Program-made: the position numbers and the translations under genes | Notes under the pieces: model-generated | What the model saw: only the letters and a program-made list of their open reading frames with translations | Database searches by the model: none | What the model was told of the DNA's origin: nothing | Shown here: positions 1-33,797 of the stretch, one piece after another | How the letters are laid out: each line of letters opens with the position of its first letter | Numbering within the stretch: position 1 is the stretch's first letter | Source: Clostridia bacterium | Lineage (GTDB): Bacteria > Bacillota > Clostridia > Christensenellales > Borkfalkiaceae | NCBI GenBank assembly: GCA_017408045.1 | Contig: JAFQVL010000063.1 | Coordinates: 69,568 to 103,364 of the forward strand | Length of the DNA stretch: 33,797 bases | Direction: 5' to 3'

Positions 1-2133
1 GAAGGCGTCAGCTTTTTGATTCTCAACGATACCTTGTACTATCTCGATAGTATGTATGCGGCTTATCAAAGCGGTACGGCGAAAGTGATTACGGATAAAT
101 CGCTTATAAACACTCGCTTTTACGATAAAAACCAAGCATACAAAACCGTCGTGTTTACTTACGCAGAAGACGGTGAGGAAGTATCGGTTACCTATGATAT
201 AAAGTATTACACCGTAACGGAATACGAAGGGCAAACTACGGCTTACGATAACAACGATTATTTTGCGAATACTGGCAACAGCGTTCAAGTTTTGCCTAAC
301 AAAGGCACGGTAAAAATGCTAGTTATCCCCGTGTGGTTCAACGATTCCAACCTATTCTTTAACGAGTCTCAAAAAGAGCAAATTATAGAAGATATTGAAT
401 ATACGGTAAACGGTAATAGACCAAGCAGTGAACTCAAATCGTTAAAGCAGTATTACGAAGCGCAAAGCTACGGTGCAATCACGATGGATATCACGGTAAG
501 CGAGTTTTATCATACTTCTACTTCCTATCAAGACTACACCGATAATATAGAAGGCAAAGTAGGCAACGTCTATACTTTGGGAACGAACGCGATTGAGTGG
601 TATTTTGCGAATTATACGGAAGAAAAGTTTGAAGAATACGATTTGAACGGCGACGGGTATCTTGACGGTGCGATTTTGTATTACGCTTCCAATTATTACG
701 GTGCGGACAGCGATAAAAACAGAACAACGGCGTTTTCCATTAAAACGCATAGTTCGTATGAATGTGCCTTCAACACCTTGTCCTTTTGTCCGGTCGGTGG
801 GTTATATGGGCTGGATTACAAAAAACCGACTGGACAATTAACGTCCTCGGATTTATCCGCTACATACAGCAATGCTTTTATTGACAGTGCAAGAACGACC
901 ATTCACGAAGTGGGGCATATGTTTGGTAACGTCGATTTGTATGAAGATCAATTTGCCGACGAACGGTATTCGCCAGCAGGCAGCTTTATTATGCAGGACC
1001 GTAACTACGGGAGCCATGATCCCTATCACGTCAATAGAATAGGGTGGAGCAAGCCTGATATTTATGCGTCAAACGATTACCAGTTGGGCGAAAAAATCAC
1101 GATTCTTTTGGACGATTTTCAATCGAGCGGGCAAAATATCATTCTTACCAACACGTGGAATTCATCAAATTCCTTGTACGACGAATATCTAATCGTTGAA
1201 TTATTTGCGCCCGTCGGGATTAATGAATTTGATTCCAAAGTTACCTTTGCAAATAGATTAACCAGCGGAATTAGAGTATGGCACGTCAATTCCATATTGA
1301 CGGATGTATACGACGGCGGAAACAAAACTTCTCAAATCCTGAATACAGGACGATATGAATTGTCTTATTCTAATAATGACGTAACGAGTGAGTTTGACCT
1401 AGTTCATTTAATTCGAAACAATCCAAACGAACCGTACAACACGGGAAGCGGACCGCAAACGGGCGGGGTTTTGTTTGAGCAAGGCGATTCGTTCGATATG
1501 CAGACGTTCAAATCGCAGTTTATCAACGAAGATAAATTAGACAATGGCGAAAAACTTGGCTGGGCGTTCACGGTCGAGCGGATTTATGAAAATGAGGACG
1601 GTACGTACAGCGCTGTAATTACGTTGGAAAGAACGGATAATACGAGAACGGAATTTAGTAAGACGGTTGCGCTTAATCGTTCCGATTTAGCCGAACCTGA
1701 CGGCGAAGAAGAATATGGGGAAGATATTTTCGGCACGGACGGAGAATTCTCGTTGGTTTACAAATACGTAACGCCTCCTTCCGTATATGAGCAAGGGTAT
1801 CCCATTTCTTCCAAGGGTATGTGCCTTTTTGCGTCCGCCGACGGGAACGGGGGATATATTCAATTAACGCTTAAAGATATTGACGGAAAAGAGGTTCGTA
1901 TAGATTCTATATCCGTTACCTATTCTAAACTCACCAACGCATCTTTGAGCGTCTTTGTTGACGGAAACGCAGTAGACGGGCAACAGTTTGAGCCTGAAAA
2001 TGACAAAGCATACGGGTTTACGTATGAAGTAAACGCATCGTCCGTTCGTATTCAAAATCAATACAACGAAGAGATCAATCACTGGTCAATAATTGCTCTT
2101 TTAGATATTACAATACATTATACGATATTATAA
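1..2133 (+). CDS. M6-family (immune inhibitor A-like) metalloprotease, 5' end missing
   Basis: The reading frame is open from base 1 to the TAA at 2131-2133 (710 residues visible), so the true start and any signal peptide lie outside the window. The zinc site is HEVGHMFGNVDLY at visible residues 302-314 (base 904 onward), the HExxHxxGxxD pattern of M6 peptidases, with two zinc-binding His, the catalytic Glu and a downstream Asp. Residues before about 90 look like a beta-rich accessory domain. Residues from about 570 to the end look like a C-terminal beta-sandwich, possibly a binding module. There is no C-terminal membrane anchor or sortase motif. The family degrades extracellular proteins, so a secreted protein is likely. 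The family call is good; substrate is unknown. Confidence 0.85.
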   Translation, partial: EGVSFLILNDTLYYLDSMYAAYQSGTAKVITDKSLINTRFYDKNQAYKTVVFTYAEDGEEVSVTYDIKYYTVTEYEGQTTAYDNNDYFANTGNSVQVLPNKGTVKMLVIPVWFNDSNLFFNESQKEQIIEDIEYTVNGNRPSSELKSLKQYYEAQSYGAITMDITVSEFYHTSTSYQDYTDNIEGKVGNVYTLGTNAIEWYFANYTEEKFEEYDLNGDGYLDGAILYYASNYYGADSDKNRTTAFSIKTHSSYECAFNTLSFCPVGGLYGLDYKKPTGQLTSSDLSATYSNAFIDSARTTIHEVGHMFGNVDLYEDQFADERYSPAGSFIMQDRNYGSHDPYHVNRIGWSKPDIYASNDYQLGEKITILLDDFQSSGQNIILTNTWNSSNSLYDEYLIVELFAPVGINEFDSKVTFANRLTSGIRVWHVNSILTDVYDGGNKTSQILNTGRYELSYSNNDVTSEFDLVHLIRNNPNEPYNTGSGPQTGGVLFEQGDSFDMQTFKSQFINEDKLDNGEKLGWAFTVERIYENEDGTYSAVITLERTDNTRTEFSKTVALNRSDLAEPDGEEEYGEDIFGTDGEFSLVYKYVTPPSVYEQGYPISSKGMCLFASADGNGGYIQLTLKDIDGKEVRIDSISVTYSKLTNASLSVFVDGNAVDGQQFEPENDKAYGFTYEVNASSVRIQNQYNEEINHWSIIALLDITIHYTIL

Positions 2134-2153
2134 ACGATACACTATTATTTTCT

Positions 2154-2159
2154 TATAAT
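2154..2159 (+). promoter_or_regulatory. possible -10 box upstream of the YhcH-family gene
   Basis: A perfect TATAAT lies 108 bases before the start at 2267, but no convincing -35 is seen at 16-18 bases upstream. An imperfect stem-loop (AACGCACC / GGTAGCGTT, 2222-2242) lies between it and the ribosome binding site. Weak call. Confidence 0.3.
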
Positions 2160-2266
2160 GACGAGAAAAGTTATGTCGAGACGTTGGTTTGCCTTGCGCG
2201 CAAAGCGGATAAATAAAAAACAACGCACCTCACGGTAGCGTTAAAATAAATAAAAGGAGAAAAATT

Positions 2267-2725
2267 ATGATCTTTGATACCTTACAAAACTGCGAAAAAT
2301 ATTACGGCGTACACAATGCTTTTGCAAAAGCGTTTGACTTTATCAAAAAAGCGGTAGAAGAAAACTACGCCGTCGGTAAATATGAAATAGACGGCAGAAA
2401 AATTCACGCTTCCGTGCAAGAATACAATGGCAAAGCCGAGGCAGATGCAAAATACGAAGGACATAGAAAATATATCGACATTCAATACATCGCTTGCGGC
2501 GCAGAATATATGCAGGTCGTAGACGTTCAAAAAGCAACGTTAAAGACCGACTACAACGAAGAAAAGGACGTCGAATTTTATCACGACTCCGAGAAAGCAG
2601 GAAAAATCCTTGTCGAAGCAGGGGAGTACGGGATTTTCTTCCCCAACGATATCCATAAACCGGCTCTTGCCGTTGACAGTAATTCTGCTCCTATCAAAAA
2701 AATTTTGGTAAAAATAGCGCTCTAA
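2267..2725 (+). CDS. YhcH/YjgK/YiaL family protein (DUF386)
   Basis: This 152-residue protein has the family length and hallmarks: EGHRKYIDIQYI near residues 65-76 and FFPNDIHKP near residues 125-133. Members are small cupin-like beta-barrel proteins found in sugar operons; some act as sialic acid (N-acetylneuraminate) anomerases and others are annotated as beta-galactosidase beta-subunit-like. The start is fixed by AAAGGAG a few bases upstream. It is followed after 49 bases by an SGNH hydrolase gene with its own ribosome binding site, so the two may be co-transcribed and both act on sugars. The exact substrate cannot be read from the sequence. Confidence 0.88.
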   Translation: MIFDTLQNCEKYYGVHNAFAKAFDFIKKAVEENYAVGKYEIDGRKIHASVQEYNGKAEADAKYEGHRKYIDIQYIACGAEYMQVVDVQKATLKTDYNEEKDVEFYHDSEKAGKILVEAGEYGIFFPNDIHKPALAVDSNSAPIKKILVKIAL

Positions 2726-2774
2726 ATAGGCGCGAACTGGCGTTTATAATCCGTCAAAATAAAAAGGAGAAAGA

Positions 2775-3419
2775 ATGAAAAAGATTGTTTTGATTGGCGA
2801 TTCTATTAGAATGGGCTACGATAAGTACGTTAAGGACGCTTTGAGCGGAACTGCCGAAGTGTTTTATCCTGCCGACAATTGTCGATTTGCCGTGCACCTC
2901 TTACGGTATATGCACGAATGGAAAGCAAAGGGAAATTGGGGCGATGACGTTGATCTGGTGCATTGGAACGCAGGGCTCTGGGATGCGCTGGAATTGTTCG
3001 GCGACGAGCCGCTTACCTCTCTTCCCTATTACGGCGAAGCGATTGCGCGGATAGACAAAAGACTTCGTATGCTGTTCCCGAAAGCAAAACTCGTATTCGC
3101 AACGTCAACGACCGTAAACGAAAAAATCGCGAACCCCGACTTTATGCGCCACAACGCAACCATCGAAAAATACAACGCCGTTGCGCTGCGCGCTCTGGAA
3201 GGAACGGATACCGTGATCAACGATTTGTATCCGCTTACGGCATCCCTTCCTGATTCGTATCATTCCGACTGGGTGCATTTCTACACGCCGGAAGGCACGG
3301 AACAGATAGGCGGCAGGGTTTTGTCTGTGATTTGCGACCTTCTTGATATTAAAGCCGAGCAGATCAATATCAAAGATTTTAAACCCGAAAATTATTCAAA
3401 GAGCAATATCGGATACTAA
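2775..3419 (+). CDS. SGNH/GDSL-type hydrolase
   Basis: This 214-residue protein has the SGNH blocks in order: IGDSI at residues 7-11 with Ser10 as likely nucleophile, WNAGLWD with Asn65 as likely oxyanion residue, and SDWVHF with Asp165 and His168 as the rest of the triad. There is no signal peptide, so it is probably cytoplasmic. Family members are esterases or deacetylases on carbohydrates and lipids. AAGGAG sits just before the ATG. It follows the YhcH-family gene in the same orientation and ends at a strong bidirectional terminator. Confidence 0.85.
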   Translation: MKKIVLIGDSIRMGYDKYVKDALSGTAEVFYPADNCRFAVHLLRYMHEWKAKGNWGDDVDLVHWNAGLWDALELFGDEPLTSLPYYGEAIARIDKRLRMLFPKAKLVFATSTTVNEKIANPDFMRHNATIEKYNAVALRALEGTDTVINDLYPLTASLPDSYHSDWVHFYTPEGTEQIGGRVLSVICDLLDIKAEQINIKDFKPENYSKSNIGY

Positions 3420-3454
3420 GTCGTTAGGCGCATGGAATGAATGATTACATAAAA

Positions 3455-3492
3455 AAAACTCCCCGAAGGTAAAATCAACTTCGGGGAGTTTT
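3455..3492. terminator. bidirectional terminator between convergent genes
   Basis: The stem AAAACTCCCCGAAG / CTTCGGGGAGTTTT (14 bp) with a 10-base loop is flanked by A's on the left and T's on the right, so it can terminate both the SGNH hydrolase (plus) and the RyR-like membrane protein (minus). Confidence 0.9.
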
Positions 3493-3516
3493 GCTGTAAG
3501 ATTGGTAAAGAGGGGC

Positions 3517-5571
3517 TTACTCTTTTTTCACAATAGAATATCCCAGTTTCGTCAAGGCGTCGTACAGCCCGTCGATGACCATATAATCATAACGATAAAT
3601 GGAATCCAAGGCGTTTTTGTCCACCGTTTCGACGTCCTTTTCTTTTTTGTCGCTGGCGGCTTTTATAACTTGATGTTTATGCTCGATGAGCGCGTCCAAC
3701 CCCTCGTAGGTCGTCAAGCAGGCGTGGCGCAGATTTTTTACGTTCTTATGCTGTAAGACGTCCTTGCCTTTTGAATTGCGCGTCCAAGTAAAATCCTTAA
3801 AGGGAAGCGGCTTATAGCCGGACAACAAATAGTAAGCGTTCCAGCGCGAATGTTCGATAAATGCTAAGACGTTTGCCGTTCTCGTTTCAAAGAAAAATTG
3901 ACGATCTTTTCCTAAGTCTTTCATAAAGGCATCGGGGCAAAGCTTTTCAAAATCTTCCTTGGAAATTCCTGTTCCCGCCTCTTTCTTCAACGCAAACCCT
4001 AAAAGATACAACTTAAAATAAATACTGAGCGCTGCGTTGACGTTCGAATACTGCTCCACAACGGGGAGTTTCTGCCATTCTCGCAGCTGAAACCATTTGC
4101 TTTTCGAACAATCGTTATACAAATCGTTGACGTTTTGTGCAAGCTGCATCAAATCGTCGTTTACGATGTTTTCATGCAAGAATACCTCTTCGTTTTCTCC
4201 GAAATAAACGATATTTTCATCGTCGCGATTGAGCAAACGGTTTTCCTTTTCTTTTGCGCGGACGAAAATTTTATAATGGTCTTTGGCTTCGAGGGCGTTG
4301 TTCAATTCGTGCGCAAAAGCGGCGTCTTTAAAATCATCGGAGAGGGAAATGATAAAATAGGTGTAGGAGTCTTCATGGACCAGTTCGCGAACCTGCTTGC
4401 GAATCTTTGCATCGTGCGCGTCCATCGGTTGAATTTCTCTTAAATCGCAAATCTTTTCCGCGGGGGGTAAGTCGGAACGTGCAAACAGTTGCTCGTATTC
4501 GTTCAACAGTTTGATAAAATATTCGTTATTTAACTGCTCTCCGTTGTTTTCATAAGCGTAATAGTGCACGGGCGCGGAGCACAGTTTGCCGTCTTTTTCT
4601 CTTGCGAATTGAAAGCCCGTTGCCATCAATTTAAACAGCTCGTAGTTCACCTTTCCAAAGCCGAAAAATACGACGTTGATTGCTTTTCCGTCTTTCAGCG
4701 TCTTATTTTCACGGAAAAAATCGTTCGGGATATATTTCGTGATGGGGTGTTCGCAAACGAATCGCCTTGCCATAAGCTCGTAGCGGCAGAAGGGCAGAAC
4801 GAAAGAATTTGCGTTTTTGGAAATTTCCGAAAGGTATTGTTCGCGAACCATACTCATTTCGTTTGCGTCCACCTCTATATGCAAAAACAACCGCTTATCG
4901 GCTTTGGCTTTGAGAGCTTCAAAGCACGACAAAATCGAGGAATAGGAATATCCGCTGTCCCGAAAGACGATCAGATGATGTTCTTTGCCTTTTAAGCATT
5001 TTGAAACGATTTGCAAGGTTAACGGCGCTTTATGTACGGCGTAGCCTTGTTTGAGTAAGGACGAATAATCCTGCTTGTCGATACTTTCCACCCACAGTAC
5101 GGCGGTCGGGTGTTTTTTCAAATACTCCAGGGCGCTGGCAGACGTGCCGATGACGATATCCCCGCCTGAAAGAAAGCGTTTGTGCTTGCGGATTGCATTT
5201 GCAATCGTCGAGCCAAACAGCGCGAAAACGCTGAAAATAAACGTCAAAACGGAAAGGATACAAGCCCCGATGGTCGCTGCGTAGAACCAAGGCTCTGCCT
5301 CGCTTAACGGCAAGAGGATCTCGTCGTTCAAATCCATAGCAATCATGGAAAGGGTTTCGTGAATCAGCTTGAATAACGTGTAAAAAGTAAGAGAAGTACC
5401 CTGATAGATTGTCGCCGTTAAATACAGAGAATAGATCAATAGAAAGACGGGTACTAAATAAACAAGACTGTTTTTATCAACTACTGCTTTCTTTTTGACC
5501 ATTCGATAGCCAAGAAGTCCGACGAGCCCTGCTTCCATACATAAAAACAAGATACTGATTACTGTGTACAT
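3517..5571 (-). CDS. three-TM protein with TrkA-like Rossmann regions and a C-terminal RyR-like domain
   Basis: The 684-residue protein has predicted membrane helices at about 4-22, 36-55 and 98-122. Two Rossmann-like regions follow, starting near 138 (DIVIGTSASA) and 298 (INVVFFGFGKVNYELFKLMA, a GxGxxN-type loop), as in TrkA-N/RCK proteins. The C-terminus has EHSRWNAYYLLSGY (573-586), RHACLTTYEGLDAL (615-628) and a final LTKLGY. This matches the pattern of RyR-type domains: E-x-x-H-x-x-W, GW/GY, H-P-x-L-x-x-Y-x-x-L, end L-x-x-L-G. The frame can be read upstream of 5571, but a perfect promoter (5603-5631) lies inside that extension and MYTVIS has GGAG upstream, so 5571 is the start. It is divergent from a GDPD-TIR pair. 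A nucleotide-sensing membrane sensor or effector is inferred. Confidence 0.8.
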   Translation of the reverse strand: MYTVISILFLCMEAGLVGLLGYRMVKKKAVVDKNSLVYLVPVFLLIYSLYLTATIYQGTSLTFYTLFKLIHETLSMIAMDLNDEILLPLSEAEPWFYAATIGACILSVLTFIFSVFALFGSTIANAIRKHKRFLSGGDIVIGTSASALEYLKKHPTAVLWVESIDKQDYSSLLKQGYAVHKAPLTLQIVSKCLKGKEHHLIVFRDSGYSYSSILSCFEALKAKADKRLFLHIEVDANEMSMVREQYLSEISKNANSFVLPFCRYELMARRFVCEHPITKYIPNDFFRENKTLKDGKAINVVFFGFGKVNYELFKLMATGFQFAREKDGKLCSAPVHYYAYENNGEQLNNEYFIKLLNEYEQLFARSDLPPAEKICDLREIQPMDAHDAKIRKQVRELVHEDSYTYFIISLSDDFKDAAFAHELNNALEAKDHYKIFVRAKEKENRLLNRDDENIVYFGENEEVFLHENIVNDDLMQLAQNVNDLYNDCSKSKWFQLREWQKLPVVEQYSNVNAALSIYFKLYLLGFALKKEAGTGISKEDFEKLCPDAFMKDLGKDRQFFFETRTANVLAFIEHSRWNAYYLLSGYKPLPFKDFTWTRNSKGKDVLQHKNVKNLRHACLTTYEGLDALIEHKHQVIKAASDKKEKDVETVDKNALDSIYRYDYMVIDGLYDALTKLGYSIVKKE

Positions 5572-5602
5572 AATACGTCCGCTCCAGGATAAATGTACAC
5601 CT

Positions 5603-5631
5603 ATTATAATGCAAAACCGCATAGAAGTCAA
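5603..5631 (-). promoter_or_regulatory. promoter of the RyR-like membrane protein gene
   Basis: Read on the minus strand: TTGACT (5631-5626), 17-base spacer, TATAAT (5608-5603). The predicted transcript start is about 25 bases before the ATG at 5571, which supports the shortened start. Confidence 0.88.
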
Positions 5632-5674
5632 TCTTTTTCGTTTAAGTCTGCTTGTCGAAAAATAAAAAAAAGGA

Positions 5675-5703
5675 TTGACTTTTTTTCGTTTGTAAGTTAT
5701 ACT
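5675..5703 (+). promoter_or_regulatory. promoter of the GDPD-TIR operon
   Basis: TTGACT (5675-5680), 17-base spacer, TATACT (5698-5703), 19 bases before the ATG at 5723. It stands back to back with the minus-strand promoter; the two -35 boxes are 43 bases apart. Confidence 0.85.
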
Positions 5704-5722
5704 GATAGCAGAGGGTAAATTT

Positions 5723-6463
5723 ATGAAAAAAGGGTACCATGCATTAAACGAAAATTTTATCGGCAGCAAGATTGCACACAGGGGGCTTCATTCAGACACA
5801 GTCAGCGAAAATTCCTTGCAGGCGTTCGCGCTTGCGATTGAAAAGGGATTTGCTATTGAAATAGACATTCATCTTATGCGCGACGGGGAACTGGCTGTCG
5901 TGCACGATTCCGACTTGACCCGCGTGACGGGGCAAACGGCCGTGGTGGAGAACTTGTCTTCGGCGGAGCTGCAAAACTACCCTCTGAAATTGAACGGAGA
6001 AAAAATCCCTACGCTCAAGGAAACGCTGGCGCTCATCGACGGGAGAGTACCGCTTTTAATCGAATTGAAATTCGAAAAAGAGTTTGACAAAAATCAGGCG
6101 GACGCGTTGCTTGCGCAGCTTGCGGAATATCCGTATAAGGATAAAATCGCGTTGCAGTCCTTTCATCCTGCGGCGGTGAGATACTTGAAAAAGAAAACGA
6201 AGGAATATTCGGTCGGATTTTTGGCTTCGTATCGTTCGGGCAGGGGGAAGTTGACTGCCTATCTTTTGAAATCGTTGGCTCTGTTTGGTTGGATGAAGGC
6301 GGATTTCGTGTCTTACGATATCAATTATTTGCCGAATAAGTATGTCAGCAAAAAACAAAAACAGGGATACCCGCTCTTTGTTTGGACGGTCAATACGCCT
6401 GAAAAGCTGGAAAAAGCGCTTGCGCTTGCGGACGGGATTATTTTTGAAAAGATAGAGGTGTAA
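5723..6463 (+). CDS. glycerophosphodiester phosphodiesterase family protein
   Basis: This 246-residue protein has the GDPD catalytic layout: AHRG at 18-21, SEN at 28-30, EIDIH with Glu46 and Asp48, VVHD with His61, and LIELK with Glu114. The C-terminal FVWTVN motif is also typical. The family hydrolyses glycerophosphodiesters to glycerol-3-phosphate and an alcohol, using divalent metal. There is no signal peptide, so a cytoplasmic enzyme is likely. It is the first gene of a two-gene unit: the TIR gene starts 2 bases after its stop, with GAGGTG at its 3' end serving as ribosome binding site. This coupling with a TIR gene is unusual and may mean the enzyme acts on lipid phosphodiesters or a related signal; that is inference. 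Confidence 0.9.
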   Translation: MKKGYHALNENFIGSKIAHRGLHSDTVSENSLQAFALAIEKGFAIEIDIHLMRDGELAVVHDSDLTRVTGQTAVVENLSSAELQNYPLKLNGEKIPTLKETLALIDGRVPLLIELKFEKEFDKNQADALLAQLAEYPYKDKIALQSFHPAAVRYLKKKTKEYSVGFLASYRSGRGKLTAYLLKSLALFGWMKADFVSYDINYLPNKYVSKKQKQGYPLFVWTVNTPEKLEKALALADGIIFEKIEV

Positions 6464-6465
6464 AA

Positions 6466-7809
6466 ATGGAAAAAACCAAGGTTTTGTACTGGGCGGATTT
6501 TAAAAAAAGTTATTCTCGGCATTTGATTAAAAAATTACAGGAAATCAATCCGTCGTTGGAATTTACCATACTCGATCATATCGTAGATATTCTTTCCCCG
6601 AACGTGGACGTATTCGATTACCAAATCGTGATGATACAAGTTACGGACGTAACGAAATTCTCCGCCAGCGAAAGCGAGCGAGAAAAAATCGGCGAGCTTT
6701 TAGAAGAGTTTGCAGACGAAGGGAACAAGTTGATCGTTTCGCACGACGTTGTTTATCGCCGCACGAGAAACGAAGTTTTGCAGGAAATGTATCATTATAA
6801 AATCAATAACTTTGCCCGAGAAAACAACGTAAAGTACACCAAGACGAGCTACTGTAAGCAAGTGGAAGCGTTCTCCTCTCTGCCCAGCGTATTTTCGCTT
6901 GCCGACGGAGAGCTTTGTTGGGGGGATATTTCGCAGCTTCAGGATAAAAAAATCTTTTTCGACACCGTTGTGGTCGATCCGCAGACGGGGAAGAGGTTGC
7001 GTATTCCTTTGGTGTTTGGGAAGATTTACGGCGGCGGACAACTCATTTGGTTTAATACGGGCGACGCTTACGACGAGCCCCCTGCGCCGATCACCGAGCT
7101 GGATGAAAACTTCGTCAAGCTGCTTGCGGAATGTATCAGCGTCGATTTAAATAGTTTGAAAAAGCCCGAATACCACAACGAAGAGATTTTGGCGCAATTA
7201 CATAAGTGTGATTTTTCCAAGCCGTTCTCCTTTATTTGTTATTCTGCGGCGGATAGTTCGAGAGTATATCAAAACTGTTTGGTGCTCGATAAGCTCGGCG
7301 TCAATTATTTCTTGGATTTCAAAAACATCACTTCCGCTACGCCGGGGAGTGAGGGGTGGAAAGAAAACGTACACGAGGCGCTCGACCACGAGAACTGCAC
7401 TTCGGCGTTCGTGTTTATGTCCGAGGATTTCTTAAACAGCTCCAACTGTTTTTACGAGCTGCAAAAAATGAACGCGTTTGAAAAGAAATTCGTTCCCATT
7501 TTGCTGGGCGTAAGTATGGACATGGAGAGAACGTTGGAGATTATTCAGGAATGGGATTCTCTTACCTACGAGGAAAAAATCAAGACCTTTAAAGACATTT
7601 TGGCGATTCGCAAAAAGGAAAACAACGGTGGCGTGCAAATCAATCAGCTCGTCTATCATTGTCATCGCGACCTGCGCCACTTTAAAAACGTGCAGCTTGT
7701 GGAAACGATTTTGGAAAATTGCAACTTACAGCTTTCCGACTCGAAAGAATACTTTGAAAAAATCGACGAGATTTTAGAGGCTTGCGATTTAAAGAACTTG
7801 TTTAGTTAA
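6466..7809 (+). CDS. TIR-domain protein with an N-terminal ThuA/glutamine-amidotransferase-like region
   Basis: The 447-residue protein carries a TIR domain at about residues 252-350. FSFICYSAADSSRV begins it, LDFKNITSATPGSEGWKENV fits the region before helix C, AFVFMSEDFLNSS fits strand D, and CFYELQKM places Glu331 at the position of the catalytic Glu of NADase TIR domains. Residues 1-230 resemble a flavodoxin-like amidotransferase/ThuA fold, with alternating strands, NKLIVSHDVVYRR at 87-99 and GGGQLIWFNTGD at 189-200, but no obvious nucleophilic Cys triad. The tail (about 350-447) is helical. TIR proteins of bacteria often cleave NAD+ or make cyclic ADP-ribose variants; enzymatic activity here is inferred. 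It is co-transcribed with the GDPD gene and divergent from the RyR-like gene. Confidence 0.85.
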   Translation: MEKTKVLYWADFKKSYSRHLIKKLQEINPSLEFTILDHIVDILSPNVDVFDYQIVMIQVTDVTKFSASESEREKIGELLEEFADEGNKLIVSHDVVYRRTRNEVLQEMYHYKINNFARENNVKYTKTSYCKQVEAFSSLPSVFSLADGELCWGDISQLQDKKIFFDTVVVDPQTGKRLRIPLVFGKIYGGGQLIWFNTGDAYDEPPAPITELDENFVKLLAECISVDLNSLKKPEYHNEEILAQLHKCDFSKPFSFICYSAADSSRVYQNCLVLDKLGVNYFLDFKNITSATPGSEGWKENVHEALDHENCTSAFVFMSEDFLNSSNCFYELQKMNAFEKKFVPILLGVSMDMERTLEIIQEWDSLTYEEKIKTFKDILAIRKKENNGGVQINQLVYHCHRDLRHFKNVQLVETILENCNLQLSDSKEYFEKIDEILEACDLKNLFS

Positions 7810-7821
7810 AAATCAACAAAT

Positions 7822-7850
7822 TTGACAATGCTTCTAAAAAAATGTATAAT
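7822..7850 (+). promoter_or_regulatory. promoter of the DUF308-like gene
   Basis: TTGACA (7822-7827), 17-base spacer, TATAAT (7845-7850): a consensus promoter just after the TIR stop codon. It shows that the next gene is a separate transcription unit. Confidence 0.88.
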
Positions 7851-7918
7851 ATAAGTATAGACGGAAAAAGCCTTGATGCCTCGGCGGTTTCCGAAAGAAA
7901 AGTGAAAGGAGAAAGAAT

Positions 7919-8395
7919 ATGGCAAAGAAAAAGCAATTAAAGCTTCCCGAAGGGTTGATAACGTCTTTGTTTATGGTGGCGCTGGGGATTCTGTTCCTCA
8001 TTATGAAAGGCGGCGTCATTGGTTTGGCGGTTACCATTTTGGGCGTCGCTTTGCTGGTGTCTGCGGTGATGGATTTCTTAAATAAAGACATTACGACCTG
8101 CATAGTGAAAGCAATTATCGGCGTGTGCGTTTTGGTGTTCGGACACCTGTTCGTAGACGTAGCGGTCATCATCGTTGCGGCGGTGGTGCTGGTATACGGT
8201 GCATTGGAGTTGTTCGAGCTAATCAAAGCGAAGAAAAAGGACGTTGCCTGCTACATCAAGCCTGTCGTGATCGTCGTGATTGCGGCGGCGCTGCTGATTA
8301 GTAAATGGCTGGTGTTCGATTGGCTGTTTATCATCATCGGCGTGTTGTTCCTTGTTGAGGGCGCTTTGGGCGTTTGGAACGAGCTGAAAAAATAA
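7919..8395 (+). CDS. DUF308/HdeD-like small membrane protein
   Basis: This 158-residue protein has a basic N-terminus (MAKKKQLK) and about six short hydrophobic segments in pairs, with repeated G-V/I-x-L-L-V/x-E/x-G patterns (VTILGVALLVSAVMDF, VVLVYGALELFELI, IIGVLFLVEGALGVW). This internal repetition is typical of DUF308/HdeD-like proteins. Function is unknown; some relatives are linked to acid stress. AAAGGAG precedes the ATG, and the gene has its own promoter and terminator. Confidence 0.75.
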   Translation: MAKKKQLKLPEGLITSLFMVALGILFLIMKGGVIGLAVTILGVALLVSAVMDFLNKDITTCIVKAIIGVCVLVFGHLFVDVAVIIVAAVVLVYGALELFELIKAKKKDVACYIKPVVIVVIAAALLISKWLVFDWLFIIIGVLFLVEGALGVWNELKK

Positions 8396-8411
8396 AAAAT
8401 ATCAACAACGC

Positions 8412-8440
8412 AAAACCCTGCCTACACGGCAGGGTTTTTT
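8412..8440 (+). terminator. terminator after the DUF308-like gene
   Basis: Stem AACCCTGCC / GGCAGGGTT with loop TACAC, followed by TTTT. Confidence 0.88.
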
Positions 8441-8484
8441 ACGTAAAAGATTGTAAATTCACTCGTAAAAAATCGTTTTTCCTA

Positions 8485-8514
8485 TTGACAATTTTGGGAA
8501 TTTGGGTGTATAAT
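8485..8514 (+). promoter_or_regulatory. promoter of the ROK kinase gene
   Basis: TTGACA (8485-8490), 18-base spacer, TATAAT (8509-8514), about 48 bases before the ATG. Confidence 0.85.
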
Positions 8515-8562
8515 ACAATGGGCGAAAAGGTTTGCCTTATAGGCGATAAATAAGGAGTAAGT

Positions 8563-9537
8563 ATGGAAAAATACATCATTGCAATCGACCTCGGGGGAAT
8601 GAGCGCAAAGGGCGCGATTTTTTCCTTGGAAGGGGTGCTTTTAGAGGAGGATCGTGTAAAGACCTGCGCGGCGTGCGGCTTTGAAGGCACGATGCAGGAT
8701 TTGGCTGTGCTTACCGCAAAACTCGTAGAAAAAGTAGGCGGCACTATGGACGAGGTTGTCGCAATCGGTATGGGCGCTCCCGGTGTTGTGGATAGCAACG
8801 AGGGCGTAATATTGCGTTGGAGCAACTTCGGTTGGGTGAACGCACCGATCGCAGACAGCTTATCGGCTCTGACGGGCAAGCCCGTCTACGTTGCGAACGA
8901 CGCGAACGTTGCGGCGCTTGGCGAATCGAAATTTGGCGCGACGGCAAAATACCAAAGCAGTATACTCCTCACCATCGGCACGGGCGTTGGCGGCGGTATG
9001 GTGTTCGACGGTAAACTAATCGAAGGGTTTAAAAGCGCCGGCGCGGAGCTCGGGCATATCACCATTCGAGAGGGTGGCTTGCCTTGCGCTTGCGGACGTC
9101 GCGGCTGTTATGAAAAGTATGCCTCGGCAACGGCGCTCATTCAGCAGACCCGCGCTGCGATGGCGGAAGATTTGAACAGCGAGATGTGGAAGCTGGTAGA
9201 CGGAAAAATGGAGAAGGTGGACGGCAGGACGGCGTTTGCGGCGGCAAGGCTTGGCGATGAAACGGCGGTAAAGGTCGTTCGTCAATTCGTGGGTTATCTG
9301 TCCGAAGGGATTGCCGACTTCGTCAATATTTTGCGACCGGAGGCAATCGTCTTAGGTGGCGGAATCGCGAATGAAGGAGAGGCTCTCTTTACGCCCCTTC
9401 GCGAAGCGGTCGATGCAAGAACGTATATCGCGATGGATATCGTACCCTTGAAGATCGTCGGTGCAAAATTGGGTAATCGCGCAGGGGTATACGGAGCGTA
9501 CACTTTGGCAAAAAATAAGATGTTAGAGGCAAAATAA
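8563..9537 (+). CDS. ROK-family sugar kinase (glucokinase-like)
   Basis: The 324-residue protein has the N-terminal ATP-binding loop IAIDLGGMSAKGAIF, the sugar-site region NDANVAALGE, GTGVGGGMV, the metal-binding helix ELGHITI, and the ROK zinc motif CACGRRGCYE (Cys175, Cys177, Cys182). Length and motif order match bacterial ROK glucokinases, which phosphorylate glucose with ATP in the cytoplasm. ROK repressors are excluded because no helix-turn-helix precedes the kinase fold. AAGGAG precedes the ATG. A TVP38-type membrane gene follows 23 bases later and probably shares the transcript. Sugar specificity is not certain. Confidence 0.9.
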   Translation: MEKYIIAIDLGGMSAKGAIFSLEGVLLEEDRVKTCAACGFEGTMQDLAVLTAKLVEKVGGTMDEVVAIGMGAPGVVDSNEGVILRWSNFGWVNAPIADSLSALTGKPVYVANDANVAALGESKFGATAKYQSSILLTIGTGVGGGMVFDGKLIEGFKSAGAELGHITIREGGLPCACGRRGCYEKYASATALIQQTRAAMAEDLNSEMWKLVDGKMEKVDGRTAFAAARLGDETAVKVVRQFVGYLSEGIADFVNILRPEAIVLGGGIANEGEALFTPLREAVDARTYIAMDIVPLKIVGAKLGNRAGVYGAYTLAKNKMLEAK

Positions 9538-9560
9538 CCAAAGCAGGTACGTATTAAACG

Positions 9561-10292
9561 ATGACAAAAGAGAGTAAAAAGGCATTGATAAAGCTGTGCA
9601 TATTCGCGCTGGTGATAGGGGCGGTGATTGGGGGATTGTACCTGATCGCACACCTTTTGGGCTGGACGAAGATGACGGAGGAAGAGCTGCAAAGCTGGAT
9701 CGCCTCTACGGGGGCGATTGCGCCGTTGGTGTTCATCTTTGTCAGCTTTGTGCAGGTGACCTTTATTCCCATTCCAGCCGCCGTCACGATTATTGCGGGC
9801 AGCTACTTATTCGGCACTTGGATGGCGTTTGTGTATTCCTATATCGGCGTGATGCTGGGTACGATGCTTGCTTTTGGGCTGGGTAGGTGGATTGGTAGGC
9901 CGTTTGTCGATTGGGTGACGGGCGGAAAAGAAAAGACGGACGAATGGATTGCCAAGCTCAAAGGCAGAGAAAATATTTTACTCTTTTTTATGTTCTTTTT
10001 TCCTGGGTTTCCCGACGATATTTTATGTACGGTGGCGGGGGTGCTGCCCATCTCTTGGTTGGCGTTTTTGATTATGCAGATTTTTACCCGTATCACTTCC
10101 ATTTGGGGTACGTTGCTATTTATGTCCGGGCAGATCATTCCCTTTTCAGGATGGGGGCTGTGGGTCTTAGGCGGCGTTGCCGTCATCGGGATTGCCGCGT
10201 TTATTTTGAGCATGCGATACGCCGACGCGATCAACGCATGGTTTTTACGTTTTGTAGACAAAATTTCTAACTTATTTCGCAAAGATCCTTGA
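9561..10292 (+). CDS. TVP38/TMEM64 (VTT-domain) membrane protein
   Basis: The 243-residue protein has several hydrophobic segments and the VTT/SNARE-associated core at about residues 50-190: FIPIPAAVTIIAGSYLFG, the G-x-x-x-G rich GVMLGTMLAFGLGRWIG, and FFFPGFPDDILCTVAG. Relatives of the DedA/TVP38 superfamily include lipid scramblases and carriers; the function here is unknown. The ribosome binding site is weak (AGG in GCAGGTACG), which fits translation after the ROK kinase gene. Its TGA stop codon lies inside the left arm of the terminator hairpin. Confidence 0.85.
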   Translation: MTKESKKALIKLCIFALVIGAVIGGLYLIAHLLGWTKMTEEELQSWIASTGAIAPLVFIFVSFVQVTFIPIPAAVTIIAGSYLFGTWMAFVYSYIGVMLGTMLAFGLGRWIGRPFVDWVTGGKEKTDEWIAKLKGRENILLFFMFFFPGFPDDILCTVAGVLPISWLAFLIMQIFTRITSIWGTLLFMSGQIIPFSGWGLWVLGGVAVIGIAAFILSMRYADAINAWFLRFVDKISNLFRKDP

Positions 10293-10310
10293 TTTATCAA
10301 GGATTTTTTT
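10285..10310 (+). terminator. terminator overlapping the TVP38 stop codon
   Basis: Stem ATCCTTGA / TCAAGGAT with loop TTTA and a T6 tail. The TGA stop (10290-10292) is part of the left arm. Confidence 0.85.
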
Positions 10311-10320
10311 GTTTCGGCTA

Positions 10321-10349
10321 TTGACAAACGCCCTTTTGTGAATTATAAT
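10321..10349 (+). promoter_or_regulatory. luxS promoter
   Basis: TTGACA (10321-10326), 17-base spacer, TATAAT (10344-10349). Transcription should start near 10356, downstream of the in-frame ATG at 10354, which excludes that ATG as the start. Confidence 0.88.
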
Positions 10350-10355
10350 TATAAT

Positions 10356-10512
10356 GGTGAGATATAGCGCAAGCTGCGCAGATACGGCAAAAAAGCCGCA
10401 CCTGCCTTGTAAACCTTACGTCCATGAGCCGAAACACGCAATATGCTTACAAAAATGCCCTTTTAGCGTGGCGGGTACGCATGGAATCATTACGATAGAA
10501 AAGGAAGAAAAA
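10356..10512 (+). promoter_or_regulatory. structured 5' leader of luxS
   Basis: About 157 bases of untranslated leader hold at least three short hairpins: GCGCA-AGC-TGCGC (10367-10379), CGGC-A6-GCCG (10385-10398) and GCGT-GGCGGGT-ACGC (10466-10480). I do not recognise it as one of the SAM or SAH riboswitch classes. It has no clear terminator before the ATG. A regulatory role is a guess. Confidence 0.4.
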
Positions 10513-10974
10513 ATGCAAAAGATTGCAAGCTTTCAGGTCAATCACGACCTCTTAGAAAAGGGAATGTACGTTTCCCGTATTGACGGGGACGTCATCACCT
10601 ACGATATTCGAATGAAAAAGCCGAACGGCGGCGACTATTTTACCATGAGCGCCGCCCACACCTTAGAGCATTTGTTTGCGACCTACGCCCGCAACAGCGT
10701 TTTTGGCGACAAAGTGATCTACATCGGACCGATGGGGTGCAGAACAGGCTTTTATCTGTTATTGCGGATAAGCGTGGCGTATGCCGACGCGATTACGCTG
10801 GTGCAAGAGGCGATGGCGTTTATCCGTGATTTTGAGGGAGAAATCCCGGGAAATAAAAAAGAGGAATGCGGCAATTATCTCGATCACGATCTTGCAGGCG
10901 CCAAGGCGCTGGGAAAGGAAATGCACGAGGTGCTGAAGAGCTGGCGGGTTGAGGATCTTACATATAAGGGGTGA
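10513..10974 (+). CDS. luxS: S-ribosylhomocysteine lyase LuxS
   Basis: From the ATG at 10513 (AAGGAAG upstream) the protein is 153 residues, the usual LuxS length. It has the metal site HTLEH (His49, His53) and ECGNYLDHDL (Cys119), plus GPMGCRTGFYL with the catalytic Cys76. LuxS cleaves S-ribosylhomocysteine to homocysteine and DPD, the precursor of autoinducer-2, in the activated methyl cycle. The frame is open for 53 more codons upstream, but those precede or coincide with the promoter and lack a ribosome binding site. The next gene begins at or just beyond its stop codon. Confidence 0.96.
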   Translation: MQKIASFQVNHDLLEKGMYVSRIDGDVITYDIRMKKPNGGDYFTMSAAHTLEHLFATYARNSVFGDKVIYIGPMGCRTGFYLLLRISVAYADAITLVQEAMAFIRDFEGEIPGNKKEECGNYLDHDLAGAKALGKEMHEVLKSWRVEDLTYKG

Positions 10975-10979
10975 AAAAT

Positions 10980-11516
10980 TTGGCAAACACGTATTATATT
11001 TCCGACCTACATTTAGGACACGCGAACGTGATTCGGCTCTGCAATCGGCCGTTTGCCTCGGTGGAGGAAATGGACGAGGGACTGATCACCGCTTGGAATA
11101 AAAAGGTGCACAAAAATGACACCGTGTATATTTTGGGGGATTTGATTTATAAATCGGCGCTTGACCCGCAGGAGTATTTGCAGCTGTTAAAGGGAAAAAA
11201 GCATTTAATTTTGGGCAATCACGACAAGAGCTGGGCGCAAAAGGTAGACCTTACCAAATATTTTGAAAGTGTTTCTTCGCTGGCAGAGATCAACACGGGC
11301 AAGGGCACGGCAATTTTGTGCCACTATCCTTTGATGGACCACCGCGCAAAGTATCACATTCACGGACATTTGCATGCAAACGTAGGACAGCCGTTTTGGG
11401 TGTTGATTCGCGGCGACGAAAGGATGTTAAACGCCGGGGTGGACGTCAACGGCTATCAGCCCGTTTCGCTGGAAGAGCTGATCGAAAACAATGCAGTTTT
11501 TAAAAGTTTGCATTAA
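10980..11516 (+). CDS. metallophosphoesterase family protein
   Basis: Motifs of the calcineurin-like family appear in order: ISDLHLGH, GDLI, LGNHDKSW, CHYPL and HIHGHLH, supplying the usual two-metal ligands. At about 178 residues it matches the small single-domain phosphoesterase type. TTG at 10980 is the favoured start because AAGGGG (10966-10971) lies 8 bases upstream and the protein then begins (M)ANTYYISDLHLGH. The alternative is GTG at 10971, overlapping the luxS stop, but its spacing to a ribosome binding site is poor. It probably shares the luxS transcript. Substrate is unknown. Confidence 0.9.
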   Translation: MANTYYISDLHLGHANVIRLCNRPFASVEEMDEGLITAWNKKVHKNDTVYILGDLIYKSALDPQEYLQLLKGKKHLILGNHDKSWAQKVDLTKYFESVSSLAEINTGKGTAILCHYPLMDHRAKYHIHGHLHANVGQPFWVLIRGDERMLNAGVDVNGYQPVSLEELIENNAVFKSLH

Positions 11517-11532
11517 AAATACGGTCGATGCG

Positions 11533-11561
11533 TTGACAAGCGGGGCAAAAAACAGTATAAT
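11533..11561 (+). promoter_or_regulatory. promoter of the uxaC operon
   Basis: TTGACA (11533-11538), 17-base spacer, TATAAT (11556-11561), 46 bases before the uxaC ATG. Confidence 0.9.
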
Positions 11562-11569
11562 AAAAAAGA

Positions 11570-11588
11570 AAAGGAATATAGTTCCTTT
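11570..11588 (+). promoter_or_regulatory. inverted repeat at the uxaC transcription start
   Basis: AAAGGAA-TATAG-TTCCTTT lies just downstream of the -10 box, at or next to the predicted transcription start. It could be an operator for a sugar-acid regulator or a 5' mRNA hairpin. No regulator gene is adjacent. Confidence 0.45.
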
Positions 11589-11607
11589 ATAAGGAGAATA
11601 AAAGCGT

Positions 11608-12999
11608 ATGAGCTATATTAAAGACGAGTTTTTGTTAAAGACAAAAACGGCGCAAAAGCTGTATTTTGGATATGCAAAGGATATGCCGATTTTCGACTAC
11701 CATTGCCACTTACCCGAAAAGCAGATTTTGGAAAACAAGCCCTTCTCGGACGTGTTTGAGATCTGGTTGGCGGGCGACCACTACAAGTGGCGTTTAATGC
11801 GCAACTACGGCGTAGACGAGCGTATGATTACGGGCGACGCATCCAACAAGGAAAAGTTTATTGCGTACTGTAAGACGCTGGGTACGGCGTTTGGCAACCC
11901 CCTGTACCATTGGTCGCAGGTAGAACTCAAAGACTTTTTCAACTGCGAGCTCGAAATCAACGAGGAAAACGCCGAACTGATTTGGGACTGGTGCAACGAG
12001 TACATTCGCTTGAACAACATCACGCCGCAAAAACTGATCGAACAATCGAACGTAAAATACCTGTTTACGACCAACGAAGCGTTTGACGATTTGTCCACCT
12101 TCGAGGCGATCGCAAAGAAGGATTACGCGTTCAAGGTATATCCTGCTTTCCGTGCGGACAAGCTGATGGGCGTAGAGATGGCGGCGTACAACGACTTCAT
12201 TGCAAAGGTAGAGGCGCTCACCACGAAGATTGACGATATGGACGCTTTGGAAAGGGCAATCGAGACCCGTTTGCAGGCGTTCCTTGCGGTGGGCTGTAAG
12301 GCAACCGATATCGCGCTGGAAAACGTATACGAGATTTCCTCTCGCGAGGATGCAGAGGCGGTGTTCAAAAAACGCCGTTCGGGGGCAACCGTTAGCGATA
12401 AAGAGGCAGAGGTATTCAAGGGTTATTTGACCTATTTCCTCTTCAAACTGTATGCAAAATACGGCTTAGCTACCGAATTGCACGTCGGCGCAATGCGCAA
12501 CAACAACACGAAGATGTTTGCGGTGCTTGGCGCAGACACCGGCTTTGATAGCATTTCCGAGTTCAACAGCATTCACAATATGTCCCGTCTGTTCGATAGA
12601 TTGAATAACGAAAACGCTCTGCCTAAGACGATTGTGTTCAACCTGAACCCGAAGATGAACTCGGAGATTATGACGCTGATTGGCTGTTTCCAAGACAGCG
12701 TAGCAAGAGGCAAGCTGCAATTTGGTCCTGCTTGGTGGTTCTTGGATAACAAAGTGGGTATGGAAAGACACCTTGAGGATATGACGGCGACGGGGCACTT
12801 GGGCGCATTCGTTGGCATGCTGACGGACAGCCGTTCGCTTCTTTCCTATCCTCGTCATCACTACTTTAGACGGATTCTTTGCAACTACTTAGGCAATATG
12901 ATGGAAAACGGAGAAATGACCACCGACCTCGCGTTCGTAGGAAAAGTGGTGCAGGATATTTCTTATAACAACGCTGTGGCGTATTTGGAGGTAGAATAA
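11608..12999 (+). CDS. uxaC: glucuronate isomerase UxaC
   Basis: The 463-residue protein has the family length and sequence throughout: FDYHCHLPEKQI at about 31-42, WLAGDHYKWRLMRNYGV, YHWSQVELK, TELHVGAMRNNN, and a C-terminal DSRSLLSYPRHHYFRRILC. UxaC belongs to the amidohydrolase-fold group and isomerises D-glucuronate to D-fructuronate (or galacturonate to tagaturonate) in the cytoplasm. AAGGAG precedes the ATG. It heads an operon with eda (2-base gap) and kdgK. The reductase and dehydratase (UxuB, UxuA) that link its product to KDG are not in this window. Confidence 0.96.
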   Translation: MSYIKDEFLLKTKTAQKLYFGYAKDMPIFDYHCHLPEKQILENKPFSDVFEIWLAGDHYKWRLMRNYGVDERMITGDASNKEKFIAYCKTLGTAFGNPLYHWSQVELKDFFNCELEINEENAELIWDWCNEYIRLNNITPQKLIEQSNVKYLFTTNEAFDDLSTFEAIAKKDYAFKVYPAFRADKLMGVEMAAYNDFIAKVEALTTKIDDMDALERAIETRLQAFLAVGCKATDIALENVYEISSREDAEAVFKKRRSGATVSDKEAEVFKGYLTYFLFKLYAKYGLATELHVGAMRNNNTKMFAVLGADTGFDSISEFNSIHNMSRLFDRLNNENALPKTIVFNLNPKMNSEIMTLIGCFQDSVARGKLQFGPAWWFLDNKVGMERHLEDMTATGHLGAFVGMLTDSRSLLSYPRHHYFRRILCNYLGNMMENGEMTTDLAFVGKVVQDISYNNAVAYLEVE

Positions 13000-13001
13000 A
13001 A

Positions 13002-13562
13002 ATGGATAAACTCATTCCCGTTGTCGTAATTAAAGAACTTTCCGAAACGGAAAAAGTAATGAAAGCGTTGCGTAATCACGGCATCAACTGCGCGGAGATT
13101 ACGTTTAGAACGGCTTGTGCGGCGGAAGCGATTGCGCTTGCGTGCGAGAAATTTCCCGACATGAACGTCGGCGCAGGCACGGTTATCAACGGTGAACAAT
13201 GCGAGGCAGCTTTGCAGGCTGGCGCAAAGTTCATCGTATCCCCCGGCTTGTCCGTAGACGTTGCAAAGATTTGTAAATTCCGCGGCGTGCCTTACTATCC
13301 CGGCTGCGTGACCCCTACGGAGATTATGCAGGCAATCGAGTTGGGTATCAACGTCGTTAAATTCTTCCCCGCAAACGTATACGGCGGCTTGAAGGCTTTG
13401 AAGGCGTTGGCTGCTCCCTTCCCTCAGATTAAGTTTATCCCCACGGGCGGTGTAGACAGAAACAACTTGGACGAATTCCTTGCTTTTGAAAAGGTGTACG
13501 CAGTAGGCGGCAGTTTTATGGTAAAAGAAGCCCTCGATAAGTGGGAAGCGGAAAATAAATAA
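13002..13562 (+). CDS. eda: KDPG/KHG aldolase
   Basis: The 186-residue class I aldolase has EITFRT (Glu32, Arg36), GAGTV, the phosphate-binding SPG, PGCVTPTEI, and VKFFPA with Schiff-base Lys120, then FIPTGGV. It splits 2-keto-3-deoxy-6-phosphogluconate into pyruvate and glyceraldehyde-3-phosphate, the last step of this sugar-acid pathway. It starts 2 bases after the uxaC stop. A palindrome array (13578-13769) follows before kdgK. Length is slightly below the common 200-210, due to a short N-terminus. Confidence 0.94.
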   Translation: MDKLIPVVVIKELSETEKVMKALRNHGINCAEITFRTACAAEAIALACEKFPDMNVGAGTVINGEQCEAALQAGAKFIVSPGLSVDVAKICKFRGVPYYPGCVTPTEIMQAIELGINVVKFFPANVYGGLKALKALAAPFPQIKFIPTGGVDRNNLDEFLAFEKVYAVGGSFMVKEALDKWEAENK

Positions 13563-13577
13563 CATAGTTATTTACAA

Positions 13578-13769
13578 GTGAATTGCCTAGCGGCGTGAAT
13601 TGTTGTAGGACAACGTGAAATGACTTGCGGCGCAAGTCGTGAAAAGCAAGGCTTTGCCTTGCGTTGTGGAACATTCAATAACGACCGTTATAACGGTCAA
13701 TTCACAAAAACGCAGTTTTTAATTCACGACGGTTTACCGTCAATTCACGCGCGGTATCGCGCAATTCAC
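13578..13769. repeat. palindrome array with GTGAATTG-type repeats, between eda and kdgK
   Basis: The left half has the repeat in direct orientation: GTGAATTG at 13578 and 13595, variants GTGAAATG at 13615 and GTGAAAAG at 13639. The right half has it inverted, with AATTCAC at 13699, 13721, 13742 and 13763. Most units are separated by a different hairpin: GTTGT-AGG-ACAAC, ACTTGC-GGC-GCAAGT, GCAAGGC-TTT-GCCTTGC, the perfect palindrome GACCGTTATAACGGTC, AAAAAC-GCA-GTTTTT, GACGGT-TT-ACCGTC and GCGCG-GTAT-CGCGC. No gene lies inside. It has the same design as the arms at 23684-24266. Confidence 0.9.
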
Positions 13770-13796
13770 TTAAAAAAATCATTAGGAGATAATATT

Positions 13797-14816
13797 ATGA
13801 AAGTTATTACTTTGGGCGAATTGATGTTGCGTCTTGCACCTGAGGGCTACACCCGTTTTGTACAGGCAGAAAAATACGGCGCTACCTATGGCGGCGGCGA
13901 AGCGAACGTTGCCGTTTCCCTTGCAAACTACGGCGTAGACGCGGCGTTTGTAAGTAAACTCCCTTCCCACGAAATCGGGCAGGCGGCTGTAAACTCGTTG
14001 AGAAAGTTCGGCGTAGACACCTCGAAAATCGTTCGCGGCGGCGCGCGTGTTGGTATCTACTACCTTGAAAAGGGCGCAAGCCAACGTGCCAGCAAGGTTA
14101 TCTATGACCGTGCAGGCTCTGCATTTGCTCTTTCCAAGACGGAAGAATACGACTGGAATGCAATCTTTGAGGGCGTGGACTGGTTCCACTTTACGGGCAT
14201 CACCCCGGCTCTTGGCGCGAACGTTGCAGAACTCACCGAAGAGGCTTGTAAAGCAGCGAAGGCAAAGGGCGTGAAGATTTCCTGCGACCTCAACTACCGC
14301 AACAAGCTGTGGACGAAGGCAGAGGCTCGCGAAACGATGACCAAGCTCATGAAATACGTAGACGTTCGTATCTCCAACGAGGAAGACGCGCACGACGTAT
14401 TCGGTATCACCGCAGAGGACACCGACGTTACCAGCGGTAAGCTCAATAAGGCTGCTTACGAATCGGTTGCTCGTCAGCTCAAAGACAAGTTCGGATTCCA
14501 GTACGTAGCAATCACCCTTCGTACTTCCCTTTCCGCGAACGACAACAAGTGGGCAGGTATGCTGTACGACGGCGAAAAGGCGTACTTCTCTAAGGAATAC
14601 TTGATGCACATCGTGGACCGTGTAGGCGGCGGCGATTCCTTCGGCGGCGGCTTGATTTATGCGCTCTTGAACGGTTATGATTGCCAGAATGCAATCGAGT
14701 TTGCGGTAGCGGCAAGCTGCTTGAAGCACTCTATCGAAGGGGACTACAACATGGTTTCCGTAGACGAAGTGAAGAAGCTCGCCGGCGGCGACGCAAGCGG
14801 ACGCGTACAAAGATAA
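13797..14816 (+). CDS. kdgK: 2-keto-3-deoxygluconate kinase (PfkB family)
   Basis: The 339-residue protein starts MKVITLGELMLRLAP at the ATG at 13797, with AGGAG 8 bases upstream. An earlier in-frame start would run through the palindrome array and is rejected. PfkB features are the N-terminal GGGEANVAVSLANYG and the C-terminal DRVGGGDSFGGG, with Asp280 as likely catalytic base and the anion hole in GGGD. It phosphorylates KDG to KDPG, the substrate of the eda product two positions upstream. Specificity for KDG rests on the operon and close overall similarity; other ribokinase-family sugars are possible. Confidence 0.92.
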   Translation: MKVITLGELMLRLAPEGYTRFVQAEKYGATYGGGEANVAVSLANYGVDAAFVSKLPSHEIGQAAVNSLRKFGVDTSKIVRGGARVGIYYLEKGASQRASKVIYDRAGSAFALSKTEEYDWNAIFEGVDWFHFTGITPALGANVAELTEEACKAAKAKGVKISCDLNYRNKLWTKAEARETMTKLMKYVDVRISNEEDAHDVFGITAEDTDVTSGKLNKAAYESVARQLKDKFGFQYVAITLRTSLSANDNKWAGMLYDGEKAYFSKEYLMHIVDRVGGGDSFGGGLIYALLNGYDCQNAIEFAVAASCLKHSIEGDYNMVSVDEVKKLAGGDASGRVQR

Positions 14817-14842
14817 TCAAAAAATATTTAAACGCAGACATG

Positions 14843-14874
14843 GTACTCCCAAATTCGCTTTGGGAGTACTTTTT
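14843..14874 (+). terminator. terminator after kdgK
   Basis: Stem GTACTCCCAAA / TTTGGGAGTAC with loop TTCGC, followed by T5. Confidence 0.92.
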
Positions 14875-14911
14875 CTTTTCTTGGCGGTGTAAACTTTTCG
14901 TGTCTTGGGCA

Positions 14912-14917
14912 TATAAT
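14912..14917 (+). promoter_or_regulatory. -10 box of the ferritin-like gene
   Basis: TATAAT 32 bases before the ATG. The -35 region (TGTAAA or GTAAAC) is weak. AAGGAGG at 14935-14941 gives a strong ribosome binding site. Confidence 0.55.
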
Positions 14918-14949
14918 AACTACGGAGCAAAAAAAAGGAGGAGAAAAAT

Positions 14950-16227
14950 ATGAATCCGTTTCATGAAAGCCCAAAGCCCATTTGCAAAAGTCTGCAAAGT
15001 TTTCAAGAGATGTATCCCGAGGCGTACAACAAAATGGAGGTTGACCCGTATACCAAAACCCGTATTATCTTAATGAACGGTACGGAATTTGAGGCAAATT
15101 GGTTTTCCCATCAATTCCAAAGGCACACGGACGATAACGATCTTCGGCGAGAGCTTGCCTTAGCGCGTGAGGTGGAAAAACAGCAGCAGCTGAAAATATC
15201 TCTGCTCAAGCCCTGCACGGAAAGCGCGTTAGAGCATACCATAGGCTACGAACAGTTGGCGGTAGACTTGACCGCAGAGCTTGCGAAAAGAGAGCCCGAT
15301 TGCTACGTCAAAAAGGCGTTTGATTTTGCGCTTTTAGAGGACTTTGACCATTTGTATCGCTACGCCAACCAGCTGGAAATGGAGCAGGGTGTGCAGGCGG
15401 AACGTTTGGTGGGCAGATACACGGAGATTATGCCGGGGCGGCCGACGATCGCGCATCACCGTTTCCCTAAAGACAATATCCGTCGGTGTATCGACAGCAA
15501 GACTGCCGACAAGCAGACGGTGCTTTCCACGATGATTATCACGGCGGCAGAGCAGCAGACGATGAACTACTATATGAACATCACGAACTTTGCTAAGAAC
15601 GACGCTTCGCGCAGGCTGTATCAGGAGATTGCTTTGGTCGAAGAGGAGCACGTCAGCCACTACGGCTCTTTGATGGACCCGAACGCGACGTGGCTGGAAA
15701 TGCTTTTGTGGCACGAATACGTGGAATGTTATCTGTACTGGTCGTGCTATATGACGGAAACGGATGCGTACGTCAAGCAGCTTTGGGAGCAGAACTTTGA
15801 AATGGAACTTGCCCACTTGCATAAGGCGGCTGAACTTTTGAAAAAGTACGAGGGCAAAGAATGGCAGCAGGTCATTCCCGACGGAAACTTCCCCAAGCCG
15901 TTATCCTTACACGAAAATATCGGGTACGTCAGGGATATTTTAGGCAGCACGGTGCAGTATACGACGGTGAAAGAGGATTACGAGAAAGTGGACGCTTTGC
16001 CGTCCGACGCGGATTTTTATTTCTTCCAAAAGACGATTGCGCCCAGCGTGGCTTGCGTACCGTCCCACAACGTCATCAACAACCACATTCGGCGTTGTGG
16101 AAAGGACTACCGCTATGAAACCAAGCCCAACCCGATACGCGAGCTTCGCTGCCGTACAGAGGATAATACCGACGTAGGCAGAAAGCCGGGCGCAGCGCCG
16201 TCTACGGGTTTTATCTGCAACGATTAA
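14950..16227 (+). CDS. ferritin-like-fold protein of unknown function
   Basis: The 425-residue, mostly helical protein has Glu/His-rich helices at about 95-110 (EHTIGYEQLAVDL), 122-142 (FALLEDFDHLYRYANQLE), 195-212, 225-241 (IALVEEEHVSHYGSLM) and 253-268 (LWHEYVECYLYWSCY). Paired Glu and His in these helices resemble di-iron ferritin/rubrerythrin-type proteins, but the protein is larger and has no rubredoxin domain. The C-terminal 100 residues contain several scattered Cys. It is a single-gene unit between terminators. An oxygen- or metal-handling role is inferred from the fold only. Confidence 0.6.
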   Translation: MNPFHESPKPICKSLQSFQEMYPEAYNKMEVDPYTKTRIILMNGTEFEANWFSHQFQRHTDDNDLRRELALAREVEKQQQLKISLLKPCTESALEHTIGYEQLAVDLTAELAKREPDCYVKKAFDFALLEDFDHLYRYANQLEMEQGVQAERLVGRYTEIMPGRPTIAHHRFPKDNIRRCIDSKTADKQTVLSTMIITAAEQQTMNYYMNITNFAKNDASRRLYQEIALVEEEHVSHYGSLMDPNATWLEMLLWHEYVECYLYWSCYMTETDAYVKQLWEQNFEMELAHLHKAAELLKKYEGKEWQQVIPDGNFPKPLSLHENIGYVRDILGSTVQYTTVKEDYEKVDALPSDADFYFFQKTIAPSVACVPSHNVINNHIRRCGKDYRYETKPNPIRELRCRTEDNTDVGRKPGAAPSTGFICND

Positions 16228-16231
16228 CGAT

Positions 16232-16262
16232 AAAAGCCTTCCAAAAACGGAAGGCTTTTTTA
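16232..16262 (+). terminator. terminator after the ferritin-like gene
   Basis: Stem AAAAGCCTTCC / GGAAGGCTTTT with loop AAAAAC and a T tail. Confidence 0.9.
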
Positions 16263-16267
16263 TAAAT

Positions 16268-16292
16268 AAAAAACCACGCAAACGGCGTGGTT
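16268..16292 (-). terminator. terminator of the XRE gene
   Basis: On the minus strand, AACCACGC / GCGTGGTT (loop CGTTT) is followed by a T-rich run. It lies just past the XRE stop codon. Confidence 0.75.
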
Positions 16293-16322
16293 AAAAGGCT
16301 AATAATAAAATAAGATTCTTTG

Positions 16323-16529
16323 TCAATATTCTTTACGACCGAGTAAATAATCAACAGATACATCAAAGAAATCGGCGATTTTTACAAGGTTGGGGGCAGT
16401 AGGCTCACTCCTATTTGTTTCCCAATAACAAACAACGGAATAACTTACCTGTAAATGTTTTGCCAATGCTGCTTGGCTGATACCTTTTTCTTTTCTTAAT
16501 TCTAATAATCGTTCTGCAAATATTTTCAT
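16323..16529 (-). CDS. XRE-family (Cro/cI-like) transcriptional regulator
   Basis: The 68-residue protein is essentially one helix-turn-helix domain: FAERLLELRKEKGISQAALA, then LQVSYSVVCYWETNRSEPTA and LVKIADFFDVSVDYLLG, the standard XRE order with the usual VDYLLG ending. The ATG at 16529 is preferred over the upstream TTG at 16574, because a TATAAT ends only 6 bases before this ATG and the longer form would overlap the promoter. That makes the mRNA probably leaderless, as for lambda cI from PRM. It faces a lipoprotein gene across a shared operator region and probably represses both promoters. Confidence 0.92.
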   Translation of the reverse strand: MKIFAERLLELRKEKGISQAALAKHLQVSYSVVCYWETNRSEPTAPNLVKIADFFDVSVDYLLGRKEY

Positions 16530-16535
16530 ACAATT

Positions 16536-16541
16536 ATTATA
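16536..16541 (-). promoter_or_regulatory. -10 box of the XRE gene
   Basis: TATAAT on the minus strand, 6 bases from the ATG, so the transcript should begin at or beside the start codon. No good -35 is seen, which fits a regulated promoter. Confidence 0.6.
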
Positions 16542-16555
16542 CTCATTAAATTGAG
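16542..16555. promoter_or_regulatory. operator-like site 1 (XRE promoter)
   Basis: The imperfect palindrome CTCATTAAATTGAG lies directly upstream of the XRE -10. Its reverse complement matches site 2 at 12 of 14 positions. Confidence 0.65.
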
Positions 16556-16563
16556 CAAAATGC

Positions 16564-16592
16564 TTGACACTCAATTTATAGAGTGATATAAT
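16564..16592 (+). promoter_or_regulatory. promoter of the lipoprotein / Cys-rich gene pair
   Basis: TTGACA (16564-16569), 17-base spacer, TATAAT (16587-16592). The spacer contains operator-like site 2. Confidence 0.88.
16570..16583. promoter_or_regulatory. operator-like site 2 (lipoprotein promoter)
   Basis: CTCAATTTATAGAG, exactly between the -35 and -10. Centres of the two sites are 28 bases apart. Binding here would block the lipoprotein promoter. Confidence 0.65.
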
Positions 16593-16622
16593 ATAATTAC
16601 AAAAAAGAGAAAGGAGAAAAAA

Positions 16623-17030
16623 ATGAAAAGATTAAAAAAAGTAATTGCTCTTTTGCTTACTTGTTGTGCTTTTGGGGTAGCCCCGTTGGTATCGGGTTGT
16701 TCTACGTCAGACGATCCTAATCAAGGGATAAATGGGGTTTCAAAAACAAAGCTGTTAGGTAATATTATTCCTGCACCTAAAATGAAATATGATGTTATTA
16801 ATGGGTCGGATGAAAGCGTTTATTTAAAGGTCAACAATGCAACAGAAAGTGATTTTCGTGCTTACGTTGCAAGCTGTGAACCGTATGGCTTCGACGGCTA
16901 TATCAAATCCGCTACTTTCCCCGACTACTATTTTATGGAATACAATGAAGATAATTATTTTTTAGAAATACGTTATTATGAAGAGGAACAATATTTTTCC
17001 GTGTATGTAAGAGTACCGTCAAACGCTTAA
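16623..17030 (+). CDS. small lipoprotein of unknown function
   Basis: This 135-residue protein has a basic N-terminus, a hydrophobic stretch and the lipobox LVSGC with lipidated Cys26, followed by a polar linker (STSDDPNQ). The mature part (about 40-135) looks like a small alpha/beta domain rich in Tyr, Glu and Asp. I do not recognise a family. AAAGGAG precedes the ATG. It is controlled by the promoter with the operator-like site and is probably co-transcribed with the Cys-rich gene 23 bases downstream. The codons are more A/T-rich than in neighbouring operons. Confidence 0.8.
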   Translation: MKRLKKVIALLLTCCAFGVAPLVSGCSTSDDPNQGINGVSKTKLLGNIIPAPKMKYDVINGSDESVYLKVNNATESDFRAYVASCEPYGFDGYIKSATFPDYYFMEYNEDNYFLEIRYYEEEQYFSVYVRVPSNA

Positions 17031-17053
17031 TATTATGTAATTGGAAGAAATAT

Positions 17054-17284
17054 ATGGAATTTGGAACTTGTTTTGAATGCAATATTGAAATGGAAAGTGA
17101 AACTAGCCGAGGACGGCTATATCTTAGGTGTCCAAGCTGTGGACGAAGGATGCTAGCCGATGATTGGTATGAAGAATATTATGATACGGATAGTACGGAT
17201 GATAGTGAACATTATTGCAGGATTTGTGAGCATAGCGACGAATATCCTAGCTGTACAATTCGCTGCCCTTATGATGAGGATTAA
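17054..17284 (+). CDS. small Cys-rich putative zinc-ribbon protein
   Basis: The 76-residue protein has CFEC (6-9), CPSCG (26-30), CRIC (56-59) and Cys67/Cys71, enough for one zinc ribbon of the C-x-x-C...C-x-x-C type and a second partial site. It is acidic at the end and has no signal peptide. Function is unknown. The ribosome binding site is weak (GGAAGAAATAT), so translation may depend on the upstream lipoprotein gene. A strong terminator follows. Confidence 0.7.
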   Translation: MEFGTCFECNIEMESETSRGRLYLRCPSCGRRMLADDWYEEYYDTDSTDDSEHYCRICEHSDEYPSCTIRCPYDED

Positions 17285-17293
17285 TAAATAGTG

Positions 17294-17320
17294 AAAAAGC
17301 CTTCTTCGGAAGGCTTTTTA
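17294..17320 (+). terminator. terminator after the Cys-rich gene
   Basis: Stem AAAAAGCCTTC / GAAGGCTTTTT with a stable TTCG loop. Confidence 0.92.
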
Positions 17321-17330
17321 TCATAGTTTC

Positions 17331-17359
17331 TTGACAAACTATCGCCGAATTGCTATACT
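17331..17359 (+). promoter_or_regulatory. promoter of the ABC transporter gene
   Basis: TTGACA (17331-17336), 17-base spacer, TATACT (17354-17359), 33 bases before the ATG. Confidence 0.85.
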
Positions 17360-17392
17360 AATGATAATGATAGTATTAGGATTAGATAGAAT

Positions 17393-19105
17393 ATGAGGCG
17401 TTTTTTTGGCTACTATAAGCCGCACAAAAAGTTATTTATTTTGGACTTAATTTGCTCCTTCTTAATCTCCGTGGCGAATATGTTTTACCCGATGATCGCC
17501 CGTGAGATTATGCAGGCGGTAGAGGTAAAGAATTTGCAATTCATCATCACATGGGCGATTGTCTTGGGTGGAATTTACCTCTTGAAATGCCTATTGACTT
17601 TTATCGTAGGCTACTGGGGGCACGTGCTGGGCGTGCGGATTCAGGCGGATATGCGACGGGATTTATTCCGCCATATTCAGACCTTGCCTTTCTCCTTCTT
17701 TGACGAGAATAAGACGGGCAGCGTCATGTCCCGTCTGACCTCTGACCTTTTCGAGGTTTCCGAGCTGGCACACCACGGTCCAGAGGATTTGTTCAACTCC
17801 TGTCTTTCGATCTTGGGCGCGCTGCTGATGCTCACCTATATCAACGGCTGGTTAGCGCTTGCGGTGCTCTTGTATATTCCGCTGATGATTTTGTTTGCAG
17901 GGTTTGCCCGTACACGAATGAACACGGCGTTCACGAATTCTCGTATCAGAGTGGCGGATTTGAACGCGGAGATTGAATCCTCGCTAACGGGCGTGCGTAT
18001 CACCAAAGCGTACAACGCCAAGGCTACCGAGTGCCAAAAATTCGATTTCGTCAACGGCAGATTTAAGGACGCAAGAAGCGATGCTTACAAGGCGATGGGC
18101 TTATTTCAAGGGGGCATGTCCTTGTTCAACGACCTTTTGTACCTGCTTGCGCTGGTGTTTGGGGGCTTGATGTTCTACTTCGGGCAGATTGCCGTAGAGG
18201 ACTTTACCGCTTACATACTGTTCATCACGCAGCTGCTTGCGCCCATTCGTACGCTGGTCGTGCTGTTCGAGCAAATTCAGGACGGCATGACGGGCTACAA
18301 GCGTTTCTGCGAGGTGATGGATACCCCCGGCGAATACGAGCCGGAAGTTCCCGTACAATCGGAAATGGAAGGGGACGTCGTGTTTGAAAACGTCCGCTTT
18401 TCCTATAAGCAAGAGGAGAGCGAGAACGTCTTGAAGGGCATTTCCTTTACGGCAAAGCAGGGCAAAACGGTTGCGCTCGTTGGCTCTTCGGGTGGTGGCA
18501 AGACGACCATTTGTCATTTAATTCCTCGTTTTTACAGACGGGACGGCGGCGTGATTTCGATAGGCGGCACGGACATAGACGCCGTTTCCAGCGAAACGCT
18601 GCGCGCAAAAATCGCGTTGGTGGCGCAGGACGTTTTCCTGTTTGCAGGCAGTATCAAAGACAATATCTTGTACGGAGCGCCCAACGCTACGGACGAGGAA
18701 GTCGTCGAAGCGGCAAAGCGTGCCAACATTCACGATTTCGTGATGAACCTGCCCGACGGCTACGACACCGAAGTGGGTGAACGGGGGGTAAAACTCTCGG
18801 GCGGACAAAAGCAGCGTATTTCCATCGCGCGCGCATTCTTAAAAAACCCGTCCATTCTCATTTTGGACGAGGCGACCAGCGCGCTTGATAATATGACGGA
18901 AATGCAGGTGCAGTCTGCTTTGTCCGAATTGTCGAAGGGTAGAACGACCATTGTCGTAGCGCACAGGCTGTCCACCGTCAAGAATGCAGACGAGATTTTG
19001 GTGGTGGAAAACGGATTGATTACCGAACGGGGCACGCACGACGAATTGGTAGAGCAGGGCGGCTTATACGCCGAGCTGTACCGATATCAATTTCGAAATT
19101 TGTAA
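17393..19105 (+). CDS. ABC exporter, fused permease and ATPase (MsbA/MdlB-type half transporter)
   Basis: The 570-residue protein has a six-helix exporter domain at about 1-310 and an ATP-binding domain at about 335-570. The latter has Walker A GSSGGGKTT (from residue 364), a Q-loop in VAQDVFLFAGSIKDNI, the signature LSGGQKQR (from 468), Walker B ILILDEATSALD and the switch His in VAHRLS. All catalytic residues are present. As a half transporter it should work as a homodimer or with a partner outside this window. It belongs to the lipid/drug/peptide exporter group; the substrate is unknown. The ribosome binding site is weak (AGGATTAGATAGAAT). Confidence 0.93.
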   Translation: MRRFFGYYKPHKKLFILDLICSFLISVANMFYPMIAREIMQAVEVKNLQFIITWAIVLGGIYLLKCLLTFIVGYWGHVLGVRIQADMRRDLFRHIQTLPFSFFDENKTGSVMSRLTSDLFEVSELAHHGPEDLFNSCLSILGALLMLTYINGWLALAVLLYIPLMILFAGFARTRMNTAFTNSRIRVADLNAEIESSLTGVRITKAYNAKATECQKFDFVNGRFKDARSDAYKAMGLFQGGMSLFNDLLYLLALVFGGLMFYFGQIAVEDFTAYILFITQLLAPIRTLVVLFEQIQDGMTGYKRFCEVMDTPGEYEPEVPVQSEMEGDVVFENVRFSYKQEESENVLKGISFTAKQGKTVALVGSSGGGKTTICHLIPRFYRRDGGVISIGGTDIDAVSSETLRAKIALVAQDVFLFAGSIKDNILYGAPNATDEEVVEAAKRANIHDFVMNLPDGYDTEVGERGVKLSGGQKQRISIARAFLKNPSILILDEATSALDNMTEMQVQSALSELSKGRTTIVVAHRLSTVKNADEILVVENGLITERGTHDELVEQGGLYAELYRYQFRNL

Positions 19106-19115
19106 AAATTAGGGG

Positions 19116-19144
19116 TTGACAAACCCGCAACAGTATAGTATAAT
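19116..19144 (+). promoter_or_regulatory. promoter of the small Cys-motif lipoprotein gene
   Basis: TTGACA (19116-19121), 17-base spacer, TATAAT (19139-19144). Confidence 0.88.
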
Positions 19145-19174
19145 AAAAACATCTAAACTAGGAGGATACTTATA

Positions 19175-19384
19175 ATGAAAAAATTTCTTAGCTTGATTTT
19201 AGCGGCTATGGCTGTATGTTCCGTATTTGCTTTTGCTGGTTGCAAAGATAACAAATGCGACGATTGCAACACGACGGAAAACGTAAAGGTTTACACGGAT
19301 TCCAAGGACAAGGAACATGAATTATGTCCTTCCTGCTACGCGAAAAGAGTTACGGACGGGTTGCTTGGCGGTTTGCTCGGCTAA
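19175..19384 (+). CDS. small lipoprotein with two CxxC motifs
   Basis: This 69-residue protein has a signal sequence with the lipobox FAGC (Cys23). The mature part is only 46 residues and holds CDDC (28-31) and CPSC (51-54), which could form a single zinc knuckle or redox pair outside the membrane. It ends in the Gly/Leu-rich DGLLGGLLG. AGGAGG precedes the ATG, and it has its own promoter and terminator, so it is probably well expressed. No known family is recognised. Confidence 0.8.
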   Translation: MKKFLSLILAAMAVCSVFAFAGCKDNKCDDCNTTENVKVYTDSKDKEHELCPSCYAKRVTDGLLGGLLG

Positions 19385-19391
19385 TCAAAAC

Positions 19392-19425
19392 AAAAAAACG
19401 GACGGTGAGAACCGTCCGTTTTTTT
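19392..19425. terminator. bidirectional terminator between the small lipoprotein and glyS
   Basis: Stem AAAAAAACGGACGGT / ACCGTCCGTTTTTTT with loop GAGA, usable on both strands. Confidence 0.93.
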
Positions 19426-19438
19426 GTTGTGTTTTTAC

Positions 19439-20839
19439 TTAGAATTCGATTTTTCCCTGTACGTAGCGGATTGCCTCGTCAATCGAAACACGGATTTGCT
19501 CCATGGTGTCGCGGTCGCGCACGGTGACGGTGTTGTCTTCCAGCGTCTGGAAGTCAATCGTCACGCAGAAAGGCGTACCGATTTCGTCCTGACGGCGATA
19601 ACGCTTACCGATAGAGCCCGTAACGTCGTACGTTGCAGGGAACTTTTTGCACATTTGCAAATACACTTCGTCCGCCTTTTCGGAAAGGTTTTTCTGCAAG
19701 GGCAGTACCGCGCACTTGTAGGGCGCAAGAGCAGGGTGCAAACGGAGTACCGTTCTCACGTCGTTCTTTTCTGCGTCAACCACTTCTTCGTCGTATGCGT
19801 CCGTTAAGAAAGCGAGCACAACACGGTCTGCGCCGAGCGAAGGTTCGATAACGTAGGGTACGTATCTTTCATTCGTGATAGGGTCGGTGTATTCGATGGG
19901 CTTGCCACATTCCTTAGCGTGCTGCGTAAGGTCGTAGTCCGTTCTGTCTGCGATGCCCCAAAGCTCGCCCCAACCGAACGCAAAGTTGTATTCAAAGTCG
20001 GTGGTCGCCTTGGAATAGAAACACAGCTCTTCAGGGCTATGGTCGCGAAGGTGCAGGTTTTCCGCTTTCATACCGAGGGACAACAGCCAGTCGCGGCAAA
20101 AATCTTTCCAATATGCAAACCATTCAAGGTCGGTGCCGGGCTTGCAGAAGAATTCCAGCTCCATCTGTTCAAACTCACGGGTACGGAAGGTGAAGTTGCC
20201 GGGGGTGATTTCGTTGCGGAAGGACTTACCGATTTGCCCGATGCCAAAAGGCACGCGAAGGCGAGAAGAACGCTGTACGTTTGCAAAGTTTACGAAGATA
20301 CCCTGCGCCGTTTCAGGACGAAGGTATACGGTGTTTGCGCTGTCCTCGGTAACCCCTTGGAAAGTTTTGAACATCAGGTTGAACTTTCTAATCGAGGTAA
20401 AGTCAGACTTTCCGCAAACAGGGCAAACGATTTTATGTTCGTTAATAAACGCTTCCAAGCCGTCGTTGTCCATGCTTTCCACGGACACGTCCAAGCCCTT
20501 CTTTTCTACGTATTTTTCCACGAGGTCGTCGGCTCTGTGGCGGGATTTACAGGACTTGCAGTCCATCAAGGGGTCGGAGAAGCCACCCAAATGCCCCGAT
20601 GCCTGCCAGGTGCGTGTGTTCATCAAAATTGCGCAATCTACGCCCGTATTGTGAGGATTTTCTTGGATAAATTTCTTCCACCAAGCCTTCTTTACGTTGT
20701 TTTTCAGTTCAACGCCGAGAGGGCCGTAGTCCCACGTGTTTGCAAGACCGCCGTAGATTTCGCTGCCGGGATAAATAAAGCCGCGGGTTTTACAGAGGGA
20801 AACCAGCTTTTCCATCGTAACGGCTCTTTTTTCTGCCAT
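19439..20839 (-). CDS. glyS: glycyl-tRNA synthetase (class II, single-chain type)
   Basis: From the ATG at 20839 ([20 protein letters not shown]) with AAGGAG just upstream, the protein is 466 residues, as expected for the homodimeric class II enzyme. It shows [19 protein letters not shown], a Cys4 cluster (CKSC and CPVC), [12 protein letters not shown], the motif 2 region [15 protein letters not shown], and motif 3 [14 protein letters not shown]. It attaches glycine to tRNA-Gly in the cytoplasm. The frame is open further upstream, but the promoter lies in that extension. It is monocistronic, with no T-box leader visible. Confidence 0.96.
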
Positions 20840-20872
20840 TTTAATTCTCCTTACAAAAATGTTATCCTTAGT

Positions 20873-20901
20873 ATTGTAGCATTTTTTTTCGTGCTCGTCA
20901 A
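20873..20901 (-). promoter_or_regulatory. glyS promoter
   Basis: Minus strand TTGACG (20901-20896), 17-base spacer, TACAAT (20878-20873). Confidence 0.8.
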
Positions 20902-20922
20902 TAATTCCAAGGGGCGTTTCTC

Positions 20923-21786
20923 TTAGATTTTCAGTTTCTTGAACAGGAAAGGTACGAGCAGCGTTGCCGTCAGCACCGTCAGGAAGTATTTCACGAACTT
21001 CCAACCGATCAATTCCAAAAACGCAAACGGCAACAGCGAGAACGCGCCGAATACAACGCCTACGCAGCCGACGCCCACGAGCAACCGCAACACGCGATTT
21101 TTCCAGCCGCTTGCATCGGTAAAGGCGATGAATTTTTCTTCGATAGGCAGGGCGATCGTGCCGGCAATCAGCATTCCTGCGTGTTCGAAGGTGGACTTGG
21201 TGGGCAGAAAAATCATTATGAGGATAGAAAGGATAGAAAAGCCTGCCAAAATCCAGTATTTTTTATCCTGAAACTGCTCGTATAATAAATCCCAAATGAT
21301 CGCGAACGTAATCCCGATTGCGCCGCCGCAGAGGGTGTCCGTCAAGTAGTGTACGCCCAGATAAACCCTCGACCACATAACGCAAAGCGTTATGATAGGG
21401 GCAACAATCCACAGCCACTTCTTGCGGTAGTGAGAGGCAAAGCCAAAAGCGATACCGCCGACTCCTTGGCTGTGTCCAGAGGGGAAGGATTCGTAGGGGC
21501 GCAGATCCATCGTGTTGACAAGCCCGTTCAATTCTACGCGTGAAACGTCGCCCATCATATACGGACGGGGTCTGCTAATCCAGCCTTTCAGCCCTGCATT
21601 GACCACCAGAGAAGTAAAGGAAATGACGGCAAGACGCTCCCCCAGTTTTTTAGAAACCAGCCAGTACGCCACGCAGATCAACACGACCATAAAAAGGGGT
21701 TCTCCCATGAGGGAGAAAAAAACGGCAACGGCGTCTAAAAACGGGTTGCGTATGCTTTCAAAAAATTGAGAAACGGCAACATCCAT
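20923..21786 (-). CDS. PAP2-family phosphatase, membrane-bound
   Basis: The 287-residue multi-TM protein has the three PAP2 motifs: KGWISRPRP (Lys67, Arg74, Pro75), PSGHS (102-106, His105) and [12 protein letters not shown] (Arg140, His146, Asp150). The C-terminal 130 residues add further membrane helices. The family dephosphorylates lipid phosphates such as phosphatidate or undecaprenyl pyrophosphate at the membrane. GGAAGG precedes the ATG. It lies upstream of glyS on the same strand, but glyS has its own promoter. The substrate is not determined. Confidence 0.92.
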
Positions 21787-21833
21787 AGTAGATAACCTTC
21801 CAAAAAGTTTCCGTCTACACGACAGTTTTGTTT

Positions 21834-21839
21834 AGTATA
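21834..21839 (-). promoter_or_regulatory. -10 box of the PAP2 gene
   Basis: TATACT on the minus strand, 47 bases before the ATG. No clear -35 is seen. Confidence 0.45.
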
Positions 21840-21903
21840 GCATATTTTTCAAAAAAAAGGGAGAGTTTTTATAAAAAAAATTAAAAAAGTTTCTATTATC
21901 CTC

Positions 21904-21932
21904 TTTCCATTTTGCAAAATATGTGGTATAAT
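21904..21932 (+). promoter_or_regulatory. fhs promoter
   Basis: TTTCCA (weak -35), 17-base spacer, TATAAT (21927-21932). The hairpin AAACCCC-TAT-GGGGTTT (21938-21954) would sit at the very 5' end of the mRNA. Confidence 0.6.
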
Positions 21933-21997
21933 GGGTGAAACCCCTATGGGGTTTTGGGGAAATTCGTTGGGAAATTCGTACGCGAGAGGAGAAAAAA

Positions 21998-23653
21998 ATG
22001 CTTTCAGATATTGAGATTGCAGAGAGCGCGAAGCTGCAAGATATCCGCGATATCGCCAAAAAGGCAGGGATTGCGGAGAGTTATTTGGAACCGTACGGGA
22101 AGTACAAGGCGAAACTTTGCTTACCGAAAGACGGGGAGAGAAACGCGAAACTGATTTTGGTAACGGCAATCAACCCCACCTCTTCAGGCGAAGGCAAAAC
22201 CACCGTTTCCATAGGGCTTGCAGACGGCTTGCAGAAGATAGGCAAGAGGGCTTGTCTTGCTTTGAGAGAACCTTCTCTTGGTCCTGTGTTCGGGATTAAG
22301 GGCGGCGCGGCAGGCGGCGGCTACGCGCAGGTAGTGCCGATGGCGGAAATCAACTTGCATTTCACGGGCGACTTACACGCAATCACGGCGGCGAACAACC
22401 TCTTGTGCGCGTTGATGGATAACCACATTTTCCGTGGCAACGCCTTGGGTATCGACGTCAATAATATCTATTTCCACCGTTGTATGGATATGAACGAACG
22501 CCAACTGATTAACGTCATGACCGGCGGCAAGGGCAGAGGGGTGGAGAGAGAGGACCACTTCGACATCACGGCGGCGAGCGAAGTAATGGCGGTGCTGTGT
22601 TTGGCGACGGATATAGACGACTTAAAACGCCGTTTAGGCAACATCATCGTTGGCTTGAATATGGATGGCGACTACGTGCGCGCAAAGGATATTCCCGGGG
22701 CGGTTGGCTCGATGGCGGTGCTTTTGAAAGAGGCGATGAAGCCCAACCTCGTGCAGACCTTAGAGGGTACGCCTGCCATCATTCACGGCGGCCCGTTCGC
22801 GAACATCGCTCACGGCTGCAACAGCGTACAGGCGACCTACGCGGCGATGAAGATTGCCGATTACGCCGTTACCGAGGCGGGCTTTGGCGCAGACCTTGGC
22901 GCAGAGAAGTTCTTGGATACCAAGTGTCGTGCGGCGGGCATCGAACCGAACTGTGTGGTCATTGTTGCGACGGTAAAAGCGCTCAAATTACACGGCGGCG
23001 CGGCAAAGGAAACGCTTAGCGAAGAGAACCTTACGGCGCTTGCGGCAGGTATGCCCAACCTCTTAAAGCATATCGAAAACATCAAAAACGTATACAAAAA
23101 GCCGGTGGTGGTGGCGATGAACCGCTTTGCAACCGATACGCAAGCGGAAACCGATTACGTCATTGAAACGGTACGCGCGGCAGGCTCGGTTGCGGTATTC
23201 ACCGACGTATTCTTGAAAGGCGGCGAAGGCGGCAAAGCGCTCGCTGAAGAAGTGGTAAAGGCGTGCGAAATCCCCTCAACGATGGAGTACGCATACGATC
23301 TTAACGACGGTATTTGCAAAAAAATTAACGACGTCGTGCAGAAAATTTACGGTGGCGAGGGCGCGGATTTTTCCGAAGAAGCGCTTGCGAAAATTGCCGA
23401 TATCGAAGCAAAGGGCGAAGGCAATTTGCCTATCATTATTGCCAAAACGCAATATTCGCTTTCGGATAACGCCGAATTGCTCGGTAGACCCACAGGCTTT
23501 AGAATCTTCGTCAAAGACGTTGTTTTAAAGGGCGGCGCGGGCTTTATTGTTGCTATCGCAGGCAAGATTATGCTGATGCCCGGTTTAGGGGTGCACCCTG
23601 CGGCGGAGAAGATAGACTTATTGTCTGACGGAACTATCGTTGGTTTATCCTAA
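21998..23653 (+). CDS. fhs: formate-tetrahydrofolate ligase
   Basis: The 551-residue protein is the expected length. It has the ATP-binding loop NPTSSGEGKTTVSIGLADGL near residues 59-78, EPSLGPVFGIKGGAAGGGYAQV in two parts, FTGDLHAITAANNLL, TEAGFGADLGAEKF, and the C-terminal LMPGLGVHPAAEKI. It makes 10-formyl-THF from formate, THF and ATP, feeding purine synthesis or one-carbon flow. The ATG at 21998 has GAGAGGAG upstream; the longer in-frame start at 21935 sits at the transcription start and is rejected. No terminator follows; the palindrome array begins 30 bases after the stop. Confidence 0.96.
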   Translation: MLSDIEIAESAKLQDIRDIAKKAGIAESYLEPYGKYKAKLCLPKDGERNAKLILVTAINPTSSGEGKTTVSIGLADGLQKIGKRACLALREPSLGPVFGIKGGAAGGGYAQVVPMAEINLHFTGDLHAITAANNLLCALMDNHIFRGNALGIDVNNIYFHRCMDMNERQLINVMTGGKGRGVEREDHFDITAASEVMAVLCLATDIDDLKRRLGNIIVGLNMDGDYVRAKDIPGAVGSMAVLLKEAMKPNLVQTLEGTPAIIHGGPFANIAHGCNSVQATYAAMKIADYAVTEAGFGADLGAEKFLDTKCRAAGIEPNCVVIVATVKALKLHGGAAKETLSEENLTALAAGMPNLLKHIENIKNVYKKPVVVAMNRFATDTQAETDYVIETVRAAGSVAVFTDVFLKGGEGGKALAEEVVKACEIPSTMEYAYDLNDGICKKINDVVQKIYGGEGADFSEEALAKIADIEAKGEGNLPIIIAKTQYSLSDNAELLGRPTGFRIFVKDVVLKGGAGFIVAIAGKIMLMPGLGVHPAAEKIDLLSDGTIVGLS

Positions 23654-23683
23654 ATGGTGGATATGCGGCGCGATGCGACCAAA

Positions 23684-23775
23684 GTGAATTGATTTGTTTT
23701 ACAAATCGTGAATTGAAATCTATGATTTCGTGAATTGACGGCAAAGCCGTCGTGAATTGCACCGCTAAGCGGTGC
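23684..23775 (+). repeat. left arm, direct GTGAATTG units with hairpin spacers
   Basis: GTGAATTG occurs perfectly at 23684, 23708, 23730 and 23752, a period of 22-24. The spacers are self-complementary and differ from one another: ATTTGT-TTT-ACAAAT, AAATC-TAT-GATTT, ACGGC-AAA-GCCGT and GCACCGC-TAA-GCGGTGC. Confidence 0.95.
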
Positions 23776-23793
23776 GTTGAGAAAAAAAAATAC

Positions 23794-24147
23794 ATGAAAT
23801 CCGTCTTATTAGAAAACGCGAAAAAATTTGCAATACATATCGTAAAAATCTGTCAAGTTATACAGACGGAACGACATGAAACAACGATTGTAAAGCAATT
23901 ATTACGCAGTGGTACGAGCATTGGCGCGAATATTCACGAGGCAAACTATGCAAGTAGTAAATCAGATTTCGTAAATAAGTTGCAAATAGCATTGAAAGAA
24001 TGCTATGAAACTGAGTATTGGTTGGAGTTGTTTTACGAAACAGAATATCTACAACGAGAGGAATATCAACACTTGATTGCGGAGAGTAATAAAATAAGAA
24101 TTATGCTTGCTTCTTCGATAAGAACGACAAAAGCGAGCGTACAATAA
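23794..24147 (+). CDS. four-helix-bundle protein (S23 / 23S rRNA intervening-sequence protein family)
   Basis: From the ATG at 23794 the protein has 117 residues. It carries the family signature QLLRSGTSIGANIHEA at about 36-51 and the helix DFVNKLQIALKECYETEYWLEL near 58-79; the other two helices are at about 5-30 and 88-108. The family forms pentameric four-helix bundles. Some members lie inside 23S rRNA intervening sequences and relatives (Avd) serve diversity-generating retroelements, probably binding nucleic acid. A GTG at 23752 is in frame but is part of the repeat. No strong ribosome binding site is seen. The gene is more A/T-rich than fhs and glnS on either side, and it lies between inverted repeat arms. 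Confidence 0.9.
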   Translation: MKSVLLENAKKFAIHIVKICQVIQTERHETTIVKQLLRSGTSIGANIHEANYASSKSDFVNKLQIALKECYETEYWLELFYETEYLQREEYQHLIAESNKIRIMLASSIRTTKASVQ

Positions 24148-24156
24148 TTCCACAAC

Positions 24157-24266
24157 GATTTTTCAAGAGAAAAATCAATTCACGAAAACCAAAGGTTTTC
24201 AATTCACGTAAGGCTTGCCTTACAATTCACGCCGTTAGGCAATTCACTTTACAGTAGGCAATTCAC
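24157..24266 (+). repeat. right arm, inverted AATTCAC units with hairpin spacers
   Basis: AATTCAC occurs at 24177, 24201, 24224, 24241 and 24260. Hairpins are GATTTTTC-AAGA-GAAAAATC, GAAAACC-AAA-GGTTTTC, GTAAGGC-TT-GCCTTAC and the short GCC-GTTA-GGC. The last two units carry similar tails (TTTACAGTAGGC and TTCATAGTAGGT). The glnS start codon is 16 bases beyond. Confidence 0.93.
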
Positions 24267-24282
24267 TTCATAGTAGGTTTAT

Positions 24283-25917
24283 ATGAAAATTATCGAAGAA
24301 ACGAACTTTATCGAAAAAATCATCAACGAGGATATTCGTGAGGGAAAAGTAGAGGCAATACAGACTCGTTTCCCCCCCGAGCCCAACGGCTATTTGCATA
24401 TCGGGCATATCAAGAGTATGTTGGTCAACTTTGGCACGGCGCAAAAGTATGAGGGCAAATGCAACCTCTTCTTTGACGATACCAACCCTTCCAAGGAAAA
24501 GACGGAATTCGTAGACGCCATTCGCAAGGATATCGAGTGGGTGGGCTACGAATGGGCGAAGGAAGTGTACGCTTCCGACTTTTTCGAAAATATTTACGCT
24601 TACGCAGAGCAGTTGATTTTGGACGGCAAGGCGTTCGTCTGCGACCTCACGGGCGAGGAAATCAGCGCAACGCGCGGCAGCCTGACCGAGGCAGGGAAAG
24701 AAAGCCCTTATAGAAATCGCAGCGTAGAAGAAAACTTGCAACTCTTCCGCGAAATGCGCGCGGGTAAGTATGCGGACGGGCAGAAGTGCTTGCGTGCGAA
24801 GATTGATATGGCGTCGCCGAATATGAATATGCGCGACCCCGTTATCTATCGTATTTTACGCGCGACCCACCATCGCACGGGGGATACTTGGTGTATCTAT
24901 CCCATGTATGACTTTGCGCACCCGATCTGCGACTATCTGCAAGGGGTAACCCATTCGCTGTGTACCTTGGAATTTGAGGATCACAGACCCTTGTACGACT
25001 GGGTGGGTATCAACCTTGGCTTTGCCCCCAAGCCTCAGCAAATCGAATTTGCGCGCCTTGCGATCACGAACACCGTGATGTCTAAGCGGTATTTAAAAAA
25101 GTTGGTGGAAGAGGGACACGTCCACGGTTGGGACGACCCCAGAATGCCGACGGTGGCAGGGCTTAGAAACCGTGGCGTACCGCCGCAGGCGCTGCTCGAT
25201 TTCTGTACGAAAATCGGTATCGTAAAGGCGAATTCCGAATGTCAGTTGTCTTATTTAGAGGCTTGTATTCGCGATAACTTGAACGAAAATGCAGAGCGCG
25301 CGATGGCGGTATTAAATCCCTTAAAAATCACCCTGACCAACTACGAGGGCACGGAAACGCTGCAAACGGCAATCCACCCCTTAAAACCGGAGTTGGGCAC
25401 GCGCGAGGTGCAATTCTCCTCGGAGATTTACATTGACAGGGCGGATTTTGCGGTAGTTCCCCCTCCCAAATACCAGCGCTTAAAGCCAGACGGCTACGTC
25501 CGTTTGAAGGGGGCGTACATCATTCATTGCGACGAAGTGGTGCTCAATAAAAACGGCGAGGTGCAGGAGCTGAAGTGCAGTTATATCCCCGAAAGCCGTT
25601 CTTCAAACGATACCAGCGGTATCAAAGTGAAAGGCACGATTCAATGGGTGGACGGCAAGACGGGCGTAGATGCGGAAATCCGCAAATACGGCGTACTGTT
25701 GAAGGATGCGGAATACGCGGGTCAGGACTTTGGCGAAAGAATGAACCTCGACAGCGAGCATATCTTCCACGGTAAAGCAGAACCTTACCTTGCGGAAAGT
25801 GAAAACGGTAAGCAGTTCCAGTTGATGCGTGTAGGTTATTATAAAAAATGTGTGAACGAAAACGGCGATTTAGTATTGTCGGAGATTGTTTCCTTAAAGG
25901 ATAATTTCAATAAGTAA
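24283..25917 (+). CDS. glnS: glutaminyl-tRNA synthetase
   Basis: The 544-residue class I synthetase has FPPEPNGYLHIGH near residues 30-42, the HIGH motif in the form typical of GlnRS rather than GluRS, and VMSKR (265-269) as the KMSKS loop. The C-terminal beta-barrel anticodon-binding region runs from about 330 to the end. It charges tRNA-Gln directly. The start ATG at 24283 lies just past the right palindrome arm and has only a weak GTAGG as ribosome binding site. No promoter is visible in the 135 bases before it, so it may depend on read-through from upstream. Confidence 0.95.
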   Translation: MKIIEETNFIEKIINEDIREGKVEAIQTRFPPEPNGYLHIGHIKSMLVNFGTAQKYEGKCNLFFDDTNPSKEKTEFVDAIRKDIEWVGYEWAKEVYASDFFENIYAYAEQLILDGKAFVCDLTGEEISATRGSLTEAGKESPYRNRSVEENLQLFREMRAGKYADGQKCLRAKIDMASPNMNMRDPVIYRILRATHHRTGDTWCIYPMYDFAHPICDYLQGVTHSLCTLEFEDHRPLYDWVGINLGFAPKPQQIEFARLAITNTVMSKRYLKKLVEEGHVHGWDDPRMPTVAGLRNRGVPPQALLDFCTKIGIVKANSECQLSYLEACIRDNLNENAERAMAVLNPLKITLTNYEGTETLQTAIHPLKPELGTREVQFSSEIYIDRADFAVVPPPKYQRLKPDGYVRLKGAYIIHCDEVVLNKNGEVQELKCSYIPESRSSNDTSGIKVKGTIQWVDGKTGVDAEIRKYGVLLKDAEYAGQDFGERMNLDSEHIFHGKAEPYLAESENGKQFQLMRVGYYKKCVNENGDLVLSEIVSLKDNFNK

Positions 25918-25959
25918 AAAATCTTGTCGGGTGTTCCTAAGAACAGAAGGAGTAAGAAC

Positions 25960-27213
25960 ATGAAATTAGCTTCCTTGCTAATCAATTTTAGTACGTTCGG
26001 CTTAGTGGAATGGTGCGTGGTAGGCGTACTGGCGGTCGTAGCGCTGATTGCGTTTATCGCCGGCTGCAAAAAGGGCTTTTCCAACTTAAAACTTAGCCCC
26101 GTTTCGTGGGCGTTTGGGTGTGCAATCTTCTTGCTTTTAGAAACGTTTTTGCACGATCAATGCTTTATAAACGCTTTGTTGCCGATAGAGGACCCTGCGT
26201 TGGCAAGTTTTGTTGCCTCGATGACGTGGCTGGTGATTGCCTTGGTGGCTCGTTGGCTGGTGTTTGGGTTAATAAGCGTTTGTATTCGTTGCAGCAAGTC
26301 GAGAAAAATCAAGCAAGCAGAAGAAATTGCGCGCAGAGAAAAAGAAACGGGCGAGGAAATCCTGCCCGATGAAAACGAAGTATACAGACCGTTGCCTATC
26401 AACGGCAAGATTAAGCCCGGACCTTTGAATCGTATGTTCGGCGGTATCTTTGCGGCGGCGAATACGCTGCTCGTTGTATTCACGGCGCTGGCTTTGGTGC
26501 TGGTCGTCCTCAGTATGACCCCCGTGTATGCGCAACTTGGCGTTGTGTATACGGGCAGTTTTGCTGACGTATGGGAGTTCATGCACGTGTACGCTCTCGA
26601 CGTATTGATGATTGCGATTGCGTGCGCAATCATTGTCAAGGGCTATAACGACGGTCTTTTAATCGGGCTCAGAAATGTAGGCGTCTGGCTGTTGAAGGTC
26701 GTGGCGGTAGTGGGCGGTATCTATTTACCCTTCTCGCCTTGGGCTGCAGACGGCGGTGCGTTCGGGTTCTTGTCCGTCGGGGCGCAAAATTTGGCGGCGC
26801 TCATTCCCCTGCCGGAGATGATTCCCCCTGTCGTTATAGAAGTGGTATGCAAAGTCTTGTTCGGCATTGTGATTGCGGTAGTGCTGTTCTTCTTGGTGGT
26901 GTTGCTCGGCTGGCTGTGCGGCAAGTTGCTCAAAGTGGTGGACGAATCCCCCGTACTGTGGAGAATCGACGGCTTTATTGGTGCAATCGTGTATATTGCC
27001 ATTGCGGCTTTGGCGGTAGGCGGTATCATTGCGGTGTTGTATACGCTGGAATTCTACGGCGTGTTTACGGCAAGCGGACTGTTCCAAGAAAATTCGCCTC
27101 TGCTTAGCGGAGCGTTCGGTGTCTGCGACAGCCTGCTCAAACCGTTGTTGGAAACGGTGCAAGCGTTCTTCACGCAGGCAGCCCCTGTTGTACCCGTAGA
27201 GCCTGTGGTTTAA
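25960..27213 (+). CDS. multi-TM membrane protein, CvpA-like
   Basis: The ATG at 25960 has AAGGAG 8 bases upstream and gives 417 residues. There are about eight to ten hydrophobic segments: one near 10-30 followed by GCKKGFSNLK, a pair at about 45-95, a charged cytoplasmic loop at about 105-145 (KSRKIKQAEEIARREKETGE), and six more. The opening pattern V-x-x-V-x-x-x-I-A-F-I-A-G-x-K-K-G resembles CvpA (colicin V production) proteins, and a second similar pattern (IIVKGYNDGLLIGLRNVG) near 225-245 suggests an internal duplication. Function is unknown. It follows glnS closely and may share its transcript. Confidence 0.65.
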   Translation: MKLASLLINFSTFGLVEWCVVGVLAVVALIAFIAGCKKGFSNLKLSPVSWAFGCAIFLLLETFLHDQCFINALLPIEDPALASFVASMTWLVIALVARWLVFGLISVCIRCSKSRKIKQAEEIARREKETGEEILPDENEVYRPLPINGKIKPGPLNRMFGGIFAAANTLLVVFTALALVLVVLSMTPVYAQLGVVYTGSFADVWEFMHVYALDVLMIAIACAIIVKGYNDGLLIGLRNVGVWLLKVVAVVGGIYLPFSPWAADGGAFGFLSVGAQNLAALIPLPEMIPPVVIEVVCKVLFGIVIAVVLFFLVVLLGWLCGKLLKVVDESPVLWRIDGFIGAIVYIAIAALAVGGIIAVLYTLEFYGVFTASGLFQENSPLLSGAFGVCDSLLKPLLETVQAFFTQAAPVVPVEPVV

Positions 27214-27230
27214 CGGAAAACTATACACAA

Positions 27231-27267
27231 AATCCCCGAAGCGGTTTTCGCCTCGGGGATTTTTTTT
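27231..27267 (+). terminator. terminator after the CvpA-like gene
   Basis: Stem AATCCCCGAAGCG / CGCCTCGGGGATT (one mismatch), loop GTTTT, then T's. The third palindrome array begins right after its T tail. Confidence 0.9.
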
Positions 27268-27268
27268 G

Positions 27269-27456
27269 GTGAAGTTTTTATTTTTGTAAAAGTGAAGTTG
27301 CCGTGCAGTGAAGTTGTGTTTGCACACAGTGAAGTTTTTGCTGGTGCAAAAGTGAGGTTGTAATAATTTCCATAACTTCGCCGATAGGCGAAACTTCACT
27401 CGCTTTCGTGAACTTCACTATCGCAGATAACTTCACTTGCCTATAAGGCAAACTTA
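27269..27456. repeat. palindrome array with GTGAAGTTG-type repeats
   Basis: Direct units are GTGAAGTTT (27269), GTGAAGTTG (27292, 27308), GTGAAGTTT (27329) and GTGAGGTTG (27352). Inverted units AACTTCAC follow at 27392, 27411 and 27429. Spacers include TTCGCC-GATA-GGCGAA, TTGC-TGGT-GCAA, TATC-GCA-GATA and a terminal TTGCC-TATAA-GGCAA. It has the same left-direct, right-inverted plan as the other two arrays but a different core (GTGAAGTT instead of GTGAATTG). It fills the space between the CvpA-like gene terminator and the fba stop codon, and holds no gene. Confidence 0.88.
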
Positions 27457-27468
27457 GTCAGCGTGCGC

Positions 27469-28407
27469 TTAGAACGCTTTGCCAGCCGAGCCAAGCACGT
27501 TGACAATCTTGTGCTTAACCATTTCCTTCATCATCGCGCGCGCGTCGCCAAGGTATTGACGAGGGTCGAAATGACCGGGCTGCTCGCTGAAATGCTGACG
27601 GATTGCTGCCGTGAAAGCTACGCGAAGGTCGCTGTCGATGTTGATTTTACATACCGCCATCTGCGCTGCCTTTCTCAGCTCCGATTCGGGGATACCGATT
27701 GCGTCGGGCATGTGGCCGCCAAACTTGTTGACGATGGCAACCTTGTCCTGAGGAACGGAGGATGCGCCGTGCAATACGATGGGGAAGCCGGGAAGTCTTG
27801 CGCCGATTTCTTCCAAGATATCCAAACGAAGTTTAGGATCTTGACCGGGCTTGAACTTGTACGCGCCGTGGGAAGTACCGATTGCAATCGCCAAGGAGTC
27901 GATACCCGTTCTTGCAACGAATTCCTCTACTTCGTCGGGGGAAGTAAACTGCGCGTCTGCCGCGTCTACGTTTACGTCGTCCTCGATACCAGCCAGCTTA
28001 CCAAGCTCTGCCTCTACCACTACGCCATGGTCGTGTGCGTATTCAACGACGCGCTTGGTGATGGCGATGTTCTCTTCCCAAGGATGGGAGGAAGCGTCAA
28101 TCATAACGGATGTGAAACCGCCGTCAATGGAAGCCTTGCAAATATCGAAGTCTGCGCCGTGGTCAAGGTGCATTGCGATAGGAATTTCGTTCGTTTCTAC
28201 CGCAGCGGCTACCAGGTGCTTTAAGTAGGTGGGGTTCGCATACTTTCTTGCGCCTGCGGAAACCTGCAAAATCACGGGGGATTTTTCTTCGTTTGCAGCC
28301 TCTACGATTGCCTGGATCATTTCCATATTGTTCACGTTGAACGCGCCTACGGCGTATTTTTCCGCGTACGCTCTTGCAAACATTTCTTTCGTTGTAACTA
28401 AGGGCAT
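27469..28407 (-). CDS. fba: fructose-bisphosphate aldolase, class II
   Basis: The 312-residue protein starts MPLVTTKEMF at 28407, with GGAGG 7-8 bases upstream; an earlier in-frame ATG is less well placed. Class II features are FNVNN, MHLDHGAD (Asp82, His83), EAELGKLAG (Glu132/Glu134), GTSHGAYK (His180) and VLHGASS (His213), the zinc and phosphate site residues. It splits fructose-1,6-bisphosphate to DHAP and glyceraldehyde-3-phosphate in glycolysis. It is monocistronic with its own promoter. Confidence 0.96.
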   Translation of the reverse strand: MPLVTTKEMFARAYAEKYAVGAFNVNNMEMIQAIVEAANEEKSPVILQVSAGARKYANPTYLKHLVAAAVETNEIPIAMHLDHGADFDICKASIDGGFTSVMIDASSHPWEENIAITKRVVEYAHDHGVVVEAELGKLAGIEDDVNVDAADAQFTSPDEVEEFVARTGIDSLAIAIGTSHGAYKFKPGQDPKLRLDILEEIGARLPGFPIVLHGASSVPQDKVAIVNKFGGHMPDAIGIPESELRKAAQMAVCKINIDSDLRVAFTAAIRQHFSEQPGHFDPRQYLGDARAMMKEMVKHKIVNVLGSAGKAF

Positions 28408-28449
28408 TTTAATATCCTCCAAAAAAAATCATATTTTTCGTGCTCAGTT

Positions 28450-28478
28450 ATTATAACACAGCTTGATAAAAAAGGCAA
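28450..28478 (-). promoter_or_regulatory. fba promoter
   Basis: Minus strand TTGCCT (28478-28473), 17-base spacer, TATAAT (28455-28450). Confidence 0.82.
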
Positions 28479-28755
28479 ATAAAAACAAGCGAATACAAAA
28501 ATTTTTATCACAAAGGTGCGCGTGGTCGGTGGGTGCGCCTAATTGTACGTGTACACGCGCGCGTGCTACGCGCATACCCGCGCATATTTTATAATGAGCG
28601 CAATGGTGGGGCGGTTGCAACTTGAGCAGAAACGGATAAAAGCAGGAAAACCCCAAGATATTGTGCCAAAACACGCAAAAAAAGGGTCGATTACCACAAG
28701 GCAAAAAAAATTTGAAAAAATTTAAAAAAACTTGCAAAACACGAGGCAAAACAGA
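28479..28755. other. intergenic region between divergent fba and rplM promoters
   Basis: No convincing gene is seen. It contains a 23-base alternating purine/pyrimidine run (28544-28566, rich in CG and CA steps) with the overlapping hairpin GCGCG-TGCTA-CGCGC, then a long A-rich stretch (28670-28740). A 43-codon frame from 28594 has no ribosome binding site and no recognisable motif. Confidence 0.6.
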
Positions 28756-28784
28756 TTGACTAAATTTTTGTTTCATACTATAAT
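28756..28784 (+). promoter_or_regulatory. promoter of rplM-rpsI
   Basis: TTGACT (28756-28761), 17-base spacer, TATAAT (28779-28784). Confidence 0.9.
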
Positions 28785-28790
28785 GAATAG

Positions 28791-28916
28791 GCAAGTTTGG
28801 GAAAAGCCTTGATTTTCACCGTTTTCCCCGTTAAGTTTAGCGGCAAAAACAGGGTGCGATTTTCAAACGGCAAACACGAAAAAGAAAAAATATACTGTGA
28901 TCAAGGAGTACACGAT
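28791..28916 (+). promoter_or_regulatory. structured leader of rplM-rpsI
   Basis: The 126-base leader holds one long stem-loop at 28817-28856: CACC / GGTG at the base, GTTTT / AAAAC in the middle, CCGTTA / TAGCGG (one G-U pair) at the top, loop AGTT. Such leaders regulate this operon in other Firmicutes (L13 leader). Whether this is that family was not tested. Confidence 0.5.
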
Positions 28917-29348
28917 ATGAAAACCTATATGGCGAATGCCCAAACGGTGGAAAGAAAGTGGTACGTAGTAGATGCGGCAGGTCTTACGCTTGGCCGTTTG
29001 GCTACGCGCGTTGCTTCCGTTCTTCGTGGCAAGAACAAGCCCACCTACACCCCCAACGTTGACTGCGGCGATTTCGTAATTGTAATCAACACGGACAAAG
29101 TAGTTCTTACGGGTAAGAAACTCGAAGACAAATTTTATAGATATCACACGGGCTACATCGGCGGCTTGAAGGAAATCTCCTACAAGAAGTTGATGGCGGA
29201 AAAGAGCGACCTTGCCGTTTACGAAGCGGTAAAAGGCATGTTGCCCAAGAACAGCCTTGGCAGAGTTATGATTAAGAAACTCCGCGTATACAAGGGCGCT
29301 GAACACAACCACGCTGCTCAGAAACCCGAAGTATTGACCATTGACTAA
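28917..29348 (+). CDS. rplM: 50S ribosomal protein L13
   Basis: From the ATG at 28917 with AAGGAG 8 bases upstream, the protein is 143 residues, as usual for L13. It has [20 protein letters not shown] at the start, [31 protein letters not shown] and the conserved [23 protein letters not shown] with GAEHNH. It assembles early into the large ribosomal subunit. The in-frame extension to 28797 is leader sequence. rpsI follows after 14 bases, the common bacterial arrangement. Confidence 0.97.
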
Positions 29349-29362
29349 GGAGAGAGAAGAGT

Positions 29363-29776
29363 ATGGCTAAAACGACTTTGAAAAAGAAACTTCAATTCTG
29401 GGGCACGGGTAGAAGAAAGAAGGCGATTGCACGCGTTCGCTTGATCCCTGGTGGCAATGGCACGATTGTAATCAACGATCGCGCATTCGAAGATTATTTC
29501 CCTCAGGGTACTTTGCAGTACATCGTTAAGCAGCCTTTGGCGCTTCTCGAAGTAGAGGCTAAGTACGACGTTATGGTAAACGTTGTTGGCGGTGGCTACA
29601 CCGGTCAGGCTGGCGCAATCCGTTTGGGCGTAGCACGCGCGCTGCTCGAAGCAGAGGAAGGTTGCCGTCCTGCGCTGAAGAAGGAAGGCTTCTTGACCCG
29701 CGACCCTCGTTCGAAGGAAAGAAAGAAGTACGGCTTGAAGAAAGCTCGTCGTGCACCTCAGTTCTCGAAGAGATAA
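29363..29776 (+). CDS. rpsI: 30S ribosomal protein S9
   Basis: The 137-residue protein has [41 protein letters not shown], and the C-terminal basic tail [12 protein letters not shown], whose final SKR reaches the P-site tRNA in the ribosome. GGAGAG precedes the ATG. Its last seven codons, stop and terminator are repeated exactly downstream at 29964-30041, and its codons for KKARR recur as an inverted copy just after the terminator. Confidence 0.97.
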
Positions 29777-29830
29777 TGAAAAAACGAAACACACCTTTGC
29801 GGTGTGTTTCTTTTTTTACGAACGACGAGC
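29753..29830 (+). repeat. rpsI-tail direct repeat, copy A (in place)
   Basis: This 78-bp segment holds the last codons of rpsI (for APQFSKR), the stop, the terminator and ACGACGAGC. It is identical to copy B. Confidence 0.93.
29786..29817 (+). terminator. rpsI terminator
   Basis: Stem GAAACACACC / GGTGTGTTTC with loop TTTGC and T7; A's upstream allow use on the other strand as well. Confidence 0.95.
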
Positions 29831-29852
29831 TTTCTTGAAAATATAATAGGGC

Positions 29853-29952
29853 TCCCAAAAAAAGACAAAGTATTTTTTTGGGAAGAGGAGAGATTTCGTT
29901 GCGAAGGGCGTTTTACCGTCGGCGGTGAAACGTTGAAAGCGGAGAAAATCTC
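29853..29952. repeat. hairpin-rich segment between rpsI-tail copies A and B
   Basis: It contains the 11-bp stem TCCCAAAAAAA / TTTTTTTGGGA (29853-29883), and the 10-bp hairpin CGTTTTACCG-TCGG-CGGTGAAACG (29909-29932) enclosed by GAGATTTC / GAAAATCTC (29890-29952). There is no gene. Confidence 0.7.
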
Positions 29953-29963
29953 GACGACGTCGC

Positions 29964-30041
29964 GCACCTCAGTTCTCGAAGAGATAATGAAAAAACGAAA
30001 CACACCTTTGCGGTGTGTTTCTTTTTTTACGAACGACGAGC
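29964..30041 (+). repeat. rpsI-tail direct repeat, copy B
   Basis: Exact 78-bp duplicate of copy A, shifted by 211 bases. Its terminator (29997-30028) has A's on the left, so it can terminate the minus-strand gene at 30094-30339. Confidence 0.93.
29997..30028. terminator. duplicated rpsI terminator
   Basis: Identical to 29786-29817; read on the minus strand the hairpin is followed by CGTTTTTT. Confidence 0.85.
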
Positions 30042-30066
30042 ACCTCAGTTCTCGAAGAGATAATGA
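30040..30066 (+). repeat. rpsI-tail direct repeat, partial copy C
   Basis: The first 27 bases of the repeat (codons for APQFSKR plus stop, to TAATGA) occur a third time in tandem with copy B, sharing its terminal GC. GCTTTCTTG follows at 30069-30077, as it also does at the end of copy A. Confidence 0.9.
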
Positions 30067-30093
30067 CGGCTTTCTTGCGGGGTATGAGCTGCG

Positions 30094-30339
30094 CTATCGT
30101 TTTCTGCTGTTTGTGAGGCGTTCGTGGCGCAAGAGGTATTCCTCGCAGGCGTTGGCAGAGGCGCGCGGCGTATCTTGGGAAACCTGCTCGGATGCGGCGT
30201 TGGTGTCTGCGGTGGCGGAATTTGTGGCGTTTGACGGGTTTTCCGCTTGATTTTCCGCCGTTTGGGCGGCTTGGGAAGAAGGGGACGGGCTGTTGTTTAG
30301 CATCGTTTTCAATAAATTCCAAATGGCGAATTGTTCCAT
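30094..30339 (-). CDS. small hypothetical protein with helical ends and a disordered middle
   Basis: This 81-residue protein is supported by AGGAGG 11 bases before its ATG. It starts with a short amphipathic helix (MEQFAIWNLLKTMLNN), followed by a low-complexity linker rich in Ala, Ser, Asn, Gln and Thr (about 17-60), and ends in a helical basic segment (CEEYLLRHERLTNSRKR). No signal peptide or membrane helix is present. I do not recognise a family. It is convergent with rpsI, and copy B of the rpsI terminator lies 65 bases past its stop. A TTGACT at 30387-30392 could be its -35, but the -10 is poor. Confidence 0.6.
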   Translation of the reverse strand: MEQFAIWNLLKTMLNNSPSPSSQAAQTAENQAENPSNATNSATADTNAASEQVSQDTPRASANACEEYLLRHERLTNSRKR

Positions 30340-30404
30340 CGGCTGAAAAACCTCCTATTTTCAAAAATTTCCTGCAAATTACGCAAAAAGTCAACTGTTT
30401 TTGA

Positions 30405-30433
30405 TTGCAATAATTCCCGAATTGATATATAAT
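30405..30433 (+). promoter_or_regulatory. promoter of the large lipoprotein gene
   Basis: TTGCAA (30405-30410), 17-base spacer, TATAAT (30428-30433). The 85-base leader holds the hairpin CTTTCT-TAC-AGAAAG. Confidence 0.8.
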
Positions 30434-30524
30434 AGAATATGCGTTAGTATCGTCGGATAATACTACCTTTCTTACAGAAAGAAGGATTGTTCGGCTGGCA
30501 ATATCATAAGGAGTTCTTCAATCT

Positions 30525-32930
30525 ATGGGGAATAAAACGAAAAAGTTTATCAGCTTGTTGTCGGCGGCTGTCGTAGCAGGATCGGCGCTTGCGTTTTCGG
30601 CTTGTAGTCCGAGTGTTTACGGCTTAGACGAGCCTCTCTCTTTGCCTGCAACGGCGGCAGAGGTGCAGTCCAACGGCGGCTTTGCGGTAGAAAAGGGCGG
30701 CTACGTTTATTTCATTAACGGGCAAGAGGTATCTACGGCAGACAACGTGTACGGCAAAGTGAAAAAGGGTTCGCTGATGCGTATTTCCACGCAGAATTTG
30801 ACCGACGGAAACTACGATAAAGCAGAGGTAGTAGTGCCTCTGTTGTTCGTAAGCGGCAACACCGATTCGGGTATCTATATTCAGGGTGATTACGTATATT
30901 TTGCAACGCCTACGACGGACAAGGATTTGGACGGCAACGTGATGTCCCACAAACTTGATTTCAAGCGTGCAAAGTTGGACGGCACGGAGGTTATGTCCGA
31001 TTTCTATTTCCGTACGGAAACGAACAACGTGCAGTACCGCTTTGTTAAAGGGGACGACGGTAAGGTGTACTGCATGTACGTAGAGGACGGCACATTGAAG
31101 TCCTACGACGTAGAAAACCGCAAGACGACGGTACTTGTAAAGGGCGCAGCCAGCGGCTTCGTCTTCGATAAGAAAAACCATGACAACGACGTCGTATACT
31201 ATACGATGAACGTGCCCGATAGATTTATCGGTACGGACAAGGCTTCCACCGAGGCGTATACCCAGGTTTACCGCGTAAGCGCTACCGCTACGGTAGAGGT
31301 GGACGAGGCTACCGCAAGTTATACCGCAAAGGACGGCAGCAAGTATTCCAAGACCTACGACTTCGACGAAACCTATTTTAAGAAAAAGAACGACGAAGCG
31401 AAAGAAAAGGACGAGGAGGCAAAGCTTCCCTACGACCTTTCCGATTACACGACCTACGGCTACGTGAACCTTGGCGAGTTGGTGCTCGACGGTATCGGCT
31501 CTTCCGAAAGACCTCTGGTAGTGCCTACGGAAACGACCATGCAGTTCCACAGCGAAGAAGATTACGACGCAGCGAAGGAAACGACGGAATTTACCGAGTT
31601 GCTTGGCTACACCTACACCATTCAGTCGTATGAGAACGGCGGTATTTATTTTACGCGTACCGTTCCCGGCGACAGCGGTTTGACGATCAATAGTTTGTAC
31701 TACCTTGCGGATACGGCGGCGGAAGCAAGCGGTTGGAATACGATTTTGGGCAACAATGGGCTCACCGTAGTTTCCAACGACACGGCAAACGCCAGCACTT
31801 CGGCTCTGTTCTATCTCGACGAAAACGGCAAGCACAACTACCTGTACGTTTCGGGTGATAAGTTGATGCGCGCAATCCAGCCTAGCGAAGGCGTAGAGGA
31901 TCTTACGCTTGCGAGAAACGGCTTTACCTCAAGAAAGCTGCTGTATACGGCAGGCGATTACCTGTATACCTACGTTGAGGACGCGAAGAACCTGTACCGT
32001 ATCAATTACACGGGCAGCGCGGCAGACTATAAGGCGATTTTGGATAAAGCGGAATACAAGGACGAACAAATCCTTGCCATCGAATTCAATACCGCTTGGT
32101 ATAAACCTGAAATCTTCAACGGCGTATTGCTGTATAACAACGCGCAGACCATCAACGGCAATCCTTATAACTATATCAACGCCGTATCCATGGCGGTAGA
32201 GGAAGACGGCGCAGTAAGAGCGATGACCACCGAAGAATTGGTGGCTCGCAACGAAAAGTACGAAGAAGTGATGAACTATATCGAAGGCGACGTGGCAGGC
32301 GATAAGAATCTGTCCGCAGCGTTGAAGGTATATTTCCGCACCGGTTCTACCGAGGCGGTAGACGCGATTTGGAACGAATACGGCAACGATGCATTGTCCG
32401 ATAACGATAAGAAGGAATTCGATGCGTTCGTAGGGCATAAGTTGTCCGAAAGAAAGCCTGTTTCTGCAACGCAGACCCCCAACGATTACACCGAGAAGTT
32501 CAAAGATGGCGATAAATATTACGACGTAGAATCCTACTACTTTGGTATGTTGGGCGACAATTACAGCGACGTAGACGAGGAAAATCTCGCTGAAGACTGG
32601 AAAAAGAGTATTTATCTCGCAGCGTCTAACACCTCTGACGGCGAAACGGAAGGCTTGGCGTGGTGGGCATGGCTGCTGATTGCAGTCGGCGGCGTGGCAG
32701 TAGTAGTCGGCGGCGTATTCTTGGGTATCTATCTTAGAAAGCGCAGCAAGGCGGCTATGGAAGAGCGTATGAGAAGCTCGAAGCCTCGCAAGAAAATCGA
32801 CACCACAGACGATAAGACGATTGACGTTTACGCGGACGACGCGGTAGAAGCACCTGCTGAAGAGGCAGAGGCGGCTACCGAAGAGGTCGAAGAAACCGTG
32901 GAAGAAGCGGCTGAAGAAACCGCAGAATAA
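30525..32930 (+). CDS. large lipoprotein with a C-terminal membrane helix and acidic tail
   Basis: The 801-residue protein begins with a signal sequence and lipobox FSAC (Cys27). Residues 50-560 contain repeated beta-strand units such as GGYVYFINGQEV, GIYIQGDYVYFA and DYLYTYVEDAKNLYRINY, which look like beta-propeller blades. Residues 560-705 are mixed helical. A membrane helix follows at about 710-735 (AWWAWLLIAVGGVAVVVGGV), then a basic stop signal (LRKRSKAAMEERMRSSKPRKK) and a Glu/Ala-rich cytoplasmic tail. It should be anchored to the outer face at the N-terminus and cross the membrane at the C-terminus. Function is unknown. AAGGAG precedes the ATG; a terminator follows. Confidence 0.85.
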   Translation: MGNKTKKFISLLSAAVVAGSALAFSACSPSVYGLDEPLSLPATAAEVQSNGGFAVEKGGYVYFINGQEVSTADNVYGKVKKGSLMRISTQNLTDGNYDKAEVVVPLLFVSGNTDSGIYIQGDYVYFATPTTDKDLDGNVMSHKLDFKRAKLDGTEVMSDFYFRTETNNVQYRFVKGDDGKVYCMYVEDGTLKSYDVENRKTTVLVKGAASGFVFDKKNHDNDVVYYTMNVPDRFIGTDKASTEAYTQVYRVSATATVEVDEATASYTAKDGSKYSKTYDFDETYFKKKNDEAKEKDEEAKLPYDLSDYTTYGYVNLGELVLDGIGSSERPLVVPTETTMQFHSEEDYDAAKETTEFTELLGYTYTIQSYENGGIYFTRTVPGDSGLTINSLYYLADTAAEASGWNTILGNNGLTVVSNDTANASTSALFYLDENGKHNYLYVSGDKLMRAIQPSEGVEDLTLARNGFTSRKLLYTAGDYLYTYVEDAKNLYRINYTGSAADYKAILDKAEYKDEQILAIEFNTAWYKPEIFNGVLLYNNAQTINGNPYNYINAVSMAVEEDGAVRAMTTEELVARNEKYEEVMNYIEGDVAGDKNLSAALKVYFRTGSTEAVDAIWNEYGNDALSDNDKKEFDAFVGHKLSERKPVSATQTPNDYTEKFKDGDKYYDVESYYFGMLGDNYSDVDEENLAEDWKKSIYLAASNTSDGETEGLAWWAWLLIAVGGVAVVVGGVFLGIYLRKRSKAAMEERMRSSKPRKKIDTTDDKTIDVYADDAVEAPAEEAEAATEEVEETVEEAAEETAE

Positions 32931-32940
32931 GCATAAAAAA

Positions 32941-32973
32941 AGGACCGTTCTAATGATTAGAGCGGTCTTTTTT
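32941..32973 (+). terminator. terminator after the large lipoprotein gene
   Basis: Stem GACCGTTCTAA / TTAGAGCGGTC (one G-U pair), loop TGA, then T6. Confidence 0.9.
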
Positions 32974-33024
32974 AAGGAAATACGAAAAAAATAAAAAAAA
33001 TCTGCAAAACTATATAAAAAACAG

Positions 33025-33053
33025 TTTACAAATTCCGTAAATCTTAATATAAT
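33025..33053 (+). promoter_or_regulatory. promoter of the acidic zinc-ribbon gene
   Basis: TTTACA (33025-33030), 17-base spacer, TATAAT (33048-33053). Confidence 0.85.
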
Positions 33054-33105
33054 ATAGCAAAATCAAAGCCGACGAACGGTCGGTGAGCGATAAGGGAGAA
33101 ATACT

Positions 33106-33573
33106 ATGGCAAGATATATCATTTGCCCCAGATGTGAATTAAATTTCATTGATGCAGACGAGAGAGAGTATTGCGAAGTTTGCGAAAAAGAACTGTCGGG
33201 CGACACTTCTTACGTAGAGGCGTTGGAGGAGGAAGCGGCAGAGGATATGGAACTTTGCCCTCTTTGCGGCGAGGTTTACGTGAAACTGGGCGAAAAAATG
33301 TGCGAGGAATGCGCGCGCAAGAGCGAATACGAGGACGAGATGGATGCTGAGGATGTGGACAAAGAGGACGATACTTGGCGCAGCTATCTGGACGACGACG
33401 ATTCGAAGGATTTGGGTATCTCTATGGAGGATGCTGACTTCGATTTAGACGAAGAGGACGAAGAGGAAGAAGAACAGGAAACGTACGCAGACGAGGAATG
33501 GGAAGAGGTTTCAGCGGACGACTACGACGAATCGTTGGATGACGATGACGACGAGGATGACGACGATTTTTAA
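33106..33573 (+). CDS. double zinc-ribbon protein with a long acidic tail
   Basis: The 155-residue protein has four C-x-x-C motifs: Cys7/10, Cys23/26, Cys51/54 and Cys66/69, enough for two zinc ribbons. From about residue 75 on it is very acidic, ending in a run of Asp (DDDDDEDDDD). No membrane segment is present. Acidic tails on zinc-binding proteins suggest interaction with basic partners such as RNA polymerase or ribosome components, but no function can be assigned. AAGGGAG precedes the ATG; promoter and terminator flank the gene, so it is a single unit. Confidence 0.8.
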   Translation: MARYIICPRCELNFIDADEREYCEVCEKELSGDTSYVEALEEEAAEDMELCPLCGEVYVKLGEKMCEECARKSEYEDEMDAEDVDKEDDTWRSYLDDDDSKDLGISMEDADFDLDEEDEEEEEQETYADEEWEEVSADDYDESLDDDDDEDDDDF

Positions 33574-33592
33574 AAACCGATTGTATACAAAA

Positions 33593-33630
33593 AAGGAAGG
33601 GCAAAAACTTGGTTTGTCCTTCCTTTTTTT
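33593..33630. terminator. bidirectional terminator
   Basis: Stem AAGGAAGGGCAAA / TTTGTCCTTCCTT (one mismatch), with A's before and T's after. It can serve both the zinc-ribbon gene and a minus-strand gene to the right. Confidence 0.88.
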
Positions 33631-33643
33631 TCTTTTGGCTCTA

Positions 33644-33797
33644 TCACATCACCTGGTTGATTTTTGAACCGCCGTTTTGAAATACTGCGCGATATTGCGT
33701 TAAACTGCGCTTTGTTTTGGTTGCGTACAACGGGTACGCGCCCTGCAACAAATGCTCGTTTGCCTTATCTCGCTTGTATTTGAAAACGGCTCGGAAA
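33644..33797 (-). CDS. possible 3' end of a minus-strand gene, cut by the window edge
   Basis: An open minus-strand frame enters from the right edge and ends at the TGA at 33646-33644, giving 50 residues (ending GGSKINQVM). The codon use resembles its neighbours, and the bidirectional terminator lies just beyond the stop. It is too short to name, and a chance frame is possible. Confidence 0.4.
   Translation of the reverse strand, partial: FRAVFKYKRDKANEHLLQGAYPLYATKTKRSLTQYRAVFQNGGSKINQVM

Follow-up and report, generated by a model that had tools for sequence, protein, structure and literature searches.

An S23 gene between inverted, hairpin-spaced word arrays in Clostridia points to a previously undescribed type of repeat element

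Introduction

Among the closest described relatives of the element reported here are the intervening sequences (IVSs) of 23S rRNA in Coxiella and Leptospira, in which, as here, an S23 gene (encoding S23p) lies between inverted arms (PMC4990558). The Coxiella IVS is also reported to carry tandem heptamers (GACAGAT) just 5' of its ORF, comparable to the short repeated words described below, and RNase III excises its arms from the RNA (PMC4990558). A further relative of the S23 protein is Avd of the diversity-generating retroelements (DGRs; 4DWL, 8UBE), which shares the S23 fold (TM about 0.8) and acts as the nucleic-acid-binding partner in a solved DGR complex.

Several dispersed repeats also bear comparison. 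The REP/BIME repeats and their RAYT partners (PMC3733652) resemble the present element in their dispersed, inverted units of word plus palindrome and in a gene flanked by repeats. Tandem 7-nt units like those found here are known as dispersed heptamers, namely TAACTGA in Beggiatoaceae, cyanobacteria and Bacteroidetes (PMC4679880) and GGGAATC in Xanthomonas, where inverted convergent pairs are common (PMC4692102); both were published without a link to S23, and for the Xanthomonas and Beggiatoaceae repeats the mechanism is not known. Finally, Gut-1 (Rfam RF01706) was described from gut metagenomes as a non-coding RNA standing on its own (PMC2864571). A search of the open-access PMC full text, the literature covered, found no link between S23 and repeat arrays.

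The S23 block of the window

The window analysed here is the whole stretch of 33,797 nucleotides (contig JAFQVL010000063.1, positions 69,568 to 103,364; assembly GCA_017408045.1) from a Clostridia bacterium of the family Borkfalkiaceae, whose genome, designated G000, is 81% complete. Its S23 block lies in the intergenic gap between fhs and glnS (Table 1); these gene names, like the aldolase-like and pfkB-type designations, are our reading of the ORFs. The ORF at the centre, which begins with ATG, matches PF05635 (E 2e-26; 92.6 bits against a curated cut-off of 33.8) and TIGR02436 (E 8e-31; 106.5 bits against a curated cut-off of 24). Its AF2 model has four helices (pLDDT 95), and Foldseek matched this model to the S23 structures 2rld and 2gsc and then to Avd (4dwl). 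With both cut-offs passed and a fold that fits, the protein is a member of the S23/23S rRNA IVP family. Identity to Avd is about 14%, and no template or variable repeats were noted in the near flanks read.

Table 1. Coordinates of the repeat features in the window
Feature	Coordinates	Strand	Detail or basis
Left arm, 4 x GTGAATTG	23684..23774	+	words 23684-23691, 23708-23715, 23730-23737, 23752-23759
Left-arm palindromes, all different, one after each word	23692-23707, 23716-23729, 23738-23751, 23760-23774	+	sequence read
Left core motif CGTTGAG	23775..23781	+	corresponds to CGTTnnGGAA of gene-less copies (comparison of 18 host-genome stretches)
S23/23S rRNA IVP-family gene (four-helix bundle of 117 aa)	23794..24147	+	profiles, AF2, Foldseek
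Right core motif TTCCACAACG	24148..24157	+	corresponds to TTCCnnAACG of gene-less copies (same comparison)
Core hairpin ATTTTTC AAGA GAAAAAT, adjoining first inverted word	24158..24175	+	sequence and fold
Right arm, 5 x inverted CAATTCAC	24176..24266	-	words 24176-24183, 24200-24207, 24223-24230, 24240-24247, 24259-24266
Right-arm spacers	24184-24199, 24208-24222 (palindromic); 24231-24239 (short); 24248-24258 (not palindromic)	-	
Gene-less two-armed copy, partly decayed	13578..13769	.	between KDPG-aldolase-like gene and pfkB-type kinase gene

The word GTGAATTG occurs 14 times in the window against 1.3 expected, a count that none of 100 shuffles reached. An initial annotation, made from the window's letters, had described four direct GTGAATTG units, each followed by a distinct palindrome, and this description holds, as all four left spacers are palindromic and differ in sequence. 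It had also placed the five inverted words of the right arm between palindromes; the five words and two clear palindromes are there, but the spacer gccgttagg is very short and tttacagtagg is not palindromic. The whole block folds better than shuffled sequences (z -7.3 as DNA, -5.8 as RNA), with words pairing across the arms and hairpins branching off, as in the proposed branched stem around the gene. The block structure is thus real, and it proves to be one case of a broader pattern.

The view of the block as an intergenic relative of the IVSs likewise agrees with its anatomy, an S23 gene between inverted arms, and with its fhs-glnS location. Unlike an IVS, however, the element is not inserted in an rRNA gene, its arms are built of words plus hairpins, and gene-less copies of it are dispersed through the genome.

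Gene-less copies, gain and loss

In the host genome, pairs of GTGAATTG in tandem number 57 and are spread over about 18 places (reversed control pattern, 0); with a single detected S23 gene, about 17 gene-less arrays exist besides the S23 block. Most are two-armed and a few are single arms. The usual plan of the copies fetched is three to four word-plus-hairpin units, CGTTnnGGAA, about 25 AT-rich bases, TTCCnnAACG, and three to four inverted units; the window's S23 copy has these core motifs in common with the gene-less copies and carries the gene in place of their AT-rich stretch. Two copies (L022, L023) are almost identical and have different flanks. When folded, a copy forms a ladder of word stems that bears one hairpin on each side. 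The gene-less copy within the window (DNA fold z -7.6) was missing from the initial annotation; among relatives with comparable aldolase and kinase genes it is present in G000 only, and the closest relative, G013, has an unrelated repeat at the aldolase-pfkB gap.

Across the genus, tandem GTGAATTG-type pairs occur in 20 of 57 genomes, with 1 to 144 pairs where present. An S23 gene with GTGAATTG arms was found in five species, every time in the fhs-glnS gap, and its presence there is therefore either inherited or site-restricted. Among about 50 genomes compared at this gap, the majority lack both gene and arms, a single word survives in G025 and in G050, and G015 and G028 have partial arms; gaps without the element or with remnants of it thus exist, as the initial annotation had proposed to look for, but an exact empty site is not demonstrable in the relatives compared because their flanks are too diverged. 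The two sites compared support a dispersed family of arms with gain and loss. The suggestion of a mobile element therefore stands in part: the arms are dispersed, gained and lost, but the gene-bearing copy was not seen to move, lying in the same gap in all five species. Within the genus, several findings weigh against a partnership of S23 and arrays. No S23 gene was detected in G015 (93% complete, 92 pairs) or in G013 (82% complete, 144 pairs). In G031 an S23 gene with arms is present, yet the genome contains no exact tandem pair, and the association between arrays and GTGAATTG-type S23 is no more than marginal (p 0.047).

Two further features of these gaps were observed. In the fhs-glnS element of G011 (L069, left part 1225-1430), one arm comprises ten words in strict alternation of ccaactgtgttggc and aaaacggagttttc, which looks like a recent unit expansion. 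A second dispersed intergenic repeat (gcgtcgcaatactgcgtcgaacttgcgttt...cttgtcttgctcgcatctccgcc-like), for which no S23 link was seen, is present in the fhs-glnS gaps of G013, G030, G033, G035, G044, G048, G049, G052 and G053, and also in the aldolase-pfkB gap of G013 (L222).

Because the gene-less copies are short, dispersed and bounded by inverted ends, they match the description of MITEs, and a transposase or recombinase might move them in trans, with S23 as accessory or passenger. Their terminal inverted arms and near-identical copies in unrelated flanks speak for such an origin, as do the array-rich genomes without detected S23 and the many copies at contig ends in G070, a genome with another word (see below). 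Yet we consider it improbable: no transposase linked to the arrays came to light in a survey that covered Y1 (PF01797), inspection by eye of the copies fetched from G000 and G070 showed no clear target-site duplication, and the same kind of arms at S23 genes in other phyla would be left unexplained. Y1 has no match in the 81% complete G000; Y1 genes are also absent in G015 and do not track array content, so that Y1 was rejected as the mobiliser. The element likewise departs from the REP/RAYT systems, as its partner is S23 and not a Y1 (IS200/IS605-type) transposase, and it bears no GTAG/CGTC tag, the place of which is taken by GTGAATTG or other clade-specific words of about 7-8 nt.

The arrays might alternatively be host regulatory sites, that is, operators or mRNA ends under S23 control that are functionally kept and immobile. 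Many copies do adjoin terminators or gene starts, and the Beggiatoaceae heptamers, located 5' of start codons, were proposed to be regulatory (PMC4679880). The lack of conservation of the two compared sites across related species, the range from 0 to 144 pairs within one genus, and near-identical copies in unrelated flanks nevertheless make this a very unlikely account.

Words and S23 clades in Clostridia

Many other S23 genes within the genus are accompanied by arrays of a different word, and the pattern extends to other Clostridia. A collection of S23 flanks, which the initial annotation had called for, revealed flanking arrays of a significantly recurring 7-mer at 68 of 80 S23 loci, against 15 of 132 control stretches of the same loci, with words mostly spaced by small hairpins. 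Of the two observations that it had named as counting against its interpretation, neither applies completely: armless S23 genes make up a minority of the sampled loci, and the site is not fixed across relatives. The word classes are few (RTGAATTG, RTGAAAT, GTGAAGT, GTGATAT, GTGATGT, AGTTATA, GTTATGA and GCTAAAT) and they follow the protein phylogeny, since word labels on a 106-protein tree require 22 changes against 69.6 when shuffled, with none of 200 shuffles as low. In a constrained tree, one clade accommodates the 24 TGAATTG/ATGATTT proteins, among them that of the window. This tree was better than a first one, in which the protein of the window had a long branch and fell outside the clade of its word.

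Dispersed cognate words show the same correspondence. GTGAAGT pairs number 53, 25, 34 and 9 in the four genomes with that S23 word and 0-13 in 16 others, and for GCTAAAT the four genomes with that word have 16, 19, 8 and 44 pairs, against 0-4 in most of the rest; reversed-pattern controls for GTGAATTG, GTGAAGT and GCTAAAT gave 0-3. The exceptions for GCTAAAT are G070 (115 pairs) and G072 (34 pairs), of which the former would be explained by one array (L254) that is followed by the apparent start of an S23 ORF. Linked inheritance alone could produce the match of word and clade, which therefore supports recognition without proving it; given this link, binding of the arms by the S23 protein is plausible.

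Among the individual loci, four G070 copies (L252, L255, L258, L259) directly adjoin one terminator-like hairpin, gcggtgtacttc...gaagtacaccgc, possibly a target preference, and at L269 (G057) and L270 (G058) the array occurs again 3' of the S23 gene, with extra direct copies. Phage carriage was considered as a main route of spread and set aside, because S23 lies on viral contigs at three loci only.

The comparison of words also brings in Gut-1. Its Rfam model, three UGAAAU-hairpin units in tandem, matches one arm of the GTGAAAT class, and many of its matches occur as plus-then-minus pairs about 20 bp apart; the published RNA stands alone, whereas here two inverted arms lie beside S23 and are symmetric at the DNA level. 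For window-type arms Rfam yielded no convincing match, and the RF01706 covariance model gave none up to E 1 (L021 and five other copies). G000 itself also contains 16 Gut-1-like arms, some as plus/minus pairs (C50:305-479, C27:13257-13433); a second S23 gene was not detected in this 81% complete genome.

Hairpins and the folded strand

Over all related arrays collected, perfect hairpins of at least 4 bp occupy 332 of 562 spacers (shuffled mean, 17). Their loop class turns with the word: C(TNY)G occurs 167 times and its reverse-complement class 19 times, and for C(TNNC)G the corresponding counts are 72 and 0. Left arms, right arms and the dispersed copies all show this orientation. On the CAATTCAC strand the loops read cGNAg and cGNNAg, which are unusually stable in DNA. 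Mismatches in word-anchored hairpins, read in word orientation, are few (G.T 1, A.C 14) and agree with the loops. A general sense-strand hairpin scan (G.T 55, A.C 29) had pointed to RNA, a reading that was reversed when word-anchored hairpins alone were counted; the assignment of the strand therefore draws on few mismatches and chiefly on the loops. Both the orientation of the loops and the bias of the mismatches speak for DNA hairpins formed by the CAATTCAC strand, and each strand would then fold in its own 3' arm, as expected of a symmetric DNA element. Since the loops follow word orientation in both arms, single-stranded DNA is suggested rather than one RNA.

An RNA-level element is the chief competitor of this interpretation. 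The arms would be transcribed as a branched RNA, either bound by S23, as Avd is with DGR RNA, or processed by RNase III like an IVS; they would serve autoregulation or RNA-based spread, with the dispersed copies acting as leaders or small RNAs. Published precedent is on its side (Gut-1 as a non-coding RNA, Avd in the DGR ribonucleoprotein, and RNase III cleavage of the Coxiella IVS arms; PMC4990558), both arms are 5' of the S23 start codon in many loci, and the window block folds well as RNA too. We nevertheless regard it as rather unlikely. In both arms the loop class and the mismatches switch along with the word, and the two arms therefore differ on any one transcript. The tetraloops are GNNA with GNRA and GNYA equally frequent, and thus without GNRA preference, and UNCG is absent; the copies, moreover, are symmetric and occur in either orientation.

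S23 arrays in other phyla

Among Bacteroidota, S23 was detected in 90 of 118 genomes, with up to 16 matches per genome and a few with stops. The recurring-7-mer test failed for most Bacteroidota flanks, and a period analysis then disclosed degenerate heptamers: period 7 was best in 20.5 of 30 flanks, with controls scattered across all periods, and inverted complementarity was found in 22 of 30 against 1 of 30 controls. As this analysis was chosen after the Bacteroidota flanks had been read, 12 plasmid loci fetched later (cyanobacteria, Treponema, Bernardetia and a chloroflexote; four phyla) served as a fresh test, in which period 7 was best in 11 of 12 and inverted arms were significant in 11 of 12. 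The Nostoc S23 arms, for example, consist of AATTCGT x4 and ACGAATT x4. In Bacteroidota, cyanobacteria, the spirochaete and the chloroflexote, the inverted arrays are head-to-tail heptamers with hairpins absent, and the hairpin arms of Clostridia are thus a lineage variant of something broader.

Dispersal was also seen outside Clostridia. The plasmid pAfl69 has heptamer runs at 12 places in the 6.4 kb around S23, 10 of the 12 with the outer-arm word; the Euhalothece plasmid has no dispersed copies within the 41 kb read. On plasmids of Anabaena, Planktothrix, Ca. Chlorohelix and Pseudanabaena (L310, L312, L313, L315), S23 and its heptamer arms are flanked by, or adjacent to, defence-type genes, including cas1/cas2, DISARM/BREX, and helicase and methylase genes; S23 in cas loci has been reported previously (PMC3936711).

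A proposed mechanism

In several phyla, inverted arrays of a word of about 7 nt enclose or adjoin S23 genes, and in Clostridia the words are mostly spaced by small hairpins. For three words the word tracks the protein clade, with gene-less arrays of the same word scattered and varying between relatives. We propose, with a probability of roughly 0.55, that these are two-armed repeat elements in which the arms have S23 as their word-specific partner and gene-less arrays are derivatives; the closeness of the S23 fold to that of Avd speaks for this proposal. Against it weigh the array-rich genomes without a detected S23 (G013, G015), the marginal association within the genus, and the search for a target-site duplication and for a mobilising enzyme, neither of which was recognised. 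Recognition, strand and manner of spread we infer as follows. The S23 protein, a five-membered ring of four-helix bundles in solved relatives, would bind the word array as single-stranded DNA, with hairpins looped out and words aligned as in the hairpin-free phyla. Such binding might then let the arms anneal or copy into new sites and lengthen, perhaps at replication forks and with host enzymes, which is the weakest step. The gene-bearing copy would be the source, and gene-less copies non-autonomous derivatives able to outlive it.

Matching arrays in several phyla, together with scattered gene-less copies, point to an undescribed kind of repeat element. It is tempting to go further, although here we are decidedly tentative, and to envisage S23 as the centre of a cross-phylum repeat class in which a non-enzymatic ring protein reads a clade-specific single-stranded DNA word of about 7 bases and spreads inverted arrays through host enzymes only, a scheme that might also account for Gut-1, the rRNA IVSs and at least some heptamers of cyanobacteria, Beggiatoaceae and Xanthomonas. 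Three puzzles, namely what the widespread S23/IVP family does, what Gut-1 is and where dispersed heptamers come from, would then fall under a common hypothesis in which each S23 has its own word. If true, this hypothesis would predict a protein-word recognition code and would suggest a repeat element that itself carries no recombinase.
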